DNA from: Colwellia sp.
GTDB taxonomy: Bacteria > Pseudomonadota > Gammaproteobacteria > Enterobacterales > Alteromonadaceae
NCBI GenBank assembly: GCA_013215385.1
Contig: JABSOY010000005.1
Location: 434,001-498,000 of the forward strand
DNA length: 64,000 bases
Reading direction: 5' to 3'
Part shown: positions 1 through 64,000 of the stretch, in pieces
Position numbering within the stretch: the first letter of the stretch is position 1
How the letters are laid out: each line of letters begins with the position of its first letter
Position numbers and translations under genes: made by a program
The notes under the pieces: generated by a model
Told to the model about the DNA's origin: nothing
The model's database searches: none
The model's input: the letters and a program-made list of their open reading frames with translations, nothing else

Positions 1-921
1 ACGACTCATTCAATTGTTGGCGCCATTGTTGGTTTTGCAGCGGTTGGCGTAAGTCCTGATGCAGTTGAATGGGGCAAAGTTATGGGCATCGTCGGCAGCT
101 GGGTGGTTACGCCGCTTATCTCAGGTGTTATTGCTTTTGCTATTTTTAATAGTGCACAAAAATTAATTTTTGATACCGACAAACCGCTTGATCAAGCGAA
201 ACGTTGGGTGCCACTTTATATGTTTTTAGCGGGTTTTGTTTTATCACTCGTGACCATCAAAAAAGGTTTAAAGCATCTTGGTCTAGATATCGGTTCAACG
301 GAAGGTTTCCTTTATGCTGTAGCTGTGGCGATTGTTGTGGCTATTATTGGTAAGTTTTTCATCATGCGTTTGACGTTTGATGAAAATGCCACTAAGAAAA
401 CTCACTATGCTAACGTAGAAAAAGTATTCGCAGTATTAATGATTGTAACCGCTTGTGCCATGGCATTTGCTCACGGTTCAAATGACGTTGCTAACGCGAT
501 TGGTCCACTAGCTGCGGTAGTTAGCATTGTTGGTAATGATGGTGAAATTGCGGCGAAATCAGCTATTGCATGGTGGATTTTACCACTCGGTGGTTTTGGT
601 ATTGTTGCTGGTTTGGCGTTATTTGGTCACAAAGTCATCGCTACGATTGGACAAGGCATTACGCATTTAACACCAAGTCGTGGCTTTGCTGCGGAATTAG
701 CGGCGGCAAGTACGGTTGTTATCGCCTCAGGTACTGGCTTACCTATTTCAACCACACAAACCTTAGTAGGTGCCGTGTTGGGTGTAGGAATGGCACGTGG
801 TATTGCGGCAATTAACTTAAGCGTAGTACGTAATATTGTTGTCTCTTGGGTTGTTACCTTACCGATAGGCGCTGGCTTATCCATTCTGTTCTTCTGGATG
901 ATGGTTGCAGTATTCACCTAA
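1..921 (+). CDS. PiT-family inorganic phosphate transporter (5' truncated)
   Basis: Carboxy-terminal part of an inner-membrane phosphate permease of the PiT family, which couples phosphate uptake to an ion gradient. The frame is open from base 1 and already reads THSIVGAIVG before the first in-frame ATG at 82, so the gene begins outside the window. The second family signature, GSNDVANAIGPLAAV, lies at nt 475-519, followed by GTGLPISTTQ near nt 730, another conserved PiT stretch. About eight hydrophobic segments are visible. A Rho-independent terminator follows 23 bases after the stop. Family assignment is secure; whether phosphate or sulfate is the true substrate cannot be told here. Confidence 0.93.
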   Translation, partial: TTHSIVGAIVGFAAVGVSPDAVEWGKVMGIVGSWVVTPLISGVIAFAIFNSAQKLIFDTDKPLDQAKRWVPLYMFLAGFVLSLVTIKKGLKHLGLDIGSTEGFLYAVAVAIVVAIIGKFFIMRLTFDENATKKTHYANVEKVFAVLMIVTACAMAFAHGSNDVANAIGPLAAVVSIVGNDGEIAAKSAIAWWILPLGGFGIVAGLALFGHKVIATIGQGITHLTPSRGFAAELAAASTVVIASGTGLPISTTQTLVGAVLGVGMARGIAAINLSVVRNIVVSWVVTLPIGAGLSILFFWMMVAVFT

Positions 922-943
922 GTTTGAATGAAAAGATTGTGCT

Positions 944-972
944 AAAAAACCAGCAGTGATGCTGGTTTTTTT
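944..972 (+). terminator. Rho-independent terminator of the PiT gene
   Basis: Stem AAAAACCAGCA / TGCTGGTTTTT with a GTGA loop, running into a T tract. It sits 23 bases after the phosphate transporter stop codon. Confidence 0.9.
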
Positions 973-1120
973 ATCGCTGAATTTTGTTTGCAAAGCTAAG
1001 GTATTGCAGGCTAAATTCATATAAGTGCATAACCTATATAAAAATGATGTTTGTACAAAGTGAGTATTATGACAATCTAGTTATTACCATAACGATTACA
1101 TTTCCAGATGAAGGAATATC

Positions 1121-2410
1121 ATGTTAAAGAAAACAGCACTCGCCACTTTTTACACTCTTACTCTATTTATTTTCATGGCTTGCGATGCAACTAATGTCAC
1201 AGATAACGCCACAGCAACTTCAAGACAAAATATAAAAATTAGTGAATATCATCAATCGCTCATTAGTCATACGATAGAAATTAATACTAAAGAAGGGCTG
1301 TTATCCCAAACTGATTTATCCAAATTCGCTGAAAGTTTAGGTGATGCGCGTATTGTTGGTCTTGGTGAACAAACTCATGGCGCAGGTAGTGTTTTTACCT
1401 TAAAAGTACAACTGATAAAATATTTACATGAACATCATGACTTTGATGTTTTTATTTTAGAAAGCGGGATGTTCGATGTCAAAAAAATATGGGAACAAGC
1501 GCAAGCAGGTCAACGCATAAAAGATATTGCCCCCGGTAATATTTTTTACATGTACGCAAAAACTGCTGAAGTTACGCCTTTATTTGATTATATAAACCAA
1601 CAAATGGTGAGCGAGCAACCACTTGTTCTGCTTGGCTTTGACAGCCAACATACCGGCGGAATTTCTAATAAAGGGCTAGTGGAAGCATTAGCTAATGCTG
1701 TAGCGCGGTCATCGATGGATATAAGCCAAGATGCTGAATGGTCAGTGCTCTCAAGACAAATACAACATGTTTTAGACGTTAATAATACTCGCTTTACTGG
1801 CGACATTGAAAAAATATTTTTTCAGCAACTCAGTAATTTACAACAAGTGTTTTTAATGGACGCTAACCTTGATGTTGCCGATAGTCGCTTTTGGTATCGG
1901 ATCACTAAAGGCCTAGAAGCTCAAGCAAAAAGGCAGTGGAAAATAGCTGATCATCGTAGTCAGGAAATGGGTGAAAATATTAAGTATTGGGCTGAGCAAT
2001 ACCCAGATAAAAAAATAATAGTTTGGGCGCACACTTGGCATTTAACTCGTGATGGTAGTTACCAAATAAATGCCGGGCAGGTTGTTGCAAAAGCTTACGG
2101 TAATAAATATTTCATGACACACTTTACCGGAGCTGCAGGTGAATATTTAGACTTTGTTACCATGAAAAACAAAACTATTATTACTGATGACAATAATTCT
2201 TTTGAGTCTCTGCTAAGTGGACATACCAAGGAAGATATCGGTTTCTTAAATTTAAAGCAATTTAATAAAGATAATAAGAAAACTGTCGTGAAAGATACAT
2301 TAATATTTTCTAATAACTACCAACAAACTTTATCGATAGACCAATCGTCGACATTTTTTGATGGCATCTTTTTTATTAAAAATATTGAAGCGGCAAGTTT
2401 TCAAGAATAA
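1121..2410 (+). CDS. Erythromycin-esterase-like lipoprotein
   Basis: A 429-residue member of the erythromycin esterase (EreA/EreB) superfamily. The N-terminus is a lipoprotein signal ending in the lipobox FMAC (Cys21), so the mature protein should be anchored in the envelope, unlike the cytoplasmic resistance enzymes. Family hallmarks are GLGEQTHGAG (Glu83, His86), LESG (Glu114) and the later WAHTWHL, matching the His/Glu positions of the Ere active site. An AAGGA Shine-Dalgarno lies 6 bases before the ATG. It stands alone between a terminator and a tRNA gene. Members of this superfamily hydrolyse macrolide lactones, but most distant homologues have no proven substrate, so macrolide resistance should not be assumed. 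Confidence 0.85.
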   Translation: MLKKTALATFYTLTLFIFMACDATNVTDNATATSRQNIKISEYHQSLISHTIEINTKEGLLSQTDLSKFAESLGDARIVGLGEQTHGAGSVFTLKVQLIKYLHEHHDFDVFILESGMFDVKKIWEQAQAGQRIKDIAPGNIFYMYAKTAEVTPLFDYINQQMVSEQPLVLLGFDSQHTGGISNKGLVEALANAVARSSMDISQDAEWSVLSRQIQHVLDVNNTRFTGDIEKIFFQQLSNLQQVFLMDANLDVADSRFWYRITKGLEAQAKRQWKIADHRSQEMGENIKYWAEQYPDKKIIVWAHTWHLTRDGSYQINAGQVVAKAYGNKYFMTHFTGAAGEYLDFVTMKNKTIITDDNNSFESLLSGHTKEDIGFLNLKQFNKDNKKTVVKDTLIFSNNYQQTLSIDQSSTFFDGIFFIKNIEAASFQE

Positions 2411-2445
2411 CAAGGATATAATTAGGAAAAGTGAGCAGGAAGTGC

Positions 2446-2480
2446 TTGCCTGAATTGCCATTACCCTATATTATGGCGCC
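2446..2480 (+). promoter_or_regulatory. Sigma-70 promoter of tRNA-Phe
   Basis: TTGCCT (2446-2451) and TATTAT (2469-2474) with a 17-base spacer, followed by the GC-rich discriminator GGCGCC typical of stringently controlled stable RNA promoters. It lies about 30 bases upstream of the tRNA. Confidence 0.7.
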
Positions 2481-2508
2481 TCTTTGAAGTTCGACAGAAC
2501 TTCAAATT

Positions 2509-2584
2509 GCCTTGATAGCTCAGTCGGTAGAGCAGAGGATTGAAAATCCTCGTGTCCCTGGTTCGATTCCGGGTCAAGGCACCA
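2509..2584 (+). tRNA. tRNA-Phe (anticodon GAA)
   Basis: A complete cloverleaf: 7-bp acceptor GCCTTGA/TCAAGGC, D arm with GGTA, anticodon stem GAGGA/TCCTC around TTGAAAA (anticodon at 2542-2544), T arm CCTGG-TTCGATT-CCGGG, and encoded CCA at 2582-2584. It is flanked by its own promoter and terminator and so appears to be a single-tRNA transcription unit. Confidence 0.97.
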
Positions 2585-2604
2585 TATTTCTCTTCATTGA
2601 GACT

Positions 2605-2635
2605 AAAAAGCCCACAAGCAATTGTGGGCTTTTTT
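2605..2635 (+). terminator. Rho-independent terminator after tRNA-Phe
   Basis: AGCCCACAA / TTGTGGGCT stem with a GCAA tetraloop, followed by six T residues. Confidence 0.92.
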
Positions 2636-2806
2636 CGTTTTTCAATCTCAACTGAAACGTTTGTTTTGTTCGTTGTTGCCGTTAAGCTAATTCCATAAAA
2701 ATAACTTATATTTACGCTTGCACATTATTTCCTTATTTGATGCACAGTGTTTGCACTTTTTATTGCTATTTTTTAAATAGAAAAATTAGCCGTAGGAAGT
2801 ATCAAT

Positions 2807-4255
2807 ATGTTAAATATAATTAACTTTAAAAAATCATTTACCTTAATATCATGCAGTTTTCTTTTACTGGGCCTTTCGGCTTGTAATAGCGCTGAGGATG
2901 ATGGGAATGTCGCTGAACCAGTTGTTATTATAGAAACAATTACCGATGATACGACTGATAATACCCAGCCTACAGTTAGCGATAGTCAAGCAACCGCTAG
3001 AACCAATGATACGGTAACCATTCGGTTAATAGCCAGCGATGCTGACAACGATACACTAACTTTTAAAATAGAAAGTTCGGTTGATAACGGTTCACTGACG
3101 CTGACAGACAATGTGGCTACTTATGTGCCTAATAATAACTTTTCAGGCAGTGACAGTTTTACTTTTAGCGTAAATGACGGCACCAGTGATTCAAATATTG
3201 CCACAGTGCATATTGATGTTTTAGCGCTTAATGAAATAACAACACTAGTTGATGGCAGTGAAGTTGAAACTAGTATTCTGGTTAATTTGGGTAATTTGCT
3301 TTATCACGATGCGAATTTATCAGAACCTGCTGGGCAATCGTGCGCGAGTTGTCATGATATAAATACCGGTTTTGACGACCCTAACAGCGCAAACCCGACT
3401 TCTGTAGGGGCTGACGGTGTTAGTTTTGGCACTCGCAACTCACCTACGGCAAGTTATGCCGCTCATATTCCTGCGCCTACCATAGTGCAAGGAGGAGGAG
3501 GAAGGGGAGACTTAATTGGTGGATTATTCCTTGATGGTCGAGCTGCTTCATTAGAAGAGCAAGCTAAAGGTCCTTTTCTAAATGTTATTGAAATGGGTAA
3601 TGCCTCTGAAGAAAGTGTTATTGAAAAAGTCGCTAACAGTACCTATGCCCTAGAGTTTGAAGGGTTATTTGGTGAAGATATATTTACAGATAGTGAACGT
3701 ACCTATAACTACGTTGCTGATGCTATCGCTGCTTTTGAAAGAACACGCCTTTTTTCTCCTTTTTCTTCTAAGTTTGACCGTGTTCAAGCGGGCACTGAAA
3801 CTTTTACGGCAGCGGAAACACGAGGTCAAAATATTTTTAATAACAAAGGCGATTGCCAACGGTGTCATCATAGCAATGAAGGTGCGGAGATCTTTTCTGA
3901 CTTTACTTATAAAAATATAGGAGTACCGAGTAATCCTATATTGCCTGCCTTTATTGCCGACCCTACTTTTGTCGATTTAGGGCTAGGGGGTGAAAATGGT
4001 AACGAACGAAACAATGGTGAATTTAGAACATCAACCCTAAGAAATATTACTAATACCGCTCCCTATATGCATAATGGTGTTTTTACCACATTAAGAGAGG
4101 TGATTGATTTTTATAATACCCGTGATACAACCTTTAATGATGAGCCAGAAGTTATTGAAAATATGGACCAAGGTGGTAGGCTCGGTGAATTAGGTCTGAA
4201 TAATAATGAAATAGAAGATTTACTTGCCTTCTTAGCAACATTAACCGATGAATAA
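2807..4255 (+). CDS. Di-haem cytochrome c peroxidase/MauG-like lipoprotein with cadherin-like domain
   Basis: A 482-residue envelope protein. It starts with a lipoprotein signal (lipobox LSAC, Cys26). Residues about 55-140 form a cadherin-like/tandem-95-type beta domain (ASDADNDTLTF, NNNFSGSDSFTFSVNDG). The C-terminal two thirds is a di-haem peroxidase domain with two c-type haem sites, Cys179-Cys182-His183 and Cys350-Cys353-His354, and the family's late APYMHNGVFTTLREVIDFYN stretch. Relatives reduce hydrogen peroxide or oxidise protein side chains in the periplasm. A TAGGAAG Shine-Dalgarno precedes the ATG. The added adhesive-type domain is unusual for a peroxidase. Substrate unknown. Confidence 0.87.
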   Translation: MLNIINFKKSFTLISCSFLLLGLSACNSAEDDGNVAEPVVIIETITDDTTDNTQPTVSDSQATARTNDTVTIRLIASDADNDTLTFKIESSVDNGSLTLTDNVATYVPNNNFSGSDSFTFSVNDGTSDSNIATVHIDVLALNEITTLVDGSEVETSILVNLGNLLYHDANLSEPAGQSCASCHDINTGFDDPNSANPTSVGADGVSFGTRNSPTASYAAHIPAPTIVQGGGGRGDLIGGLFLDGRAASLEEQAKGPFLNVIEMGNASEESVIEKVANSTYALEFEGLFGEDIFTDSERTYNYVADAIAAFERTRLFSPFSSKFDRVQAGTETFTAAETRGQNIFNNKGDCQRCHHSNEGAEIFSDFTYKNIGVPSNPILPAFIADPTFVDLGLGGENGNERNNGEFRTSTLRNITNTAPYMHNGVFTTLREVIDFYNTRDTTFNDEPEVIENMDQGGRLGELGLNNNEIEDLLAFLATLTDE

Positions 4256-4321
4256 TCAGCTAACTTGCTGGCTATTTAGCTGACGAATAAGACATTTATG
4301 CGAATAAAGCGTATAAATGTC
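4256..4321 (+). other. Two tandem hairpins between the peroxidase and baeS
   Basis: TCAGCTAA/TTAGCTGA (4256-4263 and 4276-4283) and GACATTTAT/ATAAATGTC (4291-4299 and 4313-4321). No T tract follows, so they are weak as terminators. The second hairpin buries an ATG at 4317, which argues against that upstream start for baeS. Confidence 0.4.
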
Positions 4322-4358
4322 TTATAAAAACTTCATAAAACTAACTGTTTATTGCGAA

Positions 4359-5996
4359 ATGAAAATATTTACTAAATTAATATTAGCGCTAATGTTAACC
4401 AGCTTACTGATACTGACGATTATCTTTAGCGTAGTGCAGTGGAGTTTTGACCGTGGCATGCTTAATTATGTTAATCAAAAGCAATTAGAAAATTTACAGT
4501 TATTCAGTGATAATTTATCTAATTATTATCAGGCTAAGGGGAACTGGCAGTCGCTGTTAATGACTAGCTATTTAAATAATTCCAACAATTTAAGGCCTCC
4601 GCCAAATCATTTTCCTCGGCCAAGTAAGTCGAGAAATGACAAACACTTGAAAAGAAAACCTGCAGATAGACAAGCTTCAGATAGTAAACCTCCGCCACAG
4701 CATTCATTATGGCTGACAATCTTAAGGTTGTCAGAGCAGGGAGAGAGTCTCCCTGATGATATCGACACATATCTCGATACTTATCTTGGCAATGCTAGCG
4801 GAAACAATTCCGCAAACTCTTCTTATGGTCCACCCAGACCACGTCGTGAAAAAACCCGTGACTTTCCGCCACCTAGAAGAGGCGAACATCAACCTCAAAA
4901 AGAGCCGCCGACAGAGTTTGGCCATAAAGGAGCAAAGCCTGCTTTATTAGACAAAAATAAAGCTTTGCTCATTGGTCATTACCGAGATGATTTTAGTTTA
5001 AAAGCTATTAAGCTGGATAAGCAAATAATTGGCTACCTTGCGTTGCCTCCTGCCAGGCATTTAACTGATTCCTTTGATCTCGCTTTTGCCAAGCAAATGC
5101 AACAAAACTTGCTCTATACTTTCTTGGTGTTTTTTTTACTTATTATCTTGATAGCTTTACCTTTATCTCGACATTTTGTTTTGCCAATTAAGCGTTTAGA
5201 GCGCTCAATGCGCTTACTCAATAAAGGCGATTTTAAAGTGAATCTAAAAGTAAGGGGTAAAGATGAATTAGCTTCGTTATCGCAAAACTTTAATGATTTA
5301 GCACAAACACTCGAGCAAAATGAAGATTCAAGAAAGCGGTGGTTAGCCAATATATCTCACGAACTACGTACGCCTATCGCTATTATTAAAAGTGAAATTG
5401 AAGCCATTGAAGACGGTATCAGACCATTAAATTTACAAAGTTTGCAGTCATTATCGGAAGAAGTTCAGCATTTACAAAAATTAGTATCAGATTTAACGGA
5501 ATTAACCAATGCTGAAATTGGCGCATTAAGATATAAAAAAGAACGTATTAACGTTTCAGAACTTATTATTCAAAATATTAATCGTCATCAGCCGAAAGCG
5601 AATGAAGTGGGTTTATCGATAAGTTGTAAAGTTGAAAATCAAAGTTTATTTATTTGGGCTGATGAAACCAGAATTAATCAATTATTAGATAATTTACTGA
5701 ATAACAGCATTAAATATACCCAAGCTCCAGGGGCGATTTTTGTTAATTTGACCAAAAAATCAGGTCAGGTGATGATCACCATTGACGATACTTTACCTGG
5801 TGTTCCTAACGAATCGTTAGCTAAATTATTTGAACATTTATATCGCGTCGAAAGTTCAAGAAATAGAAAAACTGGCGGCTCAGGGCTTGGCCTTTCATTG
5901 TGTAAAAGTATAGTATTAGCGCATCAAGGCTCAATTACGGCTAGTGAATCAACAAGTGGTGGGTTACGTATTTGTTGTACTTTAGCGCTTGCATAA
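4359..5996 (+). CDS. baeS: BaeS-like sensor histidine kinase
   Basis: Inner-membrane sensor kinase of an envelope-stress two-component pair. From the ATG at 4359 the protein has 545 residues: TM1 at about 5-27, a long periplasmic region, TM2 at about 245-268, a HAMP linker, a HisKA domain with ISHELRTP (His334) and a HATPase domain ending in GGSGLGLSLCKS. The kinase core (EAIEDGIRPLNLQSLQSL, LTNAEIGALRYKKE) closely resembles E. coli BaeS. An in-frame ATG at 4317 lies inside a hairpin and is less likely. The periplasmic part is striking: two Pro/Arg-rich blocks (PPPNHFPRPS, YGPPRPRREK, FPPPRRGEH), unlike classical BaeS. The gene for its regulator follows 40 bases later. BaeSR in enterobacteria controls efflux and envelope-stress genes; targets here are unknown. 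Confidence 0.88.
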   Translation: MKIFTKLILALMLTSLLILTIIFSVVQWSFDRGMLNYVNQKQLENLQLFSDNLSNYYQAKGNWQSLLMTSYLNNSNNLRPPPNHFPRPSKSRNDKHLKRKPADRQASDSKPPPQHSLWLTILRLSEQGESLPDDIDTYLDTYLGNASGNNSANSSYGPPRPRREKTRDFPPPRRGEHQPQKEPPTEFGHKGAKPALLDKNKALLIGHYRDDFSLKAIKLDKQIIGYLALPPARHLTDSFDLAFAKQMQQNLLYTFLVFFLLIILIALPLSRHFVLPIKRLERSMRLLNKGDFKVNLKVRGKDELASLSQNFNDLAQTLEQNEDSRKRWLANISHELRTPIAIIKSEIEAIEDGIRPLNLQSLQSLSEEVQHLQKLVSDLTELTNAEIGALRYKKERINVSELIIQNINRHQPKANEVGLSISCKVENQSLFIWADETRINQLLDNLLNNSIKYTQAPGAIFVNLTKKSGQVMITIDDTLPGVPNESLAKLFEHLYRVESSRNRKTGGSGLGLSLCKSIVLAHQGSITASESTSGGLRICCTLALA

Positions 5997-6036
5997 TAAT
6001 AGTAGTAAATTAAAAAGATAAGATTAAGGAATATTT

Positions 6037-6705
6037 ATGGCTCATATCTTGATCGTTGAAGATGAAATAAAACTGGCCAATGTGCTAGCAGAGTACTTAG
6101 CATTAGCTGACCATCAAACCACGATTTTGTTAGACGGCCTTAATGTTATTGATACGATAAAAGAACAAACGATTGATTTGGTGTTACTTGATTTAATGTT
6201 ACCGGGTAAAGATGGTTTAACACTTTGTCGTGAACTTCGAGAGTTCAGTGATATTGCGATTATTATGATGACTGCAAAAGTTGAAGAAATAGATCGCCTA
6301 TTAGGTTTAGAATTAGGAGCCGATGACTATATTTGTAAACCTTATTCCCCCCGAGAAGTAGTTGCTCGCGTTAAAGCGCTTTTAAGACGCACCCAGCCCC
6401 AAGAAAAAACTAAAGGCAATGTCTTAGAGTTAGACAGTGATACATATCAAGCAAAAGTTTATCAACAAGTAGTTGAGTTAACGGCAATAGAATTTAATTT
6501 ATTGAAAATACTTAATAATAAACCCGGAAGAATATATTCTCGTTCACAGCTCATTGATTTGATTTATCAAGATAACCGCATAGTGAGTGAACGTACCATT
6601 GATAGTCATATCAAAAAGTTACGAAAAAAATTGAATGCAATATCATCAGAAAATGAGCTGGTACAGTCAGTTTATAGCGTTGGTTATAAACTAACCTTAA
6701 ATTAG
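6037..6705 (+). CDS. baeR: BaeR-like response regulator
   Basis: OmpR/PhoB-class response regulator of 222 residues, cognate to the kinase just upstream. The receiver domain has the acidic pair Glu8/Asp9, phospho-acceptor Asp52 in LLDLMLPGKDG, and Lys101 in GADDYICKPYSPREVVARVKALLRR, a stretch nearly identical to E. coli BaeR. The C-terminal winged helix carries RTIDSHIKKLRKKL and the final YSVGYKL. AAGGA precedes the ATG. Expected to activate envelope-stress or efflux genes, which are not seen next to it. Confidence 0.92.
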   Translation: MAHILIVEDEIKLANVLAEYLALADHQTTILLDGLNVIDTIKEQTIDLVLLDLMLPGKDGLTLCRELREFSDIAIIMMTAKVEEIDRLLGLELGADDYICKPYSPREVVARVKALLRRTQPQEKTKGNVLELDSDTYQAKVYQQVVELTAIEFNLLKILNNKPGRIYSRSQLIDLIYQDNRIVSERTIDSHIKKLRKKLNAISSENELVQSVYSVGYKLTLN

Positions 6706-6988
6706 CTTTGTTGTTGCTCTGCCAAAAAAGTCAAAATTGTTGGCGGAATTACCTAAGTATATAGCTAGACGAAATAAGGATAACTCATCAATTTATAAAT
6801 TCAGGCATCCAGCTGACTTTACTGATGAGTTTCCCTTTTGTGCAGTGATATCCATTTCACTCACGATGGTAATTAAATACAGCAAACTAGGTGTTTGGAG
6901 AACGCGTCGCCGACTAAGTACTTACCCAATATTCAATTTAAGGTTACTCTACTGCCCCTAAGCAGAGTCTATTAAAAGGTCCAGAGCA
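6706..6988. other. Intergenic stretch without a supported gene
   Basis: AACTCATCA (6782-6790) pairs with TGATGAGTT (6823-6831), followed by TCCCTTTT. It could be a poor terminator for baeSR, but the loop is long. A 74-codon open frame here (6737-6961) has no Shine-Dalgarno and no family features. Confidence 0.4.
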
Positions 6989-7600
6989 TTGCATCAACGC
7001 ACTTTATATTTATTACGCCATGGCGAAATTTCTACCCCAGGTATTTTAGCGGGCAAAACTGATGTGGCTTTATCTGAAAAAGGTCAGCAACAATTATGGC
7101 AAGCCACTGAGCAACTACCTGATATAACAACTTGTATTAGTTCTCCGTTACAACGTTGCCAAAAGTTTGCGTCTGAGTTTTCTCATCAACATGATATTCA
7201 ACTGAAAATCAGTAAAAATTTACAAGAAATGAACTTTGGTGATTGGGACGGTAAGCAATATAAGAAATTATGGGAGATTACTCAAAATGAAACACAAACC
7301 GCTATTGGTGATTTTTGGCAAAACCCATGGAAATTTACGCCACCTAATGGTGAACCAATGGACGATTTTGTGCGGCGAGTTGATCTATGGTGGCAAGATT
7401 GGTTAGCCGATTCAGCAAAAGGAAATACCTTGGTCGTTGCCCATGGCGGTGTCATCAAACATTTGATAGCGCGCGTGCTAAATATGCCTATACCAGGCAC
7501 AGCTCATATGAGTCACATTGATGTGCCATATGCTAGCGTCGTAAAAATTACGATTTATACTGATGAACAGGGAAAACATTGGCCAAAAATGGTTTTGTAA
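6989..7600 (+). CDS. cobC: Alpha-ribazole phosphatase (histidine phosphatase family)
   Basis: A 203-residue phosphoglycerate-mutase-fold phosphatase. The RHGE catalytic motif is at the N-terminus (LYLLRHGEISTPGILAGKTD), followed by SSPLQRC, NFGDWDG and VAHGGVIKHL with the second catalytic His. This matches CobC, which removes the 5'-phosphate from alpha-ribazole phosphate or adenosylcobalamin phosphate in the last step of B12 nucleotide-loop assembly. The start is a TTG at 6989 preceded by AAAAGG; no ATG is available nearby. It lies upstream of the first cobalamin riboswitch, so it may be expressed independently of B12. The genomic context supports the cobalamin role over general phosphatase activity. 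Confidence 0.85.
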   Translation: MHQRTLYLLRHGEISTPGILAGKTDVALSEKGQQQLWQATEQLPDITTCISSPLQRCQKFASEFSHQHDIQLKISKNLQEMNFGDWDGKQYKKLWEITQNETQTAIGDFWQNPWKFTPPNGEPMDDFVRRVDLWWQDWLADSAKGNTLVVAHGGVIKHLIARVLNMPIPGTAHMSHIDVPYASVVKITIYTDEQGKHWPKMVL

Positions 7601-7689
7601 TTAAGCGCTAAAACTTGCTGATAAATTGCACTTATTCTTAATTAAACCTTGCTATTTTTAGCTAGCTGACGATAATCGCCTGATAAAAT

Positions 7690-7812
7690 TAGTTAACTCC
7701 TTTTTAATGGGGAATGTGGTGAAAGTCCACAACTGTACCCGCAACTGTAAAAGCTTTTAATTCTATGTGTTTAGTGAAAAGCTTGAGTCAGGTTACCCAT
7801 TAATGAGTAGTG
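7690..7812 (+). promoter_or_regulatory. Cobalamin riboswitch 1 (btuD-cob operon leader)
   Basis: The conserved B12-box core is visible: GGGGAATGTGGTGAAAGTCC, then the ACCCGCAACTGTAA segment and GAGTCAGGTTACCC. The closing stem TTAATGGG (7704-7711) pairs with CCCATTAA (7796-7803). Downstream, TCGAG/CTCGA (7823-7840) may be part of the expression platform. Bound adenosylcobalamin would be expected to shut off the uptake and assembly operon that follows. Confidence 0.93.
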
Positions 7813-7883
7813 ATAAACAAAGTCGAGCGGGATTACTCGAGCATTGTATGTTCAATTCTTTGGTAAATTTCATTACCTAAAAA

Positions 7884-8783
7884 TTGACTGTGCTCTGTTT
7901 GACCGTTTTCAATGTGTCAGTGGCGAGCGAGTATCAATTTTTGAACATCAGTAACAGTCAATCATCATCAACAACTGACTTACTATCAGTACAACAACTG
8001 TCCTGGCACGCTGACGGACAACTGATTTTAGACAATATATCTTTTACTATTAATAAAGGTAGCTTTACCGGGATCTTAGGGCCAAATGGCGCGGGGAAAT
8101 CGAGCTTACTCCGTTGTTTATATCGTTATACCAAACCTGACTCTGGTAACGTACTCTTTAATCAGAAAGATATTTGGCAGCATTATGGTGCTTACCAATA
8201 TGCTCAAGACATCGCGGTGGTTTTACAAGAAACACCGAGTCATTTTAACTTAACGGTGCACGACATCGTTGCTTTAGGCTTGGTACCCCACAAAGGGTTA
8301 TTCACCCGAGAGCAGGCCAGTGATTCAAAACACATAGCCTGCGCTATTGAACAAGTCGGCTTAGATGATAAAGCTTTACAAAGCTTTGAGCATTTATCAG
8401 GAGGTGAAAAACAACGCGTTTTAATCGCTCGCGCCATTGTGCAGTCTCCCAGTTTATTAATTATGGACGAACCGACCAGTCATCTTGATGTGCGTTACCA
8501 AATACAGGTAATGGAGCTGGCTAAGTCTTTAGGTATTACGGTTATTGCTTCGTTTCATGATTTGAATCTTGCTAGTGCGATGTGCGATCAGTTACTGGTA
8601 TTAAATAAAGGCAAGTTGGTCGAGCAAGGCACGCCTCAAGAAGTGATCACCAGCGAAATGTTGTCATCTGTATTTGGTGTTTGTGCGCAAGTTTCAGCAC
8701 ACGACCAACACCAAGTTCCTCATATATCTTATTTTTATGGCTATGATTCAAAGAATAAGAAGGGTGATTTAAACCATGCTTAA
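7884..8783 (+). CDS. btuD: Cobalamin ABC transporter ATP-binding protein
   Basis: ATPase subunit of a FecCD/BtuCD-type importer. Walker A GPNGAGKS is at residues 66-73 (counted from the TTG at 7884), followed by a Q-loop in VVLQETPS, the signature LSGGEKQRVLIARAI, Walker B LLIMDEPTSHLD and the switch His in ASFHDLN. The first 33 residues do not belong to the ABC fold and no in-frame ATG exists. A GTG at 7914 or 7920 or a TTG at 7941 are possible starts, so the N-terminus is uncertain. The end overlaps the permease gene by 8 bases. The riboswitch upstream and cobalamin genes downstream identify the substrate as a corrinoid. Confidence 0.88.
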   Translation: MTVLCLTVFNVSVASEYQFLNISNSQSSSTTDLLSVQQLSWHADGQLILDNISFTINKGSFTGILGPNGAGKSSLLRCLYRYTKPDSGNVLFNQKDIWQHYGAYQYAQDIAVVLQETPSHFNLTVHDIVALGLVPHKGLFTREQASDSKHIACAIEQVGLDDKALQSFEHLSGGEKQRVLIARAIVQSPSLLIMDEPTSHLDVRYQIQVMELAKSLGITVIASFHDLNLASAMCDQLLVLNKGKLVEQGTPQEVITSEMLSSVFGVCAQVSAHDQHQVPHISYFYGYDSKNKKGDLNHA

Positions 8784-9795
8784 AATGAATCAATCTTTAG
8801 TTCTTTTTATTACCGTTACTTTTGGTGTTATCAGCTTTATTGCTGCGTTATCTATCGGTGCGGCAGATATCAGTTTTAATAATGTATTTTCGAGTTTACT
8901 GGCTAGTTTTGCGGCGGACAGTAGTCCTAGAGATGTGATCTTTTTTGAACGCATTATTTGGGAGCTAAGAATGCCACGCGCTATTTTAGCGTTTTTAGCT
9001 GGCTGTGGATTAGCGGTATCGGGTTTGATTTTACAAACGGTAACGCGCAACCCCTTGGCTGATCCCTACCTTTTCGGTATTTCTTCTGGTGCTTCTTTAG
9101 GTGTAGTTATTTCGATAGTACTGCTGGGCAACACTATGTCGTTAGTAACACCAGTTGCCGCCTTTGCCGGTAGTTTAGTGGCAATGTTATTGTTATTAAT
9201 GATCGCTGGTCGTCGGCAAAGTCAACAAGTGGAATCGATGTTATTGGCCGGTGTTGCTTTGTCATTTCTGTTTAGTTCATTTACCAGTTTATTGCTTTAC
9301 CACACCGACCCACAAGCCGTAACTGCCGTACTGTTTTGGACTATGGGAAGTTTTTCACGCGCACAGTGGGGCAACTTATGGTTCCCTGCCGTTGTTATTA
9401 TTAGTTGTGTAGTCGTGATGCTGGCTTACCGACGACAGCTTAATGCAATGTTACTGGGCGATGAAAGCGCCACAACATTGGGTATTAACGTTAATCGATT
9501 TCGTTTGGTGATGTTATTTTTAAGCTCGTTAATTACTGCAACATTAGTGTCTATGTGCGGAGGCATAGGTTTTGTTGGTTTGATGATACCGCATATCGTG
9601 AGGTTTTTTGTTTCGCAAGGCACCATATTTGGCATTATGCTCACGGCTTTAGTCGGCGGTATTTTTATGGTTTGGGTTGATGTGTTGTCGCGCATTGTTT
9701 TAGAAAACCAAGAATTACCCGTGGGCGTTATTACCTCAGCGATTGGTAGTATCTTCTTTTTATCCTTATTATATTTTCGAAAAAATAAAGCTTAA
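8776..9795 (+). CDS. btuC: Cobalamin ABC transporter permease
   Basis: FecCD-family permease of 339 residues with about nine to ten transmembrane segments. Family marks are [40 protein letters not shown], and the coupling-helix region GINVNRFRL followed by [13 protein letters not shown]. It forms the inner-membrane channel with the ATPase whose gene overlaps its start by 8 bases. A second in-frame ATG at 8785 is also possible. Its stop codon overlaps the Shine-Dalgarno of cobT. Confidence 0.93.
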
Positions 9796-9806
9796 AGGAG
9801 CTGTTG

Positions 9807-10877
9807 ATGAACTTTTCTATTAAACAAGTTGGTAATGAATTTGATGAAAAAATCCAAGCGACCATTGACGGTAAAACCAAACCAGTTGGAGCATTAGGGC
9901 AGCTAGAAGATACGGCAAGAACCATAGCACGTGTGCAATATTCATCATCGGTACCTGTTCAACCAGCATTAAATATAAATAAACCCAGTTTATTTATATT
10001 TGCCGGTGACCATGGTGTTGCGGCGCAAGGCGTTTCAATTGCACCGAGTGAAGTGACGTCGCAAATGGTGGCTAATTTTGCTAGCGGTGGCGCGGCAATT
10101 AATGTTTTTTGTCAACAATTAGGCTGGCAGTTAAGTGTTGTTGATGCGGGAACCTTATCGCCATCAGCTAGTTATAACAATGTGATAGATCAACGTTTAG
10201 GAAATATAACCGAACCTTTGAATTCATCTCCTGCGATGAGCCTTGCCCAGGTTGATTTAGGTTTTGAAAAGGCAGCGAGGTTAATTGAGCAAACAGCCAA
10301 GAGTGGCAGTACTTTAGTTGCTTTTGGTGAAATGGGTATTGGTAATACGACATCGGCATCGGCGATTATGGCGGCGATTATGGGTATTCCTGCTAGCGAA
10401 TGTGTTGGCCGAGGTACTGGCGTTAGTGACGAAATAGTTAAACGAAAACAGCATGTTATCGAACAAGCATTAGCGCTTCATCACGGTGAGCTTACTCATG
10501 CGAAAAGTATTTTAGCCTGTCTAGGTGGTTTTGAAATAGTTCAAATTACAGCCGCTATGTTAGCTGCGGCAGAGCAAAATATGTTGGTGATTGTTGATGG
10601 TTTTATTTGTACAGCGGCAGCAATGTTAGCCGTACAAATAAATGAAAATGTGAAAGATTATATGATTTTTGCGCACTGCTCAGGTGAACAAGGCCATCAA
10701 AAAATGTTGGACTATTTAAACGTTAAACCCTTATTAAATTTAGGCTTGCGTTTAGGTGAAGGCACTGGCGCGGCACTGGCTCTACCAATCATTCAAGCAG
10801 CAGCTGCGTTTTATAATGATATGGCAAGTTTTGCCCAAGCTGAGGTTACTGATGTTACCTCAGCAAAAATTGATTGA
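9807..10877 (+). CDS. cobT: Nicotinate-nucleotide--dimethylbenzimidazole phosphoribosyltransferase
   Basis: Makes alpha-ribazole phosphate from nicotinate mononucleotide and a lower-ligand base for the nucleotide loop of B12. The 356-residue protein has the family stretches [47 protein letters not shown] and the C-terminal [16 protein letters not shown] with the catalytic Glu. The ATG at 9807 is chosen because AAAGGAG (9794-9800) lies 6 bases upstream. A TTG at 9804 would be too close. Second enzyme-coding unit in the riboswitch operon. Confidence 0.95.
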
Positions 10878-10889
10878 GCTGAGAGCTAA

Positions 10890-11729
10890 ATGAATAAACC
10901 ATCTTTACAGGAAAGATGCCAAGAGCAATATTATTTATTGCTCTTGGCGGTAAGTTTTTTTACCCGCGTGCCAGTGCGTTTACCTGAAGTGATTAAACCA
11001 GAAATGTTGCACAACGCCAGTCGCTACTTTGCTGTTGTGGGTTTGTTTATTGGTATTGTAACAGCATTGATTTTTACGGTTTTTGCCAGTTTTCTGCCTA
11101 TTACACTGGCCATACTCATTTCTATGGGTTGTAGCCTATTGCTAACGGGCGCTTTTCATGAGGACGGTTGGGCGGATGTTTGGGATGGGTTTGGCGGCGG
11201 TTGGACGGTTGAACAAAAGCTCAACATCATGAAAGACAGTCGCTTGGGAACTTATGGCGCAGCGGCTTTATTTTTTATCTTAATGATCAAATACCAAAGT
11301 TTAAACTTACTGGGCAGTAGTGAAGAAAAACCATTGTTAGCTTTATGTTACGCACTTATTTTAGCCCATACCTTAAGTCGAGCGGTCAGTACCAGTTTAA
11401 TTTTTAGCATGACCTATGTCAGTAAAGATGCACAGTCTAAAGTAAAACCGTTAGCGCAGCACTTATCGCTTAATAGCTTGTTGGTGTTAGTTCTTACCAG
11501 CATTTTGGTGTTATTTACGATATTACCCGTATTACATTGTTTGGTGATGATTATCAGTTTGTGGATTATTCGACTTTTATTAATATTTTGGTTTAATCGC
11601 CAGTTAGGTGGTTTTACCGGCGATTGTCTAGGGGCGGCACAACAAATATTGGAAGTTGCGGTTTATATTATTTTGTTAGTCCTAGCAACAACGCCATTTT
11701 TAACGACTAATTTTTCGGGAGTAAGCTAA
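10890..11729 (+). CDS. cobS: Adenosylcobinamide-GDP ribazoletransferase (cobalamin synthase)
   Basis: Integral membrane enzyme that joins adenosylcobinamide-GDP and alpha-ribazole (phosphate). At 279 residues it is slightly longer than usual. Diagnostic motifs are FFTRVPV near the start, GAFHEDGWADVWDGFGGG, the DSRLGTYGA segment and GGFTGDCLGAAQQ near the C-terminus. Several transmembrane helices follow and separate these. It starts 12 bases after cobT and its TAA overlaps the cobU ATG by one base, indicating translational coupling. Confidence 0.95.
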   Translation: MNKPSLQERCQEQYYLLLLAVSFFTRVPVRLPEVIKPEMLHNASRYFAVVGLFIGIVTALIFTVFASFLPITLAILISMGCSLLLTGAFHEDGWADVWDGFGGGWTVEQKLNIMKDSRLGTYGAAALFFILMIKYQSLNLLGSSEEKPLLALCYALILAHTLSRAVSTSLIFSMTYVSKDAQSKVKPLAQHLSLNSLLVLVLTSILVLFTILPVLHCLVMIISLWIIRLLLIFWFNRQLGGFTGDCLGAAQQILEVAVYIILLVLATTPFLTTNFSGVS

Positions 11730-12328
11730 TGAACAACATTCATTTAGTTTTAGGTGGCGCACGTTCTGGTAAGTCTCGTTTTGCTGAAAACTTAGCTAAG
11801 CAGGATGAATCACAAGGGCTTACTGTCTGTTACTTAGCTACTGCGCAAGCGCATGATAAAGAAATGCAGCAACGTATTACCCAGCATCAAGCTGACAGGC
11901 CTCAGCATTGGCCACTAGTTGAATCACCTTTATATTTAGCCAAGTCTCTTGAGCAAGCGATAAAAACGAATGACTGCGTGTTGGTTGACTGCTTAACATT
12001 ATGGTTAAGCAATTGTTTGTGCCAGCAAGACAGTGAACTTTATACGCAACAAAAAAACGCATTAATGCATTTTTTACAAAGCTTTATCAATGATGAACAA
12101 CCTTTGAAAGTGGCTAAAGCAAAAAGAATTATATTTGTTAGTAATGAGGTTGGTCACGGTATTGTTCCTATGGGGGAGTTATCCCGGGAGTTTGTAGATC
12201 AAGCCGGTTGGTTGCATCAAGAGCTTGCAGTATTGGCGAATCAAGTCGATTTTATCATGGCGGGTTTGCCACTTAACCTCAAAAATGTATCTTTAAAAAA
12301 CACTTCTCAGGAAAAAAAGTCATCATGA
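11729..12328 (+). CDS. cobU: Adenosylcobinamide kinase/guanylyltransferase
   Basis: Bifunctional enzyme that phosphorylates adenosylcobinamide and transfers GMP to it. The 199-residue protein carries P-loop GGARSGKS at residues 9-16, [16 protein letters not shown], the HQADRP motif with the His expected to carry GMP, and the DCLTLWLSN and [11 protein letters not shown] segments. It overlaps cobS by one base at its start and cobQ by four bases (ATGA) at its end. Confidence 0.95.
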
Positions 12329-13818
12329 AAACAATAATGGTGCAGGGCACCACCTCAGACGCTGGAAAAAGCACTTTGGTTGCTGGTTTGTGCCGCGTCT
12401 TTGTTAATCTAGGTTATAAAGTCGCGCCGTTTAAGCCGCAAAATATGGCGTTAAACAGTGCCGTAACCGAAGACGGCGGCGAAATTGGTCGAGCGCAAGC
12501 ATTACAAGCCATTGCTTCGAACCTTGTGCCAAGAATCGACTTCAATCCGATATTGCTTAAGCCTAATAGTGATACCGGTGCACAGGTTATCGTGCATGGT
12601 AAAGCTATATCTAATATGGAAGCGACCCGTTATCACGACTACAAAAAAGTTGCGATGAAAGCGGTACTTGAATCTCATCATAGGTTAGCAACAGAATTTG
12701 AAGTATTAATGGTTGAAGGTGCAGGTAGTCCGGCTGAAATAAATTTACGTGCTAATGACATTGCTAATATGGGTTATGCCGAAGCGGTAGATTGTCCGGT
12801 AATTATCGTCGCAGATATTGACCGAGGAGGTGTGTTTGCTCACTTAGTAGGAACCTTAGACTTACTGTCTCCTACAGAACAAGAGCGCGTACAAGGTTTT
12901 ATTATTAACCGTTTTCGCGGTGACATAAAATTATTGCAATCAGGGCTTGATTGGCTCGAAGAAAAAACAGGGAAACCTGTCTTAGGCGTTTTACCTTATT
13001 TGCATGACTTAGCCCTTGATGCCGAAGATGCGGTCGCGATTGAAAACACCGTTAGCCATGAAAAAATAAATATTGTCGTGCTGTTACTACCGCATATTAG
13101 TAACCATACCGACTTTGATACGCTACGTTTGAATCCTGAAATTAATTTACGTTATGTAAAAATAGGCGAACGTATCAAGGATTGCGACTTAGTGATTTTA
13201 CCTGGCAGTAAAAATGTTATTTCTGATCTGAAGTTTTTAAAAGAGCAGGGCTGGCAAAGCGATATAGAACGCCATTTACGTTACGGCGGTAAAGTCTTTG
13301 GTATTTGTGGTGGTTATCAAATGTTAGGTAAAAGTATTAGCGATCCTTTGGGAATTGAGTCGAGTAATAAGAGCATTGCTGGCTTGGGCTTACTTGCTAT
13401 AGATACCGAACTTACCGCTGAAAAAACCTTGTCGCAAGTTTCTGCCACCATGACCTTAGCCAACGAAAGTTGTCTTGTTAAAGGTTATGAAATTCACTGT
13501 GGCGTTTCTACACTATTAACAAATAATGAGAGTCAGCCACTAAGCCCATTATTGCACAATAAAAGTGATAACCAAGCAACTGATGGTTGTATTTCAAATG
13601 ATAACCAAATCGCGGGAACCTATCTGCATGGAGTGTTTGACCAAGGAGAGGCAACGACATTATTATTGCATTGGTTAGATAAAAATATTGAAATACAACA
13701 GGTTATTAATTTAGATGAACATCGTGAAAAACAATTAAATCGCTTGGCAGATGTTTGTACCGCACATCTAGATATCGCCGCGATTGAAGCAATACTCAAA
13801 GCGTCAAAATCTAGCTAA
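12325..13818 (+). CDS. cobQ: Cobyric acid synthase
   Basis: ATP- and glutamine-dependent amidation of adenosylcobyrinic diamide to cobyric acid. The 497-residue protein has a synthetase domain ([68 protein letters not shown]) and a C-terminal class I glutamine amidotransferase domain with [10 protein letters not shown] and GTYLHGVFD. Coupled by a 4-base overlap to cobU. Its presence implies use of an early corrinoid intermediate, yet no earlier ring-synthesis gene is near. Confidence 0.96.
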
Positions 13819-13847
13819 TGCTCTAGTGATAAAATGAAGGGAAATAG

Positions 13848-14702
13848 ATGAGAATACCAGGTAAGTGTTTACTCTTAATTATACTTTTTATCAGTATAAT
13901 TACTAAAAGTTATGCTGAAAACGATGAGTTAACAAAGACAAAAGCCCAACGTATTGTTGCATTAGCACCACACATTGTGGAAATGTTATTTGATATTGGT
14001 GCTGGCGATAACATAGTCGGCGCGGTTGCCTATTCCGACTACCCTAAAGCCGCCTTAGATATTCCGCGTGTTGGTAGTTACCATGGTATGCAAATAGAAA
14101 AGCTATTAGCGTTAACCCCTGATTTAGTCATAGTGTGGAAGTCTGGAAACTCACAAAGTGATATTGATAAAATGGAACGATTAGGCCTCAATGTCGTTTT
14201 TAGCAACCCGGTAGATATTGCCGATGTAGCTAGCGAATTACGTTATTTTGGCGAGTTAACGGGTAATCAACAGCAAGCTGAAACCGTAGCTTTAGCCTAT
14301 GAAAAACGTTTAAAAAAATTACGTGTTGAAAATCAAAATAAATCACCTATTGCCGTTTTTTATCAATTGTGGCCGGAGCCAATGATGACAGTTAACGGCA
14401 CTACCTGGATAAATCAGTTAATTGAGGTTTGTCAGGGGGTAAATGTCTTTAAAAATAATCCGACGCCTTATCCTAAAATAAGCACTGAAAACGTGATTGT
14501 TGCTCAACCCCATTTAATCGTTTTACCTGACGAAGATTCTAAAAATCCGCAACCGGTTATCGACTGGTATAAATGGCCCGAGATTCCGGCGGTGAAAAAT
14601 AATAAATTTATTAACGTCGACGCAGATTTATTACATAGATTCAGTACCCGAATGTTAAGCGGTATTGAAGATATGTGTGAAAAAATTGATCAGCAAAGAT
14701 AG
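13848..14702 (+). CDS. btuF: Periplasmic cobalamin-binding protein
   Basis: Substrate-binding component of the BtuCDF importer, 284 residues. A Sec signal peptide covers residues 1-23 (cleavage near SYA-EN). The mature part is a helical-backbone metal-receptor (BtuF) fold: IVALAPHIVEMLFDIGAGDNIVGAVAYSDYP, the MQIEKLLALTPDLVIVW segment and the later YPKISTENVIVAQPHLIVLPDE. GAAGGGA precedes the ATG. It is the last gene of the riboswitch-1 operon, 29 bases after cobQ. Confidence 0.92.
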   Translation: MRIPGKCLLLIILFISIITKSYAENDELTKTKAQRIVALAPHIVEMLFDIGAGDNIVGAVAYSDYPKAALDIPRVGSYHGMQIEKLLALTPDLVIVWKSGNSQSDIDKMERLGLNVVFSNPVDIADVASELRYFGELTGNQQQAETVALAYEKRLKKLRVENQNKSPIAVFYQLWPEPMMTVNGTTWINQLIEVCQGVNVFKNNPTPYPKISTENVIVAQPHLIVLPDEDSKNPQPVIDWYKWPEIPAVKNNKFINVDADLLHRFSTRMLSGIEDMCEKIDQQR

Positions 14703-14744
14703 CTGTTCAGTACACTTAAATAGATAGAAAACTCTATCTATTAA

Positions 14745-14870
14745 TTGTGAATTACAGGGGAAGTCAATGAAACTTTGGCACTGCCCCCGCAATGGTAATT
14801 ATTATGGTGAATGAAGAATTTTGTGCGCCGTAATTTAAGTCCGATACTCTGTAATTTGCGTAATTATCTT
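14745..14870 (+). promoter_or_regulatory. Cobalamin riboswitch 2 (btuB leader)
   Basis: The conserved core is CAGGGGAAGTCAATGAAAC followed by GGCACTGCCCCCGCAATGGTAA. The closing stem AATTACAG (14750-14757) pairs with CTGTAATT (14849-14856), with AGTCCGATAC just before it in the position of the usual GAGTCAGG...GAC element. About 75 bases separate the aptamer from the btuB Shine-Dalgarno, leaving room for an expression platform. Confidence 0.92.
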
Positions 14871-14947
14871 GTTGACTAGCCGTTTATATTAATAAGCGCA
14901 AGCAGCGAGATCAACATGGTGCGGAGGGCATCATAGGAAGAGGTCAT

Positions 14948-16825
14948 ATGAAAACTAAACAAAATAAAACTTTCTCAAAAACAACTTTATCATTAATTAT
15001 CACATCCTCATTAGCGACAGCAATGAGCTTTACTGCTCAAGCGAACACAACTGCCGCTGAAAGTGATTTAGAAACGATTACCGTTACCGCTAACCGTGGT
15101 GCAGCAAATATTGGTGACTCATTAGCAACACAAGTTGTTATCACCCGTGCTGACATTGAACGTATTCAGCCTAAATCAGTGTTGGATATGCTTGCTACAG
15201 TATCTGGACTTGATATTTCGACTAATGGCGGGCGTGGGCAAAATTCATCGGTATATATGCGTGGAGCTAATGCAGGTCATACCTTAGTGCTACTCAATGG
15301 TGTTCGTATTAGTTCGGCGAGTTTAGGTTCAACAAACATCCAGAGCATTGCACCTGAATTGGTTGAGCGCATTGAAATTGTAAAAGGACCACGTGCTGCA
15401 TTATGGGGATCTGATGCCATTGGCGGTGTTATTCAAATATTCACGCGTAAATTAGAAAGTGGTGAGCACTTTGCTAGCGTTAATTTTGGTAGTGAAGGTT
15501 ATCAAATGCTAAATGCAGGTGTTGGTATTAAACATGGTGATGGCTTTACTAGTATTAGTATTAACCATGAAGAAAGTGATGGTTTTGATGCTAAAGATGA
15601 TGCCGAAAATGACGATGATGGTTATAGCTTTGATTCATTAGCGATTAATGGTCAACAGCAAGTAAGTGATGTTTTAGCCATTAACTGGTTAGCTCAAATT
15701 GATCAAGGTGATACCGAATACGATAGCTCATTCGGTGCTAATGAATCTGAAGTTAATAATCATGTCTGGCAGTTAGGCGCGACTTATCAGTGGCAGTTAG
15801 CTAATATCAAAAATAATACCCAATTTAGTATTGGTCAAAATAGAACATCAGATATTGCTTATGGCAATGGTACGAGTAAAAGTGAAGGGAATCAGTTCGA
15901 TACTCGTCGCAATCAATACTCAGTCATTAATAACAGTGAAGTTAACGCGAACTTTCAGGTAAACTTTGGCGCTGAGTTATATCAAGAAGAATTGAAAGGT
16001 AGTAGCACCTATACTGAATCTGAACGTGATATTACCGGTGTTTTTGCTCATGGGATTTACCAATTTGAAAAATTCACTTATGAACTAGCAACACGTTATG
16101 ATGATGTTGAAGGTATTGATTCTGAGACTACTTTTAACACTAGTATTGGTTATCAAATAACTGATAGTACGAAAATAAGCTTTTCTACAGGTACGGGCTT
16201 TAAAGCGCCAACCTTTAATGATTTATATTATCCTTTAAGTTGGGGTTATATTGGTAACGAAGATCTGGTATCAGAAACATCTCAAAGCTATGAATTTAAT
16301 GTGAAAAGTAATTTTGATAATGTATCACTGGCTTTTAATATTTATAAAACAGATATTGAAAATTTAATTGATTGGGCCGGCTCAGATAAAGATGGCAATG
16401 TAACACCGATAAATGTTGATGATGTTGAAATTTTTGGTGCTGAACTTGGCGTTAATTACCAAGGTTTTGGTGGTAGTCATCAATTTAATCTTAGTCGTAT
16501 TGAAGCTGAAAATTCTGCCACAGGTAACCAATTAGGTCGTCGTGCGAAAGATCATTTTAGTTATCAGTTTGATACGAAAATTGAAAAAGCTGATATTTAT
16601 GCTGAGCTTCAATATAAAGGTGAGCGCTATGATTACTTATGGGGTGGGGAAGTTGTAAAGCTGGCTAGCTATTCATTAGTGAATGTAGGTGCAAGTTACC
16701 CATTGACCAATAAATTTAAAGTACAAGTAAAAATAAATAATGCTTTGGATGAAAATTATCAAACCACTGATGGTTATTTCACTCAAGAACGTGTCGCCTA
16801 TATTGGATTTACTTATCAAAATTAA
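14948..16825 (+). CDS. btuB: TonB-dependent vitamin B12 receptor
   Basis: Outer-membrane beta-barrel receptor of 625 residues for cobalamin. A signal peptide ends near AQA-NT (residue about 32), followed by the TonB box ETITVTA and a plug domain with SVYMRGANAGHTLVLLNGVR and ALWGSDAIGGVIQIFTRK. The barrel ends with aromatic residues YIGFTYQN, the usual BAM signal. The riboswitch upstream fixes the substrate. GGAAGAGG lies 3-10 bases before the ATG. An acidic segment DAKDDAENDDDG near residue 220 is probably a calcium-binding or surface loop, as calcium assists B12 binding in E. coli BtuB. Confidence 0.95.
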   Translation: MKTKQNKTFSKTTLSLIITSSLATAMSFTAQANTTAAESDLETITVTANRGAANIGDSLATQVVITRADIERIQPKSVLDMLATVSGLDISTNGGRGQNSSVYMRGANAGHTLVLLNGVRISSASLGSTNIQSIAPELVERIEIVKGPRAALWGSDAIGGVIQIFTRKLESGEHFASVNFGSEGYQMLNAGVGIKHGDGFTSISINHEESDGFDAKDDAENDDDGYSFDSLAINGQQQVSDVLAINWLAQIDQGDTEYDSSFGANESEVNNHVWQLGATYQWQLANIKNNTQFSIGQNRTSDIAYGNGTSKSEGNQFDTRRNQYSVINNSEVNANFQVNFGAELYQEELKGSSTYTESERDITGVFAHGIYQFEKFTYELATRYDDVEGIDSETTFNTSIGYQITDSTKISFSTGTGFKAPTFNDLYYPLSWGYIGNEDLVSETSQSYEFNVKSNFDNVSLAFNIYKTDIENLIDWAGSDKDGNVTPINVDDVEIFGAELGVNYQGFGGSHQFNLSRIEAENSATGNQLGRRAKDHFSYQFDTKIEKADIYAELQYKGERYDYLWGGEVVKLASYSLVNVGASYPLTNKFKVQVKINNALDENYQTTDGYFTQERVAYIGFTYQN

Positions 16826-16859
16826 TGACTGCATTAGCGGGTAATTAATCATGATGGCA

Positions 16860-16892
16860 GATAAAAGCCTACGCTTTGCGCGGGCTTTTATC
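16860..16892 (+). terminator. Terminator after btuB
   Basis: GATAAAAGCC (16860-16869) pairs with GGCTTTTATC (16883-16892). The T run is inside the descending arm. It lies 34 bases after the btuB stop. Confidence 0.75.
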
Positions 16893-16949
16893 TATATTAG
16901 TATAATGAATTTTGCTCTTACTCTTAATAAACGCATTGAAGGAAGCTCT

Positions 16950-17237
16950 ATGGATATTCAAACAGATAAAATAAATCGTAGTGTAAAATTGATTAAAGGC
17001 TTTATGTTATTAGTTATTATCATGTTTTTATTACAATATTATCAAACACGGGTACTCGACCTTGGTGCGTTCGCAGGCTCTGCTGGAGTATTGTCTTTAC
17101 TGCGTGGTATTTTACTGTCGCCGTCTTTACTGGCCGCTCCGGTGAAAAATTGGATAACACCTAGCTTTACCTTGTCGAAAAAAAGTTATCCTTATTTTAT
17201 GCTAGCGTTCGTGTTGATTGCGGTCAGTGCACTTTAA
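16950..17237 (+). CDS. Small membrane protein of unknown function
   Basis: A 95-residue protein with hydrophobic segments at about 14-26 and 79-94, plus a weaker one around 37-55. The ATG at 16950 has an excellent GAAGGA 7 bases upstream. The longer frame starting at 16851 would run through the btuB terminator and is rejected. I do not recognise a family. It sits between btuB and a convergent MarR-type regulator, with no evident link to either. Confidence 0.6.
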   Translation: MDIQTDKINRSVKLIKGFMLLVIIMFLLQYYQTRVLDLGAFAGSAGVLSLLRGILLSPSLLAAPVKNWITPSFTLSKKSYPYFMLAFVLIAVSAL

Positions 17238-17268
17238 AAGTTAAGTTTTTAGTACATTAGTCGATTAA

Positions 17269-17715
17269 CTAACGGTTAGCTATTTCTATTGATTTTAACG
17301 TCAATTTTTCTATCGTCGCCTCAAGTGATTTTAGCTCTTGCAGGGTCAATACGGACAATAGCTCCTGTTCTCGCTGTAAAACCATAGGTACTAATTGTTG
17401 ATAAACCGCCAAGCCTTGTGCCGTTAGTTTTAACAAAGAGGAGCGTTTATCATTTTTATCAATATTCTTAACTAGCAAATCCTGCGCTTTCATTTTCGCT
17501 ATAGCTCGACTTGCTGGCATTTTATCTAAGTTGGTCTGTTGACCTATTTGCTTAGCGGAAAGTAACTCCCCATTACCTAAAATAGCTAATACTCGCCATT
17601 CTTGTCTGGAAAGATCAAATTGACCCGTATATATATCGGCAATATTATCGCTTACTTTTGCTTGTAGTTGGGTGAGTTGGTAAGGAAAAAATTCCGTTAA
17701 ATTCAAGTTTTTCAT
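17269..17715 (-). CDS. MarR-family transcriptional regulator
   Basis: A 148-residue MarR/SlyA winged-helix protein. It has LSRQEWRVLAILGNGELLSAKQIGQQTNLDKMPASRAIAKM as its helix-turn-helix, then the wing NIDKNDKRSSLLKLTAQG, with dimerisation helices at both ends. MarR proteins usually repress nearby genes and respond to small phenolic ligands. Here the upstream neighbour in the same direction is glrR, 41 bases away, and no divergent partner is visible, so its target is unclear. Confidence 0.9.
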   Translation of the reverse strand: MKNLNLTEFFPYQLTQLQAKVSDNIADIYTGQFDLSRQEWRVLAILGNGELLSAKQIGQQTNLDKMPASRAIAKMKAQDLLVKNIDKNDKRSSLLKLTAQGLAVYQQLVPMVLQREQELLSVLTLQELKSLEATIEKLTLKSIEIANR

Positions 17716-17756
17716 GATTATCTATTTTCAGCTAAGGTTTAAGGTGTTGTATTATT

Positions 17757-19142
17757 TTAGTTTCTAAATGATTCTGCATTCAAGTGATGTTTTTTCAGTA
17801 GTTTATAGAATTCAGTGCGATTTCGCTGAGCTATTTTAGCGGCTTGTGAAACATTACCTGCAGTTGTTTTTAATAAGGTTGCTAAATAGTCACGTTCAAA
17901 TTGCTCTCTTGCTTCTTGAAACGACGGTAGTTGTGCACTTTGTGCCCGTAGCGCGTTACCAATTAAGGCGTCGCTGATCAGTGGTTCGGTAGAAAGTGCC
18001 ACACATTGTTCGACAACATTTTGCAATTGACGAATATTACCAGGCCAGTCTGCGCTTATTAAGAATTCCATCGCTTCTTGGGTAAAGCCATTAATTATAT
18101 GAGCGGTGTTTTTGATGGCTAAACTAAGAAAGTGCTGTGCTAATAGAGGAATGTCTTCCCGACGTTCAGCTAGTGCAGGTAATGTTAATTCAACAACGTT
18201 CAAACGATAATAAAGATCTTCACGGAAGCTTTTATCAATAATCGCTTGCTGTAAATTTTTATGTGTCGCAGCAATAATGCGCACGTTTACTTTTATCGAT
18301 TGGCTGCTACCGACAGGTCGCACTTCTTTTTCCTGCAAAACGCGCAATAATTTCACTTGAAAACTCATCGGCATATCACCGATCTCATCAAGAAATAATG
18401 TGCCGCCCTCGGTTGCTTGAAATAAGCCTTGATGGTTTTTGTCAGCACCAGTAAACGCACCTTTACAATGACCAAATAATTCGGACTCTAATAATTGTTC
18501 AGGAATTGCTGCACAGTTAATCGCCGTGAATGTTTGCTGGTGTCGCTTACTGGCTAAGTGCACGGCTTTAGCCAGTAATTCTTTACCTGTGCCGCTTGGA
18601 CTATGAATTAGCAAGCTAAAATCGCTTTGGGCAACTTGGTAAGTTTGTTGTAATAAGGAAGCCATAATAGCACTACGACTGATTATTTTTTCTCGCCAAA
18701 CATACGTTTTTTGACTTGTCGCCGTGATATTGTTTTGTGGCTGTAAACGTATGGCTTGTTGTACAGTTGCTAATAATTCTTGGCTTTCAAAGGGCTTAGT
18801 TAAAAAACTGAAAACACCTTGTTTAGTGGCATTAATTGCATCAGGAATTGTGCCGTGAGCGGTCATAATAATAACGGGTAAGTTAGGCTGTTGCTGGCGA
18901 ATTTTTTCAAACAATGCCATACCGTCCATACCTTCCATGCGCAAGTCACTGATCACTAATTGTGGGTTAAAGCTTTTTAAAATACCTAACGCCATTTTTG
19001 CACTATTAGCCGACTCTATTTGATAACCGGCAGCGGATAAACGAATACCGAGCAACCTTAATAGACTAGGATCGTCATCAACGAGTAGTATTTTTTCTGA
19101 GGTGTTTTTAGCGTACTGTTTTTCAATGTTTTTTGATGTCAC
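17757..19142 (-). CDS. glrR: Sigma-54-dependent response regulator GlrR (QseF)
   Basis: A 461-residue bacterial enhancer-binding protein. It has a receiver domain with DDD at 22-24 and phospho-acceptor Asp66, then a AAA+ domain with Walker A SPSGTGKE, intact GAFTGA sigma-54 contact loop, GGTLFLDEIGDMP and the arginine-finger region FREDLYYRLNVVELTLPALAERRED, then a Fis-type helix-turn-helix (NVSQAAKIAQRNRTEFYKLL). Gene order kinase-lipoprotein-regulator is that of enterobacterial glrK-qseG-glrR. Start is GTG at 19142, five bases after the stop of the lipoprotein gene. In E. coli GlrR activates glmY and rpoE promoters through TGTC-N10-GACA sites. Confidence 0.93.
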   Translation of the reverse strand: MTSKNIEKQYAKNTSEKILLVDDDPSLLRLLGIRLSAAGYQIESANSAKMALGILKSFNPQLVISDLRMEGMDGMALFEKIRQQQPNLPVIIMTAHGTIPDAINATKQGVFSFLTKPFESQELLATVQQAIRLQPQNNITATSQKTYVWREKIISRSAIMASLLQQTYQVAQSDFSLLIHSPSGTGKELLAKAVHLASKRHQQTFTAINCAAIPEQLLESELFGHCKGAFTGADKNHQGLFQATEGGTLFLDEIGDMPMSFQVKLLRVLQEKEVRPVGSSQSIKVNVRIIAATHKNLQQAIIDKSFREDLYYRLNVVELTLPALAERREDIPLLAQHFLSLAIKNTAHIINGFTQEAMEFLISADWPGNIRQLQNVVEQCVALSTEPLISDALIGNALRAQSAQLPSFQEAREQFERDYLATLLKTTAGNVSQAAKIAQRNRTEFYKLLKKHHLNAESFRN

Positions 19143-19147
19143 CGTGA

Positions 19148-19750
19148 TTACCGCCCATGCTCATTAATATTGGCTTCTAACTTTTTAAGTTGCATCATTT
19201 GTTGCTGTAAATGCTGAAACTCTATTTGCTGTTGCAGATATGTTTGTTTAATTTTGTCGTGGGATTTTTTTGCTAAAGTTAACCTATTTATCAGTAAAAT
19301 TTGCTGATTTAACTGTTCTTTTAGCATGCCAAAAAAGGCGAAGTCAGCCGGTATTAATATGACAGCGTCTAACGCTGCTAACGATAACTGATTCAACTTA
19401 CTCTTTGCAGTAAATGGATTATGAATGGGCGATTTCGGTAATGAATAAACGAGTACTGACTTTAATTGCCATTCAATGGTTAAATTGTTGGCAAGTTTTT
19501 TTGTTTTATCTAGAGGAAGTGTCTTGAGATGATGTATTTCATCCATTAACTGTTTTTCGCTAAGTTGGCTTAATAATAAATAATACTGGCCATAGTTTAT
19601 GTCGCTATTTTCAATATTATCTGTAAATCGAGAATCCCTCGTTGACTGACAGCCACTTAAGACAATGAGCAAGGTAGCGACCATTAATTGTAGATATAAC
19701 ACTAATTTAGCAGGCCTACATTGACAACTTAATTGATAAGTATCATGCAT
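19148..19750 (-). CDS. qseG: QseG-like lipoprotein of the GlrK/GlrR system
   Basis: A 200-residue lipoprotein: hydrophobic leader at about 17-33 with lipobox LSGC, then a helical, Gln-rich C-terminal part likely to form a coiled coil (QQQIEFQHLQQQMMQLKKLE). Sequence conservation of QseG is low, so the call rests on position: its ATG overlaps the kinase stop by one base and the regulator follows by five. In enterobacteria QseG is an outer-membrane lipoprotein that activates the kinase. Confidence 0.75.
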   Translation of the reverse strand: MHDTYQLSCQCRPAKLVLYLQLMVATLLIVLSGCQSTRDSRFTDNIENSDINYGQYYLLLSQLSEKQLMDEIHHLKTLPLDKTKKLANNLTIEWQLKSVLVYSLPKSPIHNPFTAKSKLNQLSLAALDAVILIPADFAFFGMLKEQLNQQILLINRLTLAKKSHDKIKQTYLQQQIEFQHLQQQMMQLKKLEANINEHGR

Positions 19751-21249
19751 TAAACTTGTACTCCATTATTGGCTTTAATGTGATAAGCATTAGGGAGTGT
19801 TATAGCCATAGTTGTGCCACTTTTATCGCTACTATTTTTACCGACTATACTCGTTACCTTAATGGTACCTTGAAGTCGCATTAATAACTCCTTTACTATC
19901 GTTAAACCTAAACCACTGCCTTTTATTTGGCTGTTTTCTGCGGGAGTACCTTGATAAAAAGCGTCGAATATATTTTCTTGCTGCTCTGCTGATATGCCAA
20001 GGCCATAATCTGTTACCGATAAATTTAATTGTGAATTTTGTACATTGCACGCTATTTTTATCTGACTATTTATTGGGGAATACTTTATCGCATTGGATAA
20101 TAAGTTATCCAAAATAACACTTAGCTGTTTACTATTAACCTTGATTTTTATTCTTTGTAGTTCATTAATGACTGTTAAATTCTTCCGCTTAATATCTAAA
20201 GTTCTTTGCTGTAAAACTTGCGCTATTAAAGAAGATAATTCTACTGTTTCAGCATCTTGTAAACTTGTCGAGTCGAGCACGATATTAAAATCGAGCAGAT
20301 CCTCAATCAAACGCTGTAAGCGATTTACACTACTGCGAATGATCTTCGATATCTCTTGTTGCCCAGCATTTAACTCACCGACACTGTTATCATAAAGTAA
20401 CTCTGTACCTTCTCTTATCGCGGCTAGAGGTGTTTTTAACTCATGAGATATATGGCGAATAAAACTCGATTTTTGTAGTTCCAGTGCATGTAATCGATTA
20501 CGCATTATCTCTAGAGCATCAGCAATTTCCTTTATTTCAGGAGAGCCACTAAAGGTCACTTTATTGTTAAAATTCCCTTGCTCTAAATACTGTATTTTAA
20601 GCAGTAACTTTTTCAGGGGATTGGTGATTAAAAAGATGAAAACTGCCGCAATAATCAAAGCAAAAGGAATAATAATTAAACTTGTTAACATATCGTGTCT
20701 TACACCACTTGCCGACGCCCTTATTTTTTCTGCTTGATTAAGTAAAAGGTTATTACTGCGTTCAGTTATTTTGTTTCTAATATTTATTAATTTTTTGAAG
20801 TAATCCTTTAAAGGAATTAATGAAGCCGTTTCTAGCTGCTGCTTAATTAAATACTGGTGCAGGTAGGAAATTATTTCCGATAACTCCTGGCTATGTTCAC
20901 GTAAAATTTCGTCATTTTTAAATACGGAATTTTCGGCTAAATTTACCAGTATATTCTGCTCTTGCTGAAAGTAACGCATTAAAATATCTTGGTCTTTTAA
21001 AATTAAAAATTGGCTAGCACTACGTTCCATTTTATCTAAAGTGAAGTTCAGTTGACGATTAGTTTTTACTAACTCAGCAACATGGAAAATAGCAAATGTA
21101 CTTTGATGAGAAAGCTGAGTGACTTGGCTGGCACTGTAAAGTAAGGCAAGTACTAACGGTAAAGCTACCAAGCTAAAACCTAAAATAGTGAGTTTTTTTA
21201 TGGAAAGTGAACGAATAGCTAACATAGCGGGAAAGTTGATTTTTTTCAT
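19750..21249 (-). CDS. glrK: Sensor histidine kinase GlrK (QseE)
   Basis: Membrane sensor kinase with TM1 near residues 20-38, a helical periplasmic domain of about 155 residues, TM2 (IIPFALIIAAVFIFLI), HAMP, HisKA with SFIRHISHELKTPL (His269 from the chosen start) and HATPase with DYGLGISAEQQENIFDAFYQ and GSGLGLTIVKELL. The frame is open to a GTG at 21345. Starts at 21249 or 21225 fit the short cytoplasmic N-terminus of E. coli GlrK better, but none has a Shine-Dalgarno, so the start is uncertain. First gene of the glrK-qseG-glrR operon. Confidence 0.88.
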   Translation of the reverse strand: MKKINFPAMLAIRSLSIKKLTILGFSLVALPLVLALLYSASQVTQLSHQSTFAIFHVAELVKTNRQLNFTLDKMERSASQFLILKDQDILMRYFQQEQNILVNLAENSVFKNDEILREHSQELSEIISYLHQYLIKQQLETASLIPLKDYFKKLINIRNKITERSNNLLLNQAEKIRASASGVRHDMLTSLIIIPFALIIAAVFIFLITNPLKKLLLKIQYLEQGNFNNKVTFSGSPEIKEIADALEIMRNRLHALELQKSSFIRHISHELKTPLAAIREGTELLYDNSVGELNAGQQEISKIIRSSVNRLQRLIEDLLDFNIVLDSTSLQDAETVELSSLIAQVLQQRTLDIKRKNLTVINELQRIKIKVNSKQLSVILDNLLSNAIKYSPINSQIKIACNVQNSQLNLSVTDYGLGISAEQQENIFDAFYQGTPAENSQIKGSGLGLTIVKELLMRLQGTIKVTSIVGKNSSDKSGTTMAITLPNAYHIKANNGVQV

Positions 21250-21441
21250 GGTAGTCATAAGTAATAACGAGGTGAGTAGTGTAATTTTTTTATGCAAAAA
21301 TACAAGGGTGTCGCTAATTTGAGACAGGTAGTTTTTTTCTTTCACAGCTAAATTATTGACAGAATAATTAGGCTAGTGACTGTTTTTATTCAATATATTA
21401 AAAGTACGCTAAGTATTTATTTAATTTACAATAATTTTACC

Positions 21442-21459
21442 TGTTGCCAAATGACGACA
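21442..21459 (+). promoter_or_regulatory. Possible GlrR upstream activator site
   Basis: TGTT-N10-GACA, one mismatch from the TGTC-N10-GACA GlrR site described in E. coli. It is 64 bases upstream of the candidate -24 element at 21523. Confidence 0.35.
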
Positions 21460-21522
21460 CAATAACTTGGGTTTTATTTACCTTGTTAGTATTTTTTCTT
21501 TTAAATCAGTTGATTATAACTT

Positions 21523-21538
21523 TGGTTTGATTCCTGCA
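21523..21538 (+). promoter_or_regulatory. Candidate sigma-54 promoter of the EF-hand gene
   Basis: TGGTTTGATTCCTGCA keeps the invariant GG-N10-GC spacing, though the bases between are only a fair match to consensus. It is oriented toward the EF-hand gene, with a predicted start about 58 bases before its ATG. Confidence 0.45.
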
Positions 21539-21606
21539 ATATCACATTTGATATTAATTCAATTAATTAAAATAAACTTATGAACTCTATGAATAAAGGA
21601 ATTGAA

Positions 21607-21972
21607 ATGAACCATATTAGCTTAAAAAAAGTCACCTTAGTTGTGAGTACTTGTGTATTAGCGTCTTATTTTGTCAGTGCTGAGGAGAAGGTCGCAAGCC
21701 TTGTTGTACCCACAGTAGAAGCCATCTCAGTACAATTGGCCACAACAGACCGCATAGCAACCGCTATTACTGATATTCCCGCACTATTAACAAAGCTTGA
21801 TAGTAATAAAAATGGTTTGCTTAATCTCGCAGAAGTCGCGGCAAGTAATAACGAAGTACTCGCTAAACATTTTAAAGACATTGACCAAAACGCTGATGCT
21901 GAAATAAGTGCTAGCGAATTAAAACATTACTTTACTGCAGTTAAAACCCCAAAGGTTAGTGCAGATGGCTAA
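21607..21972 (+). CDS. Secreted EF-hand protein
   Basis: A 121-residue exported protein with a signal peptide (residues 1-25, cleavage near VSA-EE) and two EF-hand loops: DSNKNGLLNLAE (65-76), canonical, and DQNADAEISASE (93-104), where the usual Gly at position 6 is Ala. It probably binds calcium in the periplasm. The start at 21607 has AAAGGA 7 bases upstream; the open frame reaches back to 21580. Transcribed divergently from glrK and preceded by a possible sigma-54 promoter. Confidence 0.8.
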   Translation: MNHISLKKVTLVVSTCVLASYFVSAEEKVASLVVPTVEAISVQLATTDRIATAITDIPALLTKLDSNKNGLLNLAEVAASNNEVLAKHFKDIDQNADAEISASELKHYFTAVKTPKVSADG

Positions 21973-22020
21973 GGTTTAGTCTTGGTAAACAGATTTCTCT
22001 AAGACCCTGTTGCCAATATA

Positions 22021-22052
22021 TCCGGTTGTTAAAGATTTGCAGCCGGTTTTTT
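22021..22052 (+). terminator. Terminator after the EF-hand gene
   Basis: CCGGTTG / CAGCCGG stem (one G-T pair), followed by six T residues. Confidence 0.8.
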
Positions 22053-22088
22053 CCCCGCCCCAAACGTTACTATAGAGAAGGTTTTTTC

Positions 22089-22445
22089 ATGAATAACGAA
22101 TTTACTCATACCTCAGCGGCTAAATTGATGCCTAGATTTGTGCAAGTTGCTGACTGGATTTTTGAAGTGAAAACTGTACGTGCTTTACGTGTTGACCAAT
22201 ACGGCAAACCTTATACAGCTATTGCTAATTTAACGATTAATGGGGATACCGCATACCTAGATGGTTTATTAACACGTGAAAATGAAAAGTTTTCTCGTAA
22301 AGACTTTCAAGCTTTCTATAAATTTTGCCAACAAATGCAAGTTAAACAAGCCAACTTCGATCGCTTTAAAAATAATGAGTTAGTCTCTGAATGTATTGAT
22401 ATTCAAGCTATTAAAAGCAAAACCATGCTAAAACTAGTCCGCTAA
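22089..22445 (+). CDS. Conserved-looking hypothetical protein (118 residues)
   Basis: No family recognised. Soluble, no signal peptide, slightly basic, alternating strand and helix character (IFEVKTVRALRVDQYGKPYTAIANLTINGDTAYLDGLL, then FSRKDFQAFYKFCQQM). The chosen ATG has GAGAAGG 7 bases upstream; a longer frame from 22026 overlaps the preceding terminator. It has its own upstream region and precedes a pseudouridine synthase gene. Confidence 0.7.
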   Translation: MNNEFTHTSAAKLMPRFVQVADWIFEVKTVRALRVDQYGKPYTAIANLTINGDTAYLDGLLTRENEKFSRKDFQAFYKFCQQMQVKQANFDRFKNNELVSECIDIQAIKSKTMLKLVR

Positions 22446-22548
22446 AATCTGTCATGACATTTATTTATCTAGGCGTTTTCTCTATTTTTTTAATGAAAAT
22501 GCTTTAAAATATGAGACCTATTAATATCGCTATAAAAGCTCTTCATTT

Positions 22549-23340
22549 ATGTCATTAAATACTGCTCGTCTCGACCGTTTCATTAGTGAGCATTGTAAAG
22601 TAAGCCGTAGAGATGTGCGTTTAATGTTAGCAAAAAAGCGTATTTGTGTAGATGGTTGTATCGTTGATGATATTGGCCTGCGCATTGATCGTTTTGCAAA
22701 AATCACCCTTGACGGAGATATTTTACAGGAAAATAAAGCGATCTACATTATGTTGCACAAACCGATTGGTGTGGTCAGCGCGACAGTAGACAAGCAACAT
22801 AAAACCGTAATCGATTTATTAGAAGAGCAAAATTTATTAGTGAATCAAGCATTAGCTGAAAAAGGCAATTTACACATTGTCGGCAGGTTAGATCTCAATA
22901 CTTCAGGCTTACTGTTGCTAACTAACGACAGTCGTTGGTCTGAGCGTCTTACTTCCCCAGAACACAAAGTTGAAAAATGTTATCAGGTACGCTTACAAAA
23001 TCCATTAACTGAAGATTATGCACAAGCCTTTGCTAATGGGATGTATTTTGAATTTGAAAATATCACCACTAAACCTGCAGTGTTTAAGGTTATTGCTAAT
23101 CAAACCAATGAACAGGGTAATCGATATATTGCAGAAGTAAAATTAATTGAAGGGCGTTACCACCAAATAAAGCGTATGTTTGGTCGATTTCGCAATCCGG
23201 TTATTGGCTTGCACCGAAAAAGCATAGGAAGTTTATTACTGGATGAACAGTTAATAGCGGGTCAAAGCCGGCTATTAACTGATGATGAAGTGCTTGGGAT
23301 TTTCCAAAAAGATATGCTTACTGACAAACCTACTGATTAA
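22549..23340 (+). CDS. RsuA/RluB-family pseudouridine synthase
   Basis: A 263-residue rRNA pseudouridine synthase. N-terminal S4-like domain (RLDRFISEHCKVSRRDVRLMLAKKRICVDG), then the catalytic domain with KPIGVVSATVD, the catalytic-Asp motif GRLDLNTSGLLLLTND, WSERLTSPEHKVEKCYQV and IEGRYHQIKRMF. The SP-EHKVEK-Y segment is most like RsuA (16S U516), but RluE/RluF-type activity cannot be excluded. It converges with the RIO kinase gene, 5 bases apart. Confidence 0.9.
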   Translation: MSLNTARLDRFISEHCKVSRRDVRLMLAKKRICVDGCIVDDIGLRIDRFAKITLDGDILQENKAIYIMLHKPIGVVSATVDKQHKTVIDLLEEQNLLVNQALAEKGNLHIVGRLDLNTSGLLLLTNDSRWSERLTSPEHKVEKCYQVRLQNPLTEDYAQAFANGMYFEFENITTKPAVFKVIANQTNEQGNRYIAEVKLIEGRYHQIKRMFGRFRNPVIGLHRKSIGSLLLDEQLIAGQSRLLTDDEVLGIFQKDMLTDKPTD

Positions 23341-23345
23341 CAAGT

Positions 23346-24209
23346 TTACTCAAATACACCCGCATTGGCATCACTTATACGTTCCAAACGTTCTTGCTCT
23401 TCTGCGAACGCGGCTTTAATTTCTTCTAATATCGTATCAACATTTGCTGATTGAGTATCTTCTTTAAATAAACCGGTTAATTCAGTTTCTGGCGTTAATT
23501 CAGCTTTTTCATATAACGCCCACATCTCTTGGGCATACTTACTTTTTGCTAAGATTGGGGCAAATTGGGCATAATAATCGGTAATATTGTTAACATCGCG
23601 AAGCAACATGCTTTTAGCATTGTTATTTGCAGAGGCATCTACCGCTTGTGGTAAGTCGATAATAACAGGACCGTATTCGTCAACGAGCACATTAAATTCC
23701 GATAAATCACCATGAATTACACCGACGCAAAGCATAAGTTTTACGTAATTCATCATGATCAGATGGTCTTCAATGGCATGTTCGCTTGGCATGACTACAT
23801 CATTTAAACGTGGTGCAACGTCGCCTTCACCGTCGGTGATCAGCTCCATTAATAAGACACCTTCAAAACAACCAAACGGTTGAGGAACTCGAATTCCTGC
23901 GGTTGCTAAGGTATAAAGCGCTTCAACCTCGGCATTTTGCCAAGCATCTTCTTGTTGTTTTCTACCGTACTTTGAGCCTTTCTCCATCGCGCGAGCACGA
24001 CGGCTATTACGACTTTTTCGGCCTTCTTGATATTGAGCTGCTTTTTTAAAACTCCTTTTATTAGCTTCTTTATATACTTTTGCACAGCGAATTTCATCAC
24101 CGCAGCGCACCATGTATACCGTTGCCTCTTTGCCGCTCATTAATTGGCTAAGTACTTCGTCAACCAGTCCATCGTCAACAAGCGGTTGTATTCGTTTAGG
24201 TATTTTCAT
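23346..24209 (-). CDS. RIO-type serine/threonine protein kinase
   Basis: A 287-residue atypical kinase. Gly-rich loop region SGKEATVYMV, ATP Lys in CAKVYKEA, basic insertion KAAQYQEGRKSRNSRRARAM, catalytic loop VIHGDLSEFNVLV and metal-binding PVIIDLPQAVD are all present, so it should be active. Bacterial RIO proteins of this type are widespread in gammaproteobacteria, with unclear substrates. It runs 24 bases after a DUF6172-like gene in the same direction, probably one operon. Confidence 0.92.
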   Translation of the reverse strand: MKIPKRIQPLVDDGLVDEVLSQLMSGKEATVYMVRCGDEIRCAKVYKEANKRSFKKAAQYQEGRKSRNSRRARAMEKGSKYGRKQQEDAWQNAEVEALYTLATAGIRVPQPFGCFEGVLLMELITDGEGDVAPRLNDVVMPSEHAIEDHLIMMNYVKLMLCVGVIHGDLSEFNVLVDEYGPVIIDLPQAVDASANNNAKSMLLRDVNNITDYYAQFAPILAKSKYAQEMWALYEKAELTPETELTGLFKEDTQSANVDTILEEIKAAFAEEQERLERISDANAGVFE

Positions 24210-24233
24210 TAGTTAATTAAATAAGTTGTAAAA

Positions 24234-24557
24234 TTATTCTTCATCAAAATCGTCTTCATCTTCATCGTCTAGTACTTTGACCGCACGGAAGCCTTCTTTA
24301 ACCATTATTTCTATATAAAATGAAGTTAAGCCAGCTTTTTCAGCTTCATCAATATGTTTATTCATTGCCGATAAATGAACAATTTCTGACTCTGCTTCTG
24401 ATAGACCGTATTTACAATCAAAATCCCAGAAATCAACGCCAGCAGGAAGTTTTTTATTTCTTTCTCTTTTTACGTATTTTTTCACATCATGTTTTACACC
24501 TTCAAATAAGCGAGCAACTTTGATTTTTGGGTGGGTGATGTTGAATGTTTTTTTCAT
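24234..24557 (-). CDS. DUF6172-like small protein
   Basis: A 107-residue soluble protein (KTFNITHPKIKVARLFEGVK, then KKYVKRERNKKLPAGVDFWDFDCKYG) with a very acidic tail DDEDEDDFDEE. I recognise the pattern as the uncharacterised family DUF6172, from memory. ATG at 24557 with AGGA upstream is preferred to a longer frame beginning at 24614. Upstream gene of the RIO kinase pair. Confidence 0.7.
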   Translation of the reverse strand: MKKTFNITHPKIKVARLFEGVKHDVKKYVKRERNKKLPAGVDFWDFDCKYGLSEAESEIVHLSAMNKHIDEAEKAGLTSFYIEIMVKEGFRAVKVLDDEDEDDFDEE

Positions 24558-24719
24558 GACGATCCTAAGTAATAAGGTTAAGAGAATTTGTAATTTGTTA
24601 CATATGAAGCGCATTTTACGTTAATTTTTACTTGGGTGCGACCGTTACTCTTTGCTAAAGTGAACTTGGCCAAGTTTTTCCGTATTTTTCCTAACTATTT
24701 ACTAAGGATTTCTCCGATT

Positions 24720-25934
24720 ATGTCACTTTTACTTAAACGCTTTTCACGACTGTTTTTAGCTTCCTTAACTGCCTTGCCTCTTTTAGCTAATGCTAATGAA
24801 AATAATGATTTTATTCAATGTACCGATAGACTGAAAGTACAAGCAATCTCTGCTGGATTCTCTGATTATATTGTCAAGGATGTTATTCCAACACTGTCGC
24901 CGTTAAAAAGAGTGATTGATTTAGATCAGCGTCAACCAGAGTTTAGCCAAAGCTTTGCCGATTATTTAAAGTTAAGGTTAACTAATTATCATATTCAAAC
25001 CGGCAGAAAAAAATTAACTGAGCATAAAGTATTATTTGAAAAACTGTCAAAGCAGTATGGCATCCCCGCGCAGTATTTAGTGGCATTTTGGGGATTAGAA
25101 ACCAACTTTGGTCGTCATAAAGGAAAAATGTCGGTGTTAAATTCTTTAGTAACACTCGCTTGTGATCAGAGACGAAGTGAATACTTTACCTCTGAGCTAT
25201 TTGATTTATTTCATTTAATTGATAATAAAACCGTTACTGTTAAGCAACTTGAGGGCTCTTGGGCAGGGGCGATGGGCCATATGCAATTTATGCCTTCAGC
25301 GCTTAGAAAATATGCTATCGATGGCGATAATGATGGCATAGTGGATGTTTGGCAAAGTGAAGCCGATGCGTTAACTTCAGCGGCAAATTACTTAAACAGT
25401 ATTGGTTGGTTGGAAAAGGAACGTTGGGGGAGACAAGTTAAACTGCCCGAAAATTTTGCTTTTAATAAGGTAGAATTTGATCGCTTCTATACGTTAGCAA
25501 CGTTTAAAGCGTTAGGCGTAACACGTGCTAATGGCACGGATTTATCTGATTATAAAATTGATGCCGAACTCGTTTTACCTGCGGGGGCTAATGGACCGGC
25601 ATTTTTGGTGTATCCTAATTTTAATATCATTATGAAGTGGAACTTGTCAGAGAATTATGCACTTTCTGTTGGCTTGTTAGCTAATCGTATTCAAGGCGCG
25701 GCAGGATTAAAAGTAAGCGATAAAAATAATGACAATAACAATTTATACAAGTCCGCGGAATTACAAGCACTGCAAGAAAAGCTTAATATCATGGGCTACG
25801 ATGTCGGTAAACCCGATGGAATTTGGGGGCCAAAAAGTCGTAAAGCTATCCGTTTGTATCAATTACAACACGGCTTGGTAGGAGACGGCTTCCCAAATCG
25901 AGAAGTTTTGATAAAAGCTGAAATTAATAGTTAA
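24720..25934 (+). CDS. Lytic murein transglycosylase (MltB family) with peptidoglycan-binding domain
   Basis: Cleaves the glycan strands of peptidoglycan. The 404-residue protein has a signal peptide (cleavage near ANA-NE), an SLT-family-3 catalytic domain with FWGLETNFGRHKG (catalytic Glu127), GSWAGAMGHMQFMPSAL and DGDNDGIVDVW, and a C-terminal PG_binding_1 domain (LQEKLNIMGYDVGKPDGIWGPKSRKAIRLYQ). AAGGA lies 12 bases before the ATG; an open frame extends upstream to 24636 but adds no signal peptide. It overlaps the convergent HD-GYP gene by 4 bases at the stops. Confidence 0.93.
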   Translation: MSLLLKRFSRLFLASLTALPLLANANENNDFIQCTDRLKVQAISAGFSDYIVKDVIPTLSPLKRVIDLDQRQPEFSQSFADYLKLRLTNYHIQTGRKKLTEHKVLFEKLSKQYGIPAQYLVAFWGLETNFGRHKGKMSVLNSLVTLACDQRRSEYFTSELFDLFHLIDNKTVTVKQLEGSWAGAMGHMQFMPSALRKYAIDGDNDGIVDVWQSEADALTSAANYLNSIGWLEKERWGRQVKLPENFAFNKVEFDRFYTLATFKALGVTRANGTDLSDYKIDAELVLPAGANGPAFLVYPNFNIIMKWNLSENYALSVGLLANRIQGAAGLKVSDKNNDNNNLYKSAELQALQEKLNIMGYDVGKPDGIWGPKSRKAIRLYQLQHGLVGDGFPNREVLIKAEINS

Positions 25935-27451
25935 TCGGGATATTTGTTATTAACGGCTAGAGCTAGGTCAATATTATCTAGCAATACCTTTAGTACGATA
26001 GGATCAAAGTGACTGCCAGATGATTCAGTCATTGTTTGCAGCACTTTTTCTATTGGCCAAGCCTCTTTATAACAACGTTTATGCGTTAAAGCATCAAAGA
26101 CATCGGCCACGGCGACAATACGTGCGAATATGTGAATGTCTTCACCAGCTAAGCCTTGAGGATACCCCTGACCATCAAATTTTTCATGATGCTGCTGAGA
26201 AATTATCGCCGCTGTTTGTAAAATGGGTCGTTTCGAACCGTGTAAAATATTGTAGCCGATTGAAGGATGATCTTTCATTATGGTCATCTCATCATGATCA
26301 AGTTTTCCTGGCTTGAGAAGAACTGCATCTGGTGTCGCGACCTTACCTATGTCATGCATAGGTGCTGCTTGTTTTAATAAATCACACTCTTTTTGGGGCA
26401 AATCCATTTTTATAGCAATCAGGTAGCTGATTTCAGCCATTCGTCTTATATGATTACCGGCTTCATGTGAGCGCGATTCAACGACATCACCTAAGCGATA
26501 AATCAGATCTTCTTGGGTGTCGATAATTTCTTTATTAAGAAGTAGGTTATCAAATGCTAAGCTGACATTGCCTGAAAATACTTCCAGTAACTTACGGTCA
26601 ATACTATTAAGGTGTTGAATTCCTTTTAAAAAAAGAAGGCTGATTTTATCTCCTTGGCTAGGGAAGTAGCCGACCAAAATATTGTCTTCGTAAATACTGC
26701 ACTTTTTTTCAATAGCCTTGTTTAAGTACTGATATATTTCACTGTCGATAGCGTCGTCGCCATTATCATCACTAATTTGGGCAATAATACGGTAGTCATT
26801 TTCCGAATAAATGGCACCAAAGCCTGTTATTTGTAATAGCGCACTAGCTTGGTCATTACGCAATAAAGAGACGACTTGTTGTAGTAAACCGCTGAAAAAT
26901 TGTTGTAATGTCCGTTGTTCTAAAACATTGCTGGTCGAAGCTATAACTCGCTCTAAGCCGGAACGATACATTTCTTGGTAAATACGTGCTTCTTCAATTT
27001 TTATAATATCGCGATAGGCACGTAATGCTGCAAATACCGTGGTGAATAGTTTTGTTCTATTGAGCTCGGTTTTTTCTTTGTAATCGTTAATATCATAATC
27101 AACGATAACTTTTTCTTCAGGTGCTTGACCGGGTTGTCCTGTGCGAAGCACAATGCGAGTAAAGTGATTTTCTAAGTCTTCGCGCATCCACTTTGCTAAC
27201 ATTAATCCAGCGTCATCAGTTTCCATGACCACATCTAAAAAAACTAAAGCAACATCTTCTTCCTCCGCTAAAACTTTCTTCCCTTCTTCGGCTGAATAGG
27301 CATGTAGAAAGGTCAAACCTCTATCATCTAAAGTGAAGCGTTTAAGCGCCATTTTGGTGATGGCATGAATATCTTCTTCGTCGTCAACTATAACGACTTT
27401 CCAAGGAGGTAGTGCAGGTTGCTCTGTTTGCTTAAGAAATGATAATGCCAT
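25931..27451 (-). CDS. HD-GYP response regulator (c-di-GMP phosphodiesterase type) with DUF3369
   Basis: A 506-residue cytoplasmic protein: receiver (VVIVDDEEDIHAIT, FLDVVMETDDAG), a DUF3369 GAF-like middle (about 170-330) and a C-terminal HD-GYP domain with HDIGK, HPSIGY, QHHEKFDGQGYP and ARIVAVADVFDAL. The metal and GYP residues are intact, so it should degrade c-di-GMP. ATG at 27451 begins MALSFLKQ; the frame continues to 27598 but that extension is hydrophobic and looks spurious. Divergent from the haem-type hybrid kinase at 27860. Confidence 0.9.
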   Translation of the reverse strand: MALSFLKQTEQPALPPWKVVIVDDEEDIHAITKMALKRFTLDDRGLTFLHAYSAEEGKKVLAEEEDVALVFLDVVMETDDAGLMLAKWMREDLENHFTRIVLRTGQPGQAPEEKVIVDYDINDYKEKTELNRTKLFTTVFAALRAYRDIIKIEEARIYQEMYRSGLERVIASTSNVLEQRTLQQFFSGLLQQVVSLLRNDQASALLQITGFGAIYSENDYRIIAQISDDNGDDAIDSEIYQYLNKAIEKKCSIYEDNILVGYFPSQGDKISLLFLKGIQHLNSIDRKLLEVFSGNVSLAFDNLLLNKEIIDTQEDLIYRLGDVVESRSHEAGNHIRRMAEISYLIAIKMDLPQKECDLLKQAAPMHDIGKVATPDAVLLKPGKLDHDEMTIMKDHPSIGYNILHGSKRPILQTAAIISQQHHEKFDGQGYPQGLAGEDIHIFARIVAVADVFDALTHKRCYKEAWPIEKVLQTMTESSGSHFDPIVLKVLLDNIDLALAVNNKYPD

Positions 27452-27859
27452 AGCCAACTTAGGATTAATAAACCTTGTGTTAGGTATAGCTAATAAACTT
27501 AAAAACCTAAAGAATTCTGAAAAAAATATCGTTAGTATTGCATAAGTATAAAAAGAATATAGGTTTATAAAATCTCTAGCTTTACCAACGTTAGGCACTT
27601 ATTTCTCAATCAATAACTTGTGCTATGCTGATAATGTGTTTTGGTATAGCGTTGTATTGATCAGATGGTTTTTCAGTGGCTTAAAGGCTAAACATAGCGT
27701 CTTTTCTATATTTAGAGATAGAGCGGCACTTTAATTTCACCTCAAACATTGAACCTTCTAAAAACTAGGCATAAGATGGGGAAAGAAGTTCATTTTTCTA
27801 CCTATTAAAGACTACATCTCAACAAGGCTGTTACGTTATGAGATTATTAAGGATATTTT

Positions 27860-30800
27860 ATGTCAGGTATTTCTAATGGCAAGCTAAAGGTTCAGCATAG
27901 AAAAAGCATCGTAAACTTTTTGGTGCTTTTTGCGAGTTTTTCAACAATAGTTTGCATAGGGTTGTATAAGTATTTTGAGTATTTAAATACTGAGATCACA
28001 CAAGAATCTTCATTACATAATGCTGAGATTTATGTCAAAGCGTTAGAAGAATTCAGAACGCTGTACACTTCCGAAGTTATCAATAAACTGAACCAACAGC
28101 AAATTGAAGTGACTCACGATTATCAAGATAAAAAAAATGCGGTGCCACTACCGGCAACACTTACTATTTTGTTGGGCAAAGGAATAAGTGCACATGAAAA
28201 TGGTGCTGATACTCGTCTATATAGCCCATTTCCGTTTCCTTGGCGTGAAGATGGCGGCTTACAAGATAAATTTGCTGAGCAAGCTTGGCAGTATTTAAAT
28301 AAAAATCCGGCCGGAAATTACTCGAGCTTTGAACTTTACAATGGAGAAAACGTATTGAGGTTTGCGAAAGCAGATCAGATGAGAGAAAGTTGTATTTCTT
28401 GTCATAACTCTCACTTGTCGACACCTAAAAATGATTGGAAAATTGGTGATGTAAGAGGGGTATTAGAAGTTATTATTCCATTGGATAAATCACTAATTGC
28501 CTCAGCACAGCGTTTTAGCACATTATTATTCCTCATGATCCTCGTGACTATCATTATCTTTGCTTCGGCATCTTTTTTATATATCAAGCAGAGCAATGCC
28601 GCATTAAAATTAAAATGTAACGCCCGCATGAAGGAGGTGGTTGGAGATTTAAATAAGTTATTAAGTGGCGAGCAACCTATCAAGGAGTTAGGCCATAATT
28701 TTTTAAGTTACCTTGCTCCTAAACTCGATGCGAGTCAGGCGACCGTTTATATTTTTGACGGCAATGATAGCTTTGACCATATTGCGTCATATGCTGGTGC
28801 ATCGTTAGTAGAACCACCTTTAAAAATTAAACTGGGTGAAGGCTTAGTTGGTCAAGCAGCTAAAGAGAGAAAAAACATAAGTATTGTCGATATTCCACCC
28901 TATTATACTCAAATAAAGTCAAGTATTGGTCAGGCTACAGCTAACTCTTTACTATTAGTGCCTATCGTATGGCAAGATCAAATTATTGCTGTTATTGAAT
29001 TTGCTGCTTTTCAGCCTTTTAGTGATGAGCAACAAAAATTATTAGCAGAACTAACCCCTATTATTGCGGTTGCTTTTCATACGGCTAAGTCTCGGGAAAC
29101 AAAAAATAATTTATTAGCACTAAATGAAACGTATGTACTTGATTTAAAAGGTCAACGTAAGGAGCTTCAAGCGAGTAATATTAATTTGAAAGAACAGACT
29201 CAGCAATTAAAAGCTTCTGAAGAAGAGTTAAAAGTATCTGAAGAAGAGCTTAAGCAACAAAGTGATGAGCTCAAGTCAAACAACGAAGAGTTAGAAGAAC
29301 AACAAGAGCTATTAGAAATTCAGTCAAAGACATTGATTGAATCACAAAAAGAAACCCTGGACCGAGCTGAAGAGCTATATAAATCAAGTCAATATAAATC
29401 AGAGTTTCTGGCAAATATGTCCCACGAATTAAGAACACCACTCAATAGTTTACTCATTTTATCTCAGTCATTATCGGAAAATAAATCCAATAATTTAGAT
29501 AAACAGCAAGTACAAGAGGCAAAAGTCATTCATAGCAGTGGTCGTTCCTTATTAGTCTTAATTAATGACATTATGGACTTATCAAAAGTTGAAGCAGGTA
29601 AGTTAGAAATTCAAATAGATAAAGCCAACGTTGCAGAATTATGTGATGAATTAGAACAATTGTTTAGAGGTGTTGCTGACAAAGACAACCTTGATTTCAA
29701 CGTTGTCATAGAAAATGATGCGCCAAAGTATATTAATACCGATGCCTTTAGGTTAAAACAAATATTAAAAAACTTTCTTGCAAATGCCTTTAAATTTACA
29801 CATCAAGGCCATGTATGTTTAACCGTAAAGTCACATAAAGAAAAAGATTTTATTGATAAACGAAAGAATAGTGAATTTATTGAATTTACGGTTTCAGATA
29901 CGGGGATAGGTATTACCGAGAGTAAGAAAGAAGATATATTTAAAGCGTTTGTGCAAGCTGATGGCGCTACTAATCGTCAGTATGGCGGGACAGGATTAGG
30001 ATTATCAATATCAAAAGAATTAACTCATTTACTCAAGGGAAAGCTATCATTAGAAAGTGAAATTGATGTCGGAAGCTCATTCAGTGTAATTATACCTAAT
30101 ACATACGCTAAAATGGCTCTTTCAGAAGAGACGTTAGATTCAAAAAGTAGTGCTCGTGATACAAAATTTACTGTCACTGATACATATCAATGGCTATTAG
30201 ATGATAGGAATACCATAGAAGAAAACGATACGATTGTGCTGTTTCTTTCTAATGATCGCTTTATGTGTGAAAGTACACAAAAGTATATTAAAGATACTCA
30301 GTATAAATTCATCACATCAAATAATGGCCGTGAGGGCATTCAGCTCGCTGAGCAGTTCATGCCTTCTGTTATTCTTTTAGACCAAAAGTTGAGTGATATT
30401 CCTTTTCAACAAGTGTTAAGCCAACTAAAAAGCCTAATGCAAACGCGGTTCATTCCTATTCATGTTTTTTCTGAAGGCAGTGATGCTGAATTATTAGCTC
30501 TAGGGGCGCAAGGCGGCCTGAAAAAACCTTTTCGAGCATCAATACTTAGTCAACTAATACCACAGGAGTCAGTACAAGCGAGAGATGAATTGAAAGCGAT
30601 ACTTGTTATTGAAGATGATAAAAATAGCCAAGTTGCCGTTCAATCTTTAATAAGTGATGATAAAATTAAGCTGACCTTCGCAAGTTCGTCATCAGAAGCG
30701 ATTGCCATTCTGAATAAAAATATCTTTGACTGCATTATTCTTGATCTTAACTTACCTGATTTGAAAGGCATTGCTTTAGTTGAAAAAATCAGTAAACAAG

Positions 30801-31429
30801 ATAATGTTGGTGAAACACCCATCATTATATATACGGGACAATCTATCTCTGAGCAAGAACAGCGAGCACTACATCAATATTCACCTTCGATTGTATTAAA
30901 AGGTACTGAATCGGCAGAGAGACTATCGGATGAAGTTGCTTTATTTTTGCATCAAGTTGAAAAACAACATACGACTTGTAAACCATCAAGCTTACAGATG
31001 TTGCACGACGAAAATGAAATGTTAGTTGATCGTCATGTTTTAGTCGTTGATGATGATATGCGCAATGTTTTTGCAATTACTCGGATATTGGAAGGAGCAG
31101 GCATGATAGTTGCCCAAGCCGAAAACGGTCAAGTAGCTTTAGATATTATCGATAACTCAACTCAGTCATTTGATTTAATCTTAATGGATATCATGATGCC
31201 GGTCTTAGATGGCTTTGAAACGATTAGAATTATTCGACAGAAGAGTCAATATCAAGACACACCAATTATTGCCTTAACCGCAAAATCAATGCCTGAAGAT
31301 GAGCATAAATGCATTGAGGTTGGTGCCTCAGAGTACTTAACTAAACCACTTGATTTGAATCGACTGCTCTCGATGATAAGAGTATGGTTATATCGATTAT
31401 CTAACAAGCGTTACCTTGAAAATGAATGA
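27860..31429 (+). CDS. Hybrid histidine kinase with haem-binding (Tll0287-like) sensor and three receivers
   Basis: A 1189-residue membrane protein. TM1 about 19-37; periplasmic DUF3365/Tll0287-like domain with one c-type haem site, Cys178-Cys181-His182; TM2 about 221-241; GAF domain 265-410; Glu/Leu-rich coiled coil 420-510; HisKA with MSHELRTPLNS (His522); HATPase with GGTGLGLSISKEL; three receivers. Receiver 1 lacks the N-terminal acidic pair (FLSNDRF) and looks degenerate. Receiver 2 has EDD and LDLNLP but KG in place of KP. Receiver 3 is complete (VVDDDMRN, Asp1110, TKP). AAGGA precedes the ATG. It overlaps the CheR gene by 8 bases. Likely a redox or ligand sensor. Confidence 0.9.
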   Translation: MSGISNGKLKVQHRKSIVNFLVLFASFSTIVCIGLYKYFEYLNTEITQESSLHNAEIYVKALEEFRTLYTSEVINKLNQQQIEVTHDYQDKKNAVPLPATLTILLGKGISAHENGADTRLYSPFPFPWREDGGLQDKFAEQAWQYLNKNPAGNYSSFELYNGENVLRFAKADQMRESCISCHNSHLSTPKNDWKIGDVRGVLEVIIPLDKSLIASAQRFSTLLFLMILVTIIIFASASFLYIKQSNAALKLKCNARMKEVVGDLNKLLSGEQPIKELGHNFLSYLAPKLDASQATVYIFDGNDSFDHIASYAGASLVEPPLKIKLGEGLVGQAAKERKNISIVDIPPYYTQIKSSIGQATANSLLLVPIVWQDQIIAVIEFAAFQPFSDEQQKLLAELTPIIAVAFHTAKSRETKNNLLALNETYVLDLKGQRKELQASNINLKEQTQQLKASEEELKVSEEELKQQSDELKSNNEELEEQQELLEIQSKTLIESQKETLDRAEELYKSSQYKSEFLANMSHELRTPLNSLLILSQSLSENKSNNLDKQQVQEAKVIHSSGRSLLVLINDIMDLSKVEAGKLEIQIDKANVAELCDELEQLFRGVADKDNLDFNVVIENDAPKYINTDAFRLKQILKNFLANAFKFTHQGHVCLTVKSHKEKDFIDKRKNSEFIEFTVSDTGIGITESKKEDIFKAFVQADGATNRQYGGTGLGLSISKELTHLLKGKLSLESEIDVGSSFSVIIPNTYAKMALSEETLDSKSSARDTKFTVTDTYQWLLDDRNTIEENDTIVLFLSNDRFMCESTQKYIKDTQYKFITSNNGREGIQLAEQFMPSVILLDQKLSDIPFQQVLSQLKSLMQTRFIPIHVFSEGSDAELLALGAQGGLKKPFRASILSQLIPQESVQARDELKAILVIEDDKNSQVAVQSLISDDKIKLTFASSSSEAIAILNKNIFDCIILDLNLPDLKGIALVEKISKQDNVGETPIIIYTGQSISEQEQRALHQYSPSIVLKGTESAERLSDEVALFLHQVEKQHTTCKPSSLQMLHDENEMLVDRHVLVVDDDMRNVFAITRILEGAGMIVAQAENGQVALDIIDNSTQSFDLILMDIMMPVLDGFETIRIIRQKSQYQDTPIIALTAKSMPEDEHKCIEVGASEYLTKPLDLNRLLSMIRVWLYRLSNKRYLENE

Positions 31430-32294
31430 ATCTACTTCATCAATGGCAGGCGTGCCTTCGTTGGGTAAAATAGAATCATTAGAGGTTGATTTGCTATTAG
31501 AAGCTATTTATCGTCGATATGGTTACGATTTTAGGCATTATGCTCGAACATCCCTTGTTAGGCGAATTCGTAATTGTATGGTGAGAGAAAAGCTAAGTTC
31601 AATTAGTGAACTTATTCCCGCTTTAATCCATGATTCATATTTCTTTGATCGTTTTTTACAGGATATGTCGGTAACCGTGACAAGTATGTTTCGAGATCCT
31701 CAATTGTTTAAGTTATTACGCGCTGAAGTTATCCCCAAGTTAGCCACTTATCCGACTATAAATATTTGGCACGCAGGTTGTGCTACAGGAGAAGAAGCTT
31801 ATTCTTTAGCTATTTTATTAAGTGAATTCGGTTTATTAGAGAGGTCTAGGATTTATGCCACTGATTATAATAGTAATTCGTTAAAAATAGCTCAAAAAGG
31901 GATTTATTCACTGGACAAAATTGAAGAGTATACCAAAAATTATCAAGACGCTGGAGGTACCCAGTTACTCGATGATTATTATATTAAAGATGCTTGTTCA
32001 TTGAAATTTTCACAAAAACTTCAGGAGCGCATAGTATTTGCCCACCACAATTTAATGAAGGATGGGTCTTTCGCACAAATGCATATTATTTTTTGCCGAA
32101 ATGTGTTGATCTATTTTGATAAAGAGTTACAAAATAGAGTTTTAGAATTATTCTCTAGCAGCTTGATCCATAGAGGTTTTTTAATGCTTGGTGATAAAGA
32201 GAATTTAGAATTTAGCAGTGTAGTTCAATTGTTCGAAACCCATAATCGGCAAGCAAAAATCTATCGAAAATTACTGCCAACTTTGAGGGAATAG
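31422..32294 (+). CDS. CheR-type protein glutamate methyltransferase
   Basis: A 290-residue SAM-dependent methyltransferase of the CheR family. N-terminal helical domain (YRRYGYDFRHYARTSLVRRIRNCM), DMSVTVTSMFRDPQLF, SAM-binding HAGCATGEEAYSLAILL and FCRNVLIYFDKELQ. It starts inside the end of the hybrid kinase gene, so translation is coupled. An in-frame TTG at 31416 is an alternative start. No chemoreceptor, CheA or CheB is nearby, which suggests a non-chemotactic role with the hybrid kinase. Confidence 0.92.
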   Translation: MNESTSSMAGVPSLGKIESLEVDLLLEAIYRRYGYDFRHYARTSLVRRIRNCMVREKLSSISELIPALIHDSYFFDRFLQDMSVTVTSMFRDPQLFKLLRAEVIPKLATYPTINIWHAGCATGEEAYSLAILLSEFGLLERSRIYATDYNSNSLKIAQKGIYSLDKIEEYTKNYQDAGGTQLLDDYYIKDACSLKFSQKLQERIVFAHHNLMKDGSFAQMHIIFCRNVLIYFDKELQNRVLELFSSSLIHRGFLMLGDKENLEFSSVVQLFETHNRQAKIYRKLLPTLRE

Positions 32295-32302
32295 GCGTTA
32301 TT

Positions 32303-34447
32303 TTACATATGAGCATATACCTTATGTTTCTGCTCTTCATAAACTACACAGCCGGTTAAATCTTGCAGCAATAATGCATTGATAGCGCTTTCTTCGATGG
32401 GTTTACTGAAATAAAAGCCTTGAATTTTATCGCAACCAAGCTCTACTGCTCCTTGTAACTGTTCCGCATTTTCAACCCCTTCAGCAACTACGTCCATATT
32501 ATAGGCTGTTGCTATATCAACAACCGCTTTAATCACGACATTATTTTTCCGGCACATGCCAATACTTTGAATAAAGCATTGGTCTATCTTTATCACATCA
32601 AAGGGCAAATTTTGTAGATAATTTAACGAAGAGTATCCCGTGCCAAAATCGTCTAGTGCTAATCCAACCCCCATTGCCTTAATAGCGTCAAGAGAACTTA
32701 TAACCGATGCGGTACGATTTAGAATTGCGGTTTCCGTTATTTCTAGAATTAATTTATTCATCGGGAATTGATAGTTAGATAATATTGCTTTTAATTTGTC
32801 TAGAAAATCAGGGGCATTAAGTTGCTTTGCTGAAAGGTTTACTGAAAGCGTTAAATGCTGTGTAAGTTTATCAAGCCGCCAAGATGACAGTAATAAACAG
32901 CTAGATCTAAGTACTTGCAGACCCAGATCATGAATAAGGTAAGATTGCTCTGCGATTGGAATAAACTCAGCCGGTGAAATAAGCTGGGTTCCGTAACCTT
33001 TGTTTGGCCACCGAGCTAATGCTTCAAAGCCGATTATTTTTTGTTCTTTAACAGAATATTGGGGTTGATAATGAATAGCAAGGGCTTGATTATCGATAAT
33101 ATGGCGAAGTTGACTTTGAATATAGGCTTTTTTTTCTCTTTCATCAGACATCGCTTGGACAAATCGTTGGTAGCAATTCCTGCCAGCAGATTTTGCTTCA
33201 TAAAGAGCAATGTCTGCCCACTTTGACAACGTTGTTTGGTTTGCTTCGCCATTTTCACTACAGGCGATACCAATGCTCGTTTCAATAAAAACTTCATTTC
33301 CTTGAATTATGAAAGGTTGGGCGATTAATTTGACTAATTTTTCTGCAACGAGATCTGCATCGATAATAGAGGTACAGTCTTCGAGTAAGACCGCAAACTC
33401 ATCACCGCCAAATCGTGCAGCAATATCATTAATACGTAATGTTGTTGAAATTCTAGTGGCAACATCTCGCAGTAAAGCGTCTCCAACGTCATGACCTAAG
33501 GTATCGTTTACTAGTTTGAATTGATCAAGGTCTAACATCAATAGTGTAACGGTACTGTGTATTCGCTGAGAGCGAAATATTGCTCGTTCAATATGCTCGT
33601 TAAAGTATGATCTATTTGCTAATTCAGTAAGTTGATCGTAATTAGCTAAACGGGTTAGTTTATTTTCAAGAACAACCCGTTTTGTGATGTCCTGAAATAC
33701 GATGATGAATACAATTTCCCCATGTTGATGTACCGATGTACAAGTTAGCTCCATCAATAAAGGGTCTTTTTTATAGGTGGCAAGTGTGACTTCTTGTACT
33801 TGGTAAATAGGGGTTTTCGAGACATTACTTTTAATTTCAGCAAATAAATCAAAGCTATCAGCATCATCGCAAAGACTAATTTTAAAGCATTCATTTAGGT
33901 GTTTATCTAAAACTTGTTCACGAGAAAGACCAAATAGTTGTAAGCATTTTGAATTTGCAAATTGGATTTCACCAGCCGCACTTAATTTAATAACGCCTTG
34001 TCCTGCCGCTTCCAAAATAAGTTCACGTTCAGAGCTTAAGTAATCTGTTTTAGCCTGTAATTGGTCTATACGAATAAACTGCTTAACTTTATTCAATAAA
34101 ATAGGTACTTCAATAGGTTTGGTTATGTAATCTATAGCCCCACAGTCATAAGCTTTGAGAATATTTTCAGAGCCCGTTTCATGTGCGGTAACCATAATGA
34201 TAGGTGTATGCCGGTGGGCTTGTGTATTTGATATTAATTCAGCAACTTCATAGCCATCCATGTTAGGCATATTGACATCAAGAAGAATTAATGAAAATGA
34301 GTTATTTATCAAAACTTTGAGCGCTTCATTACCCGAGCTTGCGAAATGCAATTCTATATTGTTAATTGGTTGTAGAACATTGGCTAAAGCTAGCTGATTT
34401 GATTCATAGTCGTCGACGATTAAAATCTTGCTGAGTGAACAATCCAT
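32303..34447 (-). CDS. REC-PAS-GGDEF-EAL dual c-di-GMP enzyme
   Basis: A 714-residue cytoplasmic protein: receiver with DD12-13 and phospho-acceptor Asp57, Lys110; PAS domain about 140-255; GGDEF (347-351) preceded by an intact RIND inhibitory site (338-341); EAL at 475-477 with DDFGTGYSSL and the downstream FQ-GF-F segments. Both catalytic motifs look intact, so it may be bifunctional with phosphorylation setting the balance. GGAAG precedes the ATG. Convergent with the CheR gene, 8 bases apart, so the hybrid kinase may be its partner. Confidence 0.93.
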   Translation of the reverse strand: MDCSLSKILIVDDYESNQLALANVLQPINNIELHFASSGNEALKVLINNSFSLILLDVNMPNMDGYEVAELISNTQAHRHTPIIMVTAHETGSENILKAYDCGAIDYITKPIEVPILLNKVKQFIRIDQLQAKTDYLSSERELILEAAGQGVIKLSAAGEIQFANSKCLQLFGLSREQVLDKHLNECFKISLCDDADSFDLFAEIKSNVSKTPIYQVQEVTLATYKKDPLLMELTCTSVHQHGEIVFIIVFQDITKRVVLENKLTRLANYDQLTELANRSYFNEHIERAIFRSQRIHSTVTLLMLDLDQFKLVNDTLGHDVGDALLRDVATRISTTLRINDIAARFGGDEFAVLLEDCTSIIDADLVAEKLVKLIAQPFIIQGNEVFIETSIGIACSENGEANQTTLSKWADIALYEAKSAGRNCYQRFVQAMSDEREKKAYIQSQLRHIIDNQALAIHYQPQYSVKEQKIIGFEALARWPNKGYGTQLISPAEFIPIAEQSYLIHDLGLQVLRSSCLLLSSWRLDKLTQHLTLSVNLSAKQLNAPDFLDKLKAILSNYQFPMNKLILEITETAILNRTASVISSLDAIKAMGVGLALDDFGTGYSSLNYLQNLPFDVIKIDQCFIQSIGMCRKNNVVIKAVVDIATAYNMDVVAEGVENAEQLQGAVELGCDKIQGFYFSKPIEESAINALLLQDLTGCVVYEEQKHKVYAHM

Positions 34448-34796
34448 AGTTTATCTTCCATGCAAGGGGTAATAAGAATAACAAAGTAAGTTTAGTTTAT
34501 GTTTACGAGTAATTCTTATTTTCATCAGGTTTTTTAACAAATTTTCAACAATTGTTATCTGTTCCGTCTCATTCATGCGGGTAGAATGCTAACAAATACT
34601 TAAGCTTAGTACCTATGGTTAGTGATAGTTTATAGGGAGTGAACTTATCTATTTAATAAAATATTAGTAAAGAATCCAATGGGTAAACAGTATTGCTTAT
34701 ATATAGAAAGTAGATATTAATGTTATTGCACCTTTTCGTTTGTGTGTACTATATTTAAGCTATTATTAAATATAGTACTTCTATACTCGGCGGTGT
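34448..34796. other. AT-rich divergent intergenic region
   Basis: 349 bases between the divergent GGDEF-EAL and propeller-kinase genes. Apart from the 13-bp inverted repeat at 34746-34778 I see no gene or RNA; promoters for both directions must lie here. Confidence 0.6.
34746..34778 (+). promoter_or_regulatory. Perfect 13-bp inverted repeat before the propeller kinase
   Basis: GTACTATATTTAA (34746-34758) and TTAAATATAGTAC (34766-34778) with a 7-base spacer, 18 bases before the TTG start of the next gene. Position suits an operator over a promoter or a 5' leader hairpin near the ribosome site. Confidence 0.5.
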
Positions 34797-37700
34797 TTGT
34801 TGAAGTTTTTTGTTTTACTTTTATTATTCGTTATCAATATTTCTAGTTCTACAGATGTAACTAAAACACTGGTAGAACCTGTTTTTACTGATATTAACCA
34901 GCCGATGACAAATTACTCTCAAGGTGACGGTCTTAGTCAGGTAACTGTGCTTGCCATGGCACAAGATCAACTGGGCTTTATTTGGGTTGGTACACAGGGC
35001 GGCTTGAATCGTTACGACGGTTACGAGTTCAAGCACTATAAAGCAACACCTTCCCAAAAAGATCAACTCGCAGGTAACTTTATTACGGCGTTATGTGACG
35101 ACGGCGATCAAAACTTATGGATTGGTACCAGCACGGGATTAACTGTTTATAACTACCACTCTGGAATTTTCACCTCTTTTCTTTCTCAGTTTAAGAGCGT
35201 TATTCCCGATGATAATGTCATTAGTCTTGCTTGTGATACAAAGAAAGTATGGGTAGGAACAGAGGGCTATGGATTTTATAGCTTAGCTTTTGATGATTAT
35301 CAGGTTACTGCTTATCCTGAATCTGCAGGAATGCAAATATTAGATATAAAAAGTAAAAATTCGAGCGTCTACTTTGCTACGGAAAATGGTGTTTTTAAGC
35401 AAGGATTTAAAAATAGTGCGTTAATGCAACTCACCAAAAAGTCGGCAAAAAGTATCGAAGTTGTTCATCAGACACTTTTTGTCGGTCGTCATGATGGTTG
35501 GCTTGACTCCTACCAAATAAAGAATGAAAAACTGATTAAAAGGGGTCATATTTTACTTTCCCCCATACTTAATAATTCAATTAACAGTATCACGCAAGAT
35601 AAAGATAAATTATGGCTGGCGACAAAGAACGGTGTTTTTGTCATAAATCATGCGGGTGAGGTACTTGAACGTCATATCCATCAGCCAACTAACTTGAAGA
35701 GCCTCGCCGATAACATTGTCCTAACGATACTTGTTGATGCTAAGAATAATTATTGGTTTGGCACTGATACTGGCGGTATTAATTATTTAAGTAAAACGGT
35801 TAAATTACTTGGTCATATCAATCAATATAGTTATTCGGACGCACCATTAAAAAATGATGACGTGAGAAGCTTCAGCTCAGATGAGCAGGGCAGAATGTGG
35901 ATAGCCACGTCTATTGGTGCTTTTATTTATGATAATGGAGAATTTCAAAAGATAGAATATTATTACCCAGAATTACAATTACTTGAAAATACTTTTATTA
36001 CCAATGTTCTATTTACTCAGGGGGATGTTTGGTTCACTACGCTTGGACAAGGAGTGATCCGTTTTAATTTTGATAGCAGAAAATCGACATTGTTTTCACC
36101 TGAAAATAATAATGCCCCATCGTTAAGTTACAATATGAGTACAGTCTATCAAGATGAAATACTGTTTGGTTCAAGAGGTCATAGCTTATTAAAGTATGAT
36201 AAAACCACCGCTAGTTTACAACCATTTTTAAGCGAATTTGACAATATGCCTGAACATGTCAGTGACTTGTTGGTCGAAGGTGATGACCTTTGGGTTGGCA
36301 GTATAGGTCGTGGGATTTTTCGTTATCATCAAAAAAAATTGCAGCAGTTAACGGTAAATGATGGTTTATTATCAAATTTAAGCTTCTCTTTTGCTAGCGA
36401 TGGACAACAGCGTGTTTGGGTTGCTAGTGACGCTGGCATTAGCCTGATAGATAATGATTTTCAAGTAGTACGAACATTATCAGAAAAAAGTGGCTTGCCT
36501 AGTAACGCTATTTGGACGATGGTTTACGATAAAGCTGGTAGTATGTGGGTGGGTTCAAGTAATGGTCTATCACGCGTTAATACGTTAAATTTATCAGTAA
36601 GAAATTTTAATGAACGCGACGGTATTCAAAGTTCAGAATATAACTTCGGTGCCGGATGGCTTTCGCCACGAGGCAAAGTCTTTATTGGTGGCATTAACGG
36701 TTTTAATCAATTTTTTCCAAAAAATGTAAAAGAAGAATTAATAGCTTCTAAGCTTTATTTAGTGGAAGTTTCCATTTTAGGGCAAAAAGTTAAGCAGATA
36801 AAAACCACCGATAAAACAAGATTACAACCTGAATTTATTAAAAGAATAAATTTAGATCATCAAGAAGATATCGTTTCCTTTAAATTTTCGTCACTTGATT
36901 ATTCACATCAACAGCTTAATTACTTTTACCGGTTGAATGGTTTGTCAGATCAGTGGCTATCCATGGACAATGAAAGTAGAGAAGTGAATTTCATTAAATT
37001 GCCGCCAGGAAGTTATCAATTAGAAGCTTACGTAGAAAATTCTCAAGGATTAAGGTCTGCAGTATTTAAATTGCCCATTGAATTACCGGCATCATGGTGG
37101 TGGAGTTCGATAAGCAAAGCATTATACCTTGCGACTATAATCGCGATTTTAGTGCTTGTTTGGGTTATTAGACAACGTGTCTACCATAAAGTACTTCGTG
37201 CTAATTTAACAATGAGTAAACTACAGCAACGTTTGCAGCATTCCCTTTGGGCCAGTGGTGATGAACTATGGGACTGGGATATTGTTCATAATCATGTGCA
37301 TCGCCATAGCGTGGTTCCTCGTATTGATTATGGACAGGAAAAAAAGCTGATTAACCAGCAAAGACCCGGCAGCTTTGTTCATCCTGATGACCAGACTGAT
37401 TATCGTTATCTGCTTGAACAATGTATTCATCATGGCAGTAATAGTTTTGAAATGGCCATTAGAGTAAAAGATTTAACAAACAATTGGTGCTGGGTTTTAG
37501 ACAAGGGTAAAGTTATTCAGCGTAATGAACGTGGCGATGCAATAAGAATCGCGGGTGCTTTTAAAGATATAAGTCGTTTAAAAGAGCACGAATCATCTTT
37601 AAAACATCTGAATGAAAAATTAGAGCTGAAAGTTACCGAGCGCACAAAAGAATTATCGGCAAAAAATGATAAAGTAGAGCAGGCATTATCACAATTGCAG

Positions 37701-38474
37701 CACGCACAAAAGAGCTTGATTGAAAGTGAAAAAATGGCCGCATTAGGTGGTTTAGTTGCCGGTATCGCTCATGAAATCAATACCCCTTTAGGCATTTCTA
37801 TTACCGCAATCAGTCATAATCAAGACTCATTATTTGATGTCGAAAAAATGTTGAAGGACAAAACATTACGACAAGTTGATTTGCAAAAAGCCATTAAAGC
37901 TCAGAGCAAGGGCTATAGAATGGTCTTGAAAAACTTAGATAGAGCCAATGTCTTGATCAGTAATTTTAAACAAGTGGCTGTCGACCAGAGCTCTGAAATG
38001 CAACGTGAAATAAATCTAACGAATTATATTCATGAAATACATCATTCTCTCAAACCTTTGTTCAATGGTTCTGATGTTCGTGAGAAGCATATTACGGTTG
38101 ATATTAAAGGATCGGAAGACATTGTTATCACGACTTATCCCGGTGCCTTATTTCAAATCATGAGTAATTTTATGGAAAATTCACTCAAACATGGTTTTGA
38201 TAATATCGATTACGGCAATATTATTATCACCACGTTTCAAACGCCCAGTCATGTGGAAATAATTTATGCCGACAATGGCAAAGGAATGAGTGAAAGTATG
38301 CTGAAACAAGTTTATGACCCTTTTGTAACCAGTAAACGTAATGAAGGCGGCAGTGGCTTAGGTATGCATATTGTCTTTAACTTGGTTACCCAGCTTTTTA
38401 AAGGTGATATTAAATGCCAATCAACGCTTGATGAAGGTATTGAAATTATTATTAGTTTTCCTAAAATCAGCTAA
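34797..38474 (+). CDS. Beta-propeller (Reg_prop/Y_Y_Y) sensor histidine kinase with PAS domain
   Basis: A 1225-residue membrane kinase. A signal peptide-like start is followed by a large periplasmic part with repeated Reg_prop blades (FIWVGTQGGLNRYDGYEFKHY, NLWIGTSTGLTVYN, MWIATSIGAFIYD, MWVGSSNGLSRVN), then a Y_Y_Y domain (LDYSHQQLNYFYRLNGLSDQW), one TM at about 775-795, a PAS/PAC domain with WDWDIVHNHVHRH, a coiled coil, and a kinase core with GGLVAGIAHEINTPLGIS (His992) and GGSGLGMHIVFNL. Family members often sense polysaccharides or other nutrients. There is no receiver or DNA-binding domain and no adjacent cognate regulator. Start is TTG at 34797 or 34800, with no ATG nearby. Confidence 0.9.
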   Translation: MLKFFVLLLLFVINISSSTDVTKTLVEPVFTDINQPMTNYSQGDGLSQVTVLAMAQDQLGFIWVGTQGGLNRYDGYEFKHYKATPSQKDQLAGNFITALCDDGDQNLWIGTSTGLTVYNYHSGIFTSFLSQFKSVIPDDNVISLACDTKKVWVGTEGYGFYSLAFDDYQVTAYPESAGMQILDIKSKNSSVYFATENGVFKQGFKNSALMQLTKKSAKSIEVVHQTLFVGRHDGWLDSYQIKNEKLIKRGHILLSPILNNSINSITQDKDKLWLATKNGVFVINHAGEVLERHIHQPTNLKSLADNIVLTILVDAKNNYWFGTDTGGINYLSKTVKLLGHINQYSYSDAPLKNDDVRSFSSDEQGRMWIATSIGAFIYDNGEFQKIEYYYPELQLLENTFITNVLFTQGDVWFTTLGQGVIRFNFDSRKSTLFSPENNNAPSLSYNMSTVYQDEILFGSRGHSLLKYDKTTASLQPFLSEFDNMPEHVSDLLVEGDDLWVGSIGRGIFRYHQKKLQQLTVNDGLLSNLSFSFASDGQQRVWVASDAGISLIDNDFQVVRTLSEKSGLPSNAIWTMVYDKAGSMWVGSSNGLSRVNTLNLSVRNFNERDGIQSSEYNFGAGWLSPRGKVFIGGINGFNQFFPKNVKEELIASKLYLVEVSILGQKVKQIKTTDKTRLQPEFIKRINLDHQEDIVSFKFSSLDYSHQQLNYFYRLNGLSDQWLSMDNESREVNFIKLPPGSYQLEAYVENSQGLRSAVFKLPIELPASWWWSSISKALYLATIIAILVLVWVIRQRVYHKVLRANLTMSKLQQRLQHSLWASGDELWDWDIVHNHVHRHSVVPRIDYGQEKKLINQQRPGSFVHPDDQTDYRYLLEQCIHHGSNSFEMAIRVKDLTNNWCWVLDKGKVIQRNERGDAIRIAGAFKDISRLKEHESSLKHLNEKLELKVTERTKELSAKNDKVEQALSQLQHAQKSLIESEKMAALGGLVAGIAHEINTPLGISITAISHNQDSLFDVEKMLKDKTLRQVDLQKAIKAQSKGYRMVLKNLDRANVLISNFKQVAVDQSSEMQREINLTNYIHEIHHSLKPLFNGSDVREKHITVDIKGSEDIVITTYPGALFQIMSNFMENSLKHGFDNIDYGNIIITTFQTPSHVEIIYADNGKGMSESMLKQVYDPFVTSKRNEGGSGLGMHIVFNLVTQLFKGDIKCQSTLDEGIEIIISFPKIS

Positions 38475-38494
38475 GTTCACTCAACAATAAACGC

Positions 38495-39385
38495 TTAGTC
38501 TTTCGCCACTTGTAACAGCCATTGAGTAAACGCTACCACTGGCGGGTATTTTTGGTGCTCATTTGGTGTCACTAAATAATAACCAAAACTACTGGTTACC
38601 GGTAAATCGAGAGCAGGGACTAATTCCTTTTTGTCTAGTTCACTTTGAATCAAAAACTTTGGCAACAAAGCGACACCTAACTCTGCTGTCGCAGCTTTGG
38701 CAATAATGGATACTTGTTCAAACAACATGCCTTGGTTTGTTGGTGGCTTTGCTTGGTGTTGCAAGAACCAATCTTGCCAAGCATGGGGCCGAGTCGCTAA
38801 ATGCAGTAGTGGTAACTTTTGCAAATCGTTGATGTTATTTAAAGGGTGTTTTTTCAATAATTTAGGTGAACATACTGGCATAGATTCCTCTCCCATTAAA
38901 AAAGTACTTTGGGTGTTTGGCCAGTCTGGAGAACCATAGTGAATAGCCATATGTAAATTTTCACTATGGAAGTCAAACGGGGTTAATTTCGAAATGAAAT
39001 TAACCGTAATATCAGGATGTTTGTCTAAAAAATCAGTAAACCTAGGGATTAACCAACGAGTGCCAAAAGTGGGTAAAATAGCTAAATTCAAAGTGCCACT
39101 AAACGGATTAGTAATGACATTGAGTGAAGCATTTAAAATAAGCTGTAATGCTTGATGTATTTCTTTAGCGTAAACCTGACCTTTGTCCGTTAAGTGAATG
39201 GCGCGTTTCGCGCGAATAAATAAGGTAATGTTTAATTGTTCCTCTAACGCTTGCACTTGTCGACTAATAGCACCTTGCGTTAAGTTTAACTCTTGTGCTG
39301 CTGCAGTAAAACTTCCCGTTCTAGCGGAGGCGTCAAATGCCATAAGCATACTGGTACTGGGTAATAATTTTCGTTTAAACGCCAT
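38495..39385 (-). CDS. LysR-family transcriptional regulator (GcvA-like)
   Basis: A 296-residue LysR protein. N-terminal helix-turn-helix (LLMAFDASARTGSFTAAAQELNLTQGAISRQVQALEEQL split over the domain) and an effector domain of the GcvA/AmpR subgroup (LPTFGTRWLIPRFTDFLDKHPDI). The ATG at 39385 gives the normal N-terminus; longer frames to 39475 exist. It is divergent from the radical SAM aminomutase gene about 200 bases away and is its probable regulator. Confidence 0.88.
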   Translation of the reverse strand: MAFKRKLLPSTSMLMAFDASARTGSFTAAAQELNLTQGAISRQVQALEEQLNITLFIRAKRAIHLTDKGQVYAKEIHQALQLILNASLNVITNPFSGTLNLAILPTFGTRWLIPRFTDFLDKHPDITVNFISKLTPFDFHSENLHMAIHYGSPDWPNTQSTFLMGEESMPVCSPKLLKKHPLNNINDLQKLPLLHLATRPHAWQDWFLQHQAKPPTNQGMLFEQVSIIAKAATAELGVALLPKFLIQSELDKKELVPALDLPVTSSFGYYLVTPNEHQKYPPVVAFTQWLLQVAKD

Positions 39386-39589
39386 GAATAAATCCGTATT
39401 TAACTTTTTATACATTACATAAGGTAATGTATTGGTGAGATAAAGTCGTTTGAAGCCTATGACTCGATAGTACACTATGATTGAAATATATATACTTTTC
39501 TTTAAGTTTTGTCGTATTTTCTATCATTATTATATGAGTTAACGACATGACTTAAAGTTTATTACTTCACGTAATTTAAGGAATGAAAA

Positions 39590-41026
39590 ATGGCAAAGGC
39601 AGCAAAATATATCCCTACGGCTAAAGCGCAGGCCTTCTTAGATAAAGTAGAAAATGGTAAGCACGACCGACAAATTATTAATGGTTTAAAGAAATTTCTT
39701 GATGACCGTGCTCCTGAAGATATGTTGAATTTCTATTCCGCAGATGAAAAAAAAGCACTGCTCGCTATCAAAGGTACCGAGCAAGATATTGAATCGAGAA
39801 TGCCAGTTAAAATTACCCGTCATTATTACGACTTAGCCAAAAATAGCCTACCACTACAAACCTTAGTTAAAGCGAGTCCTGCTGAAACCTTTGACATGCA
39901 AGGTGCGCCAGACCCTGGAAACCAAATGAGTTATAGCCCTATTGAAGGTTTAATTCATAAATATGAACTGGGTTTGATTTATGTTGCTTCTACCTGCTCT
40001 GCTCATTGTCGTTTCTGTTACCGTGAAGAGTTAATTGCGAAGAAAGAAATTACCCGAGCAGATGGTACTGCTGAACGTAAAGGTTTAGCACAAATATCTG
40101 AATTGGTTACTTATATTACCGAGCATAATAAAATTGTCGCTGACAATGGTGGCAGACACCCAGAAACAGGGCGTGAAAAACTTCGTGAAATATTGATGTC
40201 GGGTGGCGATCCTATGGTGCTACTTAATAAAAACTTAGCACAATGGTTTTCAGCACTTGCTGATGCAGGTATTGAAAATATTCGTGTTGGTACTAAGGAA
40301 TTGGCCTTTTATCCCGATCGTTTCGACAAAGAATTTTTTGCTATGATGGACGATTTCCATGCGGTTTATCCGGGCATTCGTTTTCGTATGATGGTGCACT
40401 TTAATCATCCTGATGAGTTCTTAGCAAAAGATGAGCAAGGTAATTATATTGAAGATCCTGCTGGCGGATTAGTCTGGGTTGAAAGTGCTCAACGAGCGGT
40501 CGCACAATTAGCAAGCCGTAATTGGATTTCAATAGAAAACCAAGCACCCTTTATTAAAGGGATAAGTAATGATGCCGATGCTATTCGTATCATGCAACGC
40601 GAGTTAAAACGCAACCGTATCGAAAATCATTACTTCTTTTGTGGTCGTGATATTATTGGTCATAAAGCCTTTAACTTGCCTATTGAAGAAGCGTGGAACT
40701 TACTCAATGACTCACAAAAAGGGCTTTCAGGTGTAGAAGCTCACGCTAGATTATCTATTACCCATTACTTAGGAAAAACCGAAGTCGTCGCTGTAACTAA
40801 TGAGCCTATGCCAGGTGTACCAGGTACAGAGCACGGAGTGGTTATTTTCAAGCTATTACGTGGCGCAGCCGATGCACATAATAAAGGGCAAGTGGCTATC
40901 GTTGGTCGTAACCCAGAAGCCATTTGGTTTAGCGGTTATGAAGATCGCGTAATCTATGATGAAGCTGGCTTGTTCAAACATTCTATGCAAGAAACTAGCA
41001 GTATTGAATTGGTAGTGAATAATTAA
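39590..41026 (+). CDS. KamA-family radical SAM protein (lysine 2,3-aminomutase-like)
   Basis: A 478-residue radical SAM enzyme. The [4Fe-4S]/SAM site is CSAHCRFC (Cys136, Cys140, Cys143), followed by LMSGGDPMVL and the FNHPDEF segment. Overall layout is that of lysine 2,3-aminomutase, which moves an amino group using PLP. The usual Gly-rich PLP-lysine motif GGGGK is absent; HYLGKTEVV (Lys396) stands at the equivalent place and may carry the cofactor. The substrate is therefore uncertain. AAGGA precedes the ATG; a LysR regulator is divergent and a strong terminator follows, so this is a single-gene unit. Confidence 0.85.
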   Translation: MAKAAKYIPTAKAQAFLDKVENGKHDRQIINGLKKFLDDRAPEDMLNFYSADEKKALLAIKGTEQDIESRMPVKITRHYYDLAKNSLPLQTLVKASPAETFDMQGAPDPGNQMSYSPIEGLIHKYELGLIYVASTCSAHCRFCYREELIAKKEITRADGTAERKGLAQISELVTYITEHNKIVADNGGRHPETGREKLREILMSGGDPMVLLNKNLAQWFSALADAGIENIRVGTKELAFYPDRFDKEFFAMMDDFHAVYPGIRFRMMVHFNHPDEFLAKDEQGNYIEDPAGGLVWVESAQRAVAQLASRNWISIENQAPFIKGISNDADAIRIMQRELKRNRIENHYFFCGRDIIGHKAFNLPIEEAWNLLNDSQKGLSGVEAHARLSITHYLGKTEVVAVTNEPMPGVPGTEHGVVIFKLLRGAADAHNKGQVAIVGRNPEAIWFSGYEDRVIYDEAGLFKHSMQETSSIELVVNN

Positions 41027-41060
41027 GGTATTATTTTAAGACATCGATAAGCAACCGTAC

Positions 41061-41090
41061 CAAAGCCAGTCAGTATTGACTGGCTTTTTT
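41061..41090 (+). terminator. Terminator after the KamA-like gene
   Basis: AAGCCAGTCA (41063-41072) / TGACTGGCTT (41077-41086) with a GTAT loop and a run of T. Confidence 0.93.
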
Positions 41091-41124
41091 ATGTTCAGGA
41101 TGAACGGTATGTCGTGATGCCATG

Positions 41125-41400
41125 GATGGCAAGGAACGGCGAATGTTCAGGCCTTTCTCAGACATCCTGTCTTTCAAGGCATTAGTGCATCCATGCACGT
41201 CGATGAACGGTCATGACCGCTCTTAGGCATCCATGCCTTTTCGGCATTAGTGCTTCCGGCACGTCATTTTTGTTCCAGACAAATCATAAGTAGCTACATC
41301 CATGTCGGCAATGTCGTGATGTCGTGGCAGTTCCTAGGAATTCATGCCTTCACTGCATTAGTGCTTCCATGCACGTCGATGGCAAGGAACGACGAATGTT
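41125..41400. repeat. Cluster of twin-hairpin intergenic repeats (three units)
   Basis: Three degenerate units. Each is a short hairpin, a TT-C-GCATTA-type linker and a second hairpin, then ACGTC. Unit A: AGACATCCTGTCT (41160-41172) and GTGCATCCATGCAC (41185-41198). Unit B: AGGCATCCATGCCT (41225-41238) and GTGCTTCCGGCAC (41250-41262). Unit C: a worn copy at 41336-41349 and GTGCTTCCATGCAC (41361-41374). The cluster is bounded by near-identical 23-base direct repeats at 41125-41147 and 41378-41400 (core GGCAAGGAACG). It fills the gap between two convergent genes, as REP/BIME elements do. A related inverted copy is at 61516-61566. Confidence 0.8.
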
Positions 41401-41424
41401 TATGAAAGTCATATTCTTCTATTA

Positions 41425-42630
41425 CTAAAGGTAACTTAACCACCAATCCTTACGTTGTTGTTTTATTTGTGCAAACCATGCACATAAAGGGTAAAGCGAG
41501 CAGAGAACGAATAGCCAAACACCATAGACCGTTAACAAGCTAAAGCCCCATTCTTTTGGATAAAAGAAGAAAAAACCAAACATAGTATTAGCTGGGAGTC
41601 CTTGTAAGGTACCAACCATGGCGGCAAGAAAATGAATCCAGTAGATATGAATAATATAAAAAAGAAAAGGAACACGACCAAACGTTATAAGAATATTAGC
41701 TAATTTACCTCGCCACGATTGAGCATAGGCTAAAAAGATAAATGCAGGGCCTAAGGTAATACTGAGAAACATCAGCGAAGGAGGATATTTGCTAACTTTG
41801 AAAAAACTGAGTATTGATTGCAATATATTGTTGGGAGCCATTTGCCAAGGAATAGGTTCACCATAAGTGTTTATCAGTCGTAAAATAAAAAATAAAGTAA
41901 TTAAGCTAATACCGATTAGCAAGAAAGTGTTTTTTCGCTTTTTTTCTTCTAGAGTAAATAGTCGAGCACAACCAAAGCCGCAGGCGATTATACCTATCCA
42001 AGGTAACAAAGGATAATAAAACAAGACATGAACTGATTCGTTTATAATGGAAGACTGCGCGTGTAATGCTACCCATAGTGGCGCGGCAGAAAATCCAGAG
42101 TTTTCACTAGCTGGCCAAATAGTGTCGAGAGAGTTATGGCCAAAAACAATAATAAGCCCAACAGCAAGTACCATATTGGCTGGTAAATATTGTAAAACGC
42201 CCAATATCACCATAGATGCTCCTATCGCCCAAATAACCTGCATGATAATCAGTGTTTTACCCCCAAACTGCTCAATTCCTAGCGGGGAAAATGTCCAGCC
42301 ATTCGAGACAATTACTATCTCAATTAATATTAGCCATAAGCCACGCTTTATTAGAAACTGGGCTAGCTCATTGGATGATTTTCTTGTTGCCATTAAGCCT
42401 GCCGAAGTACCGGCAAGAAAAACAAAAACAGGCGCGCAAAAGTGTGTTATCCACCTGGTAAGATAGAGTTCTAAATCGATTTCGCCTGCGGCCATGGGGT
42501 CGCCACTTGAGCTGGCCAGATGAAAGTAGTCACGCACATGGTCTATGGCCATGATAACAATCACTAAACCTCTTAGTAAATCTATAGCGGGGTAACGATA
42601 GGCACGAATATTTGTGGCAGGATCAGGCAT
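41425..42630 (-). CDS. Multispanning membrane protein, heparan-alpha-glucosaminide acetyltransferase-like (DUF1624)
   Basis: A 401-residue protein with about ten to twelve hydrophobic segments. The N-terminal motif YPAIDLLRGLVIVIMAIDHVRDYFH, including the conserved Asp-His, followed by FCAPVFVFLAGTSAGLM, is that of the DUF1624/HGSNAT catalytic family (related to YeiB), thought to pass acyl groups across the membrane. The actual donor and acceptor are unknown. It stands alone, ending next to the repeat cluster. Confidence 0.82.
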   Translation of the reverse strand: MPDPATNIRAYRYPAIDLLRGLVIVIMAIDHVRDYFHLASSSGDPMAAGEIDLELYLTRWITHFCAPVFVFLAGTSAGLMATRKSSNELAQFLIKRGLWLILIEIVIVSNGWTFSPLGIEQFGGKTLIIMQVIWAIGASMVILGVLQYLPANMVLAVGLIIVFGHNSLDTIWPASENSGFSAAPLWVALHAQSSIINESVHVLFYYPLLPWIGIIACGFGCARLFTLEEKKRKNTFLLIGISLITLFFILRLINTYGEPIPWQMAPNNILQSILSFFKVSKYPPSLMFLSITLGPAFIFLAYAQSWRGKLANILITFGRVPFLFYIIHIYWIHFLAAMVGTLQGLPANTMFGFFFFYPKEWGFSLLTVYGVWLFVLCSLYPLCAWFAQIKQQRKDWWLSYL

Positions 42631-42738
42631 ATCAAGATCTTTTAAATGAACTGAAGTGCATTTAGTATAGACGGTATGCCTGACTCTGTTTTAGGGTGTT
42701 GCTAAGATGATTGGCACTTTAGAAGTGCTAAGCCCAAA

Positions 42739-43410
42739 TTAAGCTATGATCTTCTGTAACCATTTAGAAATATCGTTTAGCTGTTCAGGTAATACACTGT
42801 GTGGCATACGGTATGATACCCATTGTGTTTGATAATCAGCAGCTAATAATAATTGATGTGCCATTTTACCTGCGCTCATCGGAACTACATCATCTTGTTC
42901 GCCATGATTTTGTAATATTGGCGTATGCTTATTTTCTGCTGCTAAGTTCTCAGGTAAATGATCGGCGGTCGGTAAATAACATGATAAAGCCATTATTCCG
43001 GCTAACTTCTGCGGATATCTAAGACCGGTAAATAAGCTAATAACACCGCCTTGACTAAAGCCTGCGAGGACAATTTTATTCGCAGGAATACCTGTATCAA
43101 TTTGTTCTTGAATAAGGACGTGTATGGCTTGCTCAGATTCAAGTACTCCTGGCATATCAGCACGGCTATGTAAGTCCATCGATTTAATGTCGTACCATGA
43201 ACGCATTACACAGCCTTGGTTTATAGTAACTGCTTGCTCTGGTGCATGCGGAAATATAAAACGAACGCCATGATTTTTAGGTAAATTTAATACCGGAACA
43301 ATAGGAGCGAAGCCATTGCCTGAGTCACCTAAACCATGAAGCCAAATAACACATGAGGTGGCCGAAGAGTTAGGTTCTATGGTGACGCGTTCTAAAGATT
43401 TTATCGACAT
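42739..43410 (-). CDS. Acyl-protein thioesterase/carboxylesterase-like hydrolase
   Basis: A 223-residue alpha/beta hydrolase of the phospholipase/carboxylesterase (acyl-protein thioesterase, YpfH-like) family. The nucleophile is in GFSQGG (Ser119), the acid in HGEQDDVVP (Asp173 or 174) and the base is His204 in RMPHSV; the oxyanion region is WLHGLGDSGNGF. No signal peptide, so cytoplasmic. Substrate unknown. Isolated gene. Confidence 0.92.
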   Translation of the reverse strand: MSIKSLERVTIEPNSSATSCVIWLHGLGDSGNGFAPIVPVLNLPKNHGVRFIFPHAPEQAVTINQGCVMRSWYDIKSMDLHSRADMPGVLESEQAIHVLIQEQIDTGIPANKIVLAGFSQGGVISLFTGLRYPQKLAGIMALSCYLPTADHLPENLAAENKHTPILQNHGEQDDVVPMSAGKMAHQLLLAADYQTQWVSYRMPHSVLPEQLNDISKWLQKIIA

Positions 43411-43597
43411 ATACTTTACTTATAATAAGGGAATTTAATTGCTTGATATGATAACAGTCCCCGTTACTTTCCTGTAGCGCTTACTTTAATAACGGTTGAA
43501 GTAATCACTTTTTATCATTCACAATTATGCTCTTGAAAGTCGGTAGTACTTTTTCGGTGCTAAGCTATTAATTTTACTTTAGGCTTGTTATTTATTT

Positions 43598-45262
43598 TTA
43601 TAACGTCCTTTCTTCAGGCTGTAAAATAAAGTCATCTGGAACATAAAACTGTTCAGCGCTAGCGCTTTGCCACCAGTGTTGCCAAGGAGAGTAATCGTTT
43701 GACTGCTCAGAATTGTTCGTTGGCTCAGTCATATTTAATAAAGCATTCGGCTTAAGTGGTTTGCTTAAACTGCCAACTGAAATTAAACGACCATAGGGGG
43801 ATCTACGTTTGATCATTTGTGGCATGAGTTTAGCTGGATCATCAAGACCCATACTGCCGACAAGTTCGTAAAAACTGGCCAAAGTATTATTATGAAAATT
43901 TTTCACTCGTTCGCTTTTATCTATAAGATCAATGGCTTTGCTCCTCGCGGGATCTTGTGTGGCAATACCTGTTGGGCAATGGTTGGTATTACACTGCTTT
44001 GACTGCACGCAACCTAAAGCTAACATCATGGTACGAGCGGCATTTACTGAGTCAGCACCTATGGCTATTTTTGTTAATAAATCGAAACTGGTTGCGGTTT
44101 TCCCTGAAGCAATAATGTGTATTTTGTCACGTAAACCGACGCCAACTAATGCATTATTTACAAAACTAACCGCTTCTAAACATACCATGCCAAGGCGATT
44201 TGAAAACTCAATAGGTGCAGCGCCAGTGCCACCTTCTGCACCATCTACCGTAATAAAATCGGGTGTTATGCCTGTTTTAAGCATCGCCTTACATATACTT
44301 AGGAACTCAGCCGGATTACCAATACAAAGTTTAAAACCAACAGGTTTTCCACCGCTAAGTTCCCTTAGTTTTTTAATAAAGTTTAATAAAGCTGTCGGTG
44401 TAGTGCATTCCGGATTCACCGCCGGAGAAACACAATCTTTATCAGTAGGGATGTTACGAATATTGGCAATTTCTTGTGTTATTTTAGCTTTGGGTAATAC
44501 ACCACCATGACCAGGCTTAGCACCTTGAGATAGCTTTATCTCGATCATTTTTATCTGTGCCTTAGTCGCAGTATCAATAAAACTCTGTTCATCAAAGTTA
44601 CCTTGATGATCACGACAGCCAAACAAACCGGTACCTATTTGCCAAACAATATCGCCGCCATGTTTTAAATGATAAGGGCTAACGCCGCCTTCCCCGGTAT
44701 TATGTGAGCAATTGGCCTTTTTCGCGCCTAAGTTGAGTGCCGCAATAGCATTGGCACTTAAAGAACCAAAACTCATTGCCGAAATATTTAAATATGAGGC
44801 TTGATAAGGTTGGCGACAATCAACGCCACCAATAGTGAGACGTTTAGCAGCATTGGTGATGTGTTTAGGGGCTAGGGAGTGCCATAAACTTAAATAATTT
44901 TCAGCCAGTAAGTCGCGCTGCGTACCAAAAGCAACGGTATCCCGAATGTTTTTTGCTCGTTGATATACCAAGGTGCGTTGTTCGCGGTTAAAAGGGCGTT
45001 CTTCGGTATCATTAGCAATGAAATATTGCTGAATTTCTACACGGTATGATTCTAAAAAATAACGTAGGTAGGCCACCACCGGATAGAGTTTGTTGAGGTT
45101 ATGTTTACTATAATTGAGATCGTAATAACCGATTAAGCTATAAGAAATAGTAAATAATAAAAAAAGTAAATTGAACAAAGTCGGTGTTTGACTGAGTAAC
45201 AACAGTGCGCTGCCATTACCAATTGTTGTTATAAACCAGTAGACTTTTTGCATTATGGTCAT
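43598..45262 (-). CDS. FMN-binding glutamate-synthase-domain protein (membrane-anchored)
   Basis: A 554-residue protein with two hydrophobic helices at the N-terminus (about 8-45) and then the central/FMN domain of glutamate synthase: ISAMSFGSLSANAIAALNLGA, HNTGEGGVSPYH, IEIKLSQGAKPGHGG, TVDGAEGGTGAAP and the iron-sulfur loop CVQSKQCNTNHCPTG (three Cys spaced x5 and x4). There is no glutaminase domain, so it is not a standard GltB. Such proteins are common and uncharacterised, perhaps glutamate-synthase-like oxidoreductases. AGGAAG precedes the ATG. Divergent from the export operon. Confidence 0.9.
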   Translation of the reverse strand: MTIMQKVYWFITTIGNGSALLLLSQTPTLFNLLFLLFTISYSLIGYYDLNYSKHNLNKLYPVVAYLRYFLESYRVEIQQYFIANDTEERPFNREQRTLVYQRAKNIRDTVAFGTQRDLLAENYLSLWHSLAPKHITNAAKRLTIGGVDCRQPYQASYLNISAMSFGSLSANAIAALNLGAKKANCSHNTGEGGVSPYHLKHGGDIVWQIGTGLFGCRDHQGNFDEQSFIDTATKAQIKMIEIKLSQGAKPGHGGVLPKAKITQEIANIRNIPTDKDCVSPAVNPECTTPTALLNFIKKLRELSGGKPVGFKLCIGNPAEFLSICKAMLKTGITPDFITVDGAEGGTGAAPIEFSNRLGMVCLEAVSFVNNALVGVGLRDKIHIIASGKTATSFDLLTKIAIGADSVNAARTMMLALGCVQSKQCNTNHCPTGIATQDPARSKAIDLIDKSERVKNFHNNTLASFYELVGSMGLDDPAKLMPQMIKRRSPYGRLISVGSLSKPLKPNALLNMTEPTNNSEQSNDYSPWQHWWQSASAEQFYVPDDFILQPEERTL

Positions 45263-45491
45263 CTTGCTTCCTTTATTATTATGCTGCTGTTATTCCTCTA
45301 CTTTCTCACTTTATCGTTGGCAAAAGCAAGGTCATATAGCTAGTTTTCAGAATATATAATATTAGTGTAGCAGTGGAAACTTTTTGGTCATTAGCTGTAC
45401 AGATATTATGAAAGATGTTTTGTTACTTAAGTGAGTTAATAGAAAACAAACAATTATTCTGTTTCATAAGTGCAACACTATTGCTTTATAC

Positions 45492-45511
45492 CTGTGTCGA
45501 TTCCGATACAG
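45492..45511 (+). promoter_or_regulatory. Palindromic activator site upstream of the export operon
   Basis: CTGTGTCG-ATTC-CGATACAG: 8-bp arms with one mismatched pair, 70 bases upstream of the -24 element. Spacing suits a sigma-54 activator, most simply the response regulator encoded at 50200. Confidence 0.55.
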
Positions 45512-45580
45512 TCTTTTTTCTTTAAAATACACGGTTAAATTTTATTCTTATATATCATGACATTAGTTGCTGTTATTTCT

Positions 45581-45596
45581 TGGCATAACTCTTGTA
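45581..45596 (+). promoter_or_regulatory. Sigma-54 promoter of the export operon
   Basis: TGGCATAACTCTTGTA matches TGGCAC-N5-TTGCA closely, with correct spacing and a GT in place of GC at -12. Predicted start is near 45607, about 30 bases before the adaptor ATG. Confidence 0.7.
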
Positions 45597-45638
45597 ATAC
45601 ATTAATCAATTATTCATCAATAAAATGTAGTAACAGGT

Positions 45639-46895
45639 ATGGACTTACAAAGAGAAAAAAAACAGACACCATTATGGCGAAAATACTGGTACGTGATCCT
45701 TGTTTTACTACTTGCGTTTGCTACTTATCAATTTAAAACCGTGATGGGAAATGCGACATTTATTGTTAAACAAAATGAGCTGGTCACTGCAAAAGTAGAA
45801 CAGGGCCGCTTTCAAGTAAATATCCGTGCTACCGGTGTTTTAAAGCCCGTAAATATTCGTTGGGTAGCTGCGCAGGTTTCTGGTCGTGTTGAGCAAGCTT
45901 TTGTTAAAGCTGGCGCATTAGTGAGCAAAGGACAATTACTTATTCAGCTTTCTAACCCTGAATTGCACAGCGAACTTGAAAAGTCTCGCTGGGAGTACGA
46001 AGCAAAAAAAGCTGAAAACCACGCCGCTTTTGTTGCCCTTGAATCTCAATTTCTTGATTTGGAAAATTCGGTCGTTGAAGCAAGTTATAGCTATCAAAGT
46101 AGTAAACTAAAGCTTGATGCTGAAACTCAACTTATTGCGCAGAAAAATGCCACGGTTTCTGCACTTGATTATCAAAGAAGCCAGCTAACCGTAAAACAGA
46201 AAATGCAATATTGGCTATCGCAACAGCAAAAAGTAAAAAAAATGAGCGCTAATTTAATCGCAACGAAAACGGCCCAGCAAGCGCGTTTAGGTTTGGTTGA
46301 AAATAATTATCAACGCATGAAAGCTCAGGTGTCATCTTTATCGGTTAAAGCGACAATGAGCGGTGTTATACAAAAAGTTTCTCTTGTGTTAGGTGAGCAA
46401 GTCCAAGTAGGGGGCAGTGTTGTACTTATTGCTGACCAAGGTTCACTTTTCGCTGAGCTGCAAGTACAAGAAATTAAGGTCGCAGATATATCCTTAGGAC
46501 AATCTGTTGTCGTAGATACGCGTAGCAACACCATCTTTGGAGAGGTTATTCGTATTGATCCAGCGGTTAATGCTGGCATGGTACAAATTGATGTAAAGCT
46601 TAACAGTGAATTACCCAATGAAGCACGCCCTGACTTAACCGTAGATGGTTTGATAGAAGTGAGTAATATTGCTGATGCGTTATATGTTAAACGTCCGGTT
46701 TTTGCACCCCGTTACAGTGATGCTGGCCTGTATAAAATTACCGGTGATTATCAGTTCGCGCAGAAACAAATGGTGAAATTAGGGCAAAGCTCGGTAAATC
46801 AAATTCAAATAATTTCTGGCTTACAGGTAGGCGATGAAATCATTATTTCAGACACCTCTGGTTGGCAAGAGCATCAAGAAGTGATGATTAATTAA
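45639..46895 (+). CDS. HlyD/MacA-type periplasmic adaptor
   Basis: A 418-residue membrane fusion protein. One N-terminal TM (about 16-32), a biotinyl-lipoyl-like half (RWVAAQVSGRVEQAFVKAGALVSKGQLLIQL), a long alpha-hairpin coiled coil (about 105-215), the returning lipoyl half (VKATMSGVIQKVSLVLGEQVQVGG) and beta-barrel region. It would link the inner-membrane ABC exporter to an outer-membrane channel; no TolC gene is present here. First gene of the five-gene sigma-54 module. Confidence 0.9.
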   Translation: MDLQREKKQTPLWRKYWYVILVLLLAFATYQFKTVMGNATFIVKQNELVTAKVEQGRFQVNIRATGVLKPVNIRWVAAQVSGRVEQAFVKAGALVSKGQLLIQLSNPELHSELEKSRWEYEAKKAENHAAFVALESQFLDLENSVVEASYSYQSSKLKLDAETQLIAQKNATVSALDYQRSQLTVKQKMQYWLSQQQKVKKMSANLIATKTAQQARLGLVENNYQRMKAQVSSLSVKATMSGVIQKVSLVLGEQVQVGGSVVLIADQGSLFAELQVQEIKVADISLGQSVVVDTRSNTIFGEVIRIDPAVNAGMVQIDVKLNSELPNEARPDLTVDGLIEVSNIADALYVKRPVFAPRYSDAGLYKITGDYQFAQKQMVKLGQSSVNQIQIISGLQVGDEIIISDTSGWQEHQEVMIN

Positions 46896-46954
46896 TTCAC
46901 TTAATAATCCAAATAATATAACTGACCATATAACAGATAAAGTAAAGGGATAAA

Positions 46955-47689
46955 ATGACAACATTAATCGAATTAACAGGTATTAGTAAAACTTTTTTAA
47001 CAGAAGAAATAGAAACTCGTGCGATAGATAGCGTTAATCTCGTGATCAAGAAAGGGGAATATATTTCGTTAAGTGGTCAGTCAGGCTGTGGAAAGTCAAC
47101 GTTATTGTCTCTACTGGGATTATTAGATTCATCAACTCATGGTAGTTATAAGCTTGAAGGTGTCGATGTTTCGTCATTATCTCGTGATCAAAGGGCAAAA
47201 ATACGTAGTGAACAAATTGGTTTTGTTTTTCAGTCATTCAATTTGATTTCAGATTTAACTGTTTTTGAAAATGTGATGTTACCGTTAACCTATCAAAGTG
47301 GCTTAACTAAATCGGTTATTGAAACTAAAGTGCAACAAGTGCTTGAAAAAGTTGAAATGTCGCATCGTAAAGATCATTTCCCTTCCCAGCTATCAGGTGG
47401 TCAACAACAGCGTGTTGCTGTAGCACGAGCATTGGTTAACGATCCTGCCATTATTCTTGCTGATGAACCCACAGGTAATTTAGACTCAAAAAATGCTGAA
47501 ACGGTATTAACTTTATTAGATAAATTACACCAAGAAGGTTCAACTATTTGTATGGTGACACATGATCCTGCATCGGCAAAACGAGCTGAACGTTGTTTAG
47601 AAATGTTTGATGGTCGATTAATTGCAGACAACATCAATGTTAAAAATAATGCTACAGCCATGCCTACACCTGAATTAGCTGTAGGTTAG
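46955..47689 (+). CDS. MacB/LolD-type ABC transporter ATPase
   Basis: A 244-residue ATPase of the macrolide-exporter/LolD class. Walker A SGQSGCGKST, Q-loop FVFQSFNLI, signature LSGGQQQRVAVARAL, Walker B IILADEPTGNLDS and switch His in MVTHD. AAAGGGA precedes the ATG. Works with the FtsX-type permease encoded 8 bases downstream. Confidence 0.95.
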   Translation: MTTLIELTGISKTFLTEEIETRAIDSVNLVIKKGEYISLSGQSGCGKSTLLSLLGLLDSSTHGSYKLEGVDVSSLSRDQRAKIRSEQIGFVFQSFNLISDLTVFENVMLPLTYQSGLTKSVIETKVQQVLEKVEMSHRKDHFPSQLSGGQQQRVAVARALVNDPAIILADEPTGNLDSKNAETVLTLLDKLHQEGSTICMVTHDPASAKRAERCLEMFDGRLIADNINVKNNATAMPTPELAVG

Positions 47690-47697
47690 GGGGAAAT

Positions 47698-50121
47698 ATG
47701 TCTACATTTATTGATATAAAATACGCCTTAAGATTACTATTCAAAGCGCCTAAATTTACAGCGATGACTTTAGCAGTACTTATCGGTGGTCTTTCTATTA
47801 GTTTATTTACCTTTTCATTTTTGTATTCAACCATGTACAAAGATATCCCTTTGCCTAATGGTGACACTATGTTGTCAGTGAATGCAGAGTTTAATGGTGC
47901 ATTTCAAATACTCAACTCCTATGAATTTTCTGTTATCAAAGACCAGCAAACCGTACTGAGTGAGTTTGGTGTTTACGATAAAAATGATTTTAGGCTATCG
48001 TTTGATGATAGCGGAAAAAACGTCTTTGGCACTTATGTAGATGAAGGTTTTTTTACCTTCAGTAGCACCAAAGCAATTCAGGGAAGAACGTTACAAAAGG
48101 CTGATATGGCAGCAAATGCTGCACCTGTTGCAGTGATCAGTTCTCAGCTGTGGAAAAATGACTATTCATCTAATAAAAATATCATAGGTAAGACTATTAT
48201 TGTTAATGACATAGTCACCGAAATTATTGGTGTTATGCCTCAAGGGTATCGCTTCCCTGGATCTAGCCATCTTTGGTTACCGATTAAGTCATCAATGATA
48301 AAAACCTCACCAAAAAACGCTAATATTGTCTACTTGTATGGACGTATCAAGCCGGGCATTAGTAAAGCTAAAGCAGAGCAAACATTAAGCCAACAGCTTA
48401 ATGCGTTATACCAGCAAAGCGTCACTCAATACAATTTGGAGAAAGGGACAAAGTCTGTACAACTACTAACCTTTCCTTTTGCTCAAATGGGCGGACAAGG
48501 CACCATTATTTTTACTTTCCTTAACGTGATAGCAGGGATGATCCTTTTACTTGCTTGTATCAATGTTGGCAATTTACTACTCGCACGTGCTATTGAACGT
48601 CAAAAAGAAACAGCAATTAGAGCCGCATTAGGAGCATCTAGTCATCGTTTGGTAAGTCAACTCATGTGGGAAGGCATTATTATTACTGTGCTTGGTGGTG
48701 TTTTATCGGTTTTACTTGTTGGAGCCGCTTTACATTACACCAATATTATTTTGCACTCATGGAATGCTGACGCTTTAGTTTTTTGGTGGCAATGGGGTAT
48801 GGATAAAGAAACGCTATTAATGGCGATTGCTTTTACCTTAGTTACTATTTTTTTGTCATCATTTCTACCGGCTTGGCGTTCAGCAAATCAAGATATTAAT
48901 ACGACATTACGTGATGGAACTCGTGGTGCTCAGGGGAAAAAAGCAGGGCGTTTATCAAGGTATTTAGTCACTACCCAAGTATTTCTTGTCGCGATATTAA
49001 TGCTTATTGGTTCAATGTCGGCTTATGTTTCGCATAAATTTGTTAACTTAGAAATGGGTGATGATTATAGTAACGTTATGACGGCTCGAATGGACTTACC
49101 AAGTAATAAATATCCAGAAGCGCAGCAACAAATTGCGTTTTATCAACGTTTAATGGCAGATATTAAAAACCACCCCAAAGTCGTTGATGTGGTAACAAAT
49201 AATTGGCTTGGAAGTTTATCTCTTACTTTAGATGGGGTTGACTATACCGATGAAAACAGCAAGCCGACCGTAGATACGATAAGTGTTATTGGATCAACGG
49301 ATACCGTGGGCGTTGATCTAGTTGATGGGCGCTTCTTTGATCATCAAGATAAAGCAGGCAATCGTAAAGTTGCTATTATTAGTCAGTCAATGGCAAATCG
49401 ATATTGGCCAGGGGAAGCGGTTGTTGGAAAAAGTTTTACACTCAAAGTGAATGACAATAATGAAAAACTATTTATTGTTGGAGTGGTAACCAACCGAATG
49501 AACCCTGCGACTATGTTAGGTAAGCTTAACAGTGCCGATGAAATTTATATTTCGGCTTTGCAATTTATGACATCATATCAAATTCTGTATTACCGCATTT
49601 CAGGTAATCTCATTAATAGCGAAGAAATATTTTATCAAGCATTATATAAAACTGACCGGACTATTGATTTGTTTTATGCCGTACAACCTGCTGAAAAAAA
49701 TAGAGGGTTAATGCGTGATACGATGCAGTTAACATCAAACCTTACTTTTACCACTGGATTTTTTGCCTTAATGTTAGCGCTAGTTGGGATATACGGTTTA
49801 ACCGCTAACTCTGTTGCACAGCGTACACATGAAATAGGTATTAGACGAGCGGTTGGTGCCACCGACAAAAGCATTGTTCAGATGTTTTTAAAACAAGGAG
49901 CGAAACAATTAATTATCGGATTAGGATTGGCCTTAATTATTTTTGTATTAATCGCCTTTGGTTTTAATAAAATGTCGGAAGGAATATTTCCTGCTTATTT
50001 ATATTTAGTGATTGGTGCCACTGTAGTTATTGGTTTGTCGGTTATTGTGATGTTAGCGATTTATGCGCCAACGCGACGAGCGGTAAAAATGGAACCAAGC
50101 TCAGCACTTCGTTATGAATAA
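47698..50121 (+). CDS. FtsX/MacB-type ABC exporter permease (double-length)
   Basis: An 807-residue permease with an N-terminal TM (about 23-43), a MacB_PCD periplasmic domain, three TMs of a first FtsX core (about 275-400, containing RQKETAIRAALGASSHRLVSQL), then TM (about 425-442), a second periplasmic domain and a second FtsX core near the C-terminus (QRTHEIGIRRAVGATDKSIVQMFLKQG). The duplicated arrangement means one chain may provide the whole membrane part. AGGGGGAA precedes the ATG. The cargo is unknown; relatives export peptides, macrolides or lipoproteins. Confidence 0.92.
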   Translation: MSTFIDIKYALRLLFKAPKFTAMTLAVLIGGLSISLFTFSFLYSTMYKDIPLPNGDTMLSVNAEFNGAFQILNSYEFSVIKDQQTVLSEFGVYDKNDFRLSFDDSGKNVFGTYVDEGFFTFSSTKAIQGRTLQKADMAANAAPVAVISSQLWKNDYSSNKNIIGKTIIVNDIVTEIIGVMPQGYRFPGSSHLWLPIKSSMIKTSPKNANIVYLYGRIKPGISKAKAEQTLSQQLNALYQQSVTQYNLEKGTKSVQLLTFPFAQMGGQGTIIFTFLNVIAGMILLLACINVGNLLLARAIERQKETAIRAALGASSHRLVSQLMWEGIIITVLGGVLSVLLVGAALHYTNIILHSWNADALVFWWQWGMDKETLLMAIAFTLVTIFLSSFLPAWRSANQDINTTLRDGTRGAQGKKAGRLSRYLVTTQVFLVAILMLIGSMSAYVSHKFVNLEMGDDYSNVMTARMDLPSNKYPEAQQQIAFYQRLMADIKNHPKVVDVVTNNWLGSLSLTLDGVDYTDENSKPTVDTISVIGSTDTVGVDLVDGRFFDHQDKAGNRKVAIISQSMANRYWPGEAVVGKSFTLKVNDNNEKLFIVGVVTNRMNPATMLGKLNSADEIYISALQFMTSYQILYYRISGNLINSEEIFYQALYKTDRTIDLFYAVQPAEKNRGLMRDTMQLTSNLTFTTGFFALMLALVGIYGLTANSVAQRTHEIGIRRAVGATDKSIVQMFLKQGAKQLIIGLGLALIIFVLIAFGFNKMSEGIFPAYLYLVIGATVVIGLSVIVMLAIYAPTRRAVKMEPSSALRYE

Positions 50122-50140
50122 ATAGTGGCGAGTAAAAGCT

Positions 50141-50163
50141 ATCGCCCTAAAGGTTAGGGCGAT
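50141..50163 (+). other. Hairpin between permease and regulator genes
   Basis: ATCGCCCTA / TAGGGCGAT with a 5-base loop, no T tract. It may stabilise or process the operon mRNA or damp expression of the regulator pair. Confidence 0.5.
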
Positions 50164-50199
50164 ATACTCAGTTAAACCTAAGGTGTTAATTATATTCCT

Positions 50200-51600
50200 G
50201 TGAAAAATAAAAAAATCTTAATAGCTGACGATGACTTTAATATTATTGCCAGTTTAAAATATATGCTATCGGAAGAAAATTTCGATATTTTAGCGATGAC
50301 AACACCAAATGCTGTGCTGGAAAACCTCAAGCGAGAAAGTGTTGATCTTGTTCTTATCGACATGAATTTTCAGCAAGATACTACTTCTGGTAGCGAAGGA
50401 TTACAATTAGTTGCTGCTATTCAACAGTTTGACGATACGTTACCTATTATCGTGATGACAGGATGGGCAACTATTGATATCGCGGTTGATGCGATGCGTG
50501 CTGGCGCTAAAGACTTCATTCAAAAGCCGTGGAATAATGAGCGCATGCTCAGCGCGATCAATACCCAATTAAAATTGGCAAGTATTGACAAAAAATGTCA
50601 ACGGTTACACCAAGAAAATAAATTGCTTCGTGCACAAACACTTCCTGAGAGTAACGGCATTATTGCTCAATCACCGGCAATGAAAACCTTACTATCTTCA
50701 TTAGAAGAGTTGGCAAAAAGTGACATGAGCATTTTATTAACGGGCGATAATGGCACGGGTAAAAGTATGTTAGCAGCTTATGTGCATCAGTGCTCTGCAA
50801 GAGCAGATAACTCGTTTGTGCCTGTTAATATGGGCGCTATTCCTGAAAGCTTATTTGAAAGCGAAATGTTTGGCCACACGAAAGGGGCATTTACCGATGC
50901 CAAAGAAAATCGTATTGGTCGTTTTGAAATGGCAGAGCAGGGAACATTGTTTTTAGATGAGCTTGCTAATATTCCAATGGCTCAGCAAGCTAAGTTATTA
51001 CGAGTTTTAGAAGAGAAAAAGTTTGAAGTTGTCGGCAGTAGTAAATCACTCAACGCCGATGTACGTATTATTTCCGCGACCAACTGCGATTTGGCCAAAG
51101 CTATTAGCGAGCAAGTCTTCCGTCAAGATTTATATTATCGTTTAAACACTATTCAGTTAAGGGTGCCTTCATTACGTGAACGTATTGAAGATATTGAACC
51201 GCTAGCGAAACATTTTTTACAGACATTTTCAGCTAAGTATAATCTCCTTGCACCTGAGTTATCTGCTGAGGCTATTGATAAACTTCAGCAATATTCTTGG
51301 CCAGGAAACATTCGAGAGTTGAGCCATTTAATGGAAAAACTGCTGTTTACTTGTAAAAAACCAATGATAAGTGCACGTGATCTCCTGTTAGAAAATATTT
51401 TGCCCGGTGCTAATGCTGAGGAATTTAATGTGACTGAAAGCTCAACTCAAAACACGGTATTATCCTTAGATGAAATAGAAAAGTTGGCATTAGTCAATCG
51501 TTTGAAGTATCACCGAGGTAATGCCACCGAAACAGCTAAGTCTCTAGGGTTAAGTCGCAGTGGATTTTATCGTCGTATGAGTAAATATGGCCTTGATTAA
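50200..51600 (+). CDS. Sigma-54-dependent response regulator of the export module
   Basis: A 466-residue enhancer-binding protein: receiver with DDD at 10-12 and Asp54, AAA+ domain with Walker A TGDNGTGKSM, GTLFLDELANIP and FRQDLYYRLNTIQLRVPSLRERIED, and a Fis-type helix-turn-helix (NATETAKSLGLSRSGFYRRM). The sigma-54 contact loop reads GAFTDA (residues 229-234) instead of GAFTGA. Start is GTG; no ATG is near. It overlaps the kinase gene by 14 bases. Expected to activate the sigma-54 promoter at 45581. Confidence 0.93.
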   Translation: MKNKKILIADDDFNIIASLKYMLSEENFDILAMTTPNAVLENLKRESVDLVLIDMNFQQDTTSGSEGLQLVAAIQQFDDTLPIIVMTGWATIDIAVDAMRAGAKDFIQKPWNNERMLSAINTQLKLASIDKKCQRLHQENKLLRAQTLPESNGIIAQSPAMKTLLSSLEELAKSDMSILLTGDNGTGKSMLAAYVHQCSARADNSFVPVNMGAIPESLFESEMFGHTKGAFTDAKENRIGRFEMAEQGTLFLDELANIPMAQQAKLLRVLEEKKFEVVGSSKSLNADVRIISATNCDLAKAISEQVFRQDLYYRLNTIQLRVPSLRERIEDIEPLAKHFLQTFSAKYNLLAPELSAEAIDKLQQYSWPGNIRELSHLMEKLLFTCKKPMISARDLLLENILPGANAEEFNVTESSTQNTVLSLDEIEKLALVNRLKYHRGNATETAKSLGLSRSGFYRRMSKYGLD

Positions 51601-52933
51601 AAAACAGAAAAAGCAAAGTGATGATCATGGTTTATTGGCTTTGGTATTATGTTTGCCATGTTTACTTATCACGACACTAGCTTTGGTAGTCGCTAATGTT
51701 TCTGCTTATTTAATAGCCTTCATCATTATTGTTTTAACACTGATTGCCATTTTTACGGTAGTCATTTCCAAGCAAAAGTCGCAACAACAAATTAGAACAT
51801 TGGCAAATATAATTGAGTCAATGATTGATGGCGACTACAGTTTGCGTGGCAGAGAACAAAATAATTATGCGTATCAAGAATTATTAATTTTAGTGAATAA
51901 CCTCTCAGCTACCTTAGCATTAAGTAAAATTGAAGCGAAAGAAAGCCGACAATTACTCGACCGAATCATGCAACAAATGGATGCTATGGTGTTAGCTGTT
52001 GATGAGAAAGGGCGTATTGTCATGGCGAATGACTCTGCGCAAAAGTTACTTCTTATTGATATGTCACAACAGCACAACCTTCTCCTTACCGATTTAACTA
52101 TTGGTAAGGTCATTAGTATGGCAGAAAGCGGAATTATCAATTTTGAACAACCGCAACTTAAAGGAGAACATTTTCTCTTTAAAGAGTCTTTTTTAAGTGA
52201 AGGCAAGCAGCATCAATTATTTTTGATCACCTCGGCACAACGATTGTTATTAGAAAAAGAACGTAAGTCATGGCAAAGTTTATTGCGGGTTTTAAGTCAT
52301 GAAATGAACAACTCATTAACGCCGATTAGTAGTATTAGTCAGTCGATGACACAAAAACTAAAAAATGAAGACAAAGCGTTAAATCGCGACTCATTATTAA
52401 TGGGGGTCGAAATTATTAACGAGCGAGCAAGTTCGTTGAGTAGCTTTATTGCTAGTTATAGCCAGCTTTCACACTTACCTGAACCCAATAAAAGTACTTT
52501 TCCCTTAGAAGGGCTTATTCATCGTTGTGCGACGCTTTTCAGTGATTGCCAGCTTGTCTTTACGAAAGAAAGTATTGAGTTAAGTAATCTCACTGTTAAT
52601 GCTGATAAAGCTCAACTTGAGCAAGTCTTCATAAATATATTCAAAAATGCACAAGAAGCCATGCAAACCACAGATAATCATGCATCCAAGGATATTGAAG
52701 TATTTTGTCAAATGGATGACAAATACTTTCAGATTCATATTTGTGACTCAGGCTCAGGTATCGCCAATGAAGAAAACTTATTTGTACCTTTTTATAGCAC
52801 TAAGCCGCAAGGCAGCGGCATTGGCTTGGCCTTGTGTAAACAAATTTTATTTAATCATGGCGGGTTATTAACACTAACCAACAGGAAACAAGGGCAGGGC
52901 GCTGAAGCCATTATTTCGCTACCCAAATATTGA
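51587..52933 (+). CDS. NtrY-like sensor histidine kinase
   Basis: A 448-residue kinase with two close TM helices (about 16-37 and 40-60), so almost no periplasmic part, then a HAMP-like linker, PAS domain about 125-215 (AMVLAVDEKGRIVMANDSAQKLL), HisKA with LSHEMNNSLTPIS (His238) and HATPase with SGSGIANEENLFVPFYSTKPQGSGIGLALCKQ. Resembles NtrY-type kinases that sense within or near the membrane. Translationally coupled to the regulator. Last gene of the module. Confidence 0.92.
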   Translation: MALIKKQKKQSDDHGLLALVLCLPCLLITTLALVVANVSAYLIAFIIIVLTLIAIFTVVISKQKSQQQIRTLANIIESMIDGDYSLRGREQNNYAYQELLILVNNLSATLALSKIEAKESRQLLDRIMQQMDAMVLAVDEKGRIVMANDSAQKLLLIDMSQQHNLLLTDLTIGKVISMAESGIINFEQPQLKGEHFLFKESFLSEGKQHQLFLITSAQRLLLEKERKSWQSLLRVLSHEMNNSLTPISSISQSMTQKLKNEDKALNRDSLLMGVEIINERASSLSSFIASYSQLSHLPEPNKSTFPLEGLIHRCATLFSDCQLVFTKESIELSNLTVNADKAQLEQVFINIFKNAQEAMQTTDNHASKDIEVFCQMDDKYFQIHICDSGSGIANEENLFVPFYSTKPQGSGIGLALCKQILFNHGGLLTLTNRKQGQGAEAIISLPKY

Positions 52934-52948
52934 AAGCATTAATGCTTT
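52933..52948 (+). terminator. Possible weak terminator of the export module
   Basis: Palindrome AAAGCATTAATGCTTT at the stop codon of the kinase gene, followed by GTTTA. Weak stem and short T run. Confidence 0.3.
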
Positions 52949-53029
52949 GTTTACCCCGTATTTGTGAAATTAAACTTACCCTTGTATGGATTAATAAACA
53001 GCAATAGGGTAAATCGAGGGAGTATAAAT

Positions 53030-54202
53030 TTAGCGGGTGCTGACGATATTTTGCTGAAGACTATACAGCTTATGTTTGTATAGCTTTCTTTCATCAAGCT
53101 CATAGGTCCATTCTAATGCTTTAATCAACATAGCTTGGGCTTTATCCAGTTTATGTTGCTTTGCATAAATTTGATAAAGCCCCATATAAGCTTGGTTTAA
53201 ATATGGAGCTTTGCTCAAGGCTTTTTTAAAATGAATTTCGGCTTGTTTGCTATCACCTTTTTTTCTGGCTATAAAAGCTTCACCTAACGAGTGATAAGGA
53301 TTAGGGTCATCTAATTTATTCATCTGATTTTGTAATACTGTCGCTTCCTCTATTCGTTGTTGAGACTTAAGCAGCATAATATAATTACTTAATAGCGATA
53401 TATTCGGTTTTCCTACCTTCAAACCTTTCTTATATATTAATTCGGCTGTTATAAAATCTCCAGCTCTACGGTGAATAACGGCGAGCAAATTAATTATTGC
53501 CGTATTACTTTTATTATATTGATGGGCAGCATGCGCATACAAAAATGATTTGGCTAAATCTTTATTTACTAACGCGTCAGCGGAAATATTTTTATAATAC
53601 ATGGCAATAAATGTTTCATAAGAATACTTCCGCCCCTTGCGATTATCTTTATTTGGGAAATAATCAATGACTATGCCAGGGGTTGAAAGGTAAATAAAGT
53701 TATCTTCAGCAACAAAAGTATCATCATAAATTATTGTCTGGACATGAGAAGAAGATAAAATCACATCGGATTTTTTAGTGAAAATAGGCAGGGTATGGAC
53801 CGTGCGATAAGCAAAATCAATACCGATAAGTTTAGCGTAAGCTGTGGTTAAAATTGCTAAACTCATACAGTTGCCTTTATTAAGACGCATTGCGGTAGAG
53901 GCATCATAAGTTTCGCCATAATAGGTAAAATTAGCAAACCTCTCTTTAAGGATCTCACCTAGTGCTTGGTGGGCTTTAAAGCCTTTCGCTATTTTCTCGT
54001 TAAAGTGTAATAAAAACTCTTTTTGTTGTTCTGGCGTTAGAGCGAAGATCGCTTGTTCATCTAATAGCATTATTTTTTCTTGAGTGAATAAGCTGTAATT
54101 AAAAGGAATCTTAATAGGTTGGGATGGGTTTTGTGTTGTGACAGAACAAGCTGAAAAGGTGAGTACTAATATCAAGGGTAAAAGTAATCTTATGTTATTC
54201 AT
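53030..54202 (-). CDS. TPR lipoprotein with transglutaminase-like domain
   Basis: A 390-residue lipoprotein: lipobox FSAC (Cys19), a transglutaminase-like segment with Cys112 in NKGNCMSLAILTTAYAKLIGI and a later His (SSSHVQTIIYDD, 140s-150s), and at least three TPR repeats from about residue 215 (AKSFLYAHAAHQYNKSN, AELIYKKGLKVGKPN, AEIHFKKALSKAPYLNQAYMGLYQIY). AGGGA precedes the ATG. Role unknown; proteins of this layout occur in envelope or protease-like contexts in marine gammaproteobacteria. Confidence 0.8.
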   Translation of the reverse strand: MNNIRLLLPLILVLTFSACSVTTQNPSQPIKIPFNYSLFTQEKIMLLDEQAIFALTPEQQKEFLLHFNEKIAKGFKAHQALGEILKERFANFTYYGETYDASTAMRLNKGNCMSLAILTTAYAKLIGIDFAYRTVHTLPIFTKKSDVILSSSHVQTIIYDDTFVAEDNFIYLSTPGIVIDYFPNKDNRKGRKYSYETFIAMYYKNISADALVNKDLAKSFLYAHAAHQYNKSNTAIINLLAVIHRRAGDFITAELIYKKGLKVGKPNISLLSNYIMLLKSQQRIEEATVLQNQMNKLDDPNPYHSLGEAFIARKKGDSKQAEIHFKKALSKAPYLNQAYMGLYQIYAKQHKLDKAQAMLIKALEWTYELDERKLYKHKLYSLQQNIVSTR

Positions 54203-54609
54203 TTGTTATCCCTACAATGAGTTTTATTTTTCTAATGTTAGTAACTTAACTACGAACAACTAGGTAGTTAAGTTAGCAGAAAAAAAAAGTATATTAAAGG
54301 GCTGTATATAATTTATTCGCCTTAACTCTAGTTTTTATTAAAAATAAACAGAATTAAGGGGGGGTATATAATAAGAATATGATTGTTGGGAGTGATAATC
54401 TCACTCTCAAATATTTAAATGTGATAAAGTGTTTCTTTGCGGATTAAATCAACAAAAAAACATCAAAATATTTCCCTTTTGCTATAATTGATACAATTAA
54501 TTGCAATGATTTGATAAGCGCGTATCATTCGCGACTTTTCTACCTTATTTCTAGTCACTATTTATGCTCGGACTGGCAATAAATCCTTATACGGAGTTTA
54601 TAAAGTTTC
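54203..54609. other. Divergent intergenic region, 407 bases
   Basis: Between the TPR lipoprotein and the unknown 414-residue protein. It is very AT-rich and contains the 12-bp inverted repeat at 54242-54275; I see no RNA gene or open frame. Confidence 0.6.
54242..54275. promoter_or_regulatory. Perfect 12-bp inverted repeat
   Basis: TAACTTAACTAC (54242-54253) and GTAGTTAAGTTA (54264-54275), 10-base spacer, 40 bases upstream of the TPR lipoprotein start. No T tract on the far side in either direction, so an operator is more likely than a terminator. Confidence 0.5.
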
Positions 54610-55854
54610 ATGAGAAAGTTGTTATCTTCCCCTGTTCAAATGCCTTTGTCTGATGCTGAAAATCAGGTTTATCAAAACGCCCTTAAATATATCACGCCTT
54701 TAAGCTTAAATTTAATGGCGGTTAAAGTGACACATCGTCCAGACGACTTTCTGGATTGGTGTCGTGAGTTGATCCGACTATGTCGTGAAGAACTTAATAA
54801 GGATCTTTTAGAAGATGAGCAAACTTTACCACTTAAAAAGTTGCAAGATATTCTAGAAACCGGCTTTACTCTTGGCCAATTTAAAATGGCGAGAATTGCT
54901 CCTTGGCCAATATTTGTTGACTTTATTGAACAACAAAGCACTCTACATGCTTTAGATGAACGTTTGCGTTTACTAAGTTACGTTGACGAAATTCGTCAAA
55001 AGCCATTAGCCGATTTACTTGTTGAAGACCGTTTAGCTTTTTCGGGTAAGCACACTAGCCAGCACGACTACAGTCATTATGATTTCGATGTTGAGTGGTT
55101 TGCTGGCACTAAAGGTGCAAAGGTTTTTCACACCTTACTTGAATTGTCGCCAGAAAAGTTTGATGCTGCATTAGCTCATATACCTTTAACGGGAGATGTA
55201 AGTCTTGCAGACTATCAAAGTTTTGTTAGTGACTTTCAACAAATTTTCAGAGAATACACACAAATAAAATCACAAGGTGAAAAAGCACCTTTAGCAGTAG
55301 CAACACGTTTGTTAGCAATGCGCAGACCGGATCAATTTATTGCACTAAACAATAATAAAATTGATATTCTCTGCCAAGGGTTATCGATTGCTAAATTCAA
55401 AAATAACGATTTTTCATCATATTGGCAGGACATGATTGGTACCTTGCGTACTTTCGCATGGTGGCATCAGGCTGAGCCAGAGGTAATTGTTGAAAGTGAA
55501 GCAGCAGATACTGCTGAAAATTCTGAAAGTAATAGCCCCGTAAATCGTGAACTTATTTTGTGGAAAAATCGTGCGGTATTAATTGATTTGTTTTTATTTG
55601 CTGATGCAGATTTAGCTCCAAACTCAAATTACATTCGTCTGCGTGATAAAATGCTTAATAAAGCGATGTCTAAATCAAAAGCTGCCCCTAAAAAGCGCAG
55701 TAAAGAGTCAGCAGAGATGTTGGTAGACAAAGCATTAACCGCTGATGATTTACCAGAGTATTTATTAGGTAAACGTGATTCAATTGTACTCCAAGTAAAA
55801 AATGGTAAAAGTGTTGAACAAGCTATTGGCTTGATGCGTGCTATTTTTGGTTAA
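54610..55854 (+). CDS. Unrecognised 414-residue cytoplasmic protein
   Basis: No family identified with confidence. No signal peptide or TM. A helical N-terminal half (about 1-130), then HYDFDVEWFAGTKGAKVFHTLLELSP, and a segment VATRLLAMRRPDQFIALNNNKIDILCQGL that resembles a conserved piece seen in some restriction or McrB-associated proteins; this is only an impression. The C-terminal third has an acidic linker (SEAADTAENSESNS) then a basic one (SKSKAAPKKRSKES) and a short terminal domain. A terminator follows at 55929. Single-gene unit. Confidence 0.75.
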   Translation: MRKLLSSPVQMPLSDAENQVYQNALKYITPLSLNLMAVKVTHRPDDFLDWCRELIRLCREELNKDLLEDEQTLPLKKLQDILETGFTLGQFKMARIAPWPIFVDFIEQQSTLHALDERLRLLSYVDEIRQKPLADLLVEDRLAFSGKHTSQHDYSHYDFDVEWFAGTKGAKVFHTLLELSPEKFDAALAHIPLTGDVSLADYQSFVSDFQQIFREYTQIKSQGEKAPLAVATRLLAMRRPDQFIALNNNKIDILCQGLSIAKFKNNDFSSYWQDMIGTLRTFAWWHQAEPEVIVESEAADTAENSESNSPVNRELILWKNRAVLIDLFLFADADLAPNSNYIRLRDKMLNKAMSKSKAAPKKRSKESAEMLVDKALTADDLPEYLLGKRDSIVLQVKNGKSVEQAIGLMRAIFG

Positions 55855-55877
55855 TTAATTTCCATTTATAAGCTCAA

Positions 55878-55906
55878 TTGAATGGTATCAACTTGATTCC
55901 ATTCAA
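55878..55906. other. 29-base near-perfect palindrome
   Basis: TTGAATGGTATCAA and TTGATTCCATTCAA around a single central base, one mismatched pair. 23 bases after the preceding stop codon and before the terminator. Confidence 0.5.
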
Positions 55907-55928
55907 AGCAGCAGATAACTGATTAAGG

Positions 55929-55966
55929 GCGTAATTTAGCGGTAAGTTAAATTACGCTTTTTATTT
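55929..55966 (+). terminator. Terminator of the 414-residue protein gene
   Basis: GCGTAATTTA (55929-55938) / TAAATTACGC (55948-55957), then TTTTTATTTT. Confidence 0.85.
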
Positions 55967-56568
55967 TGTATGAAAAAAGTTCACCTTAAACTGAAATGTT
56001 AAGTTGATGATTCCTTGTTTTATAAAGAATAAGCCAATGAAGTTATTAAGTAGCTAATTCAGCACCATTTCCCTGCATTTATCAAAGAATTAATAGCTTG
56101 TGGTAACGGACGATTTACTTCCCATATGGCTAAAATCCTCATCTATCTTTTATCGTCAAGCAGCCTATTTAGTTACCCGTCACTTCATTGGTCCGAATGG
56201 AACAAACTGGCAATATTTTATTGGCTAGGTGATTTTGTAGCTGTCGCTACTTAATTACTTTTATTTCCAACATCCGCAGTTTTGCTTTATAGAGAAAAAT
56301 AGCGGTTAATTAATTTTTTGTAGCAGGTGCAAGTTAGCGGAATCAAAACCCGTAATTGAACTTTACAGGTCTTATGGAAACGATATAGGATGGAAATCAA
56401 TCCAAGCATTATACTTGTCGTTTGATGAAATGGTTGTGTTAGCAAGTATTTAATATTTAAGATAAAAGGTTAATCTAATAATTTTTTATGGTTGCAGATG
56501 TAAAAAAACACAAATACTGAGAGCAGTTAAATTTGTGTTTTTGTAGAATTTTATGATGAATGTTTTAT
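55967..56568. other. About 600 bases without a supported gene
   Basis: Stop codons in all frames break any frame beyond about 45 codons. One short frame at 56126 reads MAKILIYLLSSSSLF and has no clear Shine-Dalgarno. No repeat or RNA recognised. It may hold the decayed remains of a gene. Confidence 0.5.
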
Positions 56569-56829
56569 TTATTTTTTATAGCTAGAAACAATATTATCCA
56601 TTCGCTCGTTCGCACTATCAACAGATGATTTTGCATTTTCAATAGCTTCACTATTAGACAGCTGCTGTGTTGTTAACTCGCCAACTTCTTCAGTTAATGC
56701 GTTAACTTTGTTCGTTAGCGTATCAACTTTCTGATTTAGGCTACTAACACTCGCTTCTAATGCTTCACTGTTAGCACAGCCTGTAGTGGTAAGAATAAGC
56801 GCGGCTAAAGCAACGGTTTTAATAAACAT
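56569..56829 (-). CDS. Lpp-like (Braun-type) lipoprotein
   Basis: An 86-residue lipoprotein: lipobox TTGC (Cys18), then a single long helix with heptad-like pattern (SSLNQKVDTLTNKVNALTEEV) expected to trimerise. The C-terminus NERMDNIVSSYKK closely parallels the NQRLDNMATKYRK end of E. coli Lpp, including a terminal Lys that in Lpp is joined to peptidoglycan. AAGGGA precedes the ATG. It is the last gene of the PspA-centred cluster, 105 bases after the channel gene. Confidence 0.85.
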   Translation of the reverse strand: MFIKTVALAALILTTTGCANSEALEASVSSLNQKVDTLTNKVNALTEEVGELTTQQLSNSEAIENAKSSVDSANERMDNIVSSYKK

Positions 56830-56934
56830 AAAGATTTCCCTTATTTTTCATGACGTTCAAAGTTCTAGCCAAGTATGGCACAAAACATTTAAGATGTACC
56901 TAGCTATAAGAATGAAAAATATCTTTAATATTCG

Positions 56935-57408
56935 TTACTTAGTCGGTTTTTTAAGGATTTCTTCAACCTTAGAAACTAAATTATCAATTTTTTTCTCAAG
57001 ATGCTTATTGTGATCGAGTATTTCTTTATTTTGTTTACGTAGCTCTCTATTTTTTACATTGGTATTTGAAAAGCCAAAAAAACGATTAATAAACTGTGCG
57101 CCAATAAAGCTCATTAAGCCGACACCAATATAGAACATGGCCATAACAATGATTCTACCTGCAGTAGTTACCGGATAATAATCGCCAAAACCTATGGTGC
57201 TTGAACTCATTTGCAGCGCCCAAAATGCGTTGTTATAGGTAGTAATATTGGCATTTGGATCTGATAATTCAAAGCCTAACAGCAGCTGAGCAGCGCCGGC
57301 CATAATCAAATAAAGGGTAAAAATCGTTAATAATAAAATATATCGTGACTTGTAATTTTTAATACCAAATTCATCGATCGTATAGGGTGTAAGTGTATGT
57401 CTAATCAT
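56935..57408 (-). CDS. Two-TM potassium-channel-like protein
   Basis: A 157-residue protein: TM1 about 22-45, pore helix and filter SSSTIGFGDYYPV (filter residues 71-76), TM2 about 86-110, then a Lys/Glu-rich coiled coil to the end. The filter TIGFGD is a canonical Ion_trans_2 type, so K+ selectivity is likely. No RCK/TrkA nucleotide domain; the coiled coil may gate or tetramerise it, or contact PspA. Sits 34 bases downstream of the 108-residue gene. Confidence 0.88.
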   Translation of the reverse strand: MIRHTLTPYTIDEFGIKNYKSRYILLLTIFTLYLIMAGAAQLLLGFELSDPNANITTYNNAFWALQMSSSTIGFGDYYPVTTAGRIIVMAMFYIGVGLMSFIGAQFINRFFGFSNTNVKNRELRKQNKEILDHNKHLEKKIDNLVSKVEEILKKPTK

Positions 57409-57442
57409 TATTATTCTTATAGGTTGAAGTAATTAATTATTG

Positions 57443-57769
57443 CTACTTTGCGTTCTCAGTAACATGGTTAACTAAATCATCCATCAATTTTCGCTTTATT
57501 TCCAGTTGTTGTTCTGGATTTAAGTCATATTTTAATGCTAAAACTTCATAATCAGCAGGCGCTAAGCTTACGGTTAAACGCGGCCGCTTAGGTCGCTTGT
57601 TTGTTGGCAGGCCTAAAATATCTCGAATTTGATCAGATGGACTTAATCCCGCTTGTAACGCCTCAGTTCTAATCGCTAATTGAATTTTTTCATCCATATC
57701 AAAAGCGACTTGTACTGCTTTTACCGCCTTTATTGATGACTGCCATTTTTCAGGTAACTTTCGGCTCAA
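57443..57769 (-). CDS. 108-residue hypothetical protein of the PspA cluster
   Basis: Family not recognised. Basic centre (LPTNKRPKRPRLTVSLAPADYEVLALKYDL) and helical flanks; the N-terminal part looks like a ribbon-helix-helix-type repeat (VQVAFDMDEKIQLAIRTEALQAGLSPSDQIRDILGL), so DNA binding is conceivable. Start is TTG at 57769, placed 7 bases after GGGAG; no ATG is available. It begins just after the DUF2491-like stop (TAA at 57773-57775), so the two are coupled. Confidence 0.75.
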   Translation of the reverse strand: MSRKLPEKWQSSIKAVKAVQVAFDMDEKIQLAIRTEALQAGLSPSDQIRDILGLPTNKRPKRPRLTVSLAPADYEVLALKYDLNPEQQLEIKRKLMDDLVNHVTENAK

Positions 57770-57772
57770 AAT

Positions 57773-58411
57773 TTAGCTCCCTGGGTAAATGTCGGTAATA
57801 TCAGTTGTAGGACGATATAAGGTGATGAATACATCTGTATCGCCATCTTGCCATACTTCAACATCAATACCACGTGCCTGTTCTTCATCAAGCAAGCTGT
57901 AGAGTTCGAATTGTTCACCTGCCTCTTTACCTTCGTAGTTACTTAAAGATTCGCTGCGATTATCTTTACGATGAAAGTATCCGACTTTGGCAAATGTACG
58001 TTGTTGATACTGCGAGCTACTCCAGCCTGTAGTTAGAGAGGAGTCAGCTTGTTTATCGAGAAATGCTTGCCCAGGCTCATCAAAAATAGTGGCAAATTCG
58101 TCTAAATCAAATAATGCTTCAACATCTTGTTGCTGTATTTTTAAGGCAAACTTAAGATAGGTCTGATCATCTTTTTCAATGGTCAAATAAAGCTCAATAT
58201 TATTTTCGCCTTGTAAAACCCACTCTGTTTGAGTGTTATTTTCAAACTCGTAGCAGTTAATAGCAGACACTTGAAACTCTTGTTTACGCAATGACTCAGG
58301 TAGGGCAAAGCTATCGGTAAGCACAATAATGTCTTTAACTTTTAATTCTTCAGCAGAATTAACTTGGCGTTCATCTTCTTGTTTGTTAAATATTCGTTTA
58401 AAAAAGCTCAT
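57773..58411 (-). CDS. DUF2491-like protein (YjfK-type)
   Basis: A 212-residue soluble, acidic protein beginning MSFFKRIFNK. Mostly beta (VLTDSFALPESLRKQEFQVSAINCYEF, NIELYLTIEKDDQTYLKFALKIQ), with FDEPGQAFLDKQ and a C-terminal YSLLDEEQARGIDVEVWQDGDTDVFITLYRP. The assignment to the YjfK/DUF2491 family rests partly on its place after the PspA gene, as in E. coli yjfIJK. GGGATC precedes the ATG. A GC-rich hairpin separates it from PspA. Confidence 0.75.
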   Translation of the reverse strand: MSFFKRIFNKQEDERQVNSAEELKVKDIIVLTDSFALPESLRKQEFQVSAINCYEFENNTQTEWVLQGENNIELYLTIEKDDQTYLKFALKIQQQDVEALFDLDEFATIFDEPGQAFLDKQADSSLTTGWSSSQYQQRTFAKVGYFHRKDNRSESLSNYEGKEAGEQFELYSLLDEEQARGIDVEVWQDGDTDVFITLYRPTTDITDIYPGS

Positions 58412-58423
58412 ATTCAGATCCCA

Positions 58424-58462
58424 AAAATCCGCCTAGCTGCTGGGAGGGAAGCAGCTAGGCGG
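58424..58462 (-). terminator. GC-rich hairpin with T run between PspA and DUF2491-like genes (attenuator-like)
   Basis: Perfect 12-bp stem CCGCCTAGCTGC / GCAGCTAGGCGG (58429-58440, 58451-58462), followed on the minus strand by ATTTTTGG. It looks like an intrinsic terminator inside the operon. A second stem GCGAGTT/AACTCGC lies just before it at 58473-58500. Confidence 0.75.
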
Positions 58463-58506
58463 TTAAAACGGTGCGAGTTAACCAATAATGATGAACTCGC
58501 TCTACA

Positions 58507-59196
58507 TTACTTCTGCTTAGCTTTCAAACGCTCTAATACTGAGTTTGCATTGTTATCGGCGGCGCCGATGCCTGCTTCTTTCAGCTGTGCAGCCAAAGAG
58601 TTATCAGCGGTATCTGACTCAAGTAATTCTGCGGCTTTCATTTGATCATCAAATTTTTGCTGCTTAGCTTTAATACGCTCTAAAGAGTCTTTTGCATTTA
58701 ACAATTTAGAATTACTTGATGAGAAGTTATCAGTAATTGCTGATGTTGCTTTTTGTACACTTTCAGTGGTTTTAACCATTGAAAGTTGACGTTTGTATTC
58801 TCCAACTTGGCGTTCACTTTTCTTCACTAATTCTTTTAAGCGATTGGCACTACCTGAAAAACTATCTAATGCTTGTTGTTGACTTGATAATTCGCTTTCT
58901 AAAGTCGATATTTTTTCAGCAACAGCAAGTGCTAACGTTTCATCACCTTTGTCAAGGGCTTGTACTGCATAACCTTCATGCTCAGTGACTTCACGTTTTA
59001 AACGGTCAACGTCACGGCTTGATGCCATTTGTTGTGCCATCACGCCGGTTAAGTCGCGCTTTGCTTTTGTTAAGTGATTTTCTGAATCACGAATTTCTTG
59101 TTCAAATATACGAGTAGCGTTTGAGTCAATAATAGCTTCACCAACTTCTGAAGCGCCACCTCGAATTGCGGTCATAATCTTTTTAAAAATACTCAT
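58507..59196 (-). CDS. PspA/IM30-family protein (YjfJ type)
   Basis: A 229-residue coiled-coil protein of the PspA/IM30/ESCRT-III-like family, which coats and repairs damaged inner membrane. It starts MSIFKKIMTAIRGGASEVGEA and continues as long charged helices (IFEQEIRDSENHLTKAKRDLTGVMAQQMASSRDVDRLKREV, then ALAVAEKISTLESELSSQQQALDSF). AAGGA precedes the ATG. The surrounding DUF2170 and DUF2491-like genes mark it as the YjfJ subgroup, not classical PspA of pspABC; no pspB, pspC or pspF is present. Confidence 0.92.
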   Translation of the reverse strand: MSIFKKIMTAIRGGASEVGEAIIDSNATRIFEQEIRDSENHLTKAKRDLTGVMAQQMASSRDVDRLKREVTEHEGYAVQALDKGDETLALAVAEKISTLESELSSQQQALDSFSGSANRLKELVKKSERQVGEYKRQLSMVKTTESVQKATSAITDNFSSSNSKLLNAKDSLERIKAKQQKFDDQMKAAELLESDTADNSLAAQLKEAGIGAADNNANSVLERLKAKQK

Positions 59197-59218
59197 AGTT
59201 GTTCCTTAGGGTGGTTAA

Positions 59219-59632
59219 TTAAATTAGGTAATCACTCATGTCATCAATAATTTCCATGGCGTTATTATTTAAAACGCCTAATTCGTGTTCGATGTCATGG
59301 AATGATGAATTGATAGAAAGGGCGCCAAAAATCACGTATTTGTCACCAATTTTAGAAAATGAAGATAACGGCATAGGAATATTCATCTCTAGCATACTTA
59401 CGTGCATTTCATTGATGCAATCAGTTTTAACTTCTTCTGTGCCCCATAAATAAGTAATGCAAATTATTTGGTCATCAGTCACTGAAACAAAAATGGGTAA
59501 CTCTTCACGGTCGATAACAGTAATTTGTAAAACATCGACTTCACCAGAAATAGGCTGGCAATCAAAAACTAATCCGGTTTCAGAGTTGTCAGCTAAACTA
59601 TTTAAGTGATCAGCAATTTTATGGATATTCAT
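59219..59632 (-). CDS. DUF2170 protein (YjfI type)
   Basis: A 137-residue acidic soluble protein (MNIHKIADHLNSLADNSETGLVFDCQPISGEVDVLQITVIDREELPIFVSV split as beta strands, then INEMHVSMLEMNIPMPLSSFSKIGDKYVIFGALSINSSF). It matches the YjfI/DUF2170 family, always found beside YjfJ-type PspA. Function unknown. AAGGA precedes the ATG; it is the first gene after the double-palindrome promoter and lies 22 bases before PspA. Confidence 0.85.
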   Translation of the reverse strand: MNIHKIADHLNSLADNSETGLVFDCQPISGEVDVLQITVIDREELPIFVSVTDDQIICITYLWGTEEVKTDCINEMHVSMLEMNIPMPLSSFSKIGDKYVIFGALSINSSFHDIEHELGVLNNNAMEIIDDMSDYLI

Positions 59633-59698
59633 GTGATTCCTTATTAATGATTATATTTCTTTGTTAATAAATCTAAAAGTGTCTGTAAATCCCTCTTA

Positions 59699-59711
59699 GA
59701 CATATTATGTC
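59699..59711. promoter_or_regulatory. Operator-like palindrome, copy 1
   Basis: GACATATTATGTC, the reverse complement of GACATAATATGTC, 67 bases upstream of the DUF2170 ATG, around the predicted transcription start. Confidence 0.75.
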
Positions 59712-59720
59712 GTTGAGGTA

Positions 59721-59749
59721 AATTTAGCAGCTTGACATAATATGTCAAG
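59721..59749 (-). promoter_or_regulatory. Promoter with embedded operator, copy 2
   Basis: On the minus strand, -35 TTGACA (59743-59748), 16-base spacer and -10 TAAATT (59721-59726). The perfect palindrome CTTGACATAATATGTCAAG (59731-59749) covers the -35 element. With copy 1 near +1, the two operators bracket the promoter, a repression layout. Their centres are 35 bp apart. Confidence 0.7.
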
Positions 59750-59782
59750 CATCAATTGACATTAATTTTAATAAATGGGCAA

Positions 59783-61489
59783 TTATTGCAAATAAGCATT
59801 ATTTAAACCTTGTTGATCGCGCCATGCCTTTTGATGTAATTGATAAATACTATGGCTACCTAAATAATTAATAGGAATATCGCCTTCGTGTTTATAAAAA
59901 CCTTTTGAAAATTCGAAAGCATTAGTGATCATCGGCAAGGTTAACCAATGATGCTCAATAGGAATACTCTCTAGGGCTTGCAATCGAGATAAAGGACTTG
60001 CACCGCGTTTTGAGGCTATTGTCCAGCCCCACTCGCCAAAGCTTGGCACGTTATCGTGATATTGCTGAACATGAGTAAAGTTTGCCGCAGCAACAGTTTT
60101 TCCTATGGAAATAAATGCATCCTTAGCATGGTAAGGGCTAGCTGATTGAATGGCTATTAAGCCATCACCTGCTAATAATTGCTTTAAACGGGCATAGAAA
60201 TTAACCGAATAAAGCTTATTCAAATCGGGATGACTTGGGTCGGGTAAATCAACAATAATACTGTCAAAGGTTAACTGTTGTTTTAATAGTTGGTCAATCG
60301 CGAGGAAAGCGTCTTCATTAATAATCTTTACTCTTGGGTCTAACAAGCTTTTTTGGGTTAAGCTATTTAACTGACTCGCTAAAGAGGCTTTAAGTTTTTG
60401 AGCAGGGTCCGCAAAAATAGCCATTAATTCGGCATCTAAGTCTATTAAGGTGACATTTTTAGGTGACCACTGCAGTACATCACGTAATGCTAATCCGTCA
60501 CCGCCACCAATAATTAAAATGTTATCGTGTCGTGCAGAACCCGCCATTACGGGGCTAACTAAATAGCTGTGATAAATAAATTCATCGGCCGAAGAAAACT
60601 GTAATCGACCATTTAGATAAAAGTTAATTACACTTGGTTGCGCGCTGCCCATGTGGCGCTGAGTAAACGTGAGTTGTTGATAACGCGTTTTATCTGTGTA
60701 AACAACTTTATCTAAATATAACAAGTTACTCATTTGATTTAACCAACCATTACCAGATTGATAAATTATACCGATAGCAATTAATAATAAAAAATGCAAT
60801 GTTACTAAAGTTTTACGCCAACTGAGTTTATGCCAAAAATGAAAAATAAAAACACTGCCAACAATTAAGTTCAGCGCTGCGGTTAATGCGCTGGCTTTAC
60901 TTATGTCAATTGATAGTAAAAATATCACCCAAACTGCAGCACCAATGCCCGCACCGACATAATCGGCACCATAAATGGTACCTAAATTATTTTTTAAATG
61001 TTTTTGGTGAATAGTCTCTCGAATTCGAGCAATTAGGGGGATTTCCATCCCAATGAAGAAACCTAGCAATAAACCAAAAAAATAAGGACTATTAAAAGCT
61101 AATTGGGAAAGTTGTTTAAAAAATCCACCTTGGGGAAGAGAGTCAGGTGGCATGCCAAATGTATCAGCTAATACTTGCGGAAATGTTTGCGTTAACGCGA
61201 TTAAGCCGCCAATAATTAAAATGGAGCTACAACCTAAAAAGGCAATAGTGAGCTCTAACCAAACAAAGCCTTTAAATGCACAAGTTATGCCTCGTGCGGC
61301 AAAAGCCCCTAGGCCCATAGCCACGATCATTAAACCTATCATGGCATAAATGGTACTTTCCATGGCACCTAAAACACGGCCCGCATAATGAGATAATAAG
61401 TACTCGTAAATTAACCCACAGCCGGCTAAAACTGCCATGGTTAAAATAAGGAGTACATCGTTCCAGAATAATTGTTTTTTTGTTGTCAT
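59783..61489 (-). CDS. Membrane-anchored spermidine-synthase-like (polyamine aminopropyltransferase) protein
   Basis: A 568-residue fusion: an N-terminal membrane part of about seven to eight TMs (residues 10-255, with GCGLIYEYLLSHYAGRVLG and GFFIGMEIPLIARI) and a C-terminal SpeE-type domain with DKVVYTDKTRYQQLTF, LNGRLQFSSADEFIYH, IGGGDGLALRDVL, LIDLDAEL and VDLPDPSHPDLNKLYS. Cytosolic SpeE makes spermidine from putrescine and decarboxylated SAM; whether this protein acts on polyamines or other amines is unproven. No speD lies near. Between it and the DUF350 gene are a terminator and a repeat, so it may have its own promoter. Confidence 0.9.
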   Translation of the reverse strand: MTTKKQLFWNDVLLILTMAVLAGCGLIYEYLLSHYAGRVLGAMESTIYAMIGLMIVAMGLGAFAARGITCAFKGFVWLELTIAFLGCSSILIIGGLIALTQTFPQVLADTFGMPPDSLPQGGFFKQLSQLAFNSPYFFGLLLGFFIGMEIPLIARIRETIHQKHLKNNLGTIYGADYVGAGIGAAVWVIFLLSIDISKASALTAALNLIVGSVFIFHFWHKLSWRKTLVTLHFLLLIAIGIIYQSGNGWLNQMSNLLYLDKVVYTDKTRYQQLTFTQRHMGSAQPSVINFYLNGRLQFSSADEFIYHSYLVSPVMAGSARHDNILIIGGGDGLALRDVLQWSPKNVTLIDLDAELMAIFADPAQKLKASLASQLNSLTQKSLLDPRVKIINEDAFLAIDQLLKQQLTFDSIIVDLPDPSHPDLNKLYSVNFYARLKQLLAGDGLIAIQSASPYHAKDAFISIGKTVAAANFTHVQQYHDNVPSFGEWGWTIASKRGASPLSRLQALESIPIEHHWLTLPMITNAFEFSKGFYKHEGDIPINYLGSHSIYQLHQKAWRDQQGLNNAYLQ

Positions 61490-61515
61490 TTAATGCGCTG
61501 ATCCTTCATATCGAC

Positions 61516-61566
61516 GCACATGGATGTGCTAATGCCGAAGAGGTATGGATACCTAAGAACGGTCAT
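61516..61566. repeat. Twin-hairpin repeat, inverted single copy
   Basis: Read on the minus strand: AGGTATCCATACCT (61541-61554), linker CTTCGGCATTA, then GCACATCCATGTGC (61516-61529) and GTCGA, with ATGACCGTTCTTA ahead. It matches unit B at 41212-41265 but both stems have paired base changes. A further hairpin GATCGC/GCGATC is at 61569-61586. Confidence 0.8.
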
Positions 61567-61596
61567 GGGATCGCGTCATAGCGATCACCATGAATA

Positions 61597-61631
61597 TAAA
61601 AAAAGCTTTAAGAGTTATTCTCTTAAAGCTT
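61597..61631 (-). terminator. Terminator after the DUF350 gene
   Basis: AAGCTTTAAGAG (61603-61614) / CTCTTAAAGCTT (61620-61631) with a 5-base loop. On the minus strand it runs into a tract of T. It separates the DUF350 gene from the spermidine-synthase-like gene. Confidence 0.9.
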
Positions 61632-61654
61632 GTAAGGTAAAATGTGGTCGAAAA

Positions 61655-62557
61655 CTATGCCATTAATGCAGCAAGAATAAGGGCGATAGCAATACTGGTT
61701 GCCATTTCAACACAAGCAACACCAATATTTTGCTGTTGATCTACTTCTTCAACTAAGTTAATTCCCCAGAGGACAATACGCTTTGCAATGGCGGTTAAAA
61801 CGGCAACTAATAAAGTCATCGCTACTGCAAATACAAACCAAGCGACTAAGTTGTTTAACAGTGTTTCGGGCGAATACGTTATGAAATGGCTTGCGGCAGT
61901 TACGGCTAAAGCAGTACTGATTAGTTGCCCTGTATAACGAATGGCAATTGCCGTTTGTCCTTGAGCAAAAGCTTCTTGTAAGCAATTGCCTTGATTATTC
62001 TTAGCATATTGGCGTTCTTTTAAACGTGTCACTAACAGTAATATCGCCTGAGAAATAATAAAACCGGCAATAATCGCAATGAAAGTATCTACATCTAAGC
62101 CATGTACCCAAAGTAAAACAGCGCGGATGATTATCGCCGTAGCAATTGCTCCTGCGGCATCTACAATACCAATCGTTAAGTTTTGCTTTAAAATCTCTTC
62201 AGTTTTATTGATATGTTGCAGTGATAACTTGTCATGAATAACACGGCCAACTTTTATTAATATCAGCCCTAGGGTGCCGTAAGTGAACATACCAATAGCT
62301 TCCATGGTATAACTCGGAGCATTTTCCCCGCTTATCGCGCCGGTTAGCACTATTCCTAATGCAGCAATTGAACCTGCGACACTTATGCCAAAAGCAAAGT
62401 TATCTTTTTGGGCTAACTCTTCAGTAGAGTTTACTTTAGCCGATAATCCAGAGACAAAGCGCATAGCGCCTAGCAGTACAATAGCGATAGAGATATCAAT
62501 GGCTAAATATATTAATAGGTCTAGATTTAGTGCGGTAATTTCAAAAAATGTATTCAT
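61655..62557 (-). CDS. DUF350 membrane protein (YjfL type, duplicated)
   Basis: A 300-residue integral membrane protein with about eight TMs in two similar halves: each half carries a DUF350 unit (FAFGISVAGSIAALGIVLTGAI in the first, QTAIAIRYTGQLISTALAVTAA in the second). E. coli YjfL has one unit, so this is a duplication. Function unknown. AGGA precedes the ATG. It lies 22 bases after the tail-rich lipoprotein gene, the two forming one operon. Confidence 0.88.
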   Translation of the reverse strand: MNTFFEITALNLDLLIYLAIDISIAIVLLGAMRFVSGLSAKVNSTEELAQKDNFAFGISVAGSIAALGIVLTGAISGENAPSYTMEAIGMFTYGTLGLILIKVGRVIHDKLSLQHINKTEEILKQNLTIGIVDAAGAIATAIIIRAVLLWVHGLDVDTFIAIIAGFIISQAILLLVTRLKERQYAKNNQGNCLQEAFAQGQTAIAIRYTGQLISTALAVTAASHFITYSPETLLNNLVAWFVFAVAMTLLVAVLTAIAKRIVLWGINLVEEVDQQQNIGVACVEMATSIAIALILAALMA

Positions 62558-62579
62558 GTTAATTCCTATATCCTACTCG

Positions 62580-63557
62580 TTATTTGCCGCGTCTAAAACT
62601 GCGAGAAGTGGTACTTTTACTGTTTCTAAAGCTTGAGCTTTTGGAGTAGCTAGATTTTTTAGCGTATGAGCTTTTACTGGTGCTTTTTGTACTAAAACGT
62701 TTCGCGCTCGTTTGTGCCGTGCTACTTTGTCTAGAAAGACTTGATGAACCGGTTCTACTTTTACTATAAGTACTGTTGTATTTTTGGCCACGGCTTTCAA
62801 ATGATTTTTTGGTACGCGTATCTAAATCATTTTGTTTTTTTAATTGCGTCGGCGAGCTATAACGAGTTCGACCATAGTCATTGTAATAACTGTAGTTTCT
62901 TGAACGTCCCCAGTCATTATACGAAGTACGACGTGAGCCAAATACATCACCCATCATAGAATACATGCCATACCATGCCCAAAAAGACATGCCATTGCTG
63001 CCAGTATTCCAACTTCCGTAACTCGGGTTACCAATTAACTGCTCTCCTGTGCCAAAGTCTTGGGCATTATTTGCCCGTTTACTTTGTGCTTTTGACAGCG
63101 AATTAACACGTGGAAGGACACCATCTGACATATCAGCAAGTACATTAAGCGGGTCGCTTAATGCGTCAGAATAAAGTACGGGATCAGCGGCCAAGTATAT
63201 ATTAACTAACTCATTAAAAATATCTTGTTTGCTGGTAAACATATTAGGTTGATTTTTAACCGTTGCTAATCGGTCAAGTAACGATATATACATTGGCCCT
63301 TTGGTTGTAGCATCTTTTTTGAATTCGTTAATTAACTGTGTAAGTTCAGGTTTTTGCTGCCTAAGTTTATCGGCATATTGACTTATTAAATTGGCATTTT
63401 TTACCTGACCATTGCTTAAGGCATCAGCTAATTGTTGAATACGAAGTTCAGTGATGGGCGTTTGTTGATTGATCTTTTCTTTATAAGGATCGGAGCAACC
63501 GACTAAGAAAATAATCATGCTAAATAAAGCGTATTTGATCTGCTGCATTCCTGCCAT
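62580..63557 (-). CDS. Lipoprotein with Ser/Arg/Tyr-rich tail (first gene of the PspA cluster)
   Basis: A 325-residue lipoprotein: lipobox LVGC (Cys21), a helical N-terminal half (about 30-165), a Gly/Trp/Tyr segment (SYGSWNTGSNGMSFWAWYGMYSMMGD) and a C-terminal 110 residues dominated by Ser, Arg, Lys and Tyr, ending RSFRRGK. The tail should be disordered and strongly basic. In position it resembles yjfM (DUF1190) of E. coli but I do not see clear sequence kinship. GAGG precedes the ATG. Its upstream region has the third operator copy. Confidence 0.75.
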   Translation of the reverse strand: MAGMQQIKYALFSMIIFLVGCSDPYKEKINQQTPITELRIQQLADALSNGQVKNANLISQYADKLRQQKPELTQLINEFKKDATTKGPMYISLLDRLATVKNQPNMFTSKQDIFNELVNIYLAADPVLYSDALSDPLNVLADMSDGVLPRVNSLSKAQSKRANNAQDFGTGEQLIGNPSYGSWNTGSNGMSFWAWYGMYSMMGDVFGSRRTSYNDWGRSRNYSYYNDYGRTRYSSPTQLKKQNDLDTRTKKSFESRGQKYNSTYSKSRTGSSSLSRQSSTAQTSAKRFSTKSTSKSSYAKKSSYSKSSSFRNSKSTTSRSFRRGK

Positions 63558-63648
63558 AGAGTCCTCAAAAATGCTATGGTAAACAAATACTCAAGATAAT
63601 TGAGTATACATTTGTTATGTTTGATAACACGCTATTAATATCATCAAA

Positions 63649-63661
63649 GACATAATATGTC
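63649..63661. promoter_or_regulatory. Operator-like palindrome, copy 3
   Basis: GACATAATATGTC, identical to the other two copies, in the divergent region between the lipoprotein gene (92 bases to its ATG) and glnE (67 bases to its ATG). Confidence 0.75.
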
Positions 63662-63728
63662 TATTGATTCGTGTATTCTTATTGTAATTAATTAATTCCT
63701 TTTTACGGCCTAAGCGCAGCAAGCTAAA

Positions 63729-64000
63729 ATGAAAAAAACTATAAACCTGCCAGAAATACTCATTCACCAACAACATAAAAGTTGTCAGCAGTTTAATGAG
63801 CAATATCCAAAAGCTGTTGTATGTTTATCAGCACAGCAATTAGCTGATTTTGAAAGCTCGCTAATGGTCAGCGATTTCATTTTAAATAGTGCGTTACAGT
63901 GTCCTGAAACGGTTGTTTCTCTATTTTTTACTGGTCGTGTTTATCAAGTTGAATGCCCTAATTATCAAACAATGCTTGCTGAATTATTAGCAGGTTGTGA
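63729..64000 (+). CDS. glnE: Glutamine synthetase adenylyltransferase/deadenylyltransferase, N-terminal fragment
   Basis: Ninety codons up to the window edge, beginning MKKTINLPEILIHQ. The segment LADFESSLMVSDFILNSALQCPETVVSLF corresponds to the early GlnE stretch with SDF and hP-E. The full enzyme (about 950 residues) adenylylates and deadenylylates glutamine synthetase. Only the start is visible, so the call is moderately secure. No strong Shine-Dalgarno is seen. Divergent from the PspA cluster. Confidence 0.7.
   Translation, partial: MKKTINLPEILIHQQHKSCQQFNEQYPKAVVCLSAQQLADFESSLMVSDFILNSALQCPETVVSLFFTGRVYQVECPNYQTMLAELLAGC

Follow-up and report, generated by a model that had tools for sequence, protein, structure and literature searches.

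The gene for a small EF-hand protein that lies divergent from glrK in this Colwellia sp. genome is very probably under the direct control of GlrK/GlrR, the system encoded next to it. Judging from the conservation of its promoter region, the gene would be transcribed by the sigma-54 RNA polymerase into an mRNA of about 500 nt. The window, i.e. the whole stretch of 64,000 nt that we analyzed, carries two GlrR boxes, an IHF-like site, and a sigma-54 element in front of this gene. The original prediction that the EF-hand gene is a GlrR target is supported by the finding of the two-box and sigma-54 layout at all 59 glrK loci examined.

Results

The GlrK/GlrR system and RpoN of the host genome

The host genome (5.1 Mb in 40 contigs) contains one copy of rpoN, and the window contains the genes for GlrR and GlrK (Table 1). 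We take GlrR to be the probable ortholog of E. coli GlrR by its identity and by the operon order, not by the NCBIfam model; GlrR is the best model there with 636.7 bits, under the equivalog cut-off of 763. The HTH segment RNRTEFYKLL is identical in the two proteins. Comparing seven other activators of the same genome, we find a best long match of 42.6% over 380 residues and one shorter match of 51% over 222 residues. The product of the small gene between glrR and glrK gave a weak LPAM_1 match (E 0.23) and, by BLAST, showed no resemblance to E. coli QseG, which leaves a QseG identity unsupported. A relative of this gene was present at 17 of the 20 family loci scanned, its own locus included.

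Table 1. Features of the glrR-glrK-EF-hand region (positions in the window; last row, positions in the respective loci)
Feature	Position	Strand	Basis or remark
glrR, sigma-54 activator	17757-19142	-	58% identical to E. coli GlrR, 434 residues
yfhG/qseG-like lipoprotein gene	19148-19750	-	position and lipobox-like segment only
glrK, sensor kinase, divergent from EF-hand gene	19750-21249	-	29% identical to E. coli GlrK, 428 columns
GlrR box 1, TGTCGCTAATTTGAGACA, perfect TGTC-N10-GACA	21309-21326	.	motif scan
GlrR box 2, TGTTGCCAAATGACGACA, TGTT-N10-GACA, one mismatch	21442-21459	.	motif scan
IHF-like site, AATCAGTTGATTA, fits WATCARNNNNTTR	21504-21516	+	19 bp 5' of TGG
Sigma-54 -24/-12 element, TGGTTTGATTCCTGCA	21523-21538	+	conservation, joint scoring
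Shine-Dalgarno and start codon, AAAGGAATTGAAATG	21594-21609	+	15/16 columns invariant, 4 genomes
EF-hand gene, 121-aa protein, two EF-hand loops	21607-21972	+	PF13499; relatives aligned
EF-hand loop 1, DSNKNGLLNLAE	21799-21834	+	D1 and E12 invariant in 49/49
EF-hand loop 2, DQNADAEISASE	21883-21918	+	D1 and E12 invariant in 49/49
Intrinsic-terminator-like hairpin CCGGTTG...CAGCCGG, then six T	22022-22052	+	own hairpin search
Next gene, 118-aa protein, without significant Pfam match	22089-22445	+	Pfam search
Conserved leaders of co-directional loci	L082 1318-1500; L089 1273-1465; L091 793-978; L093 1333-1525; L095 732-923; L096 710-904

Promoter elements between glrK and the EF-hand gene

The original prediction had placed a TGTT-N10-GACA site and a GG-N10-GC sigma-54-like element between glrK and the EF-hand gene, and both are present. 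The former is box 2. The latter, with GG at 21524-21525 and GC at 21536-21537, is the sole plus-strand GG-N10-GC within 21346-21579, and box 2 lies 81 bp upstream of its -24 TGG. A perfect box (box 1) and an IHF-like site had been missed. The latter owes its name to its fit to WATCARNNNNTTR, which we take to be the IHF consensus.

Taken singly, these elements are no better than chance. Boxes with 0-1 mismatch occur 21 times in the window against 15.6 ± 4.1 expected, a number reached in 18 of 100 shuffles. On both strands of the 64 kb, there are 252 GG-N10-GC elements. Measured against TGGCACNNNNNTTGCW, which we take as the sigma-54 consensus, the -24/-12 element of the window has four mismatches, so it falls outside a three-mismatch scan, and that scan is itself at chance (291 versus 276 ± 17). 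As a set, the elements are far beyond chance, and it is the conservation of their layout that settles the case. A third GlrR-box-like site, TGTTGCTAACTAACGACA at 22913-22930, lies inside the frame 22549-23340 and is probably a chance occurrence.

From the -24/-12 element, transcription is predicted to start near 21549, giving the EF-hand transcript a predicted leader of ~58 nt. The gene likely starts at 21607, behind the Shine-Dalgarno AAAGGA, rather than at 21580; with these starts, PF13499 scores 30.9 and 29.9 bits, respectively, against a cut-off of 30. The start of glrK is likely the ATG at 21249 or 21258, so that box 1 would be intergenic, ~50-60 bp upstream of glrK. A default terminator scan (loop limit 8) found none behind the EF-hand gene. 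Performing our own hairpin search, we find a hairpin followed by six T (Table 1), which predicts a mostly monocistronic mRNA of ~500 nt. Terminator-like hairpins follow 21 of the 49 EF-hand genes described below, and the same search after one other frame (in genome G146) found none.

Conservation of the layout in the genus

Both elements of the original prediction are conserved in related genomes, namely in four members of the genus and at all 59 loci of the family set. In the four same-genus genomes, which include the window's own, the fixed box positions are invariant (16/16), as are 12 of the 16 columns of the -24/-12 element, TGG and TGC included, while the spacers drift. Altogether, 50 of 65 columns are invariant in the four motifs versus 101 of 253 in the remaining intergenic region. 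In a fifth genus relative (G004), the EF-hand protein shares only 31% identity with that of the window; the two boxes and the IHF-like site are nonetheless perfect there and accompanied by TGGTATGGCTTGTGCA. The sixth genus genome (G003) gave no match to GlrR (E up to 1e-115), to GlrK (E up to 1e-40), or, at the thresholds used, to the EF-hand protein.

Conservation and spacing across the family

Searching 196 family genomes with GlrK, we obtained 93 matches at E up to 1e-40. Strong matches (below E 1e-68) came from 61 genomes. We examined 59 of these, from 19 genera, and left out two (G099 and G079), which are fragmented or truncated where a contig ends. The 59 loci are 55 relatives, the window's own locus, and three genus loci; they share kinship and are not 59 independent events. 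Of the 32 weaker genomes, 25 were looked at (L069-L073 and twenty more) and kept outside the 59.

Each of the 59 loci has two GlrR boxes with 0-2 mismatches each, followed by a sigma-54-like element that scores at least 22 of a possible 27. In several other genera the element is a near-consensus TGGCACG-N5-TGCA. A combined score of at least 16 was reached by 56 of the 59 loci versus 1 of 2360 dinucleotide shuffles, and one of at least 19 by 50 loci versus none of the 2360. The elements could still be coincidental, with the gene expressed by other means, and their chance-level frequency when taken singly fits that view. However, the window's own combined score of 19 was reached in none of 3000 shuffles of the locus, and the layout recurs at every one of the 59 loci. 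We regard the probability of coincidence as negligible.

Box 1 and box 2 are 120-123 bp apart in 50 of the 59 loci. The distance from box 2 to the TGG falls into classes of 69-72 bp (28 loci), 80-83 bp (23), 90-93 bp (6), 102 bp (1), and 112 bp (1). These classes are whole helical turns apart, and seven genera hold more than one of them. A Rayleigh test with a 10.5-bp period gave R 0.87 (n = 59, the loci being related and not independent). Such helical phasing would be required if the DNA loops to bring a bound activator to the sigma-54 polymerase. The IHF-like site, scored without a shuffle control, is exact at -19 in 17 of the 59 loci, the window's included, and exact within -17 to -21 in 22; it has at most one mismatch in 47.

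The phasing bears on the alternative that the boxes serve glrK, i.e. that GlrR acts leftwards on its own operon and the EF-hand gene plays no part. The short distance of box 1 from the glrK start agrees with this alternative. However, the helically phased sigma-54-like element is on the EF-hand strand at 59 of 59 loci, and a permissive pattern, used without control, places a TGGC-type element upstream of the EF-hand frame at 10 of 13 co-directional loci. Moreover, autoregulation of qseEGF was not found in E. coli according to the excerpts of PMC6075780. We thus consider leftward autoregulation highly improbable and keep to the EF-hand gene as the target.

Box specificity and genome-wide occurrence

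The pair of boxes with the window's spacing occurs once in the 5.1-Mb genome, at this locus, and not in the reversed control. A looser pattern of a single box plus a sigma-54 element gave five matches in the genome, one here and four elsewhere, versus three in the reversed control. When a stricter form was applied to 22 relatives, 18 of its 27 matches were at the glrK locus and nine elsewhere, versus one in the reversed control; GlrR may have further targets beyond the glrK locus. The refined box TGTYKC-N6-RMGACA alone showed no enrichment in the genome (5 rows at 4 places versus 8 in the reversed control).

An NtrC-type activator other than GlrR might use these boxes, as the Sigma54_activat domain matches the genome at 21 places, 18 of them strong. 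Against this, the boxes match both the GlrR/QseF consensus TGTCN10GACA published in PMC8745638, as given in its excerpts, and the glmY sites of E. coli. They adjoin glrK at all 59 loci, and GlrR, GlrK, and the EF-hand protein are jointly without a match in G003 at the thresholds used. The chance that another activator acts here appears very slim, and GlrR is the regulator that we favor.

The EF-hand protein

At 49 of the 59 loci, in 14 of the 19 genera, the first gene behind the promoter codes for a protein with two intact EF-hand loops. The predicted kind of output is thus supported for these loci; the other 10 have something else at this place. In Pfam, EF-hand family matches were obtained for all 49 relatives (E up to 0.01). 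By eye, an N-terminal signal-peptide-like segment is seen in the window's protein and in the relatives at the 49 loci. Residues D1 and E12 of the 12-residue loops stay constant though the identity to the window's protein drops to 28%. Several loci have tandem EF-hand copies, up to five in one genome (G087). A homologue of the next gene of the window (22089-22445) is downstream at 41 of the 59 loci.

At E up to 1e-18, EF-hand matches were found in 50 genomes, all beside glrK and all with a GlrR match, and in none of the 64 genomes without a GlrR match. We set aside the Fisher test on this co-occurrence in 196 genomes as evidence. It is biased because 49 of the 50 genomes belong to the search profile, which was chosen by glrK linkage. 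Weaker EF-only matches occur elsewhere, including in a genome without a GlrR match (G101). A single-sequence structure model of the EF-hand protein was all-helix with a mean pLDDT of 60.5 and was discarded. The EF loops of lanmodulin have Pro at position 2. A lanmodulin structure (PDB 6mi5) is a distant match of the window's protein, and we rejected membership in that group, as the loops of the window (DSNKNG.. and DQNADA..) have S and Q, not Pro, at this position.

The E. coli counterpart of the gene is the small RNA glmY, and a conserved leader of ~180-200 nt precedes the EF-hand frame in six co-directional relatives. Both facts would suit a regulatory RNA as the working output, with the reading frame being secondary. 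On the other hand, all 49 proteins keep D1 and E12 in both loops despite their divergence, the predicted leader in the window has just ~58 nt, and no GlmY match was found in the window at the gathering threshold or at 26 related loci besides E. coli. An RNA output in place of the protein is very unlikely, and the EF-hand protein remains our preferred product. In the Rfam searches, RF00128 had no match in the window at the gathering threshold, and E. coli glmY was recovered with the same library at 146 bits. Weak GlmY matches elsewhere did not reach the gathering scores and were discarded. Elsewhere in the window, there is a cobalamin riboswitch at 7663-7818 (Rfam, 51.7 bits).

Other cargo and other gene arrangements

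The 10 loci whose first frame is not an EF-hand gene differ in their cargo. Five (G116, G055, G089, G010, and G048) have small charged secreted-looking proteins of 67-71 aa, one (G037) has a secreted-looking protein of 79 aa, and one (G146) has the homologue of 22089-22445. The remaining three (G066, G127, and G019) have no convincing frame behind the promoter.

Similar arrangements occur in other families. Nine genomes of family f9, which is of the same order, match GlrR, and we analyzed four. Each of the four carries a pair of boxes, neither with more than one mismatch, divergent from glrK and in front of the homologue of 22089-22445; no EF-hand frame was seen at these loci. In G338 (f16), an EF-hand frame precedes the 22089-22445 homologue; of the two boxes there, one is perfect and the other has two mismatches. 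In G370 (f11), an EF-hand frame co-directional with glrK lies behind two boxes. Three boxes, 63 and 32 bp apart in a layout that resembles that of glmY, are present in two f10 genomes and one f18 genome.

At 13 of 20 more distant glrK loci of the family, the EF-hand gene is co-directional with glrK and directly upstream of it, and a separate search gave a fourteenth such locus. Upstream of the frame, one or more boxes with no more than one mismatch are present at 10 of the 13 loci, four of which have a box pair 65-96 bp apart; the other three loci have none. Among the five loci L069-L073, that of G167 combines divergent EF-hand genes with one perfect box, and those of G185 and G006 have EF-hand genes and no box with at most one mismatch. 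No divergent EF-hand frame was found in G129 and G029; in G029, an EF-hand match is directly upstream of glrK on the glrK strand. The linkage of the EF-hand gene to glrK thus exists in two orientations, and the boxes precede several outputs.

At six of the co-directional loci, the leader that separates the EF-hand frame from the sigma-54-like element spans ~180-200 nt (Table 1). These leaders contain the strongly conserved blocks CTGGTTCCT, ATTGGCTG, and GCGTTTGC. In their predicted fold, two-sided changes occur in at least one sequence for 13 of 32 pairs. An Rfam search of the six gave no match, and they are possibly a GlrR-controlled RNA. At two other loci (L061 and L062), the promoter lacks a convincing frame. 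The downstream block that both share, GGCACCTGGTAA...ACAGGTGCCACACATTC, suggests a non-coding RNA, and an Rfam search of the two loci found no match. In some genera (L083, L084, L215, and L216), the gene near the boxes codes for a non-EF-hand protein of ~58-66 aa, MDPIIAVLVTFLIMNLMVVTAMVRRIDVN..., with one membrane span by eye.

Discussion

In the excerpts of PMC6075780, QseF activates glmY, with the assistance of IHF, and rpoE from sigma-54 promoters, and these two are the direct GlrR/QseF targets named there, in enterobacteria. The original prediction drew on the control of glmY by E. coli GlrR from similar sites. The boxes of the window fit the published consensus, and the glmY promoter has a similar layout. 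As far as the excerpts describe it, the glmY promoter of E. coli and other Enterobacteriaceae likewise has its TGTC-N10-GACA boxes on the upstream side of an IHF-like site and of the -24/-12 element, and adjoins glrK-qseG-glrR. Reading the E. coli promoter in the same way as the window, we find TTGGCACAGTTACTGCA, an IHF-like site, and three boxes, all of them perfect. The boxes of E. coli K-12 are 33 and 63 bp apart, whereas the two of the window are 133 bp apart. Furthermore, glmY is co-directional with glrK and yields a small RNA, whereas the EF-hand gene is divergent and yields a protein. Promoter P2 of E. coli rpoE is a further parallel: it is a protein-coding QseF/sigma-54 target with similar upstream sites by the description in the PMC6075780 excerpts. 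Unlike the gene of the window, rpoE encodes a sigma factor.

Bacterial EF-hand proteins have been described in other settings. By the excerpts of the respective papers, Caulobacter has a periplasmic calcium-binding EF-hand protein with a signal peptide (PMC13171946), an EF-hand gene of Bradyrhizobium is lowered in an rpoN mutant (PMC13207237), and EF-hand genes of Rhizobium are raised in bacteroids. The Bradyrhizobium and Rhizobium texts do not mention GlrR or QseF. For the Caulobacter and Bradyrhizobium proteins and lanmodulin, these sources state no link to GlrR of the kind proposed here. The excerpts of a paper on the QseG-QseE structure (PMC12691602) report qseEGF across Pseudomonadota. 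A survey of sigma-54 (PMC3162934) does not mention EF-hand or calcium, and in the open-licence papers searched neither GlrR nor QseF is mentioned together with EF-hand.

We propose that phosphorylated GlrR would bind the two upstream boxes, whose centres are at about -231 and -98 relative to the predicted start, and that IHF would bend the stretch from box 2 to the promoter. GlrR would then activate the sigma-54 polymerase at the -24/-12 element, and the short mRNA would end at the hairpin behind the gene. Its product would be a small exported protein with two intact loops, presumably binding calcium. In this way, the activated envelope-stress system would load the periplasm with a calcium-binding protein. 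The most likely role of the protein would be calcium buffering or a calcium-dependent action at the cell envelope. It may alternatively give feedback on GlrK, and the present evidence separates none of these roles.

A broader and speculative reading, which we think has a smallish chance of being right, is that the GlrR-sigma-54 promoter next to glrK has been conserved since long ago and has served different lineages as a socket for exchanged small envelope-related outputs. These outputs would be the small RNA glmY, the EF-hand protein, small charged secreted proteins, and small membrane proteins. In the family of the window, the EF-hand product would then report or set periplasmic calcium and act back on GlrK or its lipoprotein partner. 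If this feedback is true, GlrK/GlrR would be a calcium-linked envelope sensor.

The same switch is seemingly wired to different outputs in different bacteria. A promoter that stays conserved while its cargo is exchanged would clearly illustrate how regulatory wiring can outlast its target gene, and the whole-turn changes in spacing amount to a natural experiment on how a sigma-54 activator loops DNA. If the output across many genera is a protein with intact calcium loops, this would change the presumed purpose of GlrK/GlrR and would give a direct test of the unsettled signal of the system.
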